Shown: piece by piece, positions 1 through 57,001 of the stretch
How positions within the stretch are numbered: the stretch's first letter is position 1
Layout: each line of letters starts with the position of its first letter
Assembly (NCBI GenBank): GCA_013214025.1
Contig: JABSRN010000063.1
Coordinates: 1 to 57,001, forward strand
Reading direction: 5' to 3'
DNA length: 57,001 nt
DNA from: Polyangiaceae bacterium
GTDB taxonomy: Bacteria; Myxococcota_A; Polyangia; Polyangiales; Polyangiaceae
Made by a program: the position numbers and the translations under genes
Notes under the pieces: generated by a model
Database searches by the model: none
Told to the model about the DNA's origin: nothing
The model's input: only the letters and a program-made list of their open reading frames with translations

Positions 1-2013
1 GCCGTCCGCCGGGACGCATGTGCCGTTGTCGTTGCAGGTGGTCGCCGCCAGGCAGTAGTCGCAGTTGGGATAGTTGAAGTAATTGGCGTCGCAGGTGCCG
101 CAGTCGGCGCCAGTGAATCCGGTGTCACAAGTGCAGTCGCCGCTCAGCGCACAATCGCCGTGGTCGCTGCAGGTGGTGGTGGCTTCGCAATAATCGCAGT
201 TGGGGTAGTCATAGTAGTCGGTGTCGCAGGTGCCGCAGTCGGGATCTGCGAAGCCGGTGGAGCAGTCGCAGCTGCCGTCACCGGTCTCGCAGCTGCCGTG
301 GCTATTACAGGTCGCGGCGGACGTGCAGTAGGTGCAGCTTGGGTAGCCAAAGTAATTGCTATCGCAGGAGCTGCAGTCGGATCCGTCGAAGCCGGTGGAG
401 CAGTCGCAGCTGCCGTCACTGGTGTCGCAGGTGCCGTTGTTGTTGCATGAGGCTTCCGCAGTACAAAAGCTACAGTTCGGGTAGTCAAAGTAATTCGAGT
501 CGCAGGAGTCGCAGCTTGAGCCCGAGTAGCCGGTGTCGCACTGACATGTTTCATCGGATTGGCAGCTACCGTTCCCGGTGCACGTAAGCGAATCGATGCA
601 GATGGTGAAATATACGGTTGCGCGGGCACAGAGACTGGGGAAGTTGTAGTCGCAGACCTCGTAGGTCATGGAGTCCGTCGTGCTCGTGCCTAGGCCGTCG
701 TTGTTGTATTCGAAGGCGTACTCAGTGCCGTTCGTCCACGCGGATTGTGTCATCGTGCCGTGCGTCGGGTTGACGATGAAGCCACGCGACGATTGGTCGG
801 GATAGTGGAGGCTGTCGTTGGCGCTGAAGTAGAAGCGGATGGTCTCGCCGTTGGCGACAGAGATATAGTCGTCTGCCGCGGTGGGTACCGCTGTTGTGAC
901 ATTGTAGCCAAGATCCTTGAGCGCCTCTTGCTCGAAGCTCAACAGCTCTCGCCGCGTCACCCCGGTTCCAATGGAATGCTGCATGACAGCGGTGAAGTGC
1001 ACTGAGCCGTTCCAGTGCCCGATGCTGCTCCCGTCGTTGAAGGGGGAGGGTGAATAAATCCACGGGTAGCTCCCGTATTCAGCTGTGGCGTAGGAACCTT
1101 GGAACCTGACGCTAGTGCTCGTTAGGTTGGCGGTGGTGCCAGCAAAGCTGCCGTCGCTGGGGAAGAGCTGAGTTGTGCTAAAATAGAGATAGGAATCGAA
1201 GAGGCTTCGGGTGTTGACGTTTTCTACAGGACCGTCCCCGTTGGCGTCGGTGGTCGACATGATGCCGAGCCCGTGGGTGAGCTCGTGCAACAGGACGCTG
1301 TAGAGATCGAACTCAGAGCCGCCGACGGTAGCGTTCTCGTCGCTCTCCCAGGTTCGGCCGAAGTTGACAGTGACGACCATGTCCCCCGTGCCAGTGTTGT
1401 AGTCGATGCCCTCCACGAGGTGGCGGAAGGGGTGCCCCTTCTGATAACCGGTGCCCGCTTGCATTCGTGGCGCGGCGGACGCGAGGGTGCCGGAGCCCGG
1501 GAGGTTGGTCGACAGCTGGACGTCAATGCTCAGATCGCCGGGTGCGTTCAGGTAGCTTTCGATCTTCGTCACTACTGACTCGAGGGTTTCCCGTCGCAGT
1601 TCGCCGATGGTCTGCCCGCCGCTGTAGATCGTTGAGTCGTCAAAGCCGAAGTCCGCGTTGGTGGTCACGTCTTCGTAGTTGATTGTGATAGCCGAGCTCA
1701 TGCCCATGAAGCTCATGGATCCGGCCGGAGTCATGGGTCCTTGGTTGGCGTTGGGGTTTGGAAGATCTCGCACCCAGGTGCCATCGAACTCTTTGTGGAG
1801 AGTCGGTTCGTCCTGGCTATTGGGTCCGATGGGGATTGGAATCAGGACCTGGGCATTCACTGAGGTAGATACGAAGAGGCTTAGCAGGACGCCAAAAATT
1901 GCCAGCCTGATCCGGTCGGACCGCCCAATCGCTGTGCTAGAGGCAGCTGGTGCAGCGACTGTTAGTGGGTTGGCGGTGATAGGATAAGTTCGGCCTGGAC
2001 GCGGCTCTGCCAT
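1..2013 (-). CDS. Secreted metzincin-like zinc protease with C-terminal EGF-like repeats (3' end outside window)
   Basis: The frame is open from the ATG at 2013 to the window edge (671 codons, no stop), so the C-terminus is missing. AAAGG lies just before the ATG. A long N-region precedes a hydrophobic stretch ending VNAQ (about residues 33-54), a likely signal peptide. The zinc-protease signature H243-E-L-T-H247-G-L-G-I-M-S sits mid-protein. Its third metzincin ligand position (HExxHxxGxxH/D) is Ser, so the third ligand is unclear. From about residue 470 there are repeated Cys-rich units of the type TGFxGxDCxxCDxNYFxYPxC, alternating with CNxxGxC, which resemble EGF/laminin-type repeats. Inference: an exported surface or extracellular protease whose repeats bind or space it from the cell. 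The family is recognised by motif only; the substrate is unknown. Confidence 0.8.
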   Translation of the reverse strand, partial: MAEPRPGRTYPITANPLTVAAPAASSTAIGRSDRIRLAIFGVLLSLFVSTSVNAQVLIPIPIGPNSQDEPTLHKEFDGTWVRDLPNPNANQGPMTPAGSMSFMGMSSAITINYEDVTTNADFGFDDSTIYSGGQTIGELRRETLESVVTKIESYLNAPGDLSIDVQLSTNLPGSGTLASAAPRMQAGTGYQKGHPFRHLVEGIDYNTGTGDMVVTVNFGRTWESDENATVGGSEFDLYSVLLHELTHGLGIMSTTDANGDGPVENVNTRSLFDSYLYFSTTQLFPSDGSFAGTTANLTSTSVRFQGSYATAEYGSYPWIYSPSPFNDGSSIGHWNGSVHFTAVMQHSIGTGVTRRELLSFEQEALKDLGYNVTTAVPTAADDYISVANGETIRFYFSANDSLHYPDQSSRGFIVNPTHGTMTQSAWTNGTEYAFEYNNDGLGTSTTDSMTYEVCDYNFPSLCARATVYFTICIDSLTCTGNGSCQSDETCQCDTGYSGSSCDSCDSNYFDYPNCSFCTAEASCNNNGTCDTSDGSCDCSTGFDGSDCSSCDSNYFGYPSCTYCTSAATCNSHGSCETGDGSCDCSTGFADPDCGTCDTDYYDYPNCDYCEATTTCSDHGDCALSGDCTCDTGFTGADCGTCDANYFNYPNCDYCLAATTCNDNGTCVPADG

Positions 2014-2633
2014 CCTTTCGTTGTGGCGGAACGATGCCAACGGTTCAAGTTGGAAAAACCGTGCCCAACGCGTGGCCTAGGGCGTCAAGGCTTGGCATGG
2101 CACCCACTGATGACCCTCAATGGGAGGGGGGCAGCAGTGGGTGCCCGTAGCGCGCTGTCGGTTCGGCGTGAGGGCGTCACCCTCCCGTGCGCGACTGCCC
2201 TGGCGAAAGTAGCCGCTATTGCCTGTTCTGGGTCCGTCCAAATTGCCAAAATTTCGACACCGAAACGGCCCAGCTGACACAATTTGACCATTGGGTCACC
2301 CGGCGCGTGGTCAGCGCGGCGTGCGGCGGGAGCCGTACGTCCGTTTCTCCGCGACGCGGGGTGGCGTTCTGGGGGGTGAAGTCAATCGCTAAGCCGGGGC
2401 GAACTATTTTTCCGGAAGCCGAACTGAACCCAAGTCTAGGCGAGTGCGGCATGCCAATAGCTCGTCCTGTTCCAGAAACTGCCGGCGGGGGGTGCTCGCC
2501 GCGACCAGAGCTCCCGGGAGATGTCTGATTGTTGTTCGCCGTTTCCGATTGTCGCAGGACTTTTGGGAGCTGCTTTAGCTATCGTTGGCGCAGAAACTTT
2601 GGGTTGGACGATGCCCTGATTACAATCATCGCT
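2014..2633. other. Divergent intergenic region
   Basis: About 620 bp separate the leftward protease gene from the rightward TMEM175-like gene. The short open frames here look like GC-rich shadows: none has a good ribosome binding site or recognisable product. Promoters for both genes must lie here, but no convincing -35/-10 pair was identified. Confidence 0.5.
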
Positions 2634-3269
2634 ATGTCCAAAGAGGCGATGGGGGCGTTTATCGACGCGGTTTACGCGATCGCGATCACGATCTTGGCGC
2701 TGGAGGCTCCGGCACAGCTCGCGGTCGATGTGCAGGTGTCGGAGCTAGTGGCGCTGGTGGTCGAGTACGCCTTGGCCTTCATGATCCTGTTCTCATTTTG
2801 GGTTCAGCATAGGCGTCTCAATCGTGTGCCATCGCAGATCAGTCGCCCTCAGCTGTGGCTGCACGGCATTATCCTGTTGACGGTTTGTTTGATCCCCCGA
2901 GCTACCAGTCTTGTATTTCAATACGGCGGAGTGGGGGAGTGGCTTCATGCTCCCGAGGTACTGGCGGCGACCAACACGCGGCGAGAGATGGTGGTGGATC
3001 TCTTTTATTGCGGAATGATTTTCGCGGCAGACACCACCTTGCTCATGTTGATGTTTGTCATCTGGAGAGATCCTGACGCAGAGCGCGACAATCTGATTTG
3101 GCGCAGCAAAGTGATCAGCTCGTGTTTGTTATTGACGGGCCTGTTCGCCGCTATGGCAACGTCTATTCAGAACCGGTATTTTGGAGCCATCATTCCTGTG
3201 GCACTGCTCCTTGAAGTAGAACTGTGTAGCTTGATGTTCCGCGCGGTTCGGCCACCGGCAACCGCCTAG
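2634..3269 (+). CDS. TMEM175/DUF1211-type membrane protein (putative potassium channel)
   Basis: The protein has 211 residues from the ATG at 2634; an in-frame TTG at 2529 would add 35 residues but breaks the family's usual N-terminus. Bacterial TMEM175 proteins begin with a first helix carrying RxxxFSDGVxAIxxTLLVLEI. Here the matching segment is GAFIDAVYAIAITILALEAP, at the extreme N-terminus. About six hydrophobic segments follow, the usual count for one bacterial protomer. In this family the FSD motif helps assemble the tetrameric potassium-conducting pore in the inner membrane. The Arg and the Ser-Asp-Gly of the motif are altered here (F-I-D-A), so channel activity is not certain. It stands alone, with no obvious operon partner. 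Confidence 0.75.
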   Translation: MSKEAMGAFIDAVYAIAITILALEAPAQLAVDVQVSELVALVVEYALAFMILFSFWVQHRRLNRVPSQISRPQLWLHGIILLTVCLIPRATSLVFQYGGVGEWLHAPEVLAATNTRREMVVDLFYCGMIFAADTTLLMLMFVIWRDPDAERDNLIWRSKVISSCLLLTGLFAAMATSIQNRYFGAIIPVALLLEVELCSLMFRAVRPPATA

Positions 3270-3501
3270 CGCCATGGGCGGTCTCAGACTTAGTATTTCG
3301 GCTGTCGGTGTCGACGTTATGGTGACCGGCTCGGAACCGGCCCCCATGGGGGGGCTCGGACGTGGGGAGAGGTAGGTCCGGTCTGTGCCGGCGTGTGCCA
3401 AGATGCGGCATGAGCTGTCAGGGTGGCCCGACATTGGGCTTTCTAACTACCTGTAATTATTCCCGTCTGGTGCTGGCTCGAAGCTTGCGTAGAGAGGCGG
3501 T

Positions 3502-4248
3502 ATGTCTAGAAAACGATCTCGGATAAGTAGCTTGAAGGCGCCCTTCGTCGTGACTGTCGCGGTGGTCGGAATGGGCGCCGGCGGCTGCACTGGTAATTCG
3601 GACTCAGCACCCACGGGAAACACGGCGAACTCGGCTAACCCGGCGGAGTGTCCTACCCTGGAACCCACGGGAGACGCGGTGTGTGCCGTGGCCGCCGATG
3701 TGGCTTGCAACTACAACAACGGTCAGGGGCAAGGGACCAACGCGAATTGCGCGGAAGGCAAATGGGTGGTCAACACCTACGAGGATACGTTGACGGGTAA
3801 TCCGCCGGAGCCGGAGCCGATGTGTCCGGACGCCGCACCGACAAGCGGAGACTTGTGTTGGTACTACGGAGAGAGCTGCGGATACGGTGATTGCTACGGC
3901 ACCCCGACGACCGACGCTAGCTGTGTGGACGGTAGTTGGCTCGTGTCCATAATGAGCTGCAACCCGCCGATGCCAGAGCCAGACTCCGGCCCGATCGAGC
4001 TGGACGGCGGTCCGCCGGACGGGGCAGCCGACGCGGAATCTGCAGAGTGTCCGGAGATCCCGCCGACGATGGGCGAGCCGTGCTCGATCTCCGGGCAGGA
4101 CATCTGTGGATACAACGAGTGTTTGGGCTACTGGACGACGGAGGCTAGCTGCGTCGATTCCCAATGGAGCTTGATGACTCTCACCTGCAACCCACCGATG
4201 CCTATGCCGGATTCTGGGCTCTCGCTCGATGCTGGTGACGGAGGCTAG
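3502..4248 (+). CDS. Cys-rich repeat lipoprotein
   Basis: The 248-residue protein has a basic N-terminus and a lipobox ending GAGGC (Cys29), so it is probably lipid-anchored. The mature part contains three related units of about 55-60 residues: C-P-x-x-x-P-T-x-G-[DE]-x-C, a G-x-x-C-x-Y-x-[ED]-C core, an ASCVD-x-x-W stretch, and an ending [ST]CNPPMP in the last two; the first unit is more divergent. The units are joined by acidic Pro/Asp/Gly-rich linkers. I know no function for this repeat; similar small Cys-rich surface lipoproteins are common in myxobacteria. An AGAGAGGCGGT stretch precedes the ATG and may serve as the ribosome binding site. It is followed by an inverted-repeat hairpin and then by a convergent gene. 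Confidence 0.75.
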   Translation: MSRKRSRISSLKAPFVVTVAVVGMGAGGCTGNSDSAPTGNTANSANPAECPTLEPTGDAVCAVAADVACNYNNGQGQGTNANCAEGKWVVNTYEDTLTGNPPEPEPMCPDAAPTSGDLCWYYGESCGYGDCYGTPTTDASCVDGSWLVSIMSCNPPMPEPDSGPIELDGGPPDGAADAESAECPEIPPTMGEPCSISGQDICGYNECLGYWTTEASCVDSQWSLMTLTCNPPMPMPDSGLSLDAGDGG

Positions 4249-4285
4249 GTCGCACTGATTCGATAGCGTGCAGTGCATCGAGAGC

Positions 4286-4317
4286 GCCCCGTCTGGTTCC
4301 ATTGAACAAGACGGGGC
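4286..4317. terminator. Hairpin between convergent genes
   Basis: GCCCCGTCT (4286-4294) and AGACGGGGC (4309-4317) form a perfect 9-bp stem. Four more pairs (GTTC/GAAC) follow inside after one mismatch, leaving a 4-nt loop. It lies between the ends of the convergent genes at 4248 and 4343. There is no strong T-tract on either side, so it could be a bidirectional terminator or an RNA 3' end protector. Confidence 0.55.
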
Positions 4318-4342
4318 AAACGCTGTGGCGCGTTGTCGCGCC

Positions 4343-6430
4343 CTACTCGATACGACGCAGTCGCGTGCCATCGACAGCGAAGATCGAGTTGTACTTGTAG
4401 TTGAAGCTCATCGCGCCGAGGGGTTGATGAAAGATCGCGGGCCCGGACGGCGGGTTGTTACACGTGCCGTCTTGGATGCCCGTATGGTAGACGCCCTGAG
4501 TGTCGGCGCCGAACCCGTCCCGAGCCGCGTTGCCGCCCGTTGCGTCGCAACCCTGAACCCCGACGAAGGTCGTTGTCTGGACGTTAGAGAGCACGGTCTG
4601 ACGGATCGTGGCGTGGTGCTGTTCTCCGAAATAAATGCTGGTGCCGTCGGAGATGATGCCGCGCGGGCGTGCGATGGTTGTGTTGGCGGCGTCGCTGTCG
4701 GTGTAGGCCGTGGGGGGGGTGGCTGATACCGAGCCGCTGATCACTACATCTAGCTGGGTGCTTACGGTGTCGTACTTGAGAATGGCTTCTCCGTTGGTAT
4801 CGATGATGAATAGGTTGCCGTCATTATCAGCTGTCATGTAGCGCGGGCTCACCATGATTGCTGCTGTTCCGAGGCCGGCGACGGGCGCTGCAGGTTCACC
4901 GGCACACGCGCCCGAGCAGGGAGCCGGGCACGTGTAGGGCGCAGATTGTGTGACGCCGTTGTCCGGATCCCTCGTGCCCGCGATGGTGACGAGATCGCCG
5001 GAGGCGGGGTCGTAGCTGCGCAGCACGCGCTCGCAGCCGTCCAGCAGGTACACCAAGCCATTCCAGTAGGTCAGTCCTCTTGCATCGTGGAGTAAGCCCG
5101 TGCTTCGGTCGCCATCGATGGCACCGCAGGAGCCTCGTGTCCCCGTTACTGTGGTCACGTCGCCGGTGGCGATATTGATCTCACGCAACACGTGCTGGGA
5201 AGCGACCCAGATGGTGGTCCCATCGGTGGTCATCGTGCCCATGTAGCCGAAGGTGGCGGTGCTCGCGCTGCCATCCACGGTATCCGGCGCTGGGGTCAGG
5301 CCCGAGTTGCAAGTACCGCTGGAACACGAGCAGTTCGAAGTCGAGCCGCCGGTGATAAACGTCGGATCGCAGGCGCTCGTGCCTGGCGCCGCCGTACATG
5401 CCGCAATATCTATTGCGGCGACACCACAGGGTCCCCCAGTGTTGCACCCGTTCACCCCGAGATAGATGGTCGTGTTATCCGTCGTCATCGATTGGGCGTC
5501 GATGGCGGCATTGAGCGTTGTCACGTCGCCCTTCAAGTTGCAGGTGGCGTTACAACCGGCGCCGGTCGCCGGAGTGCCGTCCGGCGGGTCGCAAACTTCC
5601 AGCCCATCGAGCGCGTCGTTTCCACAGGAGACTCCGCCGACCGGCTCGAGCTGGCAGTTGCTGTCGCAGCCGTCCAGGTTGTTGGTATCCCCTTCGTCAC
5701 ATTCTTCGCCAGCGGCGATATCGAGAATGTCGTCACCGCAGAATCCGCAGCCGCTGGTGTTGATATAACAAGCATTGCAGCGGAGCTGTCCCGTGTGCCC
5801 GGCACCGAGCTCAGTGGCACAGGTGGCCGCGCCGAAATCAGTGCCTTCGCATTCGTCGGAGCGTTCGAGGCTGCCGTTGCCGCAGGTGTCGGCTGAGCAG
5901 AAATTGTTGACGCAGACCAGGCCGCCGTTGCATGTGGTGCCGTTGGTGCAAGCACAGCCTTCGTCTCCGACTGGACAGGCACAGGCGCTGGCGTCAATGG
6001 CGCAGGCGTTGCAACTCAAGGATCCCGCAAAACCGAAGCCGAGTTCGCTGGCGCAGGTGGCGGAGCCGAATTCGCTGCCGTCACAGACTTCGGTGTTGTG
6101 TTTCGTGCCGTCTCCGCAGACGGCGGGCGCGCAGGTATCCGGATTCAGCGTCGGGCAGGGGTCGATGTCCCCGCACACGCCGTCTGCGTCGATGTCGTTG
6201 TCGGGATCGAGTGGGCAGCTGTCGACGGCGTCGCAAATGCCGTCGGTGTCCTGGTCGCGGCAGTTGCCGGCGTCGCTTTGACCGCTGCCGCCCGTGCCGG
6301 TGTTGCCACCCGCAGAGCCTTGCCCGCCGTCGATGTTTACAATCGCCGTGAAGGTGACGTCGTCACCGCAAGCCGTGAATCCTAGCGCGCACACCCCGAG
6401 GACGATTGGAGTCGACCATAATTTAAGCAT
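4343..6430 (-). CDS. Large Cys-rich lipoprotein with DUF4215-like repeats and NHL-like propeller
   Basis: The start at 6430 is preferred over an in-frame ATG 51 bp upstream. It has GAGGTG upstream and gives a lipoprotein signal ending LGFTAC (Cys21); the product has 695 residues. After a Gly/Ser linker comes a thrombospondin-type-3-like Asp-rich stretch (DxDxDGICDAVDSC... and DADGVCGDIDPC), a calcium-binding type of motif. Then follow several CGDG/CGNG...CDGSEFGxATC units and a clear DUF4215-type repeat (GEECDEGDTNNLDGCDSNCQ). The C-terminal half contains repeated W/Y-Asp-Gly loops such as TTDGTTIWVASQ, ARGLTYWNGLVYLLDGC and ITADNDGNLFIID, typical of NHL/SMP-30-like beta-propellers. Inference: an outer-surface binding or adhesion lipoprotein. 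Function unknown. Confidence 0.8.
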   Translation of the reverse strand: MLKLWSTPIVLGVCALGFTACGDDVTFTAIVNIDGGQGSAGGNTGTGGSGQSDAGNCRDQDTDGICDAVDSCPLDPDNDIDADGVCGDIDPCPTLNPDTCAPAVCGDGTKHNTEVCDGSEFGSATCASELGFGFAGSLSCNACAIDASACACPVGDEGCACTNGTTCNGGLVCVNNFCSADTCGNGSLERSDECEGTDFGAATCATELGAGHTGQLRCNACYINTSGCGFCGDDILDIAAGEECDEGDTNNLDGCDSNCQLEPVGGVSCGNDALDGLEVCDPPDGTPATGAGCNATCNLKGDVTTLNAAIDAQSMTTDNTTIYLGVNGCNTGGPCGVAAIDIAACTAAPGTSACDPTFITGGSTSNCSCSSGTCNSGLTPAPDTVDGSASTATFGYMGTMTTDGTTIWVASQHVLREINIATGDVTTVTGTRGSCGAIDGDRSTGLLHDARGLTYWNGLVYLLDGCERVLRSYDPASGDLVTIAGTRDPDNGVTQSAPYTCPAPCSGACAGEPAAPVAGLGTAAIMVSPRYMTADNDGNLFIIDTNGEAILKYDTVSTQLDVVISGSVSATPPTAYTDSDAANTTIARPRGIISDGTSIYFGEQHHATIRQTVLSNVQTTTFVGVQGCDATGGNAARDGFGADTQGVYHTGIQDGTCNNPPSGPAIFHQPLGAMSFNYKYNSIFAVDGTRLRRIE

Positions 6431-6962
6431 CTTGCACCTCAACAGTAAGAATAGAGGGGCGCATAATATCACGGCCTTCAATCATCTAGCTGCGCGGCAG
6501 GTTGTGATTTCGTAGTTGAGAATTCAGTCGCTCGGGATTCACGGAAGCGTCGGAGCTGTTGTATTCTGGGGATCGCGAGGCGTAGGATCTGTAGGTTCTG
6601 CACGTACGGAGGCCTACAGTTTGGGAACTGGTCGGGCCGTGATGAGATGCCTGAGTCGACGCTCCTCAGCAAATATTGTCGTGCTGGTGGTCGCTGTCTG
6701 ACGGTGGTTCCCAACCCGCGGTCAGGCGTGGCTCATGCGCTAAACATTCGGGATAGCTAGGGAACATTAGATCCTGGCGGCTAGTCGTCGCGGCTCAGAA
6801 GACCGAGGCGGTGGGATGGTGGGTGAACGCCATACATTGGTGATGCACTGGACCAATAAAGCCTGTACAATAAAGCCTGTACAATAAAGTCGGTACAATA
6901 AAGTCGGTACAATAAGTACTACCCGGGTTGCGGACTCCCGAACCCAAGCAAGGCGTTGCGTT
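6431..6962. other. Divergent intergenic region with tandem repeats
   Basis: No supported gene is seen between the two divergent lipoprotein genes. The right end, 54-109 bp before the ATG at 6963, is occupied by 14-bp tandem repeats listed separately. Confidence 0.5.
6854..6915 (+). repeat. 14-bp tandem repeats in a promoter-proximal spacer
   Basis: Four contiguous 14-bp units start with CAATAAAG. Units 1 and 2 are CAATAAAGCCTGTA and units 3 and 4 are CAATAAAGTCGGTA, followed by a partial fifth unit. The two-plus-two arrangement suggests successive duplications. The A/T-rich block sits about 50 bp upstream of the lectin-domain lipoprotein gene and could be an array of regulator sites or an up-element. 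Confidence 0.85.
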
Positions 6963-8273
6963 ATGCGTTCATGGATCCCGATCGTTCCCGTAGTTTTTTG
7001 CTCCCTCGGCGCCTGCGCGGAAGGCGCGTCAGTCCCGTCGGCAGTGGATGGTCGCAGCGCGGGGGAATACGGCACGAGCTCCGAGGTGTCTCCTGGACCG
7101 GCACCGAAGGGGGCCAGCGGCGGGGCGAGCGGTAACGACTACTCGGGAAATACTGGCGGGACCGGAGCTGCAGGCAATGCCGATACCCAAGACGCTGGAG
7201 GCGGAGCCCTCGCGAGCGGCGGCCAGGATGGCAGTGCTGGGCCAGGCACCGGCTGTGCTAGCCACACGGAGTGCAACGACGACAACCCGTGCACGGATGA
7301 CGTGTGCGGTGGCAACGCGGAGTGCGTGTACCTCAACGTCGAGGGCGCCTGCGATGACGGCTTGGAGTGCACGACCGCGGACAGCTGTAGTTCCGGGCGC
7401 TGTCTGGGTGCCAACAATTGCGCGGATGGTCAAGCATGCGATCTCGAGCGAGGCATTTGCGTGACGTGCGCTGAGAACGTCGACTGCGATGACAATAACC
7501 CGTGCACGGACGATATTTGCGATCAGGGTACATGTAGCTACGTCGACAACACGGCGAGCTGCGACGATAACGTTGACTGCACCGAAGGCGATAGCTGCAG
7601 CGCGGGCAGCTGCGGTGGCGGAGCACCGAACGACACCCTCTGCGGCGACGACAACGTTTGCACCGATGATGTTTGCTCTAGCGCGGGCTGCCAGTGGTCG
7701 GATAATTCCGCCGTGTGTGACGACGGAATCGATTGCACCGCGGATACCTGCTCAGCGGGCTCTTGCGTGGGTGCGGATACGTGTGGCGACGGCTGGGTAT
7801 GCGACACCGGTGGTGGGCAATGTGTAGAGGTTGATTGCCCGAGCCTATTGGCAGGCTCCGTGTTGTTCGAAGGTCACTGTTATCACTTTGATCAAGGTGA
7901 GGGTGGCATGTTGGACAACGCTCACGGTGACTGGGACGAGACCAAGAGTTATTGCCAGGGACTGGGAGCCAACTGGAAGCTGGCAGTGCTCGAGAGCGCC
8001 GCGGAAAATGACTTCGTGAACCAGCAGATCTGGGACTATGACGGTGGCGAACCCGACGGAAATTGGTGTTTTGGTCACCGGCAGAGCGGCGACGTCTGGC
8101 AGGGCGTCAACGGAGAAGGCATCGGTCAGTGGGCCTCGGGGCAGCTCTCTGGGGGTGGCGATGACTGCGCCAGCATGGTCTGGCAGTCGTCACTTCCTAG
8201 CTCGGGAGACAACTGGCAAAAAGTGGATTGCGACTGGGACGATTGCGGCGCCATCTGCGAATACACGCCCTAA
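6963..8273 (+). CDS. Cys-rich lipoprotein with C-terminal C-type lectin domain
   Basis: The 436-residue product has a short signal and a lipobox SLGAC (Cys18), then a Gly/Ser/Ala-rich linker. Repeats of the form CNDDNPCTDDVC...CDDGLECTTxDSC follow from about residue 97 to 285, a Cys-rich module frequent in myxobacterial surface proteins. The last ~145 residues fit a C-type lectin fold: GHCYHF near the start, a W-x-x-A/T-x-x-x-C-x-x-LG helix (WDETKSYCQGLGANWKLAVLES), and the end motif DDC...W...DCDWDDCGAICEY. Inference: a lipid-anchored surface protein that may bind sugar or protein ligands. It converges on the hybrid kinase gene with a 7-bp gap. Confidence 0.8.
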   Translation: MRSWIPIVPVVFCSLGACAEGASVPSAVDGRSAGEYGTSSEVSPGPAPKGASGGASGNDYSGNTGGTGAAGNADTQDAGGGALASGGQDGSAGPGTGCASHTECNDDNPCTDDVCGGNAECVYLNVEGACDDGLECTTADSCSSGRCLGANNCADGQACDLERGICVTCAENVDCDDNNPCTDDICDQGTCSYVDNTASCDDNVDCTEGDSCSAGSCGGGAPNDTLCGDDNVCTDDVCSSAGCQWSDNSAVCDDGIDCTADTCSAGSCVGADTCGDGWVCDTGGGQCVEVDCPSLLAGSVLFEGHCYHFDQGEGGMLDNAHGDWDETKSYCQGLGANWKLAVLESAAENDFVNQQIWDYDGGEPDGNWCFGHRQSGDVWQGVNGEGIGQWASGQLSGGGDDCASMVWQSSLPSSGDNWQKVDCDWDDCGAICEYTP

Positions 8274-8280
8274 TCGACTT

Positions 8281-10872
8281 TCACTCTTCCGCTAGGCGCT
8301 CTAGGGCCGGGCGCACGCGGCTCAGTTCGTCGCGGGCGGTATCGATGAGTTCCTGATCGTCTGCAATTAGCACGCGGTCGCGAGCCCTGTGCTCCAGCCG
8401 AGCGAAGTGGCTGCTGAGCTCAGTGGCGCCGATATTCATGCTGGCACCTTTGAGTAGGTGCGCTACTTTTCGAACGGCCTCGGCGTCGTCGTCTCGCAGG
8501 CTTTGGTCCAGGATGTGGAGTCGCTGCTCGGTTTTACTCAGGAACTTCGATACGAGCTTGCGGAGAAAATCGGGCCGCTTCGGATTCCGGAGCTGGCGAA
8601 GTTGCTCAGTGATCTCCGGGTCGAGCGCTCCGGGGGCAGCGCCCGCAGGGGCGTCTGTGTCTACAGCCTGTTGGCTGACGACTTCCTGGCAGTTTCGTGC
8701 GATGGTCTCGTTGAGATTGTCCATCTTGAGCGGCTTCGTCATGTAGTCGTTCATGCCGGCCTCCAACACTTTGGCTCTTTCGCCATCCAGAGCGTGCGCC
8801 GTGACGGCGATGATCGGGATCGAGGAGAGCGAGTGCTCTCGTTCGTGTGCGCGAATTTTGCGCGCGGCCGAGTAGCCGTCTAGGACCGGCATCTGACAAT
8901 CCATCAGTACGATGTCGAAGCTGTGCTCCTCTAGTAGGGCATCCACTGCCTGTTGCCCGTTGTTGACCAAGTGGTAGCGATGCCCCAGATGGTCAAGGGT
9001 GGCGCCCATCACGTCCCTGTTGGCCTCGTTGTCTTCGGCGATCAGGATGTGCCGGGGGAACGCCGCCTTGGCAATTGTCCGTGATGGGGGAGCCGGCTCG
9101 CTAGCCACCAAAGGGGTCCCGGCTACGACGCAGTGAAGAATCTCTAGCAGCGGCTCCGGGCGGATCGGCTTGTTGATGCTCCATTTTATGCCGGCGTCCT
9201 CCAGCGTGCCTTGGAGGTGGCCCGGTCCCGAACAGAGCATGACGACGGAGACGGACTTGAGCCTCGAGACCGCGCGGATAGCTTTGGCCAGAGCGAAGCC
9301 GTTCATATCCGGCATTTCTTGGTCGATGATCGCGATGCCAAAGGGCGTATCTGACGCCGCGTGGTCCAGAAGCAGCTTCAGACCCGCCTTGCCGCTACTT
9401 GCCGCGCTCGCATCGAAGCCCCAGGAGGTGAGCAATTCGCAGAAAAATTCGCGATTGGCATCGTTGTCGTCGACGACAAGCACCGGAGGGTGGGCGATGC
9501 CCCAATCGATGGGCAGGGCCGACGGAGGGGGTTCGCCCTGCAAGACCACCGTGAAGTAGAATATGCTGCCTTCTCCTTGTTGGCTCTCCACCCCGATTTC
9601 ACCCCCCATCATCTGCACCAGGCGTTTGCAGATGGCGAGGCCTAACCCCGTGCCGCCGAAGCGACGCGTGGTCGAAGTGTCCGCCTGGGAGAATGCATCG
9701 AACAAGTGCGCCTGGGCATCCTGAGCGATACCGATGCCAGTATCACTCACATCGAAGCGCAAAGTGAGCTCAACGTCGCTTACGTCGGCCACCTCTGCAC
9801 GCAGTACAATTTGCCCTTGCTCGGTGAACTTCAGCGCGTTCCCGATGATGTTCGTGAGGACCTGCTGCAAACGGAGAGAATCCCCGACAAGATGATTGGG
9901 GCTGGACGTCGTCGTGCAACAAATGAACTCGATGCCTTTGTCTTGGCACTGGATACCGAAGGTTTCGGTGAGGTCGTCGAGCATCGAATGCAGACTGAAT
10001 TCGGCAAGTTCGAGCTGGAGCTTACGCTCGCCGATCTTCGTAAAGTCCAATATTTCGCTGATGATCCCAAGTAGCGATTCGCCCGAGTGACGAATCGTGG
10101 ATACTAAGCGTTTTTGGGCGCCATCCAACCTGGTCTCGGCAAGGATTCTTACCATACCCAGTACCCCGTTCATCGGTGTGCGGAGTTCATGGCTCATGTT
10201 TGCCAGGAATTCACCCTTGGCAGTGTTTGCGGCCTCAGCTAGCTTCCGGGCGAGCTTGTTGGTTTCCAAGAGGCGCTCCACTTGAGCGATTGAAAAGGCA
10301 ATCCAGGTTGCGACCACGATCCCCAACGCCATGATGGCCAGCGCGATGCTCAAGGCGATGGCACGGCTCTTGGCTGCGAGCGTCTCGATTCGATTGGTGG
10401 AGTAGCCGAGTACGAGGCTCGCGGGTTTACCCAGTTTCAAGTCGATGGGAACGGCAAAATGCGCTTCGCCCTTGTAGTACCGACCCTCCCCGTGGGGCAG
10501 TTGGCGAGGACGGCTTCTGATGTCGATGACGTGCGGGTTCAACTGGGCGATGAGGTGCCCCGTGGCGTCAAATGCGGCGACGTAGATCAGCTCCTTGTCG
10601 TCCGCCATAGACGCGAAGGACTCCTTGACGGCGAGCGGGTCGTCGAAGTTGATGCCCAAGGCGACGTCGCGGGCAACCAATTGGGCTACGGCGGTGGCTT
10701 TGGTACGCAGGGCTTCGGTGAGCGCGTCGTGTCGCCGCCCCGGAAAATAGACGTATTCGACGATGGCTAGAAGAGCAAACACCAACAGCGTCGGAACGAC
10801 GACCGTAGTTCTGGTGCGATGGGACCGTTGCGCTGATTCAGCGACGTCCTTCCGAGGTAAATCATCGGGCAT
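8281..10872 (-). CDS. Hybrid sensor histidine kinase (two receivers and Hpt)
   Basis: The protein has 863 residues. Transmembrane helices at about 23-43 and 171-195 flank a ~125-residue periplasmic sensor of unclassified type. The kinase core has phospho-acceptor His228 in [14 protein letters not shown]-box [10 protein letters not shown] (about 341-350), G1 DTGIGI and G2 [10 protein letters not shown] first receiver (about 463-580) has Asp517 in [12 protein letters not shown] second (about 608-720) has DCQMPVLDG with Asp658. An Hpt domain with [12 protein letters not shown] (His805) closes the protein. This ArcB/BarA-like layout passes phosphate His-Asp-His-Asp to an external receiver. The protein's natural partner is the receiver gene just upstream on the same strand (27-bp gap). 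The signal sensed is unknown. Confidence 0.92.
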
Positions 10873-10899
10873 GCGCGGGTTTCCGCTAATAGGCTGCGC

Positions 10900-11349
10900 C
10901 TAACGAGCGCCGGAAGTCCTGCCGGCGCTCGTGACGTTAGCATGATGAGATCTCATGACGCGGTTGAACTCGGCTAGGAAGGTCTTGTGGCCGATGGCCT
11001 TGCTGATGGCACCGATGGCACCGGTTTCTTTGGCCAGTCGCTGCAGTTCGTCGATATCTCGTCCGGAGTACAGAACGAAGCTGGGCATGGTGGCGTTGCG
11101 CACGCTACGTCGTGTCGCGGTTTCCCGAAGCAGCTTGATGATATCGTCACCGTTGAGACCGGGCATCTCGATATCCAGAACGACGACGTCGGGCTTGTCC
11201 CGCAAGATGCGACGGCTGGTTCCGAAGCCCGTATCCTGCGTGGTCACGTTGTGGCCATGGCTTTCCAACAAAGCAGCGATAATTGCGAGGCTGGTTTCGT
11301 CGTCATCGACAACAAGGATGCTCAGGGGAGTCATGGGTTCGGAAGGCAC
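10900..11349 (-). CDS. Stand-alone receiver-domain response regulator (CheY-like)
   Basis: The 149-residue protein is essentially one receiver domain: acidic pocket VVDDDE (about 13-18), phospho-acceptor Asp59 in VVVLDIEMPG, and a C-terminal SK motif (GAISKAIGH) in the place of the conserved Lys. It has no output domain. Start at 11349; an ATG five codons later (11334) is also possible. It is the first gene of a two-gene unit with the hybrid kinase. That kinase ends in Hpt, so this protein is the likely terminal receiver of the phosphorelay. Its own 3' end contains a perfect 10-bp inverted repeat (10904-10931). Confidence 0.85.
   Translation of the reverse strand: MPSEPMTPLSILVVDDDETSLAIIAALLESHGHNVTTQDTGFGTSRRILRDKPDVVVLDIEMPGLNGDDIIKLLRETATRRSVRNATMPSFVLYSGRDIDELQRLAKETGAIGAISKAIGHKTFLAEFNRVMRSHHANVTSAGRTSGAR
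10904..10931 (-). promoter_or_regulatory. Inverted repeat at the receiver gene 3' end
   Basis: CGAGCGCCGG (10904-10913) and CCGGCGCTCG (10922-10931) form a perfect 10-bp stem with an 8-nt loop. It overlaps the last codons of the receiver gene, 32 bp before the kinase start. It could reduce read-through and so set the receiver-to-kinase ratio. No T-tract follows. Confidence 0.5.
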
Positions 11350-11768
11350 GTCGTCTAGGGATTACGACCGGACGGAGCCGTTACCCTAGCATGCCGTTTT
11401 GAGCCGGTTGGGAATGCCTCGGCACGGGGTTGTCTCGATTCGGGACAATAATGCCCTTAAGTGTTGCTCGGGGAGCCGCGGCGACGAGTTCCGCGGGGGC
11501 TGGACAAAAAGGACCTTAGCCCTGCCAGCGGCGGTCGCTTGAGGTCCGCTATGGTGCGGAGGGCTCCGGCACGGGGAGGAGTGCTTTGGGGTCGTTCCCC
11601 GGGGGATTTAGCCCCTCGCCGGCTGCTCTTTATCAAGTACATCTAGTAGTCCGCGGGAGCCTGGGCGCCTGCTTTGACTGGCGTTGTGCGCGTGCTGCTT
11701 ACCTGTGGTGCCAGCGTCGAGCGCAGTTCGTACACGGGACTCGCCGAAGGCGAGCTCGCTCAGGGCGT
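11350..11768. other. Intergenic region
   Basis: About 420 bp between the start of the receiver gene and the end of the PKHD hydroxylase gene, both leftward. Short open frames exist on both strands (about 61 codons around 11457-11646) but have no ribosome binding site or family resemblance. Nothing else is seen. Confidence 0.5.
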
Positions 11769-12443
11769 CTACTGATCTGCCCACATACGGAGCAAATTGT
11801 AGTGCGCTTGCCTCAGTAACAGGCTCTCCGGCGAGTTCGCCGCGGTCTGCTCTAGCTTTGACGCGACCTGAACGATATCGAATAGGATTTTTCGCGCGGC
11901 GGGGTCGCGCACCATGCTCTGCATCCAACTGATGGCGACCATGCGACTGCCGCGAGTCACGGGCTCCACCCGGTGCAGCAGGGAAGACGGGTAAATCACG
12001 GCATCACCAGCGGCTCCACGGACGCTCTTTGTGCCGTACTCGGACTCAAACACAAGGACGCCGCCATCGTAATCGTTGGGATCGGTCAAAAACACCGTCA
12101 TCGATAGATCCGTGCGAATGCTGCCCGAGGGCGTCCCCATGATTGGCAGATCCAGGTGCGTGCCGTAGGCCATATCCACGTCGTAGCGACAGAATCGCAG
12201 GGGCAAGATGGTGTGCGGTACGGCCGCGGCCTTGAACGCATCGCTCGTATTGAGTCGCGCGAGAATTACCCGGCCCAATTTCTGGGAGAGGGCGTGTTCG
12301 ACGGGCAGTTGCAGCGAATGTTTGACGGTTTTCGTGGCCCCTTGAGCCGTAGCGGCGCCGTCAACGAACGGGGCACCGCTCAGAGCGTCTACCAGTTCTT
12401 TCGCGGCGGTGGCTTCCAGCAGGCCCTTAATGACGGTTAGCAC
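11769..12443 (-). CDS. PKHD-type Fe(II)/2-oxoglutarate hydroxylase (PiuC/YbiX family)
   Basis: The 224-residue length and motif spacing fit the PiuC/YbiX family of cytosolic PKHD-type hydroxylases. Iron ligands are His96 and Asp98 (YGTHLDLP) and His157 (LLHRVEPV), and Arg167 (TRGSR) would bind 2-oxoglutarate. In other bacteria this family is often linked to iron uptake, but its substrate is not firmly known. Here the context differs: it is the third gene of a leftward set behind another 2-oxoglutarate oxygenase (31-bp gap) and an FG-GAP lipoprotein. Inference: it may modify a protein or small molecule connected with that set. A TonB receptor, its usual neighbour, is absent. Confidence 0.87.
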   Translation of the reverse strand: MLTVIKGLLEATAAKELVDALSGAPFVDGAATAQGATKTVKHSLQLPVEHALSQKLGRVILARLNTSDAFKAAAVPHTILPLRFCRYDVDMAYGTHLDLPIMGTPSGSIRTDLSMTVFLTDPNDYDGGVLVFESEYGTKSVRGAAGDAVIYPSSLLHRVEPVTRGSRMVAISWMQSMVRDPAARKILFDIVQVASKLEQTAANSPESLLLRQAHYNLLRMWADQ

Positions 12444-12474
12444 GTAGCGAATCTAACAGAATTTGGCAAAGGTC

Positions 12475-13017
12475 TCAGGAGTCGGCGCATTTCACCTTAC
12501 CGTGGTCGGCCGCCAGCTTAAAAGCCACGGTGACGCGCAGGCCCCCATAGGACTTTTGCGGGGCTCGCCCCACGTGGGCGATGTTCGAATCGAAGAAGAC
12601 CCCACGGTTCGGAAGAGGAAGCGTGCCGGCCGCGATTTCCCCCTGCTCGGAGAACCAAAGAGTTTCGCCCCCCCACTCGGCTTTCCACTCGGGGGCGGGG
12701 TAATACAGCAAGGTGTAGGTGCCTGGTTCTCGATCGTCGACGTGAATGCCGCCGCCCTGGCCGTGGGTGTGGCCGTTAGCGTACTGCCTCACGACTTTCA
12801 AAGCCGTGTCGGCGACCTTTTCACACTGCGGCTTGACGTGTTCCCACAGCTCCGTGATGGCGGGTGAATCATCAAGATCCATCTTCCAGAACCCGCCCTG
12901 GGAGGGATCCGTACTGTAGTTTCCGAAGTACCAATTCTTTTGTTGGGTCGCCGTCCAGACGGCCCGCTGCAGCTCGGGGGTCGCCAGCTTCGGGACGATC
13001 TGAATGATTCGGGCCAT
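12475..13017 (-). CDS. 2-oxoglutarate/Fe(II)-dependent oxygenase (prolyl-4-hydroxylase-like)
   Basis: The start at 13017 is favoured because its ATG overlaps the TGA of the upstream gene (TGATG), a coupling arrangement; an upstream start at 13062 would add 15 non-homologous residues. The 180-residue product has the facial triad His92-x-Asp94 (GGIHVDD) and His148 (SNIAHVGRAP), with Arg161 for 2-oxoglutarate. The GTYTLLYYPAPEW...GGETLWF stretch between the ligands is typical of the prolyl-hydroxylase-like double-stranded beta-helix. No signal peptide, so it acts in the cytoplasm. It is unlike its PKHD neighbour in sequence, so the pair is not a recent duplication. Confidence 0.85.
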   Translation of the reverse strand: MARIIQIVPKLATPELQRAVWTATQQKNWYFGNYSTDPSQGGFWKMDLDDSPAITELWEHVKPQCEKVADTALKVVRQYANGHTHGQGGGIHVDDREPGTYTLLYYPAPEWKAEWGGETLWFSEQGEIAAGTLPLPNRGVFFDSNIAHVGRAPQKSYGGLRVTVAFKLAADHGKVKCADS

Positions 13018-14561
13018 CAGGGGTCCGACAGTAGCACCTTGATCTCTTCGCTCCCCGGGCAAGCGACGGCGATATCGTCGATATCGTCGCCATTGAGCCG
13101 CCCAACTTCGAGGCGTGTGGGGCCCGTGCCCGCGCCGACGTCGATGAAGCGCGGTGTGCTGAAGTTACCGGCGCCGTCGCCGAACAATACGGAGATGGCG
13201 TCGTCGTCCGTGAGCGTAATGGCCATATCCGGGTGTCCGTCGCCGTCCAGATCGCCGATAGCGACATCCGAGGGCGTCGAGCGTCCGGCGTCGCGGGGCC
13301 CGGTACCGACGTCGACGCTGACGTAGTCCTTGCCGCCTTGGTCGATGAATCCGCCGGCGCCGTCACCGAAGAGAACGTTGACCTTATCGGCATCGCCGAG
13401 CACTACGATGATGTCGGGGTTGTTGTCGCCGTTGAGATCGGCGGTTTTGAGCGCGACGGTGGTGCCTTCGATGGTTGTCAGTTCGGCGTCGCCGAATTCC
13501 AACATGGTCGAGGCGTCTGGTGCGTTCCAGGTGAGGGTGCGTCGCCTGAGCACGGATGTGGAGTCGTTGCCGAGCACGACGTAGGTGGTGCTCGGGCTTA
13601 GATCGGCGAGGGCGATGCGCCCTGTTTCAGAGTTTCCATACTCCGCTTCCGTGTGGGTCACGTAGCCTTCGCCGTATCCGCTGCCGATGTGAACGCCCCA
13701 GGCTTCGTCGGTGCTGAATGCGATGTCGTCGCCTGGGGGGCTGCCGATGATGTCAGCCACTGCGATGTCCCAGGTGGGGCCTTCTCCGGCATACGGCATC
13801 GCGATGCTTTCGGTGACGCCGGCGTCGGTTATGGGGTCGTGCCCCAGATGGGCATAGCTGCGTGAGGTGTTGCCGGACCAAACAATATCTAGGTTGGAAT
13901 CATCCAGCGGCGTGAGCTGTCCGATCTCTAGATCGTGGTAGGGATTGCTCGTCGAAAATCCGGTGGGTTCGGGAATTACGGTCTCGGTAGCGGCGGGAGT
14001 TGTCCAATCGCTGGAGAAGTACGACATCCCGTAGCCACCGAGGTGGATGACGTCCGGCGAGCTTCCGCCGCTCCAGTTGCCGATGGCGACATCGATGGCA
14101 TTGCCTTCGCCCACCGCGTAGACGAATCGGGATTCGTAACAGACCTCACAGGCGTTGTTGGTGGCGTTGCCGCAGGTGCTGCCGGAGTCGACGCCGGCGT
14201 CGGCTTCGGTCCAAGGAGGGCAAATGCCTTCGAAGCCTGCCTCGGTATCGGCGTCGGCCATTGCTTCAGTGCCGGAGTCTGTCATTGGATCGATGCTGCT
14301 GTCGGCGATGCCGCCATCTCCGCTCGTGCCCCCGGTCGTTCCAGAGCCTGCAGTGGATGTGCCTCCCGAGCTGGTGCCGGCGGTGCCCGCCGTGCCGCCG
14401 GACGAGGCTCCGCCCGAAGTCGCTTCTGCCGCACCGTCCACTGCGGAGGTATCCGCGCCGCTATCGTTTGAAGCCTCGGTCGGTGACGAGGAATCGGTGT
14501 CACAACTGGCCACCACGAGGGGCAAGGCCAGTCCCAGTACGATCTTATTCGAAGCAATCAT
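13017..14561 (-). CDS. FG-GAP/VCBS-repeat lipoprotein
   Basis: The 514-residue product has a lipobox VVASC (Cys20), followed by an Asp/Ser/Gly/Thr-rich linker to about residue 120 and a small Cys-containing segment. The rest is built of FG-GAP-type repeats: DLNGDNNPDIIVVLGD...VNVLFGDGAGGF and DLDGDGHPDMAITLTD...ISVLFGDGAGNF, plus weaker ones upstream. These loops bind calcium in integrin-like seven-bladed propellers. It is probably anchored on the cell surface. It is the first gene of a three-gene unit with two 2-oxoglutarate oxygenases, and translationally coupled to the first of them. Confidence 0.85.
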   Translation of the reverse strand: MIASNKIVLGLALPLVVASCDTDSSSPTEASNDSGADTSAVDGAAEATSGGASSGGTAGTAGTSSGGTSTAGSGTTGGTSGDGGIADSSIDPMTDSGTEAMADADTEAGFEGICPPWTEADAGVDSGSTCGNATNNACEVCYESRFVYAVGEGNAIDVAIGNWSGGSSPDVIHLGGYGMSYFSSDWTTPAATETVIPEPTGFSTSNPYHDLEIGQLTPLDDSNLDIVWSGNTSRSYAHLGHDPITDAGVTESIAMPYAGEGPTWDIAVADIIGSPPGDDIAFSTDEAWGVHIGSGYGEGYVTHTEAEYGNSETGRIALADLSPSTTYVVLGNDSTSVLRRRTLTWNAPDASTMLEFGDAELTTIEGTTVALKTADLNGDNNPDIIVVLGDADKVNVLFGDGAGGFIDQGGKDYVSVDVGTGPRDAGRSTPSDVAIGDLDGDGHPDMAITLTDDDAISVLFGDGAGNFSTPRFIDVGAGTGPTRLEVGRLNGDDIDDIAVACPGSEEIKVLLSDP

Positions 14562-15143
14562 GATTATCAGCTCTCCACTATTGAGATGGACTCGCCGATT
14601 GTGTCATCACAAAGGCCGTCTGCCAAGCCGGTCCTATAATGGCTGTCGCGGCGCTGGCTGTCGCGGCGCTGGCTGTACCTGGGCGTAGATCGCGGACAGC
14701 AGTGATTGGCAGTCACATGGCTTTGCCGACCGTGTAGGCCTGCTTTGGGATTCCCCCGGTGGCGAGCACGCTGGCGCCGGATTCGGTTATCACAAATTTT
14801 CTGGTCACGGTGGCTGACGACGACGCCTCTAGCATCACTAGTAAAACGCCGTGTTCGGCAAGCTCCGCGGTTGGGCGATTACCGTGCTGACGCCGCACTA
14901 ACAAATAGAGGGGAGCAGGAGTTGTGGGAGGGAGTCGAGTCCGCTGAGTGAGCAGCACAGAGGAGTCGGGTTAGGGTCGAGGACCTCAGAAAAATAGCTC
15001 TAGGACAGCCAGATCGCGGTTGGGATAGGCGATTTGTGACAAAATGTCGGGGTTTTGCCACTTTGTCGACCCAAGCGAGGGGGCGGCGTTGTGTCGAAGC
15101 ACTCAAGGCGCGGCAGATTAGGCGTCTCAACCCGTAGAACGAG
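14562..15143. other. Divergent intergenic region with 15-bp tandem duplication
   Basis: About 580 bp between two divergent lipoprotein genes. It holds a perfect 15-bp tandem duplication, GGCTGTCGCGGCGCT, at 14641-14670, followed by a partial third copy. No supported gene is seen; short open frames on both strands lack ribosome binding sites. Confidence 0.55.
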
Positions 15144-16088
15144 ATGATGGGAAGAACCAAGGGGCTGGCGGCGATTGGCGTCTGCGCGTTGCTCCTTGGG
15201 TGTGCTAGCGCGGCGCCCGGCTCCACGATTTCGTCAGAGCTTTCGAGTTCGTCGAGAGCGATCGCATGCCCGAGGGCAGAAAAACTGGCGGTCGCGTCGT
15301 CCCAGCCATCGGCTCCACCACTCTCCGTTGAGCCTTCCAACCCGTCCGCGCTGGTTGCCGCCCCACCGCCACCGCCTAGCTTGCTGTTCCGTGATCGCGA
15401 ACACGTGAGCTACGCGGAAGTCATCGACCGCATGCGGGCCATCGCTGATCAGTTTAGCGAGACTGTGTCGGTGGTTCAAAGCTACGAGGCATTGCTCCGG
15501 GACTTTGGCTTGGACTCTGACGAACTGCCCCTGGAGAGTTACAGTCGGATCCGATTGGCTTTCGAGGCGACCCGGGACGGGGGACTCTGGGGCCTGCGTT
15601 GGAAGATCACCGATGAGTTACCGCGATCCGATCGCATCTGGGAGCAATGGCAGCCTTTCGATTTTGCTTTGAACGCCGGCAGCACGCCCAAAACCAAGCA
15701 AGATGCTGTGACGGCCCTCGCCGAGTGTGACGAGCTGTCCGCTCTGTTTGCGATTGTCGCGCGAGATCTGGGAGTGCACGGCTTCGTGGCGCTCCACTGG
15801 CCTTACTGGAACCATGTGGTCGCGGTCTGGCAAGTTCAGCGGCGTGATGGCGGTCATGTGCGAATCGTGATCCCCACTACCCAGTCCTTTCTCTCCGAAA
15901 ACGCCGGGCTCGGTACTCGCGAACTGGAGACCCTGCGCGTGCTATTTCCGTATGTCCGTCGGGACGTGCGTCCGGAGACGCAGCTGCCCGTTGGCCTGGC
16001 GCGCTTCCTCATCGAGCGGCTGATGACGTTGGGGGCACTGAGCGAGGGCGAACTGCAGGCGCGGCGAAATCGTTTGGGTGGGAGTTGA
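15144..16088 (+). CDS. Lipoprotein with possible transglutaminase-like domain
   Basis: The 314-residue protein has a clear lipoprotein signal (ALLLGC, Cys20), a Ser/Pro-rich linker to about residue 80, then a globular domain. Within it, AECDELSALFAIVARDLGV (Cys195), the later YWNHVVAVW (His224) and a VRIVIPTTQ strand resemble the Cys-His arrangement of transglutaminase-like cysteine peptidases, but the usual Asp is not evident. I offer that fold as a possibility only. A second ATG directly follows the first (15147). It converges on the pbpC-like gene. Confidence 0.6.
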   Translation: MMGRTKGLAAIGVCALLLGCASAAPGSTISSELSSSSRAIACPRAEKLAVASSQPSAPPLSVEPSNPSALVAAPPPPPSLLFRDREHVSYAEVIDRMRAIADQFSETVSVVQSYEALLRDFGLDSDELPLESYSRIRLAFEATRDGGLWGLRWKITDELPRSDRIWEQWQPFDFALNAGSTPKTKQDAVTALAECDELSALFAIVARDLGVHGFVALHWPYWNHVVAVWQVQRRDGGHVRIVIPTTQSFLSENAGLGTRELETLRVLFPYVRRDVRPETQLPVGLARFLIERLMTLGALSEGELQARRNRLGGS

Positions 16089-16348
16089 GCCGGACAAACA
16101 CGAGGACAATTCGGCAATTTCACAAATTGATGGTTGAGCGTGAACGTATCTCGCTGCTCCGCATCCTACGGACACGCGGCTTGATACAGATATCGAGATG
16201 CCGGCAGATTACAATGAATCTACGACAAACTTCAGACGCGGTGCCTCGTTCGTCCAATTCTCACTTTCTGTTCGTCGATAGCTTGCTGGCGTTCAGCGCT
16301 TCCATTTGAACTCCGCAGCGCCGAAGCGCCGCGCCTACTGAACCAGGC

Positions 16349-18589
16349 TTACTGAACCAGGAAGCGCACGGCGGAACTTGATAGCCCGCCACGACTGACT
16401 GCGAGTAACTCGTGTTGCCCACGGCGCAGCGCCCACAGTACCTCGGCTTCGCCGGTGGCGGCCAGCCGTTGACCGTCGATCACGTAGTGGTTGAGATCGC
16501 CTGTGGCTCTCAGCACTAGCGTTTGCCGCGCTTCGGCGACGGCAGGATCGAGATGGAAGCGCATCCCGTCCTGGGGGAACACCACGGAGGGAAGCGCTGT
16601 CTGCTTCGCCTGTGTGCGCGCTCCTCCGGTACCGCTCGTGTGGGCATGATCGCAAGGCGCGGGTGCCGAGCCTGGGAGGAATACTTCGGTCATGACGTCA
16701 TGGCAGTGTCCGGTGGCCGCTTGTCCAGATTGTTTGCAGATGGCGTGTCGTTCCAGATCTTCGGAGTGCAACGGCGAGCCGCTGGGATGTTGCGAATTTT
16801 CGATGAGATGGGTCATCACGCTATGAAATAGGGGGCCCGCGGCGACGGCTCCGGTCGCGTGTTTCATCGGGGTGGCGTTGAAGTTGCCGACCCATACGCC
16901 CACCGTCAATTCGCGCGTATATCCCACCGTCCAAGCGTCGCGGTAGGCCTTGGAGGTGCCGGTTTTTACGGCGACCGGAATCGATAACTCCAGCGCGCTG
17001 CCGCGACCGAAGGCTTCGATTCGTGCCGCGTTGTCCGACAAGATTTCGCTGATCAATGCGGCGGCACCGGCGGATACTACTCGAAGGGGCTCGCTAGCGG
17101 GATCATCGAGCAACAGACGGGCGCGTCGATACACACCGCCTCGTGCGAGAGCCGCGTAGGCGGCAGTCACTTCGAGCAAGCTGACTTCCCCGACTCCAAG
17201 GGCCAGCGCTGGTCCGTAGTGAGCGGCGTCCTGTGTCAGTGAACGGAGACCGAATTGGCGGAGGAGTTTGAGCCCCTCGTCGACGCCCATCTGATCGAGC
17301 AGTGAGACGGCCGGTACGTTGAGGGACGTGACTAGGGCGCGACGTAGGCGCACGCGCCCGCGGAACCGCCGGTCGTAGTTCAGCGGCGCGTAGTAGCCCC
17401 CCGGCGTCCAGAACTGAGTCGGCGAGTCCGGCAGCAGGGAGGCAGGGCTGAAACCCAATTGGTCGATGGCGGCTGCGTAGAGCAGCGGTTTGAGTGCGGA
17501 GCCTGCCTGTCGGGGAGTGCGAGCGCCGTCGTGTTGCCCTTGATCAGCCTTGGAATGCACGTCGGGCGAGCCGACGTAGGCGAGCACTTCCGAGCTGCGG
17601 TTGTCGATCACGACAACTGCGGCGGCGGTGGCGCCGCGATGATCCATCAGCCGTCGGTGGGTGGACGTCAGCGCTTCTACTTCTCTTTGTAGCGGACCCG
17701 AGAGCGTGGAGCGGAGTTCGGCGCGCGAGTCCGCCGCGGGGGGCAATAATCGTCGTACCCAGTGGTGCGCTCCGGGCAGCGGCGGGCGGGGCAGTAGCGT
17801 TACGGGGAGCCCTTGAGCGCGTTGGGCGCAGTCGGCTGCGACCAGCCCGTGTTTCGCCATTCGCCTGAGCACGCGGTTACGGCGCGCTCGGACGATGCTC
17901 GGGCGCTTCTTCGGATCGTAAAGATTGGGTCCGCGGATCAGTCCCGCCAGGGTGGCGGCTTCGGCGAGACCCAATGCTGAAAGGGACTTTCCGAAGTACT
18001 GATCGGCGGCGGCCTGGATGCCGACGATGTTCGGTCCGAAGCTCACGCGGTTGACATAGGCCACCAGGATTTCGTCCTTGCTCAGCTCGTGCTCGATGCG
18101 TAGGGCTAAGGCCATCTCTTGCCATTTTCCGCGCAGTGTCGCTGGGCGGTCGAAGGTGCTGCGGGCTAGCTGTTGGGTGATGGTGCTGGCCCCGGAGACC
18201 AAGCGCCGGTGCCACAAGAATTGAAGACCCGCCCGAGCGATCGCTAGCGGATCGACCCCGCGGTGGCTCCGGAAGCGAGCGTCCTCTGCTCCGAGTAACG
18301 CATTTTTGACGTCGTCGGATAGCTCCGATAGCCCGACCGGCGTGAACCACGATTTGTCTGCCGCGCGGGTTCGGGCCAACAAACGACCGTCTCGATCGTA
18401 GACACGTTGTCCGCCTGAAGCTGTGGCGCGGAGTTCTTTGGGGAACTCGGCGACGGCGGCGCTGGTGAGCAGCGCCGCGACGACCAGGCAGCTGATGGCG
18501 AGTCCAAGGGCGACCAGCCGCCGGACAACGCGAAAGGTGCGAGCGCCGAAGTGCGGCTGACGGACGGGGGCAGAGAGCGGGAAGTTCAT
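16349..18589 (-). CDS. pbpC: Penicillin-binding protein 1C (bifunctional glycosyltransferase/transpeptidase)
   Basis: The start at 18589 gives an ATGA overlap with the stop of the upstream alpha-2-macroglobulin gene; upstream in-frame codons run inside that gene and look non-coding. The product has 746 residues: an N-terminal membrane anchor (about 25-48), a GT51 glycosyltransferase (EDARFRSHRGVD, catalytic Glu102; GASTITQQLAR), and a transpeptidase with S364-A-L-K367, S422-L-N424 and K542-T-G-T-S. A C-terminal domain of the PBP1C type (BiPBP_C) runs from about residue 665. It polymerises and crosslinks peptidoglycan in the periplasm. The yfhM-pbpC pairing seen in Escherichia coli is conserved here. 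A short direct duplication (CTGGTTCAGTA) lies at its 3' end. Confidence 0.93.
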   Translation of the reverse strand: MNFPLSAPVRQPHFGARTFRVVRRLVALGLAISCLVVAALLTSAAVAEFPKELRATASGGQRVYDRDGRLLARTRAADKSWFTPVGLSELSDDVKNALLGAEDARFRSHRGVDPLAIARAGLQFLWHRRLVSGASTITQQLARSTFDRPATLRGKWQEMALALRIEHELSKDEILVAYVNRVSFGPNIVGIQAAADQYFGKSLSALGLAEAATLAGLIRGPNLYDPKKRPSIVRARRNRVLRRMAKHGLVAADCAQRAQGLPVTLLPRPPLPGAHHWVRRLLPPAADSRAELRSTLSGPLQREVEALTSTHRRLMDHRGATAAAVVVIDNRSSEVLAYVGSPDVHSKADQGQHDGARTPRQAGSALKPLLYAAAIDQLGFSPASLLPDSPTQFWTPGGYYAPLNYDRRFRGRVRLRRALVTSLNVPAVSLLDQMGVDEGLKLLRQFGLRSLTQDAAHYGPALALGVGEVSLLEVTAAYAALARGGVYRRARLLLDDPASEPLRVVSAGAAALISEILSDNAARIEAFGRGSALELSIPVAVKTGTSKAYRDAWTVGYTRELTVGVWVGNFNATPMKHATGAVAAGPLFHSVMTHLIENSQHPSGSPLHSEDLERHAICKQSGQAATGHCHDVMTEVFLPGSAPAPCDHAHTSGTGGARTQAKQTALPSVVFPQDGMRFHLDPAVAEARQTLVLRATGDLNHYVIDGQRLAATGEAEVLWALRRGQHELLAVSRGGLSSSAVRFLVQ

Positions 18590-21500
18590 TGCACGTGCAC
18601 CTGGGAGGCTCCCGTGCGGCCGAATACCTCTTCTTGGTACATCTCTTTGGCGAAGGTCGGTGGTACGATGAAGGAGCCGCGAGTGGTGGCTCGGGCCAAA
18701 TAACTGTAGCGATAGATACCGGGCGGCATTTCGTCGACGAAGTTCAGCACGCGGTCGTCGCGTAGCTCTTGGCGATGCCACGCTGTTGCGTAGCCGTTCT
18801 GTAGCCCGGTCCGGAGATCCGCTGACGACGTGGCCAGGCTCATGTCCACGGCTTCGAGGCCTGCGGGAAGGGGATCGTCGATGACAACGAAGCGACGTTT
18901 TTGTGGTGCCAGCACGGTGACGTCCACCTTCACTAGATCGCCGGCTTCGTATGTCTTGCTGTCCGGACCGACGGGGGCCGTCTTGCGGGAGCTGGCGTTT
19001 CGCCGCCACTTTCGCATGGTCTTCGAAACCAAGAATCCGCTCTCCAGCGGCGTGGTGGGCAGTTGCCGGCGCACGTAGCGGAGGCGTGCCTCGTAGAATA
19101 GCGAGCCACGGCCGAGCTTCTGAAAGATCAGAGCCTTGCCGCTGCCGAGTTTTTTCATCGGCGTCGAGAAGCCCTGGGCGAGTAGGGAGTGCCCCGCGAA
19201 TTTCTTGCTGCCAATGCGGCTATCACCAAAGTAGACGTGGGCTTCGAACTGGGTTTTCGTCTGTTCTTGGGCGCGGCGATAGGCATCGAGGCCTAGCAGA
19301 GCGAATGCCGATTCCTGCGTGCTGCCCCAGCGCCCGCCGTCCCGCGCTTCGAGCAGCGCTCGGACGAGCTTGGCCGCCAAGGGGTGGTCGGGCCGGGCCG
19401 CGATCAGCGCGTTCAGGGCGAGCGCGTGGCGTCGTGTGGACGACGTCATATACCCAGATAGGCTCTCTCCTTGAGGGTCAGCGATTTCGGCTCGGTTTCC
19501 TCTGATGGTGATGCTGGACTCGAGCTCTTCCAATAGGGTCGTGAGGGCGCCGTCGTGGCTGTCTAGCTGAAGGGCGGCGCCCCAGAGCAGCACGCTCCTC
19601 GCGAACACCGGCATGTCCGAGCGCCGGTCGAAGAGGGCGTGCAGGGTGCTCGGATCTTTTTGCCCCAACTTAGCCAGTACAAACACGGCGAAGGTGGCGC
19701 CGGGTAAGTCGGCTGCTTCGCGGACGGCGGCGACGGTTGCGAGATATCGTTTGCCTCGTGTAAAGACGGAGTCGGGTACGGCCACCCCGTGTTCGGCGGC
19801 TTGTTGTAGGATCCAGAGGGCGTAACTCGATACCCAGGCGTAACTCTGGGGGGACTCGGGCCACAGCCCGAAGCCGCCGTCCCCGCGCTGTCGTTTGATG
19901 ATCCGGGCGATATCGGATGCAATTCTGTGCTCGGCGTTGTCGGGTACGGGCATGCCGTAGATGCGGGAGAGATCGCCCAATGCCAACAGGGGCATCACGC
20001 GGCTGGAGAGCTGTTCGGTGCACGCATAGGGGTAGTCCGAGAGCTGTTCGAAGCTGCCCTTGAGTCCGACCAGGGCAGACGACGACAAGGTGACGTCCAG
20101 CCCCCCCCGGTCCTCCCGAAGTGCGGCTAGTTCCCCCAGTTCGTGAGCCTCAGCGCTGTCAGTTTTTCCGTAGAGGGCGACCGCCTCAAGCGCGCCGGGG
20201 GAATCGACGTTGAGCTTTCGCTCGACGGCATCGCGGAATTTGCCGACGCTAACATCGAAGCGCACCTTGGCGCTGCCGACGCTGGTGGCGCGGGCTTTGA
20301 AAAACACTTCGACGGAAGACTTGCCCCCGACGGTGGTTGTTTTTTTTGCTGTGTCGATGAGCTGGAGACCTGCGACGGCTACTTTCACTACGGCTTGAGC
20401 TTCGGTGGCGAGCTGGGAGCTGACTACGACGCTCATTTCGAACTTGTCGCCGGCTCGTAGGAACCGGGGCAGGGCCGGGCGGACCATCAGTTTCTTGTTT
20501 ACGGTGAGACTGCCACCGCCTCGCCCATATCGGTCGTCGGGGCTAACTGCCAGCGCCATCAGTCGAAAGCGCCCCAGATTATCTGGGAGTTTGAATTGCG
20601 CTGTTGCGTGACCGGAGTCGTCGGTGATGATGCTGGGGTTGAAGTACGCCGTCGTGAGGTTGTCGCCTCGTGCACTACCGCCGTCGCCACCGGGATCTCC
20701 CTTATTCGCCTCTTCGCTGAGGCCCGTGAGCTTGGCAATCCACTCACGTCCTTCGAGGGTTTCGACTCGCAGGGGCCGGTCGGCGATAAAGGCTCGCAGG
20801 GGATCGCGCATTTGGTAGCCGCTCAGGGACAACACTCCTTCGTCCACCGCGAACACGGTCAATTCCGCCTTCTGCCCGTTGCCGGCGATATCCTTGACGT
20901 CAAGCCGGAGCTTTACAGTTTCGCCGGGGCGGTACTCTGCGCGATCGGTCTGCACGCCAACGGCTAGGCGGCGACTCTCGGGATCCACCCTGAGGTTGAT
21001 GTAGCCAAAACGAAAGCTGTCTCCGATGGCGTGGGCACGGCTTCCCAGCGCTTCTCGGTCCTCGACCAAGTGCACACTAACGAACGCGTTGGGTCGCATA
21101 TTCGCGCCGATGCTGACGTTGAGGCTCGGGGCGGGGCCGGAGATCTTCACCATTTTCTGGGAAATGATGCCGTCGCGCTCAACGGTTACCCATGCCCGAG
21201 CTTTTTTGAACGGAGATTGGATGAGCAAGCGGGCGGTTTGACCCACTTGGTACAGTTTTTTGTCCAAGCTGAGGGTGACTGCCGCCTTGTCGTCGTGATC
21301 GCGCCAGTAGGACTCGCCGCTGTCGGCGATGCCGTAGGTGCCAAAAGAGCTGTGCATGGGACGAGACTTCTTGTCTTCGCTACTCGCGCGGACGACGAAG
21401 TAGCCGGCCGCTGGGATCTTGAGCGGGCATGAGCGGGGGAGCTTGGCGCTGTAGACGACACATCGACTGACCGTCTCTACCACTCGCTCGCTGAGCGTAT

Positions 21501-24177
21501 GGCTCGCTCCACCCGAGGAGCGTTGTTTGACGTGGGTGTAGCGAACTCGCACTAAGCTCATCGATATTTTTCGTCCGGTGACGCGAGTGCCATCGGGGCG
21601 CAGCGCCAATACCGGGCTGTTGACGACACCGGGGGCGTCAATGAAAAGACTCTCCGGGCGCTCTAGCGCCAGGTAGTAGTTGGCGGGGTGCACGAGCACA
21701 GAGCTGCGCCCGCTTTGGGCCTGGCGAGAGACATCGCTGATCTCAGCTTCCAATTCGACTCGCTCGGCTCCCACCTGGTGGGGCAACAAGAGCTGTGTGT
21801 CGATCTTGAGAACGCCGACGCCGTCCAATTTGGCGCTGCCATGGCCGAGCGTAGAGCCCGGTGCGTGCCGGTACCGATCCAAGCTGAGGAAGCTGGAGTC
21901 GTCGACGACCCGATCGCCCGCTCCCGGCGGAGTGAAACTCTCCGGCGCGCGAGTGATGCGGTAGTTCACGTCAGAGTTGCGGAGGGCGCCGCCGAAAAAG
22001 TAATTTCCGTGCACGTCGAAGTGGGCGGTGTCACCGGCGATAGCTTCGGACTCAGTGGCCGCGACTTGGACCTCGAATTCCGCGCGTCGGTAATTGGCGA
22101 CTTGGACTTGGGAGGTCGTGAGAGTCTCCAGGCCTCGCTTCACCGTCAGCCGAAAGTAGCCGGTCTGAGCCGTGGCGGGCATTTTGAACTTTGCCCAGTA
22201 GCCACCAAAAGCGTTGGTAGTGACTTCTACCTTGGCCAACTGCTCGTTGGCCGGGCTGGACAGGATGATGCTGAGTTCGTCGCCAACGGGTACCTCGTTG
22301 CCAGAGACGCCGGGACGGCGAATGTAGCCCTTCACCCGGAAGCTTTCACCCGGACGAAACAAATTGCGCTCGGGGAACAGGAAAGCGATGTCGCGATTGC
22401 CGCCGTAAAAATCAGTCGTTACCGGGATGCGCCAGGAGCCGAAGCTGTCTGCTGTGGAGCGATACACGACCTCGTCTCCAAGCCGTACTTCGAGCCATCG
22501 CAGATCGCCCCTCCAGGATTCGGTTGAGACGAACTGACCCGGGGCGAGCTTCGCCAATCCTCGGGCGTCGGTTTCGCTGATTCCGTCTTGATCGACCACC
22601 GAGACTTTGGCGCCCGTTATGGGTTTGCCTGTTCGCAGGCTAGTTACCCAGACGGAGGTCTGGTCTCGCCCCCTTTTGGCGGTCACGCCGAGATCTGTGC
22701 GTTGTCCCCAGCGAACGTCGCTCCGATGATAGCCGTTTACCTGGTAGTGCACACCGATGGCGAAGGCGCCCTTGCCCCCTTGCGCTCGCAGCAAACGATC
22801 GAGATCGACGTTCTCTCGCAATTTGACGTTGCGGCGTTTGGGTTTAACGGTCCGTGTCGTTGTGCCAGCTACGCTTAGCAGGCTGGCCAGGCGGCTGCCC
22901 CGACGCATGCCGATGATCTTTCGAAGTTCTGCACCGGTCAGGGCGGCGACGGTCAGTTGATACTCGGTGTTGATGCCGATGACCGGCACATGATTCTCGG
23001 AGCCGACGAGGGAGTCGCCTTCGATGCCGATCTGTACGCGCGGGGAGAAGTCTCCGATGACGATCTTATTGCCTGTGAATCCGCTGAGCGGCTGGCCGTG
23101 AACGTCCCGGAGAGCTTTCAGGAAGCGAAGAGTGAAGCTGGTGCCGGGCCGAAAAGTTTCTGTTAGGTGGAAACGCTTCAACGTCGCGTTTTTTCGCCAA
23201 TGCGTGTGTGTGTTGACCTTGCCTCGCGTGCTGTAGAGCCCGCGGGTGAACTTTCGAGCGTTCACGAGATTCGAAAACTGAACGACGATCGAATCGTCAG
23301 GCAAACAGCGGTCTTGGCTGTCCCGCCCGCAGTCGACCTTCGCCGTAAGTGGGCCATAGGTGCGGAAGGAGCCGGTGAAGCGCTGTTTAGCGGGTGCCGG
23401 ACCTTCGCTACCGACCCAGCCGGGTTTGAGCTCAAACTGGATCAGGCTGGCGAGGGGAAAGCCCTTGCTGGCTGTGATCTCAATTGTGTTATTCAACTTG
23501 GCTGGGGCAAAACTGAGCGGAATGTCTTTTCCGGATGCATGAGCACGAAAGAAGGCTTTCATGCCGGCGGGGTCCACCGGTTGAGTGAAGGTCAGCCGTA
23601 TCTTGCTCTCGGCAGTCTCCGAACGGGCCCAGTTTTTCGGCCGCACATGGCGTACTCGAGGCACCGGCGTGATGAACTCGAAGTCCCGCGCTTCCCCCAG
23701 CTCGATCCCGTCGAGGGCTCGCAGTTTTTTCGGTACGTGCACAGATATCTTCGTCGCCCGGGGAAGCTTGCCGCCATCCGGTACGAAGGTGATTCCGTGT
23801 ACTCCGACCCATTCCCAGTGACCCGCCACATCCGGCGTGATCCGCAGGCCAGACGGCAGCGGAATGTCCGGGCCCAGGGCGCGCAGTGGCCGGCTGAAGA
23901 CGAGTTGTATGCTTGGATCCGCGGTCGCTTGCCCTTGGGGACCCCCATGAACCAATACAAAGGGACTCTGATTCGCGAGCGCCATCGCTGCGGGGGAGAG
24001 CGTTGAGCTGGGCGTCACCTGAGGCGTTGAACTAGCGATTACGGGGACGCAGCTGAGCACCGCCAGCCCCGCCACCAAGAACGCTCGGCTCCGACGTAGG
24101 GATGTGAACAGCAGAAGGGCCCGGGTGATCGGAGAAGTGCTTGGGGTCATCAAAGTTTTCTGAAAGGAGGAACCCAT
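18586..24177 (-). CDS. Bacterial alpha-2-macroglobulin (YfhM type)
   Basis: At 1,863 residues this has the length of bacterial alpha-2-macroglobulins. The N-terminus has a basic segment and a hydrophobic stretch ending VLSC (Cys43), consistent with a lipoprotein anchored in the periplasm. Macroglobulin beta-domains follow; DRPLRVETLEGREWIAKLTGL and AYFNPSIITDDSGHATAQFKLPDNLGRFRLMALAVS mark the central A2M region. The thioester motif is intact: C1386-T-E-Q1389 in YPYACTEQLSS. It is followed by the alpha-helical thioester domain. Known role of the family: trapping invading proteases by covalent capture, guarding the periplasm. Translation is coupled to pbpC, whose product would repair the wall. 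ATG codons at 24177 and 24150 are both possible; neither has a strong ribosome binding site. Confidence 0.92.
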   Translation of the reverse strand: MGSSFQKTLMTPSTSPITRALLLFTSLRRSRAFLVAGLAVLSCVPVIASSTPQVTPSSTLSPAAMALANQSPFVLVHGGPQGQATADPSIQLVFSRPLRALGPDIPLPSGLRITPDVAGHWEWVGVHGITFVPDGGKLPRATKISVHVPKKLRALDGIELGEARDFEFITPVPRVRHVRPKNWARSETAESKIRLTFTQPVDPAGMKAFFRAHASGKDIPLSFAPAKLNNTIEITASKGFPLASLIQFELKPGWVGSEGPAPAKQRFTGSFRTYGPLTAKVDCGRDSQDRCLPDDSIVVQFSNLVNARKFTRGLYSTRGKVNTHTHWRKNATLKRFHLTETFRPGTSFTLRFLKALRDVHGQPLSGFTGNKIVIGDFSPRVQIGIEGDSLVGSENHVPVIGINTEYQLTVAALTGAELRKIIGMRRGSRLASLLSVAGTTTRTVKPKRRNVKLRENVDLDRLLRAQGGKGAFAIGVHYQVNGYHRSDVRWGQRTDLGVTAKRGRDQTSVWVTSLRTGKPITGAKVSVVDQDGISETDARGLAKLAPGQFVSTESWRGDLRWLEVRLGDEVVYRSTADSFGSWRIPVTTDFYGGNRDIAFLFPERNLFRPGESFRVKGYIRRPGVSGNEVPVGDELSIILSSPANEQLAKVEVTTNAFGGYWAKFKMPATAQTGYFRLTVKRGLETLTTSQVQVANYRRAEFEVQVAATESEAIAGDTAHFDVHGNYFFGGALRNSDVNYRITRAPESFTPPGAGDRVVDDSSFLSLDRYRHAPGSTLGHGSAKLDGVGVLKIDTQLLLPHQVGAERVELEAEISDVSRQAQSGRSSVLVHPANYYLALERPESLFIDAPGVVNSPVLALRPDGTRVTGRKISMSLVRVRYTHVKQRSSGGASHTLSERVVETVSRCVVYSAKLPRSCPLKIPAAGYFVVRASSEDKKSRPMHSSFGTYGIADSGESYWRDHDDKAAVTLSLDKKLYQVGQTARLLIQSPFKKARAWVTVERDGIISQKMVKISGPAPSLNVSIGANMRPNAFVSVHLVEDREALGSRAHAIGDSFRFGYINLRVDPESRRLAVGVQTDRAEYRPGETVKLRLDVKDIAGNGQKAELTVFAVDEGVLSLSGYQMRDPLRAFIADRPLRVETLEGREWIAKLTGLSEEANKGDPGGDGGSARGDNLTTAYFNPSIITDDSGHATAQFKLPDNLGRFRLMALAVSPDDRYGRGGGSLTVNKKLMVRPALPRFLRAGDKFEMSVVVSSQLATEAQAVVKVAVAGLQLIDTAKKTTTVGGKSSVEVFFKARATSVGSAKVRFDVSVGKFRDAVERKLNVDSPGALEAVALYGKTDSAEAHELGELAALREDRGGLDVTLSSSALVGLKGSFEQLSDYPYACTEQLSSRVMPLLALGDLSRIYGMPVPDNAEHRIASDIARIIKRQRGDGGFGLWPESPQSYAWVSSYALWILQQAAEHGVAVPDSVFTRGKRYLATVAAVREAADLPGATFAVFVLAKLGQKDPSTLHALFDRRSDMPVFARSVLLWGAALQLDSHDGALTTLLEELESSITIRGNRAEIADPQGESLSGYMTSSTRRHALALNALIAARPDHPLAAKLVRALLEARDGGRWGSTQESAFALLGLDAYRRAQEQTKTQFEAHVYFGDSRIGSKKFAGHSLLAQGFSTPMKKLGSGKALIFQKLGRGSLFYEARLRYVRRQLPTTPLESGFLVSKTMRKWRRNASSRKTAPVGPDSKTYEAGDLVKVDVTVLAPQKRRFVVIDDPLPAGLEAVDMSLATSSADLRTGLQNGYATAWHRQELRDDRVLNFVDEMPPGIYRYSYLARATTRGSFIVPPTFAKEMYQEEVFGRTGASQVHVQ

Positions 24178-24652
24178 CGATAGAGCAAGGGGTGTGCCAC
24201 GAGCTATTCGCCCCGAATCTGCATCAGATCCGTCAGTTTTACGCGTGGGGGCTAGTCGCTCGTGGCAGCGGGAACACGAGTTGTGGGGGCACGCCCACGG
24301 CTCGATTGACGCGGCTTCGCCACTCGGAATACAGATTGAATAAACTGAGTTAGCCCCTCAGCTGTTGGGGCGGCGTCAACACGAAACATTCGCTCGTAGC
24401 CGTACAGACGGACCCGGGCTGTGCTCGTCGAAACACGAAGAGCTAGCTCCGGGAGGAGGAGCTGAGCGGGGCGAAGCCAAGAGGCGGCTCCGCCCTCTTC
24501 TAGTTCAGATTGGTCCGCCGTGGTTGTGACCCCCAGGAGATTCGCTATGGGGTACGCTAGTTGCGTGATCCCGAGCCTATTGAGCTTCGCCTGCGGAGGC
24601 GACGACCCCTTCTTCGCCTGATTTCGTTGACGGCGGCTTCTGCCGACGGCTC

Positions 24653-24753
24653 TTTTTTTCGTGGTATTTGAGACTACTGAGGAGGATCTTTCTCCTCCGA
24701 TTTGTCTCTTAGCTCAGACCCTGTTTCTGTCCGAGTTCAGCTGACGGGATACA
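24653..24753 (-). mobile_element. IS terminal remnant shared with the broken IS3 element
   Basis: This 101-bp block is strongly similar to 34573-34676, in the same orientation. Both carry the run TTTTTTTCGTGG, the word TTTGTCTCTTAGCTCAGACC and the end CAGCTGACGGGATACA. The similarity stops exactly at the CA dinucleotide, as expected for the tip of an IS3-type element (TG...CA). At 34585-34587 the block holds the ATG of the transposase frame; here it reads ATA. No transposase remains on this side, so it is a solo end or deletion scar. Confidence 0.65.
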
Positions 24754-24763
24754 GTCGGCGAGT

Positions 24764-24874
24764 CTAGCGGCTCCCCCTCCTTAGTATGACGCTGCCTATG
24801 AGTGGATAGCAGTCGAAAAGGAGGACTGCCCCGAACGAATCGGTTTCTCTCGGCAGAAAGAGCTTTGTGTTCAT
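24764..24874 (-). CDS. 36-residue peptide gene with strong ribosome binding site
   Basis: The ATG at 24874 is preceded by AAAAGGAGG with an 8-nt spacer (ACACCGAA), one of the two best Shine-Dalgarno sequences in the window. The 36-codon frame starts MNTKLFLPRETD, has a hydrophobic middle (FGAVLLFDCYPLIGSVIL) with a single Cys, and ends in RRGSR before a TAG at 24764-24766. I recognise no family. It begins immediately beside the IS remnant and points away from the GNAT gene. The Shine-Dalgarno is exactly complementary to codons 17-20 of the same gene (see the regulatory entry), which suggests translational control. It could be a leader peptide, a toxin-like small membrane peptide, or a peptide substrate for the nearby YcaO locus; none is proven. 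Confidence 0.5.
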   Translation of the reverse strand: MNTKLFLPRETDSFGAVLLFDCYPLIGSVILRRGSR

Positions 24875-24891
24875 TTCGGTGTCCTCCTTTT
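24816..24891 (-). promoter_or_regulatory. Inverted repeat that would sequester a Shine-Dalgarno
   Basis: On the plus strand AAAAGGAGGAC (24816-24826) and GTCCTCCTTTT (24881-24891) are perfect 11-bp inverted repeats, 54 bp apart. In the minus-strand transcript the second becomes the Shine-Dalgarno of the mini-gene and the first lies in its codons 17-20. Pairing would hide the ribosome binding site. This is what a self-masking translational switch looks like. Confidence 0.6.
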
Positions 24892-25277
24892 GTTGGTACG
24901 TGCCGACACGAGCGCTTCACGGACGGACAATCGTGACCTTGTGGGTTTTGGCGCTTCGATGCATTGCATTGTTATGCCTTGTGTATGGGGTTGCCTGCCC
25001 TGGTGGAGCTTGGGTGATGGCTGCCGCGTGGCGTGCGGATTCCGATAACCGCAACCGAAAAAGAACTTTTTTTTCAGGCGAGCTAGTTTGTCCACACCTT
25101 TACTCCAAGAGCGACGAGCGGTGATTCACGCGCAGACGAGGCGCACGCATTGCTACTGATGTCTGCTTCGCGAATTATTTTGAATTCCCTTGAGCTTCTC
25201 TGCGCGCTGCGTCGTCCAGTCTGCGCCTGAATGAGGCCCGGAGCGGCGGTTCGTAGCGAACGACGCACTGCGGCTAG

Positions 25278-25318
25278 GCTGTGGTGAAGCTGTGGTGAAG
25301 CTGTGGTGAAGCTGTGGT
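25278..25318 (+). repeat. 11-bp tandem repeats
   Basis: Three perfect units of GCTGTGGTGAA (25278-25310) are followed by a partial fourth (GCTGTGGT) in the spacer upstream of the GNAT gene. No function is evident. Confidence 0.85.
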
Positions 25319-25626
25319 TGGCGATTTCTCACTTGGCGCCCTCCCCAGAACTGTCACGATTAAGAGACTTTACCGGAGTTGTGGAGCCGTCCGCCACAGC
25401 GCGTCCGGTAGAGCGTCGGGGGCATTGATCGGTGCCCACGGGCGCCTGCTGGATCTGCATATTCCCTGAGATTGGATAACCAGGATATCGCAGATCCTGT
25501 CTTACATTGTCGACTAATGCCGACAACGGCGCATCCACACATTCCCTTACCTACAATAAACAGGATATATCAAAATCAAGATATAACTTGACAGTTCGAT
25601 ATGGAACAGTGCAGAGTCTGTTTCAG

Positions 25627-26481
25627 ATGGGGGTACTTGGTGGCGCAGTTGAGATCGGGGGAGGCCCCGTCGTGGGGGTGCTCGGCGAGGACCCCTCTGA
25701 GGCGCCGGCGCGCAGCCTGGTGGGTGTTCCTGCGCAAGCTCCGGCCGCTTTTGGGACTTCTGTTTCTGGGACTTCTGTTTCTGGGGCATGCGGCTGTGGG
25801 CTGGGGCAGAGGGGCAAGTCTCGCCGGCTTCGTTTGTCGGAGGAGTTTTGGGGGCTCAGTTGGGAGCATGAACTGCCGGCGCCGGCCGCAGATGGTATCC
25901 ACGTCGAATGTGCATCTCTCGAGACGACCATGCAGTTTATCGCAGCTCACTACGCGGATCTGTTTGAGGCAGAGGGCGAGTCACCGTTCCTGGCGGAAGA
26001 GATGACAAAGGCCAAGGGCCGCTACTACGAGCTCGCAGCGGATCTGTTCGCGTTTCGCGAAGGTGACCAACTCGTTGGTGTGATCGTTGCCAACCCCACC
26101 GACTGGAACTCCTACTATGTTCGGAGTGGAGCGATTCTGCGGAGTCATCGCAGCCGCGGTATTGTCAAACATTTCTTTGAGCTGCTGTTTGATCGCCTCG
26201 GTCGACATGGTGTTGCGCGACTCGAGACGGAGACCTCACCGTCGAACCTGATGGTTGTGCGAATGTTGAACAGCCTTCAGTTCAATATGACGGGTACTTC
26301 GCTATCCGAGCGATGGGGAGCGATGACCCGGTTTACCCGGTTCTTGAATCCGGAAGCCGAGGACGTTTTCTTGGACCAATTTTGCACCGGTCCTCGATAT
26401 CAAAAACAGCTCAGAGGTCAATCGACGTCAGGCCAGCAACCGCACCCAGGGGATAAGTTCTGTCGGGCTCACTCTAGGTAG
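25627..26481 (+). CDS. GNAT-family N-acetyltransferase with low-complexity Ser/Thr/Cys/Gly N-terminal segment
   Basis: From the ATG at 25627 the product has 284 residues; in-frame GTG (25609) and TTG (25588, 25507) starts are also possible and no start has a good ribosome binding site. The acetyltransferase domain covers roughly the last 200 residues: acetyl-CoA loop ILRSHRSRGIVKHFFELLF, followed by ARLETETSPSNLMVVRMLNSLQF. The N-terminal ~75 residues are unusual: Gly/Pro/Ala-rich, then GTSVSGTSVSGACGCGLG, which arises partly from a 15-bp tandem duplication. That segment is dense in Ser, Thr and Cys, the residues used by YcaO-type enzymes. A hairpin overlaps its stop codon. First gene of the proposed peptide-modification locus. 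Confidence 0.72.
   Translation: MGVLGGAVEIGGGPVVGVLGEDPSEAPARSLVGVPAQAPAAFGTSVSGTSVSGACGCGLGQRGKSRRLRLSEEFWGLSWEHELPAPAADGIHVECASLETTMQFIAAHYADLFEAEGESPFLAEEMTKAKGRYYELAADLFAFREGDQLVGVIVANPTDWNSYYVRSGAILRSHRSRGIVKHFFELLFDRLGRHGVARLETETSPSNLMVVRMLNSLQFNMTGTSLSERWGAMTRFTRFLNPEAEDVFLDQFCTGPRYQKQLRGQSTSGQQPHPGDKFCRAHSR
25753..25782 (+). repeat. 15-bp in-frame tandem duplication in the GNAT gene
   Basis: GGGACTTCTGTTTCT is perfectly duplicated (25753-25767 and 25768-25782) and encodes GTSVS twice, in frame with the acetyltransferase. Confidence 0.85.
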
Positions 26482-26493
26482 CAGACTACCTAG
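26474..26493 (+). promoter_or_regulatory. Perfect hairpin at the GNAT stop codon
   Basis: CTAGGTAG (26474-26481) and CTACCTAG (26486-26493) form an 8-bp stem with loop CAGA. The TAG stop of the GNAT gene is in the left arm. Together with the next palindrome it separates the acetyltransferase from the mini-gene and may control read-through or RNA processing. Confidence 0.55.
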
Positions 26494-26506
26494 TTACAAT
26501 CCTTGT

Positions 26507-26527
26507 CGCGGGGGCGCCCCCGCGTTT
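26507..26527 (+). terminator. GC palindrome followed by TTT
   Basis: CGCGGGGGCGCCCCCGCG (26507-26524) is a perfect 18-bp palindrome followed by TTT. It resembles a partial intrinsic terminator or attenuator after the GNAT gene. It lies 10 bp before the Shine-Dalgarno of the mini-gene at 26550, so it could instead shape that gene's leader. Confidence 0.5.
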
Positions 26528-26549
26528 CCGCATAGGAAGGAGGCTCATC

Positions 26550-26582
26550 GTGAAGAAAAAATTCGCCCACATGTCGTTCTAG
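26550..26582 (+). CDS. Ten-codon mini-gene, candidate ultrashort precursor peptide (MKKKFAHMSF)
   Basis: A GTG at 26550 is preceded by AAGGAGG (26537-26543), a full seven-base match to the 16S rRNA 3' end, at the ideal 6-nt spacing. The frame reads MKKKFAHMSF and stops at TAG (26580-26582). The Shine-Dalgarno is far better than those of the flanking enzyme genes, and no other start lies at a suitable distance, so it most likely serves this frame. The peptide has a basic Lys3 head and a FAHMSF tail with His, Met, Ser and Phe as possible modification sites. It lies between the GNAT gene and the diiron oxidase/YcaO pair. Precedents for precursors this short: microcin C (7 residues) and biarylitides (5 residues). 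It could alternatively be a leader peptide that regulates the genes behind it. Confidence 0.5.
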   Translation: MKKKFAHMSF

Positions 26583-26635
26583 TTCGCCCCACCCCCACGC
26601 GGCTCTGTCCGTCCACCTCGTTTCCGAAAGAAGCC

Positions 26636-27295
26636 ATGATGTTAAGCTCAGCACTGCAACAAGAAATCGAAGCCTTCGCCCATCATCTACGCGAAGAACA
26701 TAGCCTCTTTTCGAAGGCGAGGGACGGCCAGCTCTCTGCGCAAGCCATAACACGCTATCTCAACAATGTGCTCTACCTGATTCAGCACACGCCGGTGCAT
26801 TTGAAGTTGGCCTCTCAGGCGGCACAGAACGAAGGGAACGCTGGTCTGGCTTCCTACTTTGAAGAAAAGTTCCGTGAAGAGCAGGGGCACGATGAGTGGG
26901 CGAGGTCCGACATTCGTACACTCGACGAGCGGCGTTCGGTAGCAGCGGTCGACGACGTCAGCGACCATATTCGAGGACTCACTGGATATCTTCGCCGGGT
27001 CATCGGTAAGAACCCGACTGCTTACGTGGCGTACATTTTACTAGCCGAATATCTGATGGTCCTCCTGGGTGAGGAATGGATCTCGAGTCTAGAACAGGGA
27101 TGCGATATTCCCCGGGACGCGCTCAGCGTGGTTGGCAACCACGTGGCTCTCGATCGTGTTCACGCCACTCGCGGTTTCGAAGAAGTGGATGGATTCTTAC
27201 AGGCCGATGGGGAGTTAAGTTGTCTTCGCGATACGTTGCGAAGGTCCATGACTTACATGGAGGAATTCTTTAGCGAGGTCGCTGAGGCGGCGTAA
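26636..27295 (+). CDS. Heme-oxygenase-like diiron oxidase (HDO, CADD-like)
   Basis: The 219-residue helical protein fits the heme-oxygenase-like diiron oxidase superfamily. All six expected metal ligands can be placed with the family's spacing: Glu78 and His85 (EKFREEQGHDEW), Glu138 (LLAEYLMVLLGEEW), and His169, Asp173, His176 in NHVALDRVH. Known members include CADD (para-aminobenzoate synthesis), UndA and SznF, which use two irons and oxygen to oxidise amino acids or fatty acids. Two adjacent ATG codons (26636, 26639) are possible starts. It ends 2 bp before the YcaO gene, implying joint function. Inference: it oxidises a residue of the peptide product, or a small molecule, in the YcaO pathway. 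Confidence 0.85.
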   Translation: MMLSSALQQEIEAFAHHLREEHSLFSKARDGQLSAQAITRYLNNVLYLIQHTPVHLKLASQAAQNEGNAGLASYFEEKFREEQGHDEWARSDIRTLDERRSVAAVDDVSDHIRGLTGYLRRVIGKNPTAYVAYILLAEYLMVLLGEEWISSLEQGCDIPRDALSVVGNHVALDRVHATRGFEEVDGFLQADGELSCLRDTLRRSMTYMEEFFSEVAEAA

Positions 27296-27297
27296 TC

Positions 27298-28311
27298 ATG
27301 CGAACGCTGCGTGAACTCGAAGCGGGCTGCCCACTACCTCCCGGCTGGGGAGACATCGAGATGTTCTCGGAGCAAGTGGATCCTGGCGGTCTCCGTCTTG
27401 AGGTTGTGGGGTTGTGCTCGAAGCACAGCTGTGGCTTGTCCGCGATCGGAAGCGCAGGAAGTTGTGAGACCAGTCCTGTGGACCGGGCGTATTTTGAGTT
27501 GCTAGAACGCTGCGTACTGGTGGATGCGATCGCCGACACCAGCGCTAGTTTCGACCTGCTCGACAGCGCTGGGAAGCCATCTGCTAGGCGTATCAGCCAC
27601 GCTGACTTGTTTCCGGAGAGCGACAGGCCCAATGCGTGGGCATATTCCAAGTCCAATGGCGTTGCCGTTGGCCCTTCCTGGGTCGCGGCGGTTGACTCGG
27701 CTCGGCACGAATTGGTCGAGCGGGACGCCGTATTGCGATCGTGGTTTTTGTGCCAGACGCCGAGGCGTAGTCCGCTGGCGAGGGACTCACCGCTTCGCTC
27801 GGTGTCTCATTTATATGATTTTACTGAATTCGAGTTCGAGACTATCGACGGGACGAATTCGGTGGTGGCTGGCGTCTTCGGCTTTCCCCACGCGGCGCCT
27901 TCGCCCCTGGTGTACGGCTTTGGGGCCCGCGAGACTCGGCAGCTTGCCGTTGCGGCGGCTACTCGAGAGTGCGTTCAGCGGTTGGGATTCCTCTGGGGGG
28001 AGGAGCTTCCCGAGCAACCGCCGGAGCCCGCGCCTACACCTGACTACCACCAGGAGTTCTATCTATGTGCAAGCTCCCATAAGCATTTGCGGCGGTGGCT
28101 CTGGGGTCTTGGCTCTGGCAGTCCGGCCCAGTTGTCCTGCGAACTCTGGCAATCACCGCTGTTCGTTGACCTTAGCCCCGATCATTTACGGTCGCAGCTT
28201 TGGGTTGCGAAGGCATTGCCCCGAGGGCAGGTGCCATTAACCTTCGGTGTGGGGAACCCAGCAATTGCCGGCGATTTGACCGAAGCTATCGCCGTACATC
28301 CGATCGCCTAG
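27298..28311 (+). CDS. YcaO-family ATP-dependent enzyme
   Basis: The 337-residue protein has the three ATP-binding segments of YcaO enzymes: DRAYFELLERC (Glu67, Glu70), SNGVAVGPSWVAAVDSARHE followed by LVERDA (Glu138, Glu141, Asp143), and LAVAAATRECVQRL (Glu224, Gln227). A C-terminal ALPRGQVPLTFG stretch and the end AVHPIA match the family's usual tail. YcaO enzymes activate peptide-bond oxygens with ATP, giving azolines, thioamides or amidines. No E1-like partner (ocin-ThiF), TfuA or dehydrogenase is adjacent, so this would have to act alone or with the diiron oxidase. At 337 residues it is a little shorter than most. The ATG at 27298 directly follows the oxidase stop. Confidence 0.87.
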   Translation: MRTLRELEAGCPLPPGWGDIEMFSEQVDPGGLRLEVVGLCSKHSCGLSAIGSAGSCETSPVDRAYFELLERCVLVDAIADTSASFDLLDSAGKPSARRISHADLFPESDRPNAWAYSKSNGVAVGPSWVAAVDSARHELVERDAVLRSWFLCQTPRRSPLARDSPLRSVSHLYDFTEFEFETIDGTNSVVAGVFGFPHAAPSPLVYGFGARETRQLAVAAATRECVQRLGFLWGEELPEQPPEPAPTPDYHQEFYLCASSHKHLRRWLWGLGSGSPAQLSCELWQSPLFVDLSPDHLRSQLWVAKALPRGQVPLTFGVGNPAIAGDLTEAIAVHPIA

Positions 28312-28452
28312 ATTTCGGGGTGTCCGCTGACCCACTGTCGGCCTCATTGCTCGAAGTCGCGGATCCGGGGTTGAGCCGCGCATCCGGGCAGGCTATTTTC
28401 AGAGAGATTCCGGAGTTGTCGTGTTTTCTCTGCGGCGATTCGAACGCTCTCA

Positions 28453-31400
28453 ATGACGGCAGCATTCGCATCCATTCCTGGCGTTGAGCTTTTCGATGAG
28501 CTCGGCGCCGGCGCGTATAGCGTCGTGTTCCTGGGTCGCGCGCGCGAGGTTCAAGTGGCTGTGAAGATCGCGCGTCTGCCAGAGGGGGGCGAAGCCGACG
28601 CATCGATGCGGAGGAGGTTTCGGCGCGAGGCCCTAACACTGGCTCGATTGAGACATCCGGTGCTTCCGCAGGTCATGGAAGTTGGCGATGCCGATGGTGC
28701 ACCGTACATCGTCATGGAGCTAGCTGCTGGGGAAACACTGGCAAAGCACATCACTCGCGGAGTTCTAGGTGAGTCCACGGTGATCGGACTTGCCGAACAG
28801 GTGGTCCAGGCGCTCGGGCTGATCCATGGGGCAGGCTTGATTCACCGCGACGTGAAACCCAGCAACATCGTGGTCGATGACGCTCTTAGCCAGGCTACGT
28901 TGGTCGATTTTGGTTTCGTCACGGCGAGCGGCAGCGCGTCGCCCGCCATCGGCGCCGGGACACGGGCCTACGCGGCTCCGGAGCAAATGGGTCATGGTCG
29001 GAGGCCGAAATCTCAGGCCGATCTGTACTCGCTCGGCGCGGTAATATTCGAGTGCCTTGCGGGTCGTCTTCCGGTGGCTGTAGTGGACACCGAGCTTCCG
29101 GCGGAGAAGCGCCCAGTTCCGGATGCTCTGCATGCCATACGTCCTGACGTTTCGGTGGAATTGTCGGAACTCGTGAGTGAGTTGCTTTCCGCGCGGCCTG
29201 AGGACCGCCCGCGCGATGCTGCCGAGGTACAGCGCCGATTGCGGACGCTGATCGCGCCCGCTGACCGCAAGGCGGGCTCCGAGCCGCTAGTCGGCAGCCG
29301 CGCCGGGGAAATGCCCCTACTGGGGAGGGACTCAGAATATGAGACTATCGAGCGACTATGGCGCGGTTTGGATCTCACGGGGGGTCAGACCATCCTACTC
29401 AGCGGTCCCCTCGGTTCGGGAAAGTCGAGACTGGCCAGGGCAGTTCGGGGGGGGGCTACGTTTCGGGCGTGTGAATTTATCGAAACCGGGTGTAGTGCCT
29501 GGGAACCGAGATCCTTTGCAGCGGTTCAGCGGCTGATTGAGGGCTACTTGAGCGCTCCTGCGTCGTCGGCAGAGCGAAAAGCTCGGCTGTCTATCGTGAC
29601 TGAGGTGGCTGGCGAGTTTGCCCCTCTGCTCAGCGTCTTATCCCCGATCCTTGCGGATCACTTCGAAGGAGCCGCAAGGGTTCCGCCGTCGGACGATGAA
29701 GTCCACATCTTCGCCGGTGGACTCTCCGAATTTATCACACGACTGTTATCGCGCCTCCGGCCCGCAGTGGTGGTGGTTGACGATGCCCAATGGTTGGACG
29801 CCGGCAGTCGCAAAGTGCTCTTGCAGGTCGCTGATCGGGCGAGCGAGTGCGGGGCGCTCTTCTTGTTTTGCATGCGAGATGATGAGAAGAGCCGCAAGTT
29901 CGGCTGGCGGATGACATCCACGCTGGAGGTGAAGCCCTACGAGATCAAACTGTCTGTGCTCGATGATGAGCAGATTTCTAGCCTCGTCCGCGCCTACCTT
30001 GGGGTAGGGCAACTTGACCCCAAGATCGAAACCAGTATTTTGCGCTTGAGCGACGGTACGCCGCTGAGCGCGTTGGAGATCGTGAAGACGCTACTCGAAT
30101 CCGGGTTGCTGCTGCCGAACTGGGGCGACTGGAAGCTCGATCATGAGCGTGTCCAGGACGTACACCTGTCTAGTGGCACTCAGGCCCTCATGGAGGCACG
30201 ACTGCGGAACCTGGCTAGCGGAACTCAGGCGATGCTCCGAGTGGGCGCCGTGTCGGGGATGAGCTTTGATGTCGAACTCGTCGCGCGCGCGGCGGAACTT
30301 TCCGCGCAAGGACTTTTGGAAGCTCAGGAGGAGGGCCGAGAGGCGCAGCTCTTCGTAGAGCAGGAGGATGGTCAGCTACGCTTCGTGCACGAGGCGATTC
30401 GAGAAGCTATCCAATTACCCTGCACCGAGTCGCAGTTGAAAAATATCCACCAGCGCCTAGCGGAGGAGCTAGACGGCGGAGCTGCATCGGGGGTTGAGAC
30501 GAGCCGCGAGCGCGCTTACTCCCTCGCGCGTCACTACGGAAGTGGTGTCATCGAGCAACGGCCGGCGCGGGTGTTCGAGACTAGCCTTCGGGCAGGGCGG
30601 ATGGCGTTTTCAGCCTATGACAACCAGAGGGCAATCGCGTCCCTGGAGATGGCAAAGGAAGCGGGTCTCCTCTGCGGACGATCATTAGATGAAGATGCCG
30701 AGCTGGTGGTGGGAGAGGCGTTGCTGAGAATCGGAGAGCTCGATAGAAGCCGCGCTCATTTCCTCAAGCTGTCGGCGGAGCTCTCCGAAGCAGATAGTCG
30801 AGGTCGTGCGTTTGCTCGCTTGGCGTGGATCGAACAGACCCGAGCCGACTCGGATGCGGCGTGGGTGTTGCTGGGTCAGGCGTTTTCTGAGTTTGGTGAA
30901 ACGATTCCCGACGGTCAGGCTGGAACCCTGGTCCGTAGGCTCGCCGAGCGAGTGGGGCGCCCGGCGCCGCGTCCATCCGACAGTGCGGAGCGCGAGCGGC
31001 TCGAGACGCTGTCGGATTTGCACTACCAAAGCGGACGACTCGGAATTCAAAGCGGCCAACCAGCGCGGCTCATCGAAGCTACCCTGCGGGGGCTTGAACT
31101 AGCGGAAGCGCTCGGTCCTTCCGCCGCGCTCAGCAAAGCTTGGCTGATGTACAGCTTTATTCTGACCGTTACCGGAATGAAGGGGAGCGGTCGGGAGTAC
31201 TGGGAGCGCGCTGCTAAGGTTGCCGAAGAAATCAACGATCCTGTAGCAGAGGGGCATGCTCTTCAGGTTTCCGCGGCCATATCCGCATGGGGTGGCGATC
31301 TCACGGAGAGCTTGAGTCGAGCGGAGCGAGCGCTCACGACCTACGGCCATTGGATGGAGCTCGCGGAATACTGCACGCTGATTCAGAACAACTTGAGCAT

Positions 31401-33837
31401 CGAGTCCTTTCGGGGTCGTGGCGTGGAAGCGTGGCGGTGGTTGCAGCTGGCACTGCATAAAGTGCGTCATCATGACGCAGGGCCGGCGTTGCCTGAGGTG
31501 GTCGAGGTCACGGCCAGGGCGGTGTTGACCGAGCTGGGGCGCGAGAACGAGATCGGCGGGATCTTAGGCCCCCTTCGCAGCAAGGTGCAGCCAGCTCCCC
31601 CTGACAGCGACATGTACCTCCTCATGTACGGAAGCCGATTGCGTATTTTTACCGAACGCGGCGACCTGGGCGTTGGATTCGAAGCTCTGGTTGGTGAATT
31701 TGAAGCCAGAAAGCAGGACCCAAAGAAGATCCATCTGGTGGCCAGGGACTACTACGTCCATGTAGCGCATGCACGAGTGCACGCTTGCGTCCGAGAGAGA
31801 GGGGGGAAATCCCTGGATGCCCTTCGCAAGGCGGCAAAAGATCTCCGCAGGGCAGCGCGGATCCCCGTGATCCGCGCGCACGCCTTGGCGGTTGATGGCT
31901 GGCTACTTTGGTTTGAGGGCGAGTCTCGCAAAGCGTTAGGTAAATTTCAGAAAGCTGAGGAACTCGGGATCTCAGAAGTGTCACCTCTCGTCTTGTACTC
32001 CGTTGCTCGCGGGCGGGCACATCTGCTTCGGGGTCAAGGCAACGATGGCGCTGCTCAGGACCAGGCTCGTGTCGCCGAGGCAGTCGCGACAGCTCACGGG
32101 TCGGCATATCGCGCCCAATGGATTCGCGAAGACTTTAAGTTTGGAAAGTCCGCACGGAAAGGTAAACAAGGGTCGTTGTCCTCAGCTGAGTCATCGACCC
32201 AACGGGTCTCGGAGGTGTCTCGCTCTCGGCGCCACTTGCGAGCTTTGCTGAAGGTCAGCCAGGCATCGGCGAGGGAACTGGACCCCAACCACCTTGCTCG
32301 GGAGGTGCTGGATGAACTCGTTTCAGCTCTAGGGGCTGAACGGGGCGTGTTGCTCATGCGACCGGAGGGGCCCAGCCGCGCTAACGGTCAACTTGACGTG
32401 ATGGTCGCGCGGGATGCCCACGGGGAGGACTTTATTATCCGTGACTACGATCGGGCGATGGTCGAAGAGGTGTTTTTTTGCAGAGTTGCCCACTTCGGCC
32501 ACGTTAGCGATTCGAAACGCCGTGGCGCTACAACGAGTTCAGTCGCTGCGCCTCTGATCGTCCACGATGAAGCTCTCGGTGTGATCTATTTGGAAGGCGC
32601 ACGCCGAGCGACGGGGTTCAGTGAAGAAGACGCTGACGTCCTCAGTGCCTTGGCGAACCAGGTTCCTGTTGCGTTGGAGCTAGCGCACGCCTTGCGCGAC
32701 AGACAGCAGCTACAAGAAGATCTACAGCATGCCCAAAAGATGGAGGCTGTTGGGCGTCTGGCCGGCGGCATCGCTCACGACTTTAATAACATGCTGGCGG
32801 CAATTCGAGTGAGCGTGGATTCAATGCTCGCGACGAAGGAGGGGCACGCCAGCGAAGACCTCCGCACGATTCGTAGTGCCGCCGACCGGGCGAGCAAACT
32901 CACTCGGCAGCTATTGGCATTCTCGAAGCGCCAGATCCGAGTTCCGCTCGTGATCGACATTAACGACATCGTCCAGGCAATCGCGCCGGTGCTCCTGAAG
33001 CTCGTTGGCGATCGGGTGAACCTGGAACTCGATCTCAGTCCTGAGCTTGATCACGTGCGCGCTGACCCGGATCAGCTGGAGCAAGTGCTGGTTAACCTTG
33101 TAGTGAACGCTTGTGATGCCATGCCTGATGGCGGAACCTTGACGATTCGTACGGACAGTACCGACGTCTCGAAAGATGAGGGTGGCCTGATGCCTGGGCG
33201 GTACACGCGTCTGAGCGTGTCGGATACCGGCCAGGGAATTGAACCGGCGAACGTCGAGCGGATCTTCGAGCCGTTCTTTACGACCAAGGCTGCCGCGTCG
33301 GGTACTGGGCTCGGCTTGGCAACTGTCTATGGAATCGTGAGTCAGTCCGACGGGCGCATCGACGTGGAGAGCCAGCTCGGAGAAGGTGCTTGTTTCACTA
33401 TTCATCTACCGAGCACATCGGACGCGCCAAGTGTACGCGCGATCGCGATCACCGAACCACTGCAGCATGGTTCAGAGACGATCCTGTTGGTTGAAGATGA
33501 AATGCTCGTACGGCGCGCGCTATCGCGGGCGATGCGCGGTTGGGGCTATGAGGTGGTGACAGCCGATGGCGGGCCCGAGGCGCTTAAGATCGTGCAGGAC
33601 GCGGTGACGCCGATCGATTTGGTTGTGACGGACGTGATCATGCCGGGAATGAACGGCAACGAGCTCGTTCGGGAGCTTCTGCATGGCTCAGATGATCTCA
33701 AGGTCTTGTACATTTCGGGGTACACCGACGGCGTTCTCTCTCCGGAGGACCGCAGCCGCGAGTGGAGCGGTTTTCTCCAGAAACCCTTTTCTCACGAAGA
33801 ACTGGCTGCCAGCCTACGCGAGCTGTTGGACGGGTAG
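28453..33837 (+). CDS. Ser/Thr kinase-ATPase-TPR-GAF-histidine kinase-receiver fusion regulator
   Basis: This is a 1,794-residue cytosolic signalling protein. Order: Ser/Thr kinase (G-loop GAGAYSV 18-24, Lys38, HRDVKPSN with Asp133, DFG 152-154, APE 175-177); an AAA-type ATPase with Walker A GPLGSGKS (318-325) and Walker B VVVVDDAQW; a long helical TPR-like region (about 680-1240); GAF domain (about 1255-1420); histidine kinase core with His1442 (GGIAHDFNN) and NLVVNACDAM; and a receiver with Asp1727 (TDVIMPGMNG). All catalytic residues appear intact. Proteins of this class are common in myxobacteria. Kinase/ATPase fusions ending in an adenylate cyclase are described from thiazole/oxazole peptide (TOMM) loci, so this may be the cognate regulator of the YcaO locus. 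The gap to YcaO is 141 bp. Confidence 0.9.
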   Translation: MTAAFASIPGVELFDELGAGAYSVVFLGRAREVQVAVKIARLPEGGEADASMRRRFRREALTLARLRHPVLPQVMEVGDADGAPYIVMELAAGETLAKHITRGVLGESTVIGLAEQVVQALGLIHGAGLIHRDVKPSNIVVDDALSQATLVDFGFVTASGSASPAIGAGTRAYAAPEQMGHGRRPKSQADLYSLGAVIFECLAGRLPVAVVDTELPAEKRPVPDALHAIRPDVSVELSELVSELLSARPEDRPRDAAEVQRRLRTLIAPADRKAGSEPLVGSRAGEMPLLGRDSEYETIERLWRGLDLTGGQTILLSGPLGSGKSRLARAVRGGATFRACEFIETGCSAWEPRSFAAVQRLIEGYLSAPASSAERKARLSIVTEVAGEFAPLLSVLSPILADHFEGAARVPPSDDEVHIFAGGLSEFITRLLSRLRPAVVVVDDAQWLDAGSRKVLLQVADRASECGALFLFCMRDDEKSRKFGWRMTSTLEVKPYEIKLSVLDDEQISSLVRAYLGVGQLDPKIETSILRLSDGTPLSALEIVKTLLESGLLLPNWGDWKLDHERVQDVHLSSGTQALMEARLRNLASGTQAMLRVGAVSGMSFDVELVARAAELSAQGLLEAQEEGREAQLFVEQEDGQLRFVHEAIREAIQLPCTESQLKNIHQRLAEELDGGAASGVETSRERAYSLARHYGSGVIEQRPARVFETSLRAGRMAFSAYDNQRAIASLEMAKEAGLLCGRSLDEDAELVVGEALLRIGELDRSRAHFLKLSAELSEADSRGRAFARLAWIEQTRADSDAAWVLLGQAFSEFGETIPDGQAGTLVRRLAERVGRPAPRPSDSAERERLETLSDLHYQSGRLGIQSGQPARLIEATLRGLELAEALGPSAALSKAWLMYSFILTVTGMKGSGREYWERAAKVAEEINDPVAEGHALQVSAAISAWGGDLTESLSRAERALTTYGHWMELAEYCTLIQNNLSIESFRGRGVEAWRWLQLALHKVRHHDAGPALPEVVEVTARAVLTELGRENEIGGILGPLRSKVQPAPPDSDMYLLMYGSRLRIFTERGDLGVGFEALVGEFEARKQDPKKIHLVARDYYVHVAHARVHACVRERGGKSLDALRKAAKDLRRAARIPVIRAHALAVDGWLLWFEGESRKALGKFQKAEELGISEVSPLVLYSVARGRAHLLRGQGNDGAAQDQARVAEAVATAHGSAYRAQWIREDFKFGKSARKGKQGSLSSAESSTQRVSEVSRSRRHLRALLKVSQASARELDPNHLAREVLDELVSALGAERGVLLMRPEGPSRANGQLDVMVARDAHGEDFIIRDYDRAMVEEVFFCRVAHFGHVSDSKRRGATTSSVAAPLIVHDEALGVIYLEGARRATGFSEEDADVLSALANQVPVALELAHALRDRQQLQEDLQHAQKMEAVGRLAGGIAHDFNNMLAAIRVSVDSMLATKEGHASEDLRTIRSAADRASKLTRQLLAFSKRQIRVPLVIDINDIVQAIAPVLLKLVGDRVNLELDLSPELDHVRADPDQLEQVLVNLVVNACDAMPDGGTLTIRTDSTDVSKDEGGLMPGRYTRLSVSDTGQGIEPANVERIFEPFFTTKAAASGTGLGLATVYGIVSQSDGRIDVESQLGEGACFTIHLPSTSDAPSVRAIAITEPLQHGSETILLVEDEMLVRRALSRAMRGWGYEVVTADGGPEALKIVQDAVTPIDLVVTDVIMPGMNGNELVRELLHGSDDLKVLYISGYTDGVLSPEDRSREWSGFLQKPFSHEELAASLRELLDG

Positions 33838-33920
33838 GCTGTGAGTTAGGCGTGTTCAGCGATTCGAATCTGCGGTGACCGCGGGCTAGTGAAGGGCCGG
33901 GGGGGGACGGTAGGGAGTAG

Positions 33921-34676
33921 TGAAGTGGACCCCAGTGTTTAGACCATTATCGGCTGTCGCGAAGGTGGAGCCTGCTGACTGTTGTTGAATCCAATACCAT
34001 CACGCTGTGACCGACGCGAGCCCTTCGTGAAAGGCTGCAGGCATTTGGTCGCCGAGCGCCTGGTGAAACCGTCTCTCGTTGTAGAACTTGATGTACGCGC
34101 CGATTCGATCCTTTGCCTAGCTCACGCTGTAGTAGGCGTGAAGATAGACTTCGTCATGTTTCACGGAGCGCAATAAACGCTCGATGAAAATGTTGTCGAG
34201 GTAACGCCCTTTTCCGTCCATGCTGACTTTGAGGGCTTTGCTCCGTAGTTCGTTCACGAATTTTGAATCGGCAAGCAGCGACCCTTGATCGCTGTTGAAG
34301 ATGTAGGGCAGGTCGTGCTTTTCGGTCGCTTGATTCAGAGCATCCACGCAGAAGTCTGTGCCGAGCGTTGTCGAGATTCGCCAAGCGAGCACGCGGCGCG
34401 AGTACCAATCCATGATCGCGGCCAAATAGACGAAGCCGTGGGCCATCGGAATGTACGTGATGTCCGTCGCCCAAACTTGATTGGGTCTCGTTATCGCTAG
34501 ATTTCGCAGTAAGTAAGGAAATTTGGCGTGTTCCGGCGCGGGGCGGCTTGTATTCGGCTTCGGCGCGACTGATTTTTTTCGTGGCATTTGAGACTCCTGA
34601 AGAAGGCTATTACCCCCCCCCGATTTGTCTCTTAGCTCAGACCCTGTTTCTGTCGGAGTTCAGCTGACGGGATACA
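33921..34676 (-). mobile_element. Degenerate IS3-family element
   Basis: One end is TGAAGTGGACCCC at 33921, a terminus of the type seen in IS3 relatives. The other end is the block shared with 24653-24753, which stops at CA (34676). The element is only about 750 bp, shorter than a complete IS3-type element (usually 1.2-1.5 kb). The transposase reading frame starts MPRKK, as an OrfA would, but runs directly into the DDE half of OrfB, so an internal deletion is likely. Target duplications were not recognised. Confidence 0.65.
34000..34587 (-). pseudogene. IS3-family transposase fragment (DDE domain) with in-frame TAG
   Basis: From MPRKK at 34587 the frame goes straight into the integrase core: PNQVWATDITYIPMA (first Asp), FNSDQGS (second Asp) and the FIERLLRSVKHDEVYL segment (Glu). 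The N-terminal helix-turn-helix part of OrfB is missing. A TAG at 34117-34119 interrupts the frame after YYSVS. Reading past it in the same frame gives AKDRIGAYIKFYNERRFHQA, the expected family C-terminus, ending at TGA 34000-34002. So a single nonsense change, plus an N-terminal deletion, inactivated the gene. Confidence 0.85.
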
Positions 34677-34743
34677 CCCCAGCATCCGCTGTGGCTGCCG
34701 GCTTCGTTACCCCAAGAGCATGGGTAGTTTCGTGCTGACGGGC

Positions 34744-35718
34744 TCAAGACAAGCTGGAGAGGGTGGCGCCGGGCACATCTACCCGCGCGACTTCGATGCG
34801 GCCTGTGCGTTGCTCCAGTGCTTCTTTTTCGTACATCTCTTCGAAGCTGGCGACGAACAGCCGTTTGCCGTCGTCTCCGCCGAGAGCCACTGCGACGGCT
34901 TTCTGTTCGGTCTCGATGGTGTCCAACACCTCGCCTTGACCGTTCACTCGTAGCACTTTGTTGCCGAAGGGGGAGGCGGCCCACACCGCTCCTTCAGCGT
35001 CGAGACAGATGCCGTCGGGGGAGGCACCGTTGAATCGTGCGAAGGTGCTGCGGTTGGATAGCTCGCCGTCTTCGGCGATTTCGTAGGCCGTCAACTTGAC
35101 GCGGTAGGGCTCGGCGATAATGAGCGTCTTGCCGTCGGGGGTGATGACAGTGCCGTTGGGCATGGCTAGGCCGGAGGCGGCGATGTGCACGCTGCCGTCC
35201 AGATCGATTCGATACAAATCGGCGACGTGGAAGTCCGCGGAATTGAAGAAGTCGAAGCCGAAACCTCCGACGTAGGCGCGACCCTGACTGTCCACGCACA
35301 TATCGTTGATGGGAAACTCTGTGAAACCGCTGAGATCGGCGTGCAGTAGCAGTTGACCGTCGACCCATCGGTACAGGCAGCGGTCGTTCATGCTCACGAT
35401 GAGCAAACTGCCGTCCGGTAGCCAACCGAGACCCGACGGGCGGCCAGGCACGTCGACAATCGTCTCCAGCTTTCCGTGTAGATCGACCGTCATCACGGTC
35501 CGGGCGTGAATATCGGAGAACCAAAGCTTGTTGTCGTGCCAGCGAGGGCCTTCGGGAAATGCGAGATCACGGACGAGGAGTTCTAGGCGGCTCATAGGTG
35601 TAGAAGTCGCAGCGCCGGCAGGAGTCGTCAAGAGGCCCGCAAGGGCGAATGCACTGCTTGGGACGAAGCTCCGCCGCAACAAATTCGAGGGAATGAGCCG
35701 TGAGCGTTGGGGCGTCAC
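34744..35718 (-). CDS. SMP-30/gluconolactonase-family protein, probably exported
   Basis: From the GTG at 35718 the product has 324 residues and a plausible signal peptide (RRSFVPSSAFALAGLLTTPAGA-A). An internal ATG (35595) would give a cytosolic 283-residue form that starts where most family members do. Metal-site residues of the six-bladed SMP-30 propeller are present: Glu56 in FPEGPRW, Asn in AMPNGTVITPDGK, Asp in ASPDGICLDAEGAVW. Family members are calcium- or zinc-dependent lactonases that hydrolyse sugar lactones; the actual substrate is unknown. It lies 67 bp beyond the IS3 remnant and behind the ASPIC lipoprotein gene on the same strand (88-bp gap). Confidence 0.8.
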   Translation of the reverse strand: MTPQRSRLIPSNLLRRSFVPSSAFALAGLLTTPAGAATSTPMSRLELLVRDLAFPEGPRWHDNKLWFSDIHARTVMTVDLHGKLETIVDVPGRPSGLGWLPDGSLLIVSMNDRCLYRWVDGQLLLHADLSGFTEFPINDMCVDSQGRAYVGGFGFDFFNSADFHVADLYRIDLDGSVHIAASGLAMPNGTVITPDGKTLIIAEPYRVKLTAYEIAEDGELSNRSTFARFNGASPDGICLDAEGAVWAASPFGNKVLRVNGQGEVLDTIETEQKAVAVALGGDDGKRLFVASFEEMYEKEALEQRTGRIEVARVDVPGATLSSLS

Positions 35719-35806
35719 CGAACCGATTGACCCGCCCGGCGGCGGCAGCTAGTCCTGCTCGGGCATCGTGGGCGGTTCCGTGAATTGCCGAATCCGTTGA
35801 GCCCGT

Positions 35807-37723
35807 TCACTGTGTCGCTCCGCCGGGCTCGACGATTGTCAGGTGCCGACCGGTCTCCAGGGACGGATAGGAACTGGTGCGTCCACTGGGCCACAATACC
35901 TCCAATTGCACCGTGGTCGAGCTAGAGGTCCCGAAGTGCAGCGAAAGACTGCTGGTGGAAGCAGCGGTTCCGTTGCCGGAAGCGACATCTCGGCGAAGTT
36001 CGCGGGCTTGCCCGTCGACGATAACACGGAGGTTCACCCGGGCACCGATGGCATCCCGGGTCGAGCGGTAATTGCCGTTGGGCGTATCGCTGCCTACCAA
36101 ATGTAGTGAGAGCCCGTTTCCGCTCCAGCGGGCGAGTCCAGGGTTCACGAGCAACTGGGGCGGGGCTCTGAGGTAGACGACGAAGAGATCGCGGAAGCCG
36201 TCGCGATTCCAGTCAGCACTCAGAGTGGCACGGGCGGCGCCTCGAAGGTCGAGTCCCCAAGATGTCGCGACGTCGTTAGTGGTCGCCGCGTACAGGCCGG
36301 AGCCGAGCACACTGGCGGAGGCGACATGCAAATCTTCATCGCCGTTGTTGTCGAAGTCTTCCCAGCGCACCCCCCATGCCCGCTGTGCCTCGCAGCAGTC
36401 GTCTCGGGTAAACGACAGCGTCCCCGTATCGCTCCAGCTGTTTCGGTAAAAGTCGCTAGGACCGAAGTCCGATACGTAAAGATCGAGGTCGCCGTCATGG
36501 TCCGGATCTGCGACGGCAATGCCCATGGCGAGCGGGCTCGACTTGCCAAAGTCGCTCGGGAAATCGTAGCTGATCATTCGAAATCCCAGCCAGTCGCCGT
36601 CGCTGTTAGCTCCGAGGTTGACGTAGATCATGTCGCTGTCGAGCGGGTCGTTGTACTTGTTCGTGACAATCAGATCCGGCCACAGATCGTTGTTCAAGTC
36701 CGCGAAGGCGACGGCGTTGGTGGAGCTAAATTCTCGCGTTTCCGTTACTGTTTCGCCGCTTTGGCTCTCCCAACCGCCGATCCCGTGTAGCGTGGTGCTG
36801 TCGACAAAAGCTCCGTCTTCGCGCCCGAGGTACAAGGTGTCGCGTTCGCCTGCTCGCGGCGGATCGACGAGATGGCTGGTGCCTCGATGGTGGCCGACGT
36901 AAAGATCGAGTCGTCCGTCGCGATTTACGTCAGCCCAGGCAGCGGTCAGACTGCGGGCCAATAGTTCATCGTTGTGTTCAGCGATGCCGAGACCGTGTTG
37001 TGGGTCTTCGGTGAGGGGCGTCGGATCGGTGCTTGCCGTCACATCCGTGAATGTCAACGTGCCTGACTCGATATACTGATTCTGATACAGCACGTTCCCG
37101 CCGCCGTAGCAGACGAGGAATAAATCGATGTCTCCATCGTTGTCGTAGTCCGCCGCGATTGCCCCGCTCGATGGTCGAGGCACACCGTCGAAATCTAGCT
37201 CTCGAAGTGTCCGGTCGCCGCGGGCCGATATGTTCTCGAACAATCGAGATACACCGTTGTGGACGAGAAACAGATCGGGAAAGCCGTCGTCGTTCAGATC
37301 GGTGAAGACCCCGCCGGGACCGTGCTGATGCTCGTAGGGCTCTCCGGTACTACCGGCGTAATCCTGGAGCCCCAAGTCGGCGGCGATGTCGATAAATCGG
37401 GGGGAGGGAAGGGCTACCGCCGGGCCGCTATCGGTGGGCGCGGTCTCGCCGCTGGCGTCGAAGGCGGCGTCCGTGGTGTCAGGCCGGCGGAGACCGGATT
37501 CCGTGACTGCGGCGTCGACGGATGGTGCGCCCGGTTGCGTCCCCCATGGCGCAGGGGACTGCGTCGCGAGCGTGGGATGAGGGACATCGTAGTCATGGCG
37601 GCCCTCGTTGCGGCTTTCTCCAGCGAGCCGGCTCTCGTTCGCCCCGCGGCCGTCCGTGAAGCCGTCACAAGCACAGCAAAGGAACAGGACTAGAAAACAT
37701 CGGAAGCCGGTGCGGCTCTGCAT
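35807..37723 (-). CDS. FG-GAP repeat protein with C-terminal ASPIC/UnbV domain
   Basis: Start 37723 is chosen for the AGGAGG directly upstream; ATGs at 37738 and 37792 are in frame. The N-terminus is a short hydrophobic signal ending LFLCCAC, an imperfect lipobox (Cys19). After a ~110-residue linker the protein has several FG-GAP/VCBS loops (DLNDDGFPDLFLVHNG, DYDNDGDIDLFLVCYG, DVNRDGRLDLYVGHHRG, DPDHDGDLDLYVSDFG, DWNRDGFRDLFVVYL), which bind calcium in a propeller. The last ~90 residues match the ASPIC/UnbV domain (AIGARVNLRVIVDGQ...LHFGTSSSTTVQLEVLWPSG). Total 638 residues. It is exposed at or beyond the outer membrane; function unknown. It is divergent from the sulfotransferase gene, with a 113-bp shared promoter region. 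Confidence 0.88.
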   Translation of the reverse strand: MQSRTGFRCFLVLFLCCACDGFTDGRGANESRLAGESRNEGRHDYDVPHPTLATQSPAPWGTQPGAPSVDAAVTESGLRRPDTTDAAFDASGETAPTDSGPAVALPSPRFIDIAADLGLQDYAGSTGEPYEHQHGPGGVFTDLNDDGFPDLFLVHNGVSRLFENISARGDRTLRELDFDGVPRPSSGAIAADYDNDGDIDLFLVCYGGGNVLYQNQYIESGTLTFTDVTASTDPTPLTEDPQHGLGIAEHNDELLARSLTAAWADVNRDGRLDLYVGHHRGTSHLVDPPRAGERDTLYLGREDGAFVDSTTLHGIGGWESQSGETVTETREFSSTNAVAFADLNNDLWPDLIVTNKYNDPLDSDMIYVNLGANSDGDWLGFRMISYDFPSDFGKSSPLAMGIAVADPDHDGDLDLYVSDFGPSDFYRNSWSDTGTLSFTRDDCCEAQRAWGVRWEDFDNNGDEDLHVASASVLGSGLYAATTNDVATSWGLDLRGAARATLSADWNRDGFRDLFVVYLRAPPQLLVNPGLARWSGNGLSLHLVGSDTPNGNYRSTRDAIGARVNLRVIVDGQARELRRDVASGNGTAASTSSLSLHFGTSSSTTVQLEVLWPSGRTSSYPSLETGRHLTIVEPGGATQ

Positions 37724-37836
37724 CGCCCTCCTATGCATGGGTTCAGAGTAGCGCCAGCCAGAGAAAATCCCAAGCTCCCTGGCGGAACGCATCGCCCGAT
37801 TGTGCCCGCCGGGCGATCACGTATAGTCGGGGCACT

Positions 37837-38550
37837 GTGGTCCGGGGGCAGAAATTCTTGTTCATCCATCTGCACAAGACGGGGGGCCAGTTCGTGCGCG
37901 AGCTCATGCTCGAACACATGCCCGGTACCGAAGATGTAGGGTATCATTACCCGCGGCGTCTCACTCCCGAGGCGGACCGGGAACTGCCCGTCATCGGCTT
38001 CGTGCGCAACCCCTGGGCTTGGTACGTTTCCTGGTACTCCTTCAATGCTAGAGCACCGATGAAGAATCCGTTGTTCCGTGTGTTGTCCCAGCGAGGCAAG
38101 AATGGATTTGATAAAACCGTGCGTCACTTGCTCGCGCTTGGTGCTGACACTCACCGGGCCCGGCTGCTGCGCGAACGTCTGGATATTGTGTTGCCCGATA
38201 CCCTCGAAGGCAACCGCGGGATTGGGCTAACACGGCCGTGTATGGCGAAGTTCGAGGACCCCAGCATCGGCTATTATTCGTGGCAGTTTCAGCGCATGTT
38301 TGGTGTGGGCACTGAGCTAGAAGATCTCGCGCGCATCGGACGGACCGAGAACCTGCGCGGGGATCTGCTTCGGCTACTCACCGCGTTGCACATCCCGCTG
38401 GGTGAGAGCGCTCAAAGTTTTCTGGAAAGCGCCGGAAACCGCAACACCTCGGAGCACCGCCCCTACCAGGAATACTACGATGCGGGTTTGCGCGACGAGG
38501 TCCGACGCCAGGACGCCTATCTAATCGATCGGTACGGTTATGAATTCTGA
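37837..38550 (+). CDS. Sulfotransferase family protein
   Basis: Starts at GTG 37837, 237 residues. The PAPS-binding 5'-phosphosulfate loop is LHKTGGQF near the N-terminus (Lys14), and the 3'-phosphate motif is GFVRNPWAWYVSWYS. Cytosolic sulfotransferases of this group move sulfate from PAPS to hydroxyl groups of carbohydrates, lipids or proteins. The acceptor is unknown. The end overlaps the sulfatase start by 11 bp, so translation is coupled. It opens a run of four genes that holds a second, unlike sulfotransferase. Confidence 0.85.
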   Translation: MVRGQKFLFIHLHKTGGQFVRELMLEHMPGTEDVGYHYPRRLTPEADRELPVIGFVRNPWAWYVSWYSFNARAPMKNPLFRVLSQRGKNGFDKTVRHLLALGADTHRARLLRERLDIVLPDTLEGNRGIGLTRPCMAKFEDPSIGYYSWQFQRMFGVGTELEDLARIGRTENLRGDLLRLLTALHIPLGESAQSFLESAGNRNTSEHRPYQEYYDAGLRDEVRRQDAYLIDRYGYEF

Positions 38551-40141
38551 AGGCCGGCCAAACATCATCCTGTTTGTCGCCGAGGGGCACAACGCGGACG
38601 TGATGGGCGTCTACGGTAACACCATCGTTGAGACGCCGGCTTTGGACCGCCTGGCACGGAGTGGCCGAAGCCTTTCTCATTGTTACGCAGCGTCGCCCCT
38701 CTGTGTGCCGGCGCGGCTTTCGATGTTGACCGAACGTTACGTCAGCGACATCGGCGTCTGGAATAATTTTTTTACCCTGCCGTCCAATGACGTGCCGACG
38801 CTACCGCGTGTGCTCAGCGATCTCGGTTACGACTGTTACCTGGCGGGCCGCATGCACCTGGAAAAGGATCGTGACTACGGCTTCACCAAGTTACTCCCGG
38901 AGTACGAAGACCATACGGATATCAAGACTTGTGAAGGAGTGCGGCGGCACCCCCGCGACCTCAACCCCTTGCCGGATCGCTGGCGCAGATTTCGCCGGCG
39001 CTTTGCCCCTAGCCGACAGGCGGGCGAGCGAAATCGAGACCTCGAAATTACCGAAGCTGCCCAGGCGTTCCTCCGGGAGCGTCAGCAGGCGAGTGAGGAC
39101 GATAACTCACGCCCTTTCTTTCTCGTGGTGGGTTTCGATGGGCCCGCGTCTCCGTTCCGACCGCACCCGGACGTTTATGAAAAGTATCTGGATCGGGTGG
39201 AGCCGCCGCGCGCCCCGCCTCCGGAGTTTTCGTCGCTGACGACGAACTACCAGCAGATAGCCAGAGGAGACGGTTTCGAATTCGCGACGCCGAAAGAAAT
39301 GAAGAAGGGCCGTGCCGCCTACTACGCATCTGTGGAAGAGCTGGATGCACACGTGGGCAGCATTTTGGATTTGGCCCGTCTGGACGAGACAGCCGTTCTC
39401 TACACGTCCGACCACGGAGAGGGCCTGGGAGAACACGGCTTTTGGAAGAAAAGCACGATGTTCGACAGTTCGGTGCGAGTGCCCCTCATTGTCGCGCTGC
39501 CGGGACTGAGTGGCAGCTGGTTGCCGGAATCGCGCGTCTGCTCCGCCCTCGATATCAGCGCGACCATCCGCCAAGTTGCCGGAGATTCTGCTGGGCTGCC
39601 GGGGGCTCGGGGGCGCAGCCTCTTGCAGAAGACTGCGGAGGCAGGGGCTGCCCTGTCTCCGATAATTCGGGCCCGCTCAACCTACGGTGGCGGCTCAGAG
39701 CGCTAGAGCCCGTGGCTGACCGATGCTAACTCCCAGCAATCTCGCGCGACTGGAAGCTCGGCCGGAAGCGAACTGAGCCGTAGTGAGCACGAGTCAGCTC
39801 CAGCAGCGTCAGCTCCAGCAGCGTGGAGCCTCGTGCCCGGTGAAGGATCAGCGATTAGCGAATACTACGGTTTTCGCACTGTCACCGGATTTGTTATGTT
39901 TCGATCGGGACCGTGGAAATACGTGTACCATTCTCTGTCGCGGGGGGTCGAGCTGTACAACATGAACACGGATGCACTCGAACTACGGAACCTAGCCAAG
40001 GAGGCGGGGAACGAGACTATCAGCTCCAGTCTTCATTCAGCGATGTGCCGGGGTCTGGCGGAACATCCCGACCGCACTGAGCGCCGGTGCCGTGCCGAGT
40101 TCGTCGACATGCGCGTGAACCCTGGAGTGGTCCCGCTCTAG
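38540..40141 (+). pseudogene. Sulfatase interrupted by one in-frame TAG
   Basis: The first part (38540-39706, 388 residues) is a sulfatase: formylglycine site C55-V-P57-A-R59, YTSDHGEGLGEHGFWKKS with the second metal-ligand group, and VRVPLIV. A TAG at 39704-39706 stops it. In the same frame, with no further stop, the sequence continues through about 45 low-complexity residues (Ser/Ala/Pro-rich, containing a 15-bp tandem duplication) into a normal sulfatase C-terminus: SEYYGFRTVTGFVMFRSGPW followed by KYVY and ELYNMNTDALELRNLA. The usual N-terminal metal Asp pair is E15-G16 instead. The real C-terminus is lost: the last five residues (GVVPL) come from the 31-bp repeat at 40123. Nonsense mutation plus insertion is the simplest view. 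Activity is doubtful. Confidence 0.8.
39794..39823 (+). repeat. 15-bp tandem duplication in the sulfatase gene
   Basis: TCAGCTCCAGCAGCG is perfectly repeated and encodes SAPAA twice within the low-complexity stretch that separates the two sulfatase halves. Confidence 0.85.
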
Positions 40142-40153
40142 CGGACAGTGATC
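40123..40153 (+). repeat. 31-bp repeat, copy 1 (likely mobile-element end)
   Basis: A 31-bp sequence starting TGGAGTGGTCCCGCTCTAGC is identical to the reverse complement of 55554-55584. It contains a CCGCT/AGCGG dyad. Its start (TGGAGTGGTCCC) resembles the IS3 end at 33921 (TGAAGTGGACCC). It provides the final GVVPL-stop of the sulfatase and also the GTG start used by the next gene. Confidence 0.9.
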
Positions 40154-40663
40154 CTGTCGGCACGACTACTGGCCGATGGGCAAACCCTGGAGCTGACCTT
40201 CACTCAGTCGAGTTGTGTGCCGCCGACGGTCGATCCATCAGCCTTCCGATTGAGCGTCGGCAACACGCAGTACAACTACTACAGCTACTACAGCTCTGGG
40301 TTCAGCTACTACACGTACTATTACGACTATTTCTTGCCGGCCATCGCGGCGCTTCCGGAGCAACCGGAAGGCTCAAGTGTCGAGGCTACGTTGGCGACGC
40401 CTATTGATATTTCCGCCGTCTGTGCGCAGCTGGAGAGTTTCAGTCAGGACTGGCAATCGCTGGGTGGTCTGTACTTGCACTACCGCTCTCCGGGGCCGGA
40501 CATTGTGAACAGTTCGTCCGGCGCCCCATTGACGGATCTCGCCGCATGGTGGGTCGACTATTCGGTGGATGCGGGGAACCCGGAGCCGGTCGGTGGCGAA
40601 TCGTTGCAGGCACCACAAGCAGTCTTGGTCGATGTGAATTGCGACGTCGACGGCGGCGTCTGA
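40148..40663 (+). CDS. Tyr-rich protein of unknown function
   Basis: A 171-residue frame starts at GTG 40148, inside the 31-bp repeat. It begins like an immunoglobulin-like beta-domain (LLADGQTLELTF...VDPSAFRLSVG), then has 11 Tyr in 20 residues (positions 42-61: YNYYSYYSSGFSYYTYYYDY). The remainder has acidic and Trp/Tyr residues. No signal peptide is visible. Because the start lies within a likely mobile-element end, the true N-terminus (perhaps with signal) may have been lost. The stop is immediately followed by the ATG of the second sulfotransferase gene. I recognise no family. The Tyr cluster next to sulfotransferases suggests, without proof, a sulfation target. Confidence 0.55.
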   Translation: MILSARLLADGQTLELTFTQSSCVPPTVDPSAFRLSVGNTQYNYYSYYSSGFSYYTYYYDYFLPAIAALPEQPEGSSVEATLATPIDISAVCAQLESFSQDWQSLGGLYLHYRSPGPDIVNSSSGAPLTDLAAWWVDYSVDAGNPEPVGGESLQAPQAVLVDVNCDVDGGV

Positions 40664-41494
40664 ATGATCGTCGTCACCGGCACCAAACGCTCGGGCACGA
40701 GCATGTGGATGCAGATTTTGAACGCCGCGGGGTTTACGCCATTCGGTGAAGCCTTTCCGTTGCGCTGGAAGGAAAATTTCGGCGAGCTCAATCCCGAAGG
40801 TTTCTACGAGTCGCTACTACGGAACGGCATCTACTACGCCACCAATCCGCACCCTCAAACCGGCCAGTACTTCTTGCCGGAGCAGGTGGAAAAACACGCA
40901 GTGAAGGTGTTCATCCCGGGAGTCGTGCGGACCGAACGCGCGTACCTAGGACGTGTGCTCACTACCGTGCGTCAGTTCCGTGAATACGAGGCCTCGGCCA
41001 ACCGACTGTACGCCATCGAGGACAAGAAGCGCCTGCCGGAGGAAATTCCGCCGAGACTACCCTCCGCGCTTGAGTGGTGGCGGGACAATTTCGCGATCAT
41101 TCGCGACGTCGGCGTTCGGGGTTATCCCGCTCACTTTCAGTCCTACGACAGTCTGCTCAAGGATCCCGAGAAGGCCGTGAGGGCTGTGCTGTCGTGGATT
41201 GGTGAGGGCGACGTGAAGGAAGCCGTGGCCGCGGTCAAGACGGAGCTACGCACGTTCGAGCGCCCAGAGGGAGGCACCGCTATTTCTGATGAGTACGCTG
41301 AGGTCTTCGACGATCTGTACGATCACATCGACCAGCAGAAGGCGCTTGAGCCGAGCTTTCTCAAGAAGCTGAACGCCATTCAGGTACGCTTAGCTCCAGT
41401 GTTCGCCGAACAGATCCGCGCGATGGATGCTCACCTGCGATCCCAGGGTCGTTTGGCGTCTGGCGTGACAGCGGCAGTAACCGCACCGGCCTGA
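40664..41494 (+). CDS. P-loop sulfotransferase-like protein
   Basis: 276 residues, starting at the ATG that abuts the TGA of the Tyr-rich gene. The N-terminal loop VTGTKRSGTSMWMQIL is the 5'-phosphosulfate-binding P-loop of sulfotransferases. The middle has GYPAHFQSYDSLLKDPEKAVRAVLSWIGE, the usual segment for members acting on proteins or lipids. It is not closely similar to the first sulfotransferase at 37837. It would use PAPS in the cytoplasm. Last gene of the run, followed by an intrinsic terminator at 41559. Confidence 0.8.
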   Translation: MIVVTGTKRSGTSMWMQILNAAGFTPFGEAFPLRWKENFGELNPEGFYESLLRNGIYYATNPHPQTGQYFLPEQVEKHAVKVFIPGVVRTERAYLGRVLTTVRQFREYEASANRLYAIEDKKRLPEEIPPRLPSALEWWRDNFAIIRDVGVRGYPAHFQSYDSLLKDPEKAVRAVLSWIGEGDVKEAVAAVKTELRTFERPEGGTAISDEYAEVFDDLYDHIDQQKALEPSFLKKLNAIQVRLAPVFAEQIRAMDAHLRSQGRLASGVTAAVTAPA

Positions 41495-41558
41495 TATCGG
41501 CTCGGTCTCGTAATTTAAAACGCGGACCAGACTGGCGTTAGCTCCCCTTTACGCGTCG

Positions 41559-41586
41559 GGCCCGCGTCCGGGCCGCTTTATTTTTT
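41559..41586 (+). terminator. Intrinsic terminator after the sulfotransferase run
   Basis: Stem GGCCCG (41559-41564) / CGGGCC (41569-41574), loop CGTC, followed by the T-rich tract TTTATTTTTT (41577-41586). It lies 65 bp past the stop at 41494 and fits a rho-independent terminator. Confidence 0.65.
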
Positions 41587-42184
41587 AGAGGGTGCCCTCG
41601 GGCGCTAACCGGCTAGTGCGTAAAGATTTGCCATTTGTCGGAGTGCCATTTGTCGGAGTGTCATCTGCGCGCCTGTGTAACCGACCGTTGGTACGTTGCT
41701 GAGGCAGTCTTCGGTATGAATGCTCTGAGACCGGGGCGACAATCTCGCTTCCGGGAAACGGCATCCACACGTTCGAAGTAAAGTCCTTAGGGGTGCCGTG
41801 GAAGTCGACTGCGTACGCTTGATCTGTATTGACGGTGCGAAGATCGTAGCTGACGCCGCTCAAACCCCCATTGGCTGAGGGAAAGAAGTCCATGCGGCCG
41901 AGCGCTGTACGCGCTGGTTGCGAAAATGGCGTTCGCGGAGATGAGCTGAAACCCGCCAGCGTCGCCGGTGTGGCAGATTCCGATCCGGTGGTGGGTCCTC
42001 TTATCGTGATACGCGCGGACTCGCTTCCGTGCCCGTCGGCGATGCGCTGCCCGTCGGGGTAGGTACCTGCCGCTATCACCAAGGTGTAGCCTGGCGAGAG
42101 CGTATCGAAGAGTGTTCGATAGTCGCCGGGGTTGGCGTTGATATTTGCGCCTAGGGCCTCACTGCCGCTCCCGAAAACCAGCGA
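41585..42184 (-). pseudogene. Remnant of a parallel beta-helix (pectate lyase/chondroitinase-like) protein
   Basis: The minus-strand frame reads NPGDYRTLFDTLSPGYTLVI then AAGTYPDGQ...ITIRGPTTG, the N-terminal pattern of right-handed beta-helix proteins (GDTLVIAAGTY... ITIRGP). In-frame stops lie just upstream (TAG at 42185-42187), there is no signal peptide or good start, and the C-terminal part turns into low-complexity sequence made by a 15-bp tandem duplication (41630-41659). Only about one rung set remains. It is read as a decayed gene. Confidence 0.6.
41630..41659 (+). repeat. 15-bp tandem duplication
   Basis: GCCATTTGTCGGAGT occurs twice in tandem (41630-41644, 41645-41659), inside the beta-helix remnant. 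Confidence 0.85.
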
Positions 42185-42581
42185 CTAGCCTCCCTATCTG
42201 CGGCGCCGACTGGCAGACGTTCGGGCGAGGCGCAGCTTCCTGCTGAGTCCGGAACTGACGAAGGCCGCCAAGGCAATCTCGCTCGCACTACTATCCTTGG
42301 TGGGAATTTCTGTCCGGAATATCCTTGAAGCGCAGCCTTTGGGTCGTCTCGCAACGGTCGCGCGCCTCGCAGCCCGTTTCGAGTCGAAATTGACCGGTAT
42401 TTAAGTGCGCGGCCGCGACTCAGCCGAGACCCATTGGCGCTGCAGCGTGTTCCGATTCAACATCGATACGCCCACCGTCTCAATTCGTCCCGCCTCTCAT
42501 TTTGCGACAGCCTAGGCTGGGTAGCACGCTGACAAATCGTGGGTCTGCGTTTTGGTCTCTCACTTGCATATATGGGAGCGC

Positions 42582-43406
42582 ATGCCTCGAACACAAGCCG
42601 ATAAAGACCATAATCCTCTGCCTAAAACTGCGAGTTACCCCCGAGCACCGTCGCGGACGGTCGCACAGGCGTTCAAATCTCGGATTTTTCGTTCGGCTCT
42701 CTGGAATCGAATCGGGAAGGATCGGGACGAACTAGCGCACTGGCGCGGCGTGACGAAAAACATCATTGGTTGGTACGAAGGACGGGCAGCGTTTCGCCTA
42801 CCGTTTCCAACCAGCCACGAAAAAGTGACCAGGTTTGATCTGCGGACGAACGCAATCATGACGTACATTTTAGCCGAAACTCATCACGCAAGCTACCTGA
42901 CTGACCTGCAATTGGATCGTGGAGCCTTCCGTGGGGAACGGGTGGCGGACATCGGATCGGGCCCGTTCCCGACACTCTTGGTGTTTGAGGGATGCGAACG
43001 CTACGGTATCGATCACTTGATGAACCGCTACGGCGAAATCGGCTTTCCTTTGGCGAGGTACGGTGCCGAACAGCACTTCATAAACGCCAAGTCGGAGAAT
43101 ATTCCTCTGGAGGACAACTTCTTTGATGTGGTGCTTTCCCGCAACGCTCTGGACCACGTGGACGACTTCGAGACGACGTGTTGCGAGTTGCGCCGCGTTC
43201 TGAAGCCAGAGGGCATGCTGCACTTGCTCTTGAACTATCACTTGCCCACACGGAGCGAGACCCAAGAGTTGAGCGACGAACGCGTCCTGGACACTCTGGG
43301 TAGCCTCGATATTCGCAAGGTATCCGAGCAACGAAACGCCTGGGGTTTCGATGGGGGAACAACCGTACTTTGGTCGACCCACCCGGAACGTATAGTTGCT
43401 GGATGA
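42582..43406 (+). CDS. Class I SAM-dependent methyltransferase
   Basis: ATG 42582 is preferred (GGGAG shortly upstream) over an in-frame TTG at 42552; 274 residues. The N-terminal ~115 residues are basic and of unknown role. The Rossmann core has motif I VADIGSGPF, an acidic residue after strand 2, and the Methyltransf_11 pattern LEDNFFDVVLSRNALDHVDD followed by ELRRVLKPEGMLHLLLNYHLP. The substrate cannot be predicted. About 400 bp of mostly empty sequence lie upstream; the gene precedes the GAF histidine kinase (89-bp gap to its preferred start). Confidence 0.8.
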   Translation: MPRTQADKDHNPLPKTASYPRAPSRTVAQAFKSRIFRSALWNRIGKDRDELAHWRGVTKNIIGWYEGRAAFRLPFPTSHEKVTRFDLRTNAIMTYILAETHHASYLTDLQLDRGAFRGERVADIGSGPFPTLLVFEGCERYGIDHLMNRYGEIGFPLARYGAEQHFINAKSENIPLEDNFFDVVLSRNALDHVDDFETTCCELRRVLKPEGMLHLLLNYHLPTRSETQELSDERVLDTLGSLDIRKVSEQRNAWGFDGGTTVLWSTHPERIVAG

Positions 43407-43495
43407 GCGCAGTTGCGAATAGCCTAATTTAGGTCATGCGGCTCAGTCCTTCACGCGGTACACTCCAGGACGATTCTGGAGAGGGGCTGGCGTCC

Positions 43496-44995
43496 ATGTC
43501 AAATAGCGAAGCGGTGCAGGAGACGGAGCTGATGCGTCTCCAATTGAGCGTTCTGGAGTTGACCGCGAAAGGAGCCAGTCTCAAGGACGTCCTGTCGACG
43601 GCGTGTGTGGCGGTGGAGGGGGTATTGTCCGGTTGCGCGTGTTCGGTCTTGCTGCTGCAGCCGGATTCAGTGTCACTCGGCCAGGCAGTGGGCCCCAGTC
43701 TCCCCCAAGAGGCTCTAGATGCGTTGAATGGCTTGGTTATTGGGCAACTCTCCGGGTCTTGTGGCACGGCAGCGTTCACGCGTGAGCCGGTATTCGTAAC
43801 CGACACGGCGACGGACGTTCGATGGTCGGCCGACGCGTTTCAGCTATTTGCCGCTGAATTTGGAGTGGGTGCCTGCTGGAGCATGCCATTTTTTACAAGC
43901 AAGCGAGACCTCCTCGGCACCTTCGCGGTTTCCAAGACCCAAGCGAGTCACCCGTCCGAGCGCGCTAGAGAGAGTTTGGCCTGTGCTGCCCACCTAGTCG
44001 GCATTGTTGTGGAACGTAGGAATGTTGACCGTGATCTTCGTGAACTCAACGACCAGCTAGAAGCGCGGGTTGTAGAGCGTACGGTCCGACTGCAATCGGA
44101 GATCAGCAATCGGGAAGCCGTGGAAGTTCAGCTCCGACACGCCCAGCGGCTGGAAGCCGTGGGCGAACTCGCCGCTGGCATTGCCCATGAGATTAACACG
44201 CCGATCCAGTATGTAGGCGACAGCGTCGAATTCATGGGTAACGCCTTTGCAGAACTCAAGGGGATGTTGGAAGTCAAGCCGTCCGGTGAAGACAGCGACT
44301 CTTTGCCAACGGTCCGAGAGCCGGCCGACGTCGGTTTCTTACTGGAGCAGTTCCCGCTCGCGTTGGCTCGGGCTTTTGACGGCGTGGAGAGGGTTGGCAC
44401 TTTAGTTCGGGCCATGAAGGAGTTCGGATACAAGGATGCACCAGAAAAGGCCCCGACCGATATCAATCGCGCCCTCCGAAATACTCTCCTGCTAGCCGGC
44501 AACACCATCCGAAATGTGGGGCGATTGCACGTCGATCTTGGGACTCTTCCGCTCGTGGTATGCAACCGTGGTGACATCAGCCAGGTTCTCCTCAATTTGA
44601 TCGTGAACGCGGCGGACGCCATTCGTAACCATAGGACGAGCGAAACTGGTGAGATATGGGCCATGACAAGACACAAGGGTGATTCGGTAGTCATCACGAT
44701 TCGAGATAACGGGTGCGGTATTTCTCAAGATATTACTGACCGCGTGTTTGACCCCTTCTTCACTACCAAAGATGTCGGCGAAGGGATGGGACAGGGCCTC
44801 GCGATCGCGCAGACTATCGTCACCGTGCGGCATAAGGGTGAGATTTCGTTTTCGACGACACCGGGCAGTGGCACCGCGTTCGTTGTGACCCTACCGGTTG
44901 ACGGCACCACTGTAGGCGTCAACCCGGATTCGGCCGCCCCGGCCAACGATGACAATAGCTCTGATCTGGACGGCGGCACCAGCGCGGCGGGATAG
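43496..44995 (+). CDS. GAF-domain sensor histidine kinase
   Basis: ATG 43496 is chosen because GGAGAGGGG lies 9 nt upstream; ATG 43436 would add 20 residues. The 499-residue cytosolic protein has a GAF domain (about 15-170), a coiled-coil linker (RDLRELNDQLEARVVERTVR), a HisKA-type helix with His231 in AAGIAHEINTPIQYV, and an ATPase with LLNLIVNAADAI, DNGCGI and EGMGQGLAIA. It resembles orphan myxobacterial kinases that pair with the regulator encoded 3 bp downstream. The acidic Asp/Asn-rich tail is uninformative. The GAF ligand is unknown. Confidence 0.88.
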   Translation: MSNSEAVQETELMRLQLSVLELTAKGASLKDVLSTACVAVEGVLSGCACSVLLLQPDSVSLGQAVGPSLPQEALDALNGLVIGQLSGSCGTAAFTREPVFVTDTATDVRWSADAFQLFAAEFGVGACWSMPFFTSKRDLLGTFAVSKTQASHPSERARESLACAAHLVGIVVERRNVDRDLRELNDQLEARVVERTVRLQSEISNREAVEVQLRHAQRLEAVGELAAGIAHEINTPIQYVGDSVEFMGNAFAELKGMLEVKPSGEDSDSLPTVREPADVGFLLEQFPLALARAFDGVERVGTLVRAMKEFGYKDAPEKAPTDINRALRNTLLLAGNTIRNVGRLHVDLGTLPLVVCNRGDISQVLLNLIVNAADAIRNHRTSETGEIWAMTRHKGDSVVITIRDNGCGISQDITDRVFDPFFTTKDVGEGMGQGLAIAQTIVTVRHKGEISFSTTPGSGTAFVVTLPVDGTTVGVNPDSAAPANDDNSSDLDGGTSAAG

Positions 44996-44998
44996 ATC

Positions 44999-45766
44999 AT
45001 GGAGACCCGAAGTAGCGGAACCGTCTTGCTCGTCGATGATGAGCACCGCGTACTAGAAGCGCTGAGCTTGCTGTTTTGGAATCAACCCTACAAGGTAATG
45101 ACTGCAGCTTCGGGCGCCATTGCTCTGGAACTGATGTCCGAAAACGCGGTGGATGTGGTTGTCGCCGACGAGCACATGCCGATCATGCGGGGCTCCGAAC
45201 TGCTGCGCCAGGTACGCAAAGAATATCCGGAGACGATTCGAGTCGTCCTCAGCGGGCGGATGACGCTAGATTCTGCAGTTCGCGCTGTGAACGACGGCGG
45301 TGTGTTTCGGCTGCTTCAGAAACCGGCGCCGTCCGCGTTGTTGCTGGCCACCATCGCTGAAGGCATGAGGCTACGAACGCTCGTTCACTCGGGGGCCGAA
45401 GTGTTGCGCGCGATGCAGGGCAGTTTTGGGGGAGGTCTACAGGACCTTGACGGTCTGTCAACGGCCCATTCGAGACTTAGCCCCACTGTTCACGCCAGCC
45501 CAGCCCCCGTCCCCATCATTTCCACCCGTGACCCTGATACTCTGAGTCGAATCAGTCGTTTGAGCGAGCGAGAGCTCGAAGTGTTGAAGCTAATCGCTTC
45601 GGGCATGCGTGTCTCACGCATTGCCCCGCGTCTGTTCATCAGCAAGTTCACCGTGCGCAATCACCTCAAAGCCATTTTCCGCAAAATGGAGGTGCACTCC
45701 CAAGAAGAACTCATGAAGTGTTGCCGCGAGCCCGAGCCCGAGCCCGAGCCCGAGTCGCAGTCCTGA
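44999..45766 (+). CDS. Response regulator with receiver and LuxR-type DNA-binding domain
   Basis: 255 residues. Receiver domain with LVDDEH and phospho-acceptor Asp57 (VVADEHMPIMRG), receiver Lys in LLQKPAP. After a Ser/Pro-rich linker a LuxR/GerE helix-turn-helix occupies about 190-243 (LSERELEVLKLIASGMRVSR, FTVRNHLKAIFRKMEV). The C-terminus is an unusual (Glu-Pro)n tail made by four GAGCCC units. It sits 3 bp behind the GAF kinase, so it is its probable partner. It likely binds DNA as a phosphorylation-dependent dimer. Confidence 0.9.
   Translation: METRSSGTVLLVDDEHRVLEALSLLFWNQPYKVMTAASGAIALELMSENAVDVVVADEHMPIMRGSELLRQVRKEYPETIRVVLSGRMTLDSAVRAVNDGGVFRLLQKPAPSALLLATIAEGMRLRTLVHSGAEVLRAMQGSFGGGLQDLDGLSTAHSRLSPTVHASPAPVPIISTRDPDTLSRISRLSERELEVLKLIASGMRVSRIAPRLFISKFTVRNHLKAIFRKMEVHSQEELMKCCREPEPEPEPESQS
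45728..45751 (+). repeat. Hexanucleotide repeat encoding (Glu-Pro)4
   Basis: Four perfect copies of GAGCCC at the 3' end of the LuxR-type regulator gene. Confidence 0.85.
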
Positions 45767-45870
45767 AGGACTGCGCGCATCTGACCCAGCGAACACCCCA
45801 CCATAGGTCATGCGCGGAGTCCCCAACGGTGTCATGATGAAAGTTCCCGATTCGGTAAAAGTCGGGCGTG

Positions 45871-45910
45871 TCGTAGGAATAGGCACCGTGTCGTAGGAAT
45901 AGGCACCGTG
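45871..45910 (+). repeat. 20-bp tandem duplication upstream of the PilZ gene
   Basis: GTCGTAGGAATAGGCACCGT is exactly duplicated (45871-45890, 45891-45910), ending 9 bp before the PilZ ATG. It may be a duplicated operator or a slippage product in the leader. Confidence 0.85.
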
Positions 45911-45919
45911 GGGGCGGCA

Positions 45920-46231
45920 ATGGAACGACGACAAGCGAAACGAATCAACAATCCAGGCACGGCCATCGTCTGGATGAATGACGTACCCATCTCCGTATGT
46001 CTGATGCGTGACTTGTCCATGTCGGGTTGCTCGCTCGAGGCCAGCGCCGCGCTCTGCCTGGGCGCTAGAATTGAGCTCACGCTCTTATGCGTCGATCAAC
46101 GGGACTGTGCCCTATTTGGGCAAGTCGTTCGTCACGAGCCGGATCCGGGCCCCTGTGAATGCGTCGCTATTGAGTTCGGCCAGCTGCCGGCGCCGTCCGT
46201 GGACACCATCTCCGATTTGCTCGGTAACTAA
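45920..46231 (+). CDS. PilZ-domain protein (c-di-GMP binding)
   Basis: The 103-residue protein from ATG 45920 (an in-frame GTG at 45908 is possible) is one PilZ domain. The c-di-GMP-binding residues are present: ERRQAKR near the N-terminus (RxxxR) and DLSMSGCSLEA (D/NxSxxG). Such single-domain proteins act as c-di-GMP-responsive adaptors, for example on motility or secretion. The context (GGDEF gene three genes along) supports a c-di-GMP role. Confidence 0.85.
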   Translation: MERRQAKRINNPGTAIVWMNDVPISVCLMRDLSMSGCSLEASAALCLGARIELTLLCVDQRDCALFGQVVRHEPDPGPCECVAIEFGQLPAPSVDTISDLLGN

Positions 46232-46248
46232 CCCCAAGGTAGAAAATC

Positions 46249-46731
46249 ATGATGTTCAGCTCTCTCCGATCTTCTTACCCCCCTCCTCAAGGCTCCTTGC
46301 CGCTCACCTACGTTGACCAGCTACTCGTCGAAAAGGGACACCAGATTTGGATAATTTCACCTGACGATAGCGTACTGAGCGCGATTTACACGATGTCGAG
46401 ACGCGGCGTTGGCTGTCTCGCGGTGGTTTCTGATCACGCATTGCTCGGGCTCATCACCGAGCGTGACTACGCTCGCAAAGTACTGCTCGCCGGGCGTTCC
46501 TCTCAAGACACTCATGTCTCAGAGGTGATGAGCGACGCACTCATCACCGTGAGTCCAAAAACGACCACGGCTGAATGTCTGAGCCGCATGACAGCCGAAA
46601 CGGTACGGTACCTACCAGTGCTGTCGGATGGCGAGCTGGTGGGCATGCTATCAAGCGGAGATATTCTCCGTTCAATGATGCGGCAACAGGGCTATTTGCT
46701 TCGCGAGCTCGAACGGTACGTGGCGGGATGA
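46249..46731 (+). CDS. Tandem CBS-domain protein
   Basis: 160 residues, made of two CBS motifs: IISPDDSVLSAIYTMSRRGV then LLGLITERDYARKV, and LITVSPKTTTAECLSRMTAE then LVGMLSSGDILRSM. Such stand-alone CBS pairs bind adenine nucleotides and sense energy state. ATG at 46249 or 46252. Its stop overlaps the start of the GGDEF gene (ATGA), so the two are co-translated. Confidence 0.9.
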   Translation: MMFSSLRSSYPPPQGSLPLTYVDQLLVEKGHQIWIISPDDSVLSAIYTMSRRGVGCLAVVSDHALLGLITERDYARKVLLAGRSSQDTHVSEVMSDALITVSPKTTTAECLSRMTAETVRYLPVLSDGELVGMLSSGDILRSMMRQQGYLLRELERYVAG

Positions 46732-47684
46732 CAGCGAAGACCCGACTAAGCAGTCCTATCCCACGATTGTACGAACGCCCCCTCGTTGTATTTGTTGATG
46801 ACGAACTAGCGTTCCTACAATCCTCCAGAGCCTTGCTCTACAAGATGGAGGCAGAGTGGGACATGCGGTTTTTCTCGACGCCGGAGGACGCGGTAGAGCT
46901 ACTGACGTCCCGCCGAGACGCAGTATTGCTCGCCGATTGGAACATGCCCAAGATGAGTGGCTTGGTGCTCTGTAATGCGGTTCAGCGACAGACGCTCGGT
47001 CACTATTTAATATTACTCAGCGGGTGCGGCTCGACTGAGTTGGTCGTCAGTGCGTTGAATCAGGGGATTGACGATTTCGTCGCCAAACCGTTTGCGATGC
47101 GTGAGCTCATTGCCAGAATCCGAGTGGGGGTGCGGCGTAATCGCGAGCGGTGCCGCGTCCAGAGGGTCATGAGTGGTCTCCGAAACGATGCCGATACGGA
47201 TGCCTTGACCGGCTTGCGCAATCGCCGGTGGCTGCTTCATCAATTCGCCGACCGCCCCGCACGCGCGGCACTCGCGAGGACAGGGGTGGGAATCATCTTC
47301 GCCGATATCGATCATTTTAAGGCGTTCAACGACCGGCACGGGCATCCAGCAGGCGACATTCTGTTGCAGCAGGTCGCGCGCTGCATCGTTTCGGTCCTTC
47401 GAAAAAACGACGTGGCGATCCGCTGGGGCGGTGATGAATTCTGCGTGCTCTGTTATGGCACTACCGCATCTGAGCTGGGCTGTATCGCCGAACGGCTGCG
47501 GGCTGCTGTCGCTGAGTCCCTCGAGGCAATCCCAGGGGAACCGGGTTGCGGCATCACCGTGAGCGTCGGCACTAGTTTTATGGCTGCGTGTGGCGACCAT
47601 CACTTGGACAGCCTCATCGCCCTCGCCGACAAGGCTCTCTACTTGGCAAAACGCAACGGTCGCAATCGAACAGTTGCCTCTTGA
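46728..47684 (+). CDS. Receiver-GGDEF diguanylate cyclase
   Basis: 318 residues from the ATG that overlaps the CBS stop. The receiver has VFVDDE and phospho-acceptor Asp70 (LLADWNMPKMSG), with Lys at FVAKPF. The GGDEF domain has an intact active site RWGGDEF (234-238) and the inhibitory I-site R225-K-N-D228 exactly five residues before it, so it should make c-di-GMP with product feedback. It resembles PleD/WspR-type enzymes. The PilZ protein encoded nearby is a plausible receptor. Confidence 0.92.
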   Translation: MTAKTRLSSPIPRLYERPLVVFVDDELAFLQSSRALLYKMEAEWDMRFFSTPEDAVELLTSRRDAVLLADWNMPKMSGLVLCNAVQRQTLGHYLILLSGCGSTELVVSALNQGIDDFVAKPFAMRELIARIRVGVRRNRERCRVQRVMSGLRNDADTDALTGLRNRRWLLHQFADRPARAALARTGVGIIFADIDHFKAFNDRHGHPAGDILLQQVARCIVSVLRKNDVAIRWGGDEFCVLCYGTTASELGCIAERLRAAVAESLEAIPGEPGCGITVSVGTSFMAACGDHHLDSLIALADKALYLAKRNGRNRTVAS

Positions 47685-47756
47685 GGGTTCGATAGCAATT
47701 AGGTTGAGTCAATGCGAATGGGGACATGTAGTTGACGTTGAGCAGCTGGATTTTCT

Positions 47757-47778
47757 CCCGGGCGCTTTTTCGCTCGGG
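47757..47778. terminator. Hairpin between convergent genes
   Basis: CCCGGGCG (47757-47764) and CGCTCGGG (47771-47778) pair at seven of eight positions around the loop CTTTTT. It lies between the ends of the GGDEF gene (47684) and the EcfT-like gene (47911). A candidate bidirectional terminator without a good T-tract. Confidence 0.4.
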
Positions 47779-47910
47779 CCACAGCTGGGTGTTTGGGGGT
47801 GAGTTTACAGGATTGTCGTCCCCGGCGTTCCGGACCTGGGCAACGTGAGTGCCGACGGGGAAGCGTTATCGTTTGTCGGATGGCGGGCATGCGCTCACCT
47901 GTGTCAGTCC

Positions 47911-49286
<1,376 letters not shown>

Positions 49287-49287
<1 letters not shown>

Positions 49288-50306
49288 CAGTAAAACTCCG
49301 CTCGCGATTCACTGAAGTCAATGTGCACGCTGCGAGCATCTCGCGCCGGTAGCGTCTCGTCCAGTTCGATCTCTAGCTCGATTCCGGATTCGCGGAGCCG
49401 CACCCAGGCGGAAGGCCGGCCGCGTTCATCGATTTCGGTGCCCAGCAGTTCTGCGTCACGGGTGAGAGCGCCGGCAGTTTCCGCCAGCTTCAGATCAAAG
49501 AGACGGGCACGCTTTCCCTCGCCGCGGCCGCTGGCGATTGGAATCGACCCCTGCTCGAGTTCGAGCGACTGTCCGTCCGGGCCAATTCGCCCTTCCACGA
49601 AGTTGGGCACGGTCAGGGCGCGGGCCACCACCGCGTTATCAGGCCGTTCGAATACGTCAGCAGTGGGGCCGGTCTGCTCGAGGGCTCCAGACACCAGTAC
49701 GCCGATCTCGGTGGCAAGACTGCGCGCCTCGGCGATCGAGTGGGTAATGTGGATCACGGTGAGTCCCAGGTGCCGGTGAAGCTGAGCGAGTTCTCTGCGC
49801 AGATCCCGGTGCAAGGCGGGGTCGACCGACGACAAGGGCTCGTCAAGCAACAATACCGGTTTCGGCAGGGCTAGGGCGCGGGCCAGTGCCGCACGGCGCG
49901 CCTCGCCGCCGCTGATTCGGTTCGGAAGCGCATCGAGCCTGTGTCCGATGCGCAGCAGCTCCGTCAGTTCGTCGACTCGTCTGCGGATTTGGTCCGGCGA
50001 GTGTTTTGCCATGCGTAGGGAAAAGCCAATATTGTCGCGCACGCTCAGATGCGGAAATAGGGCCGAGTCTTGAAACACCAGCGCCAGCTTGCGCTCAGCT
50101 GGGCGCATGGCGGTGACGTCGGTTCCACCGACCAGCAAGCGCCCGCTCTGTGCCGGTCGGAAGCCCGCTGTCCATTCCACCAGAGACGTCTTGCCGGATC
50201 CACTCGGGCCACAGAGCACGAAGTACTGGCCTTCGTCGATCTCCAAATTGATGGGCCCGAGCGTGAAGCCCGGAACTTCTAGCCGCATGTCCTCAATGTG
50301 TATCAT
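49287..50306 (-). CDS. modC: Molybdate/tungstate-type ABC transporter ATPase
   Basis: 339 residues. Walker A GPSGSGKT (33-40), Q-loop LVFQDSALFPHLSV, signature ISGGEARRAALARAL, Walker B VLLLDEPLSSVDP and switch His (HITHS) are all present. The C-terminal ~100 residues form an extra domain like the MOP/TOBE region of ModC and WtpC. It would drive uptake of an oxyanion with the permease at 50293, whose gene overlaps it by 14 bp. Its placement with a ModA-like protein and two molybdenum-storage subunits supports molybdate or tungstate. Sulfate or iron are less likely alternatives. Confidence 0.82.
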
Positions 50307-51090
50307 GACGACTCGTTCTTGCTTCGAGCACAGTCAGCAGTAAAAATACGATTAGGGAGATAGCGAGCAGCAGCGCCGCGGCGGGCAAAGCGCCCTTGAG
50401 CCCCCAGGACGAGAATCGATCCCAGATCAGTACAGGAGCCGTTCGCGGGAAGTAGGCGATCACCGCGATAGATCCGAACTCGGAGATCCCGCGCGCGAAG
50501 CCGATGATGAAGCCGGCGGCGATCGCAGGGCGGATGTTCGGCAGTGTCACGTGAATGAACGCCCTCAGGGGTCCGACACCCAAGCTCTCAGCCACCTGCT
50601 CAAGCCGGGGGCTGACGCCGTGGATGCCCTCTTCCACGGTTCTGACGACTAAGGGCGCGGAGACAAACAACATCGCCATGACCACTCCAGGGATCGCGCC
50701 GACGATTTCGATGCCCAGCCGCCCATCGAGGATTGAGCCAAGCAGCCGGTGGCGCGCGAACACCATCAACAGAGCGATGCCCGCTATCGGGTGGGGAACG
50801 ACCAGCGGCAGGTTGATTAAGGCCCGGACCAGGCGTTTGCCGCGGAAGGAGTAGCGCGCCAGCACGTAGGCCAGCGGTGTGCCGAAAAGCGCTCCGAGCA
50901 AGGCCGCTATCGCCGCGCAACCGAATGATACGCCAATCGCCGACCACAGTTCGTGGTCCCGCATACCCAGGACGAAGGCGTCGTGGGGGCGCGCCAGCAG
51001 TACCGCGATCAGCGGCCCGACCAGAAACGCCAGGAGAAAGGCGCTGAGCAGTGCAAACAGGATTGTCATGCCCCATGCTTTCGCTGTCAT
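50293..51090 (-). CDS. modB: Molybdate/tungstate-type ABC transporter permease
   Basis: 265 residues with about six membrane helices in the binding-protein-dependent transport fold. The coupling (EAA) segment is EQVAESLGVGPLRAFIHVTL followed by PNIRPAIAAGFIIGFARGISEFG, which contacts the ATPase. This is the WtpB/ModB/CysU type. It starts 47 bp after the storage-protein gene and overlaps modC by 14 bp, so it is part of the same transcript. Confidence 0.85.
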   Translation of the reverse strand: MTAKAWGMTILFALLSAFLLAFLVGPLIAVLLARPHDAFVLGMRDHELWSAIGVSFGCAAIAALLGALFGTPLAYVLARYSFRGKRLVRALINLPLVVPHPIAGIALLMVFARHRLLGSILDGRLGIEIVGAIPGVVMAMLFVSAPLVVRTVEEGIHGVSPRLEQVAESLGVGPLRAFIHVTLPNIRPAIAAGFIIGFARGISEFGSIAVIAYFPRTAPVLIWDRFSSWGLKGALPAAALLLAISLIVFLLLTVLEARTSRHDTH

Positions 51091-51137
51091 GCTCCCGGTC
51101 CTCGCGCTGTCTCTGCCGTCACTGAAGCTTCAATAGC

Positions 51138-51959
51138 CTAGGCGTGGATGATCGTCCCGACGTGCTCCCCCGCGAGAGCGCGGGTCAGATTGCCCTTTTC
51201 CAATCCGTTGAAGATGTGCACCTGCTTGCACGACTCGGCGCGCATCAGGTACTCGAGCACGACCCGTTCGATGATCACGTCATCGAGGTCCTTTTCGATC
51301 AGTTCCTGCGCGGAAATCTTGGGGATGAACTTGGCGTTCTTATCCTTCTTCGGATCGTTGGTGTAGAGCCCCTTTTCGTCTTTGATGAAGAACGCGGTTT
51401 CGCAACCCAGAGCCTCGGCCGAGAGGTACACGCCGGCATCCGTTCGGTTCGCCGGAATGGTGGTGCCAGCGGTTGGTTTTTCCCAGTAGTCGTTCGGCGG
51501 CATACCGGTTAAAACGGGGATGCAACCCAATTTAAAATAGAGCGGTAGCTTCTCGAAGTCGTCGTGCATGATGTAGATGCCGCCATGTTTGGCCAGCAGC
51601 ATCTGCAACATGCGCGCGTTCTGCCGTGGGACGGCGCCGCCTATTCGCGCCATCACGCCTGTGGGCACGCCGAGATCGATGCCCAGAGCGTAGGCATGGC
51701 GTGCGCGGGTTCCGCCGCCGGCACCGAGCATGATGTCGTACTTCTTGGAGCATTCGGCGATCTCCTCAATCAACGGAAAGAGCGCGGCGCGCCCTCGGTC
51801 CATGATCGACTGACCGCCCACTTTGATGATCTTCGCGTCCGGCAGGATGCGGTGCACCGGGTGGTCGTAAGCCTCACTCAGCTCATCGGCTCTGCCCCCG
51901 CTCAATGTGCTTTCCGCCAGGGTGCTGGGGATATCGAATCGTTCTGGAGTTTCTGTCAT
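51138..51959 (-). CDS. mosB: Molybdenum storage protein subunit (MosB-like)
   Basis: 273 residues from ATG 51959 (AGGA 8 nt upstream; an ATG at 51995 would extend into the spacer and upstream gene). It belongs to the amino-acid-kinase fold and matches the Azotobacter molybdenum storage protein: KIIKVGGQSIMDRGRAALFP, GAGGGTRARHAYALGIDLGV, KDEKGLYTNDP, and the end ALAGEHVGTII. In Azotobacter, alpha and beta subunits form a (alpha-beta)3 cage that packs polyoxomolybdate or tungstate using ATP. Ten base pairs separate it from the second subunit gene, so a hetero-hexamer is likely. It would act in the cytosol as a metal reserve. Confidence 0.87.
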   Translation of the reverse strand: MTETPERFDIPSTLAESTLSGGRADELSEAYDHPVHRILPDAKIIKVGGQSIMDRGRAALFPLIEEIAECSKKYDIMLGAGGGTRARHAYALGIDLGVPTGVMARIGGAVPRQNARMLQMLLAKHGGIYIMHDDFEKLPLYFKLGCIPVLTGMPPNDYWEKPTAGTTIPANRTDAGVYLSAEALGCETAFFIKDEKGLYTNDPKKDKNAKFIPKISAQELIEKDLDDVIIERVVLEYLMRAESCKQVHIFNGLEKGNLTRALAGEHVGTIIHA

Positions 51960-51969
51960 GGGTGATGTC

Positions 51970-52803
51970 CTAGGCGGAACGAATGATCGTGCCAACGTGC
52001 TCGCCGGCTAGAGCGGCTGATAGATTGGAGGGGACGAGACCATCGATGACCTGGATCTCTTTGACGTGGCGTGCCAGGGCGAGTGCTTCGAAGACTTTAC
52101 GCTCGAGAATATACTCGGGCAGGTCCATCTTCAGCGCTTCGGCTGCGGTAATTTCGGGGATGAACTCGGCCTTCGGGTTCTTATCCGGGTCGTCGGTGAA
52201 GAGGCCCTTCTTGTCTTTCACGAAGATCAATCGGTCCACGCCGAGCACCTCGGCGGTTAAGTAAAGGCCTAGGTCCGGGCCGTTCATCGGGATGCGCCCC
52301 TTGTCTGCCGGCTCTTCCCAGAAGTGATAGGGCGGCATACAGATGATGATCGGCAGGATGCCGGCGGCGATGTATTTGGGCATCTCCGGAAAGTGCTCGC
52401 GGCACATCTGGACTCCGCCATCCTTGGACAGCACTGCCTGTAGCAGCGATGCGTTTTGCTCCTCCACGGCGCCCGCGATCTGTGCCAGCCCGCCGGTTGG
52501 CAGACCCAGGTCCATGCCGATGGAGAAGACATGACGCATGCGCGTGCCACCGGATACGCCGAGGATCATGTTGAAGTTTTCTTTGGCCTTTACGATCTCT
52601 TCGCACAGAGGCATCACCGCGGCGCGCCCTCTGTCCATTATGGATCGCCCGCCCACGCCGACGACCGACGCGCCCGGCAGCAATGCCAGCTCTTTGACTG
52701 GACTCATCTGGTCTTGCAGGTGTTTGCCCATCAGTGACTCGCGCATCAAGGGGTTCTTGATGTGCGTTCGCTTGATGCCCTCGCCCTTCTCGATTTCATT
52801 CAT
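51970..52803 (-). CDS. mosA: Molybdenum storage protein subunit (MosA/MosB-like)
   Basis: 277 residues. It shares with the neighbour the motifs VGVGGRSIMDRGRAAVMP, GVSGGTRMRHVFSIGMDLGL, VKDKKGLFTDDPDKN and ALAGEHVGTIIRSA. The two are clearly related but divergent, like the alpha and beta subunits in Azotobacter; which is the true alpha is uncertain, and both look somewhat beta-like (DRGRAA). The start overlaps the stop of the binding-protein gene (ATGA). Storage genes between the binding protein and permease of one transporter suggest uptake feeding directly into storage. Confidence 0.82.
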   Translation of the reverse strand: MNEIEKGEGIKRTHIKNPLMRESLMGKHLQDQMSPVKELALLPGASVVGVGGRSIMDRGRAAVMPLCEEIVKAKENFNMILGVSGGTRMRHVFSIGMDLGLPTGGLAQIAGAVEEQNASLLQAVLSKDGGVQMCREHFPEMPKYIAAGILPIIICMPPYHFWEEPADKGRIPMNGPDLGLYLTAEVLGVDRLIFVKDKKGLFTDDPDKNPKAEFIPEITAAEALKMDLPEYILERKVFEALALARHVKEIQVIDGLVPSNLSAALAGEHVGTIIRSA

Positions 52804-53810
52804 TTCTTCGTCTTTGCTCCCTCGGCGGACAGGGCCACCGTGATTTCTTGGGGCAGGGTGCCTACGACTCGGCTCGGGGAAGATTCGAGCGACCGAAAGC
52901 CCGCGGACTCAAGCGCGCGCGTCCCCTCGGCTCCCATCAGGAGAGCCATAAACTGCGCTCCCGATTCCCTCTGTTTTGTCGACTTGGCGAGTGCCACCCC
53001 GTAAACGATTAGTGCGCCGGTGCGGACCAGCTCCGATTCGGGCGTCATGCCCACGATCTTCACGCTGACCCCACTATAGTCATGGCTCGGCGAGCCGAGG
53101 TTCGCTTCTGGGGGCATTTCGGTGAATTTTAAGCCCGCTGTTGTGGCGCTGGCGGCGTAAAGGAACCCGTAGTCGATTTCCCCGAGCTCCAGCTGAACGA
53201 GTAGGGCAGCGGCATTCGGCCAGACAAAGCGCTTACCAATCTTGCCGAGCAGCTGTTGTTCCAGGCCGATCGGACCGCTGGAGCGCTCCAGCAGCTTTAT
53301 TCCGAGCCTGGTTCGGTAGCCGAGCGGCGCCCGGCTCGGGTCCGCCATGCCCAAACGCACGCTTTTTTTGAGTAATATTGCGGCTATGCGGTGGGGGCCG
53401 GCCACTGGCTCGGCGTGGGGCGAATGGGCCAATACTAGGCGGTTCGTGGCGAGCCGAACATGATGCTCCGTCCAGTCGGGCTTCAACAGGGCGTCAAACA
53501 GTGAGGCATCGGCGAGCGCCAGCAGATCGAAGCTGATGCCGAGCTCGAGGGCCTTGCGGCATAGCGCGTTGCTGCCACCCGTCTCGAGCTGCACCTCGAC
53601 GGATGGATGGCGCACGAGAAACTCCGCCTGGAGCCGTTCGAACGCCGGGCGAAGGCTGGCCGCAACGCCAATCCTGAGCTGTCGGGTCGGCCGGGCTCGG
53701 GAGCCTACGCTGCCCGCGGGCTCTCCCCGGGGAGCGGTTGTTTCCTGCTTCGAGCAGCCCAGCCAGAACAGGCAAGTGAGCAGCAGCAACAGAGAGCGGG
53801 CCGCGATCAT
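52800..53810 (-). CDS. modA: Molybdate/tungstate-binding lipoprotein (ModA/WtpA-like)
   Basis: 336 residues with a lipobox FWLGC (Cys19) and a Ser/Arg/Pro linker. The mature domain is a periplasmic oxyanion-binding fold: LRIGVAASLRPAFERLQAEF, VQLETGGSNALCRKALELGI, DLLALAD, RLVLAHSP, LGMADPSRAPLGYRTR and EIDYGFLYAASA. These loops match the ModA/WtpA pattern in which Ser residues hold the anion. First gene of a leftward six-gene unit ending at 47911. Only 43 bp separate its ATG from that of a divergent lipoprotein gene, with a dyad between them. Confidence 0.85.
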   Translation of the reverse strand: MIAARSLLLLLTCLFWLGCSKQETTAPRGEPAGSVGSRARPTRQLRIGVAASLRPAFERLQAEFLVRHPSVEVQLETGGSNALCRKALELGISFDLLALADASLFDALLKPDWTEHHVRLATNRLVLAHSPHAEPVAGPHRIAAILLKKSVRLGMADPSRAPLGYRTRLGIKLLERSSGPIGLEQQLLGKIGKRFVWPNAAALLVQLELGEIDYGFLYAASATTAGLKFTEMPPEANLGSPSHDYSGVSVKIVGMTPESELVRTGALIVYGVALAKSTKQRESGAQFMALLMGAEGTRALESAGFRSLESSPSRVVGTLPQEITVALSAEGAKTKK

Positions 53811-53821
53811 AGGATTTGTAA

Positions 53822-53841
53822 TTTAGGCAGTTGCGCCTAAA
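53822..53841. promoter_or_regulatory. Dyad between modA and the divergent lipoprotein gene
   Basis: TTTAGGC (53822-53828) and GCCTAAA (53835-53841) are perfect 7-bp inverted repeats, 6 bp apart. They occupy the centre of the 43-bp gap between two divergent starts (53810 and 53854). It could be an operator or an RNA hairpin near both starts. It does not match the ModE consensus of enteric bacteria as I know it. Confidence 0.5.
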
Positions 53842-53853
53842 ATACCAAGTTGG

Positions 53854-54333
53854 ATGAGCCGATTGTCTGTCTGTTTGTTAGGGCTTCTTTGGCTCCCGCT
53901 CGCTTGCAAGCAGGGGGGCGGAGGCGGTGGTGGTGGCGATGGAACCGGCGACGGCACTGGCGAACGGCGCGGGGTCCAACACCAGAAACAAGCGGGGCCT
54001 GTACCGGGCAAACCCACGCCGGCCGCGGGCGCGCCCCGCAGAGGCTCCGTCGTTGTCGCGATGGGCGATCGCGACATTAGAATCGGCAACATCGAGCTCA
54101 AGGGTTGCCCCGAAGACGGTTGCCGCTTGGGAGCTCTCGTGAAGCTCCCGAAAGCGCGCCACTGGTGCGCTAAAGAGCCGAGCGAGCCCGTTAAGCGAAT
54201 CAGGCGCGAAGACCTGAGCGAGCTACGCGTCCGTCCTCGTAATAGAGGGGGCGTAAAATTGGCGCTCACTGGGGTGGAAGAGGCCTGGCTTCGCAGCCCG
54301 GCGCGGATTTATCCGTGTCCCGCGAAGGGGTGA
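53854..54333 (+). CDS. Small lipoprotein sharing a motif with its neighbour
   Basis: 159 residues: signal and lipobox LPLAC (Cys18), then a Gly-rich stretch (8 Gly), a Pro/Arg-rich linker, and a compact C-terminal domain. Its segment REDLSELRVRPRNRGGVKLALTG resembles LRDVAGLRVRPRRIASVYLTAKG of the convergent lipoprotein at 54352, so they share a domain. Four Cys residues in the C-terminal part may form disulfides. It diverges from modA across a 43-bp gap. No known family recognised; a link with metal uptake is only contextual. Confidence 0.65.
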   Translation: MSRLSVCLLGLLWLPLACKQGGGGGGGGDGTGDGTGERRGVQHQKQAGPVPGKPTPAAGAPRRGSVVVAMGDRDIRIGNIELKGCPEDGCRLGALVKLPKARHWCAKEPSEPVKRIRREDLSELRVRPRNRGGVKLALTGVEEAWLRSPARIYPCPAKG

Positions 54334-54351
54334 GCCAGATCTCCCCACGAA

Positions 54352-55323
54352 CTATTTTTTGTTCTGCACCGTGATCGTCATGCTCACGACGTCCCGGAGG
54401 CGGTGCCCGGGTGACTTCTTGCCATCCTCGAGTATCACGTCCACTCCGAGCTTGCCCCGCTTGTTGCGTCGGATCATAGCAAGCGTCTTCGGGTCCCGAA
54501 GTTGCTCGCCGCTCAACTCCAGCTTGCCGCCGCCTTTGGCGGTCAGGTAAACGCTCGCGATTCGCCGTGGTCGCACGCGTAGGCCGGCAACGTCCCGCAA
54601 GTGCCAGCCTTGGTGCTTGGACAACCGGCGTTCGCTTGCCTTGCTTCGGCCCCCTGTTGTCGATGGCTCGTCTTTGCCCCGCTTGGTCTGAGAGGGGGCC
54701 CGCTTCAGGACCGCCTTGGGTAAACGCTCGAGGGCCGCCTGGTCGACCACCAGCTTGTCGTCGCGGCCGTTGACCGTGACCGTCAACGTACTGAAAGCCG
54801 GTTTCGGCGACGGAGGCGGCGTCTGGGTCCAGACTTCGATATGGTTCACGGCCGGTACGAAGCTGCCGGGCTGGGAGGCTCGCTTCTTGGCAGCCTCCGA
54901 CATCGATGGCGTGCTCGGTTGGAAGACGCCCAGCGCCACGCCCCCGCCCTTGATTGTGTAAAACAGGATCTCGTGGCGCTTGAATTTCTTGCCCGCGTCC
55001 GCGACCCTCATTGAGGCCCCGGTCTTGCCCGAGATCCCCAGCACGAGCCATTTCGTCTGATCGCTAGCTTCTCCATCCAGCAACGATGCCAGCGACGTTC
55101 GCTCCCGAATCCGCTCGGTCACGTTCGCAACCGGCTTACCGTTCACAAGTATCTTGATATCCTCCACTCCGGGCAAGGACGGCCCGGGGGCAACCGAAGC
55201 GATGGGCTTCGGCTGCGTGGCGTTTTCGCCATCCGCAGTGCTACGACATGCGCTTAGGCAAATCAGAAGCGCCGGCACCATCAGGTAACCGGCGCTAGTG
55301 TATCGGGTGACCCCGTTACGCAT
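54352..55323 (-). CDS. Lipoprotein with two beta-rich domains
   Basis: 323 residues, lipobox LSAC (Cys26). Two similar parts each open with a VNG turn: DIKILVNGKPVANVT (about 54) and LTVTVNGRDDKLVVD (about 185). The second part has GWHLRDVAGLRVRPRRIASV, the motif also found in the lipoprotein at 53854, and ends with HRLRDVVSMTITVQNKK. The pattern recalls periplasmic domains with a molybdopterin-like or immunoglobulin-like beta fold, but I do not recognise it firmly. The ends of the two related genes converge with an 18-bp gap. Confidence 0.65.
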   Translation of the reverse strand: MRNGVTRYTSAGYLMVPALLICLSACRSTADGENATQPKPIASVAPGPSLPGVEDIKILVNGKPVANVTERIRERTSLASLLDGEASDQTKWLVLGISGKTGASMRVADAGKKFKRHEILFYTIKGGGVALGVFQPSTPSMSEAAKKRASQPGSFVPAVNHIEVWTQTPPPSPKPAFSTLTVTVNGRDDKLVVDQAALERLPKAVLKRAPSQTKRGKDEPSTTGGRSKASERRLSKHQGWHLRDVAGLRVRPRRIASVYLTAKGGGKLELSGEQLRDPKTLAMIRRNKRGKLGVDVILEDGKKSPGHRLRDVVSMTITVQNKK

Positions 55324-55340
55324 TTCTGACTCCCGTGCTG

Positions 55341-55676
55341 CTAAAAGGGCGTGGCCGCCATGGCATGGGCGGACCCACCGTTGTGGGGGATGCTTGCGGT
55401 GTCAGCCGCGGGTGCATTGATGATCGTGTCATTAGTGATGTCGTAGCGGTACACGTTGCTCCAGTCGAACACGTAGTAGCTCTGCTTGGCTACCTCAGCC
55501 CAGTGCGCTACGAACAAGAACAGAGGCTCGCTCAGGCGGCCTAATCCTGACATGATCACTGTCCGCTAGAGCGGGACCACTCCACTCGTCGTGATGATTT
55601 TATCGTCGTCCTCGCAGCCGAGTAGCCCGGCGGCCACTGCGAGTATGCAGGCGAGAGTTAGTTTGCGGTTAGCCAT
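55341..55676 (-). pseudogene. Small lipoprotein gene interrupted at the 31-bp repeat
   Basis: From ATG 55676 the frame gives MANRKLTLACILAVAAGLLG then Cys21, a textbook lipoprotein signal, followed by EDDDKIITTSGVVPL and TAG (55566-55568). The GVVPL-stop is encoded by the 31-bp repeat. The same frame then continues to 55341 (MIMSGLGRLSEPLFLFVAHW...), with Tyr/Asp-rich sequence and no family match. This may be a single gene split by the inserted sequence, or two unrelated short frames. Four copies of a 15-bp repeat cover the start region. Confidence 0.5.
55554..55584 (-). repeat. 31-bp repeat, copy 2 (likely mobile-element end)
   Basis: Identical over 31 bp, in inverted orientation, to 40123-40153. 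Read on the minus strand it begins TGGAGTGGTCCCGCTCTAGC and encodes the tail GVVPL-stop of the small lipoprotein, as copy 1 does for the sulfatase. Confidence 0.9.
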
Positions 55677-55724
55677 AGTGCGGTTAGCCATAGTGCGGTT
55701 AGCCATAGTGCGGTTAGCCATAGT
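55665..55724 (+). repeat. 15-bp tandem repeat, four copies
   Basis: Four perfect units of GCGGTTAGCCATAGT. On the minus strand each unit contains an ATG and encodes MANRT; the last unit on the minus strand provides the start of the small lipoprotein. Slippage here would multiply start codons in frame. Confidence 0.88.
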
Positions 55725-55860
55725 GCGGTCGTCCCTCGGATGCGGCGTGGTGCAGGAAATCTCGATCCGTGGATCGATCCTCCTTGCCCGTACGAGTGTC
55801 AACAGGAAAGCCTGGAGCGGCCCAGCGGCCGAGCCGCTCCATTGGGGGTCGTTGCTTACA

Positions 55861-55987
55861 GCGCGTTGTCTGCGCGCGTTGTCTGCGCGCGTTGTCTGCG
55901 CGCGTTGTCTGCGCGCGTTGTCTGCGCGCGTTGTCTGCGCGCGTTGTCTGCGCGCGTTGTCTGCGCGCGTTGTCTGCGCGCGTTGTC
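55861..55987 (+). repeat. 13-bp tandem repeat, about 10 copies
   Basis: A perfect array of GCGCGTTGTCTGC, about 9.8 units in 127 bp. Because 13 is not a multiple of 3, all reading frames stay open on both strands, creating false ORFs. No spacers, so it is not a CRISPR array. Confidence 0.92.
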
Positions 55988-56593
55988 CAAATAGATACGG
56001 TGCGGAACTTCGCGGATGACCGCATCTACGGATCGATGATGGGGTGATCGAGCATGCGAAATCGGCTCCCGGCTAGTGGGTGGGTCCGGGCGCCGAAGTA
56101 TGCCGTGGTTGTACGGAGTCCTTAGTCCATTATGGGTCCTCTTTGCTTGCTGCCTCCCCCCAGTCAGGCTTCGCCTGGCCCCCTCCGCTCTATCATCTTC
56201 GGCCATGTGCTCGGGCGTTGTCTCCGCGCAGCAGGCAGGGCGAAGTGACGGGACTGGTTCGTTCAATCGCGGCAATTGAGGTCCCAAAACGCTGTATTTT
56301 CAGGATTAGCGGGTGAGTTTCGGCACTTTGTCGGAGTTCCGACATTTTGGCACAATGTTGCCAGAACGTCGGACGCCCCGGAATTGGCTGTCGTCGGTCA
56401 GTTAAAACACTGGCACGGACCGGTCGCGCAATGTGCCTGTCGAGTCCTCACGGGGGGAGGGGCAGTCATAGGTTAGTTGTAGTCGACTGGCAGCATCGTC
56501 GCCGGCAACATTACCGGCGGCTCAGCTGTCGCCGACGTCACCCTAGATGTCGCCCCCTGTGGACGAGATCTGAAAACCTACTACCGTGCGGCT
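55988..56593. other. Intergenic region
   Basis: About 600 bp with no supported gene. It holds a short palindrome, TGTCGGAGTTCCGACA, near 56330-56345. Nothing else is seen. Confidence 0.45.
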
Positions 56594-56878
56594 ATGGCGA
56601 ACACGACCGGGGTACTGACTTCAAGTCAGTATAGGAAACTTCTCGGGGCTCTGCAAAAGCTGGTTGTCAGGGCTGAGGACGCGGCATCTACGGACAAGAT
56701 CCGTGCGTTCTGGTCGGTCGGCGAACGAATCGGAGGCGCGCGGCTCTCGGAGGAGGTCGGCTATCACAATTCCGTTCTTCGGGATTTGGCCTGCGATAGC
56801 GGTATTGGTCTGCGCAACTTGCAACGCGCGGTTGTGTTCCGAGAATTGTACAAGATGTGGAACCCGGGAGATGGTTGA
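56594..56878 (+). pseudogene. N-terminal fragment of a DUF1016 (YhcG-type) protein
   Basis: The frame starts MANTTGVLTSSQYRKLLGAL and matches the N-terminal DUF1016 helix bundle: FWSVGERIGGARLSEEVGYH, NSVLRDLACDSGIGLRNLQR. Full-length members are ~340-370 residues and end in a PD-(D/E)XK nuclease domain; here only about 90 residues remain. The 3' end (NPGDG-stop) reads into the terminus of the insertion element that follows, so the gene was cut by insertion. Confidence 0.7.
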
Positions 56879-57001
56879 CGTTTTAGACCGGCGACATGGT
56901 TGACACTTTTCTGGCGCTGGATCAGTTCAGGGTTGTGGGTCGGTCGATGATCTTTCGGGTTTCGGTGTCCAAGTAGCCAAAGTCGAGGTCCATAAAGGTC
57001 A
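56868..57001 (-). mobile_element. IS481-type insertion element end
   Basis: The terminal region contains two copies of ATGGTTGAC about 20 bp apart (56870s and 56894-56902), a layout I associate with IS481-family ends. It is followed inward by the 3' end of a transposase gene on the minus strand. The element continues beyond the right edge. Confidence 0.6.
56922..57001 (-). CDS. IS481-family transposase, C-terminal end (partial)
   Basis: The minus-strand frame from the window edge reads TFMDLDFGYLDTETRKIIDR and ends at TGA (56922-56924). The pattern (V/F)TFMxxDxGYxDxE... is the usual C-terminal tail of IS481-type integrase-core transposases. Only about 26 residues are in the window. Confidence 0.65.
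   Translation of the reverse strand, partial: TFMDLDFGYLDTETRKIIDRPTTLN

Follow-up and report, generated by a model that had tools for sequence, protein, structure and literature searches.

The locus described here lies in a 57,001-nt stretch of DNA from a Polyangiaceae bacterium (GCA_013214025.1, JABSRN010000063.1 positions 1-57,001; hereafter the window), to which all coordinates refer. Five frames on the + strand follow one another in the order GNAT, mini-ORF, HDO, YcaO, and giant kinase, as an earlier note on this DNA had claimed:

25627..26481, +, GNAT-family acyltransferase (PF00583, 3.4e-7; start uncertain)
26534..26543, +, Shine-Dalgarno-like stretch AGGAAGGAGG of the mini-gene (from sequence)
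26550..26582, +, ten-codon mini-gene, product (f)M-K-K-K-F-A-H-M-S-F, proposed modified substrate (one of 23)
26636..27295, +, predicted HDO (heme-oxygenase-like diiron oxidase/oxygenase), 219 aa (predicted model, PDB matches, six ligand residues)
27298..28311, +, YcaO enzyme of a discrete clade, 337 aa (PF02624, 3.3e-14; clade support, ATP-site residues, model)
28453..33837, +, Ser/Thr-kinase, AAA, middle region, GAF, histidine kinase, and receiver fusion, 1794 aa (Pfam)

The GNAT gene may start at ATG 25627 or at TTG 25507, the latter giving the longest reading; likeness to homologs begins at residues 101 to 110 of that long reading (~25825). Behind AGGAAGGAGG, the mini-ORF reads GTG AAG AAA AAA TTC GCC CAC ATG TCG TTC TAG, and 2 bp separate HDO from YcaO. 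Since the gene order recurs in other genomes, where it is kept at 31 to 49% identity (best stretches), the locus is more than a chance arrangement. The earlier note named the ten-codon gene but left it unused; here it becomes the center of the locus, as the likely substrate gene.

A family of nine- and ten-codon genes

A gene of 9 or 10 codons was found in 23 loci from 22 genomes, its product following the pattern M-[KR]-K-(K/R)-F-A-x-x-[S/T/C]-[F/L/Y/H]. F and A are present in all 23 peptides; the penultimate residue is T (9), S (8), or C (6), and the last is F (16), L (5), Y (1), or H (1). The Ala is encoded by GCC (6), GCT (6), GCA (6), or GCG (5), and the penultimate Ser by both TCN and AGY codons; because all four Ala codons and both Ser codon families are used, selection acts on the peptide. 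AGGA or GGAG lies closely 5' of 21 of the 23 mini-genes. Within 80 nt on the 3' side, a perfect stem of at least 8 bp was observed in 12 of 23 cases, against 0.39 expected; a perfect stem of 8 is absent behind the other 11, and the window mini-gene has no 3' hairpin, its longest perfect stem there being 3.

Every mini-gene adjoins YcaO and/or HDO, and a YcaO of the same clade is present in the same locus for all but two (G039 and G008). Loss of YcaO in these two was considered and rejected, since each genome carries, elsewhere, a YcaO that falls inside the clade by tree. Their mini-genes keep S/T at position -2; YcaO therefore acts in trans, or the S/T/C residue serves something else. A GNAT homolog lies directly 5' of the mini-gene in all 19 mini-gene loci found in the window's phylum, counting the window itself, and in its order a kinase homolog is encoded downstream at 18 of 19 loci, the 19th (L076) stopping at a contig edge within YcaO. 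The YcaO-HDO-mini-gene set is found also in Bdellovibrionota.

Besides the window, 20 mini-gene loci were discovered via HDO or YcaO, and two (G030 and G501) were first met through a peptide pattern. A strict pattern matched 4 of 377 genomes (backward control, 0), all of them within the seven that carry the clade YcaO (Fisher 4e-8, ignoring kinship), and missed two (G021 and G364) of the six mini-gene genomes among the 377. A pattern loosened by dropping the S/T/C rule led to G501, where MKKRFALACF lies directly before a clade YcaO. It also matched VKKFASESF in G516, which ends in S-F, yet has neither a ribosome site nor such enzymes nearby; such strings therefore also occur by chance. No mini-gene was found in Oligoflexus G489, which has HDO and the clade YcaO, either by the loose pattern or adjoining either gene, and G079, with a clade YcaO, gave no strict-pattern match in its genome and none on its 15-kb stretch. 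Within the order, the clade YcaO is present in 16 of 16 genomes with an HDO above 200 bits versus 4 of 167 others (183 in total). Because the genomes are related and mostly drafts, these counts are not independent.

Left out as other HDO families were the weaker matches L014-L020, L022-L024, and L026-L067 (the last at 21 to 31% identity) and HDO profile matches below 100 bits; a mini-gene search of the weaker HDO matches L124-L128 found none fitting. G065 (L078), whose HDO sits at the end of a contig and spans two frames, was also left out; L076 was counted, though its HDO is likewise split over two frames. L068, whose contig stops 63 bp short of HDO, and L025 stand in the counts as HDO loci without a mini-gene, and G079 (L191) and the unlinked YcaOs L162-L164 were not taken as loci.

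The modifying enzymes and the kinase

The window YcaO belongs to a discrete clade with support of 100/100. Residues E67, E70, E138, E141, E224, and Q227, which we take from the family motif to be the ATP residues, are invariant in 25 of 25 homologs, in agreement with the ATP segments that had been claimed. The predicted model matches McbD (Z 20.7) and archaeal YcaOs (Z 20.4 and 19.6), the latter presumably thioamide formers; a heterocyclase also matches, and 4q84, which we take to be E. coli YcaO, gives Z 15.4. An enzyme of the nonpeptide S12/E. coli clade would have refuted the earlier note's proposal; such an assignment was rejected, as NF040716 (the S12/E. coli type) found no match in the window YcaO at E ≤ 1 and McbD is closer in structure than 4q84. 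All four other YcaOs from related genomes match NF040716 weakly. The best NCBIfam match of the window YcaO is TIGR03604 (thiazole/oxazole former), at 29.8 bits versus a cutoff of 219.25, and the protein does not qualify for the SagD family at the NCBIfam cutoff; in six other clade YcaOs scanned, TIGR03604 is the sole NCBIfam match, far below cutoff. Pfam detected no E1-like partner, flavin dehydrogenase, or TfuA among the locus proteins, and no ThiF- or PqqD-like match in the four locus proteins or 40 flanking proteins of related loci. Neither PDB relatives by sequence (E ≤ 1) nor, in a separate scan, viral relatives of YcaO were found. The clade YcaO of G079 adjoins an MNIO (PF05114) gene and a short Cys-rich ORF, another peptide-modifying setting, and the unlinked clade YcaO of G008 adjoins a PAPS-reductase gene.

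The HDO model (mean pLDDT, 94.7) supports a heme-oxygenase-like helical fold, with PDB matches to 3dde (Z 25.3), CADD (CtCADD; Z 21.9), HrmI (Z 20.6), and UndA; PqqC has the same fold. By sequence, PDB searches at E ≤ 1 returned two chance-like matches only, and PF14518 (Haem_oxygenas_2) matches at 0.0019 and 18.5 bits, under its gathering cutoff of 28.9. The six diiron ligands claimed earlier are all present: E82, H85, E138, H169, D173, and H176, invariant in 20 of 20 homologs, form the 3-His/3-carboxylate set and, going by the family motif, are presumably metal ligands. By fold and ligand set, the protein is thus a predicted member of the HDO superfamily.

HDO and YcaO, whose adjacency elsewhere the earlier proposal depended on, are direct neighbors in 17 of 21 HDO loci, the other four being G039, G008, G364, and Oligoflexus. 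Three mini-gene loci (G042, G026, and G501) are without any HDO, and all have homologous B12-radical-SAM genes, which are absent from 27 other loci scanned, several of them short or contig-cut. The G501 radical-SAM frame ends after 439 aa, with weak similarity continuing past the stop. G030 carries a remnant of HDO that lacks the ligand segments. An obligate joint YcaO-HDO step was rejected because each enzyme occurs in a locus without the other: YcaO is missing from the G039 and G008 loci, HDO from G042, G026, and G501, and a remnant is left in G030. Of the proposed RiPP-type pathway, in which YcaO and a diiron oxidase replace the usual E1-like partner and flavin dehydrogenase, the enzyme pair and the absence of the usual partners from the locus (Pfam) stand; these same six loci show, however, that HDO is not a universal stand-in for the flavin dehydrogenase.

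Pfam domains of the kinase protein (Pkinase, AAA_16, GAF, HisKA, HATPase_c, and Response_reg) bear out the kinase/ATPase/histidine-kinase fusion. A link to TOMM kinases fared less well: TIGR03903 does match (1.7e-51), best over the kinase domain, but at 175 versus a cutoff of 706 bits. In the window's order the kinases are Ser/Thr-kinase/AAA/GAF/hybrid histidine kinases, and in Bdellovibrionota loci mostly 7TM-DISM histidine kinases in the same place; unlike kinases at one position in two phyla are as expected if the kinase is tied to the peptide rather than by shared ancestry. The idea that the repeat-like middle region is a fast-evolving sensor found no support in the identity comparison (mean identity of 0.34 versus 0.31 for AAA and 0.30 for GAF in seven kinases). 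No protease or exporter recurs among the 40 flanking proteins scanned. Single cases are a trypsin-like protein by G501 and a POT transporter close to one of the G521 copies.

A proposed pathway and its alternatives

Amino-acid conservation of the peptide, co-occurrence, intact catalytic residues, and HDO/B12-radical-SAM alternation support, at the sequence level, a RiPP-like pathway in which a peptide of 9 to 10 residues, encoded by the locus and made on the ribosome, is chemically modified. We place the probability of this reading as a whole at roughly 0.7; its chemistry and product we infer. The 23 conserved mini-genes provide what a RiPP calls for, a gene-encoded precursor beside modifying enzymes. 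The mini-gene would be the precursor gene, consisting of a ribosome site, 9 to 10 codons, and a stop, with a perfect hairpin following at once in roughly half of the loci; its peptide is in all likelihood the substrate. The N-terminal M-[KR]-K-(K/R)-F-A would act as a recognition tag for the enzymes, and modification would fall on the final four residues, x-x-[S/T/C]-[F/L/Y/H]. YcaO, without an E1-like or TfuA partner, would use ATP to activate the amide preceding the penultimate Ser/Thr/Cys and then close an oxazoline or thiazoline; for an azoline at -2 we consider the odds even. The O2-dependent diiron HDO would then carry out an oxidation or C-modification at the C terminus of the peptide, a step that the B12-dependent radical SAM enzyme would take in HDO-less loci; that their chemistry is equivalent we suggest tentatively. 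Similar reserve applies to the GNAT, which, in the branch having it, might acylate the peptide amine or a lysine. The neighboring kinase may control the pathway or sense its product, a sensor role being doubtful. Slightly more doubtful is a peptide signaling module in which the leaderless 9- to 10-codon product is remodeled by YcaO and HDO or B12-radical SAM into a ligand of that kinase.

In most loci the mini-ORF lies just 5' of HDO or YcaO, often with a hairpin 3' of it, as in attenuators, and could be a regulatory leader peptide whose stalling or attenuation controls the downstream enzyme gene while the enzymes act on something else. An attenuator, however, has a fixed upstream position on the same strand, and both G521 (Bdellovibrionota) copies of the mini-gene run opposite to HDO-YcaO, which speaks against a leader; in one, the first co-oriented ORF of at least 70 aa in the ORF list begins ~620 bp downstream. 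The next co-oriented gene also changes among loci (HDO, YcaO, or histidine kinase), and amino acids, including the hydroxyl/thiol residue, are conserved rather than codons. A leader peptide was rejected as the main explanation on these three grounds, and we regard it as highly improbable. There is next to no chance of a coincidental operon, with GNAT, HDO, and YcaO working on unrelated small molecules and the mini-ORF as noise: although GNATs, HDOs, and kinases form large families of mixed function, the conservation data contradict it, with order held at 31 to 49% identity across many genera and the YcaO-HDO-mini-gene set found in a second phylum.

PqqA gives PQQ, and the mini-peptide might be a scaffold whose last two or three residues are cut out as the product, a small cofactor- or metallophore-like molecule. 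Tiny size, a conserved tag, a small variable C terminus, and the HDO fold of PqqC would suit such a role, and a pentapeptide can be a building block, as the excerpted text on rufomycin has it (PMC12951456). Yet the peptides differ at their final positions (F, L, Y, H; S, T, C), whereas cofactor atoms must be fixed, and no protease recurs in the flanks scanned; we consider a scaffold unlikely. That YcaO forms a thioamide or other backbone change instead of an azoline, S/T/C serving recognition only, would accord with the lack of an E1-like partner in the locus, with archaeal YcaOs that match the model about as well as McbD (Z 20.4 and 19.6 versus 20.7), and with the PAPS-reductase neighbor of the unlinked G008 copy. 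We give it little chance, as no TfuA is found among the locus proteins, TIGR03604 is the best NCBIfam match of the window YcaO, though far below cutoff, and the strict S/T/C choice fits cyclodehydration.

Known systems and significance

The earlier note knew of no characterized cluster with this set, but the thiovarsolin cluster, in the excerpted text of PMC6511847, comprises varA, varY (YcaO), varT (TfuA), and varO (heme-oxygenase-like), and varO deletion suggests a dehydrogenase role. A YcaO and a heme-oxygenase-like enzyme within one RiPP cluster are therefore already known. Unlike the present locus, thiovarsolins need TfuA and have a repeating precursor and a thioamide product, and the excerpt describes no mini-gene, GNAT, or kinase. 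The present YcaO shares its fold, ATP residues, and S/T/C at the likely site with azol(in)e cyclodehydratases (McbD, SagD-type, heterocyclases); it differs in having no E1-like partner or flavin dehydrogenase, a 9- to 10-residue substrate, and a score far below the SagD cutoff.

In microcin C, the C-terminal nucleotide is added by other enzymes, without YcaO or HDO. The nucleotide-adding enzyme is ThiF-like, and no such ThiF-type adenylyltransferase was found among the locus proteins (Pfam). The likeness lies in the tiny precursor gene: mccA has seven codons and is separated from the next gene by a transcription terminator, and precursors of at least 11 residues give much less product (PMC6495379, in excerpt). 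Likewise very short is the pentapeptide precursor of the myxobacterial biarylitides/myxarylin, its first two residues being the leader, but there, as far as the excerpt goes, a P450 cross-links Tyr and His, without YcaO or HDO (PMC12951456). The HDOs CtCADD, UndA, HrmI, and SznF have the HDO fold and 3-His/3-carboxylate set, according to the excerpted PMC13108848, and the present HDO shares both; characterized HDOs mostly act on fatty or amino acids, whereas the one here is linked to a peptide encoded by a gene.

Open PMC full text, with most subscription papers outside it, contained no paper pairing YcaO with diiron and none with any of six mini-peptide stems. The tiny substrate, the partner-free YcaO, and the enzyme swap appear to be new. 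Leader peptides, RRE domains, and E1-like partners are what RiPP mining relies on; a gene of nine codons has none of the three and is, besides, smaller than gene callers report. A mini-gene in two phyla beside remodeling-type enzymes, and mostly beside kinases, points to an undescribed peptide-derived natural product or signal. If the proposed pathway is true, the family would be directly testable, its substrate being in plain sight and of synthesizable length, and it would offer a YcaO independent of a docking partner, possibly a diiron/B12-radical-SAM pair acting on one peptide, and possibly a new kind of peptide signal.

The mini-gene locus and its recurrence

The genes of the window locus and their nearest larger neighbors are listed below, where HDO denotes a heme-oxygenase-like diiron oxidase/oxygenase and the kinase fusion joins Ser/Thr kinase, AAA, GAF, histidine kinase, and receiver parts.

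Features of the window locus
ends at 26481, + strand: GNAT gene
26550-26582, + strand: ten-codon ORF (mini-gene) with a GTG start, encoding MKKKFAHMSF and preceded by AGGAAGGAGG
26636-27295, + strand: HDO gene
27298-28311, + strand: YcaO gene, 2 bp after the HDO gene
28453-33837, + strand: kinase fusion gene (1794 aa)
upstream, other strand: bacterial alpha-2-macroglobulin gene, nearest larger frame
downstream, other strand: integrase-core piece and SMP-30-like gene, nearest larger frames

A perfect 18-bp GC palindrome (CGCGGGGGCGCCCCCGCG, 26507-26524) lies between the GNAT gene and the mini-gene's ribosome site, i.e., 5' of that site, whereas many other loci have a hairpin 3' of the mini-gene.

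An HDO search matched 19 of 116 related genomes, 11 of them at E < 1e-30, the window's own genome counted. When the surroundings of these matches were fetched, the order GNAT-HDO-YcaO-kinase was found repeated at 31 to 49% identity, and in each locus extending far enough upstream, the GNAT-HDO gap held a 9- or 10-codon ORF of one pattern, M-[KR]-K-(K/R)-F-A-x-x-[S/T/C]-[F/L/Y/H]. With loci from later searches included, a uniform recount of 25 loci yielded a mini-gene in 23, HDO in 22 (one being a remnant), a member of the window YcaO's discrete clade (clade YcaO) in 22, GNAT in 19, and the kinase fusion in 18. YcaO was the direct neighbor of HDO in 17/21 HDO loci. Among 183 genomes of the window's order, a strong HDO (>200 bits) was present in 16 and a clade YcaO in 20, with all 16 within the 20 (Fisher's test, 1e-19, which treats related genomes as independent); the four with a clade YcaO but no strong HDO were G030, G042, G026, and G079.

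Gene arrangements fell into several types. The window and most loci of its order have GNAT-mini-HDO-YcaO-kinase (type A). Two genomes, G039 and G008, have GNAT-mini-HDO-kinase with YcaO elsewhere in the genome (type B), and two others, G042 and G026, have a B12-dependent radical SAM enzyme (B12-rSAM) in the order B12-rSAM-GNAT-mini-YcaO-kinase, without HDO (type C). The G030 locus retains GNAT, the mini-gene, YcaO, and the kinase, together with an HDO remnant in which the ligand segments are missing; here (L122:2900-3600), a frame of about 120 codons is open, and the stretches with the ExxH and HxxxDxxH residues are absent. Type D, YcaO-GNAT-mini-HDO, was found in G364, from another class of the window's phylum, with the peptide MRKKFALACY; a winged-helix regulator gene is convergent to this locus, and its 10-kb contig carries no kinase. 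Type E belongs to the phylum that includes the Oligoflexus genome G489 (L025, a metagenome-assembled genome; Oligoflexus belongs to Bdellovibrionota), which differs from the window's phylum, since it holds 58 genomes in our set and the window's more than 377. Here, G518 has mini-HDO-YcaO, G521 has HDO-YcaO twice, each time with a mini-gene on the other strand, and G501 has mini-YcaO with a divergent B12-rSAM. In one further genome, G105 (L076:630-1317), HDO is broken into two overlapping frames by a frameshift or an assembly error; its mini-gene and GNAT appear whole.

Conservation of the peptide

The 23 mini-genes comprise nine codons in 13 cases and ten in 10. K3, F, and A are each present in 23/23 peptides, and the conserved Ala is spread over all four of its codons (6, 6, 6, and 5). 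The penultimate position (-2) is T in 9, S in 8, and C in 6, with Ser encoded by TCG, TCC, and TCA as well as AGC and AGT; the last position (-1) is F in 16, L in 5, and Y and H in 1 each, while positions -3 and -4 are variable. AGGA or GGAG precedes the mini-gene in 21/23. A perfect stem of at least 8 bp lies at most 80 nt 3' of the mini-gene in 12/23, compared with 0.39 expected from dinucleotide shuffles; the clearest, 3' of the G501 mini-gene, is terminator-like, a 16-bp stem with A and T runs on either side. The window mini-gene has no such stem in the following 80 nt.

Apart from the window, 20 of the 23 mini-gene loci were located by searching for HDO or YcaO, which means that peptide sequence played no part in choosing them; in G030 and G501, a pattern match came first. 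A strict DNA pattern matched in 4/377 genomes of the window's phylum (G000, G408, G030, and G072), all four among the 7/377 that carry a clade YcaO, and its backward control gave 0 matches. This pattern overlooks the mini-genes of G021 and G364, and it had no match in the clade-YcaO genome G079. A looser pattern that dropped the S/T/C rule matched 39 places, spread over 25 of the 58 genomes of the G489 phylum, and its backward control matched 22 places, so most matches are background; many were out of frame. It recovered the G518 gene and both G521 genes, known from HDO, and the new G501 gene. Six in-frame places were fetched. Only at the G501 gene was a ribosome site accompanied by a clade YcaO; both were absent at the other five (in G494, G511, G490, and G516 and a second in G501). 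One of these, VKKFASESF in G516, ends in S-F, and chance matches to the pattern therefore exist. None of the remaining full-length in-frame places ended in S/T/C plus F/L/Y/H.

Enzymes and regulators

Twenty-five clade YcaOs grouped together (support, 100/100), with three further YcaOs from these genomes falling outside; the alignment rows of those three were just 38 to 45% filled. A clade profile scored members at 202 to 480 bits; of five other YcaOs, three scored 11.9 to 20.1 and two had no match. ATP-site residues are invariant in the clade. The model of the window YcaO (pLDDT, 86.9) was nearest to McbD (Z = 20.7), the Methanopyrus kandleri (20.4) and Methanocaldococcus jannaschii (19.6) YcaOs, the heterocyclase 4v1u (18.9), and 4q84 (15.4), which we take to be E. 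coli YcaO.

Clade YcaOs also occur in other settings. In G079 (L191:3122-8210), one adjoins an MNIO gene (PF05114) and a short Cys-rich ORF that begins like a signal peptide, with a DUF2063-like gene recognized by eye; the set resembles a bufferin cluster with YcaO added. The unlinked clade YcaO of G008 (L163:7784-9873) is directly 3' of a PAPS-reductase gene. A different YcaO in this genome (L157:1441-3889; best NCBIfam matches, TIGR03266 and TIGR00702) and a PF14518 (iron-containing redox enzyme) gene are divergently oriented, making a second, distinct YcaO/heme-oxygenase-like pair in one genome. In G518 and Oligoflexus (L194:3842-7439 and L164:4137-7727), an ORF trio whose sizes match between the two genomes, in L194 MmgE/PrpD, PEP mutase-like, and enoyl-CoA hydratase, is convergent to the clade YcaO; in Oligoflexus, a different contig from that of this YcaO carries the HDO with its histidine kinase.

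The window HDO model matched 3dde (Z = 25.3), CADD (21.9), and HrmI (20.6), and the six ligand residues are conserved in 20/20 homologues. G042, G026, and G501 encode mutually homologous B12-rSAM proteins (59% and 29 to 32%), and no homologue was detected in 27 other loci, several of them short. The G501 frame stops after 439 aa, with weak similarity continuing beyond. NCBIfam matches of these proteins were scattered over B12-rSAM families, all far under the cutoffs; ApyD, from a RiPP pathway, was the first match for two of the three, likewise far under its cutoff. In chlorophyll synthesis, the diiron enzyme AcsF and the B12-radical-SAM enzyme BchE do one job, and this parallel suggests that HDO and B12-rSAM may be equivalent at these loci.

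The kinase fusion lies downstream in 18/19 loci of the window's order, the 19th being cut by a contig end. In the G489 phylum, a two-component gene was nearby in 5/5 loci by raw neighbor count: 7TM-DISM histidine kinases by the HDO of G489, in G518, and by one of the G521 copies; a different HATPase kinase near the G501 locus; and, by the second G521 copy, a response regulator together with a PAS hybrid kinase about 1.6 kb away. In G301, from another family of the class (L128:1852-8113), a kinase like that of the locus (354 bits) has an HDO-like ORF (54 bits; no Pfam match) immediately 3' of it; a fitting mini-gene was sought in L128, and none was found.

Proposed modification and relation to known pathways

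The invariant tag, the strict S/T/C penultimate residue, and the intact YcaO make azoline formation at that residue by YcaO the simplest reading of these sequences. The heterocycle or the C-terminal residue would then be the target of HDO or B12-rSAM, and GNAT may cap an amine. The same peptide is kept in HDO-less and YcaO-displaced loci, which argues that the modification steps are separate from one another.

Precedents for parts of this scheme are known. Passages on the thiovarsolins (PMC6511847) place heme-oxygenase-like proteins in RiPPs, the varO deletion suggesting a dehydrogenase, and a section of an HDO review (PMC13108848) cites the thiovarsolin paper for ribosomal peptide modification. 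Tiny precursors are described in excerpts on mccA, of seven codons with a terminator 3' of it (PMC6495379), and on the biarylitides, made from a pentapeptide (PMC12951456). Our full-text search of open-access PMC papers found no report of the mini-gene peptide family or of YcaO together with a diiron enzyme. On this basis, the locus falls within RiPP-like biosynthesis and is unusual in its substrate size, lone YcaO, enzyme swap, and kinase link.
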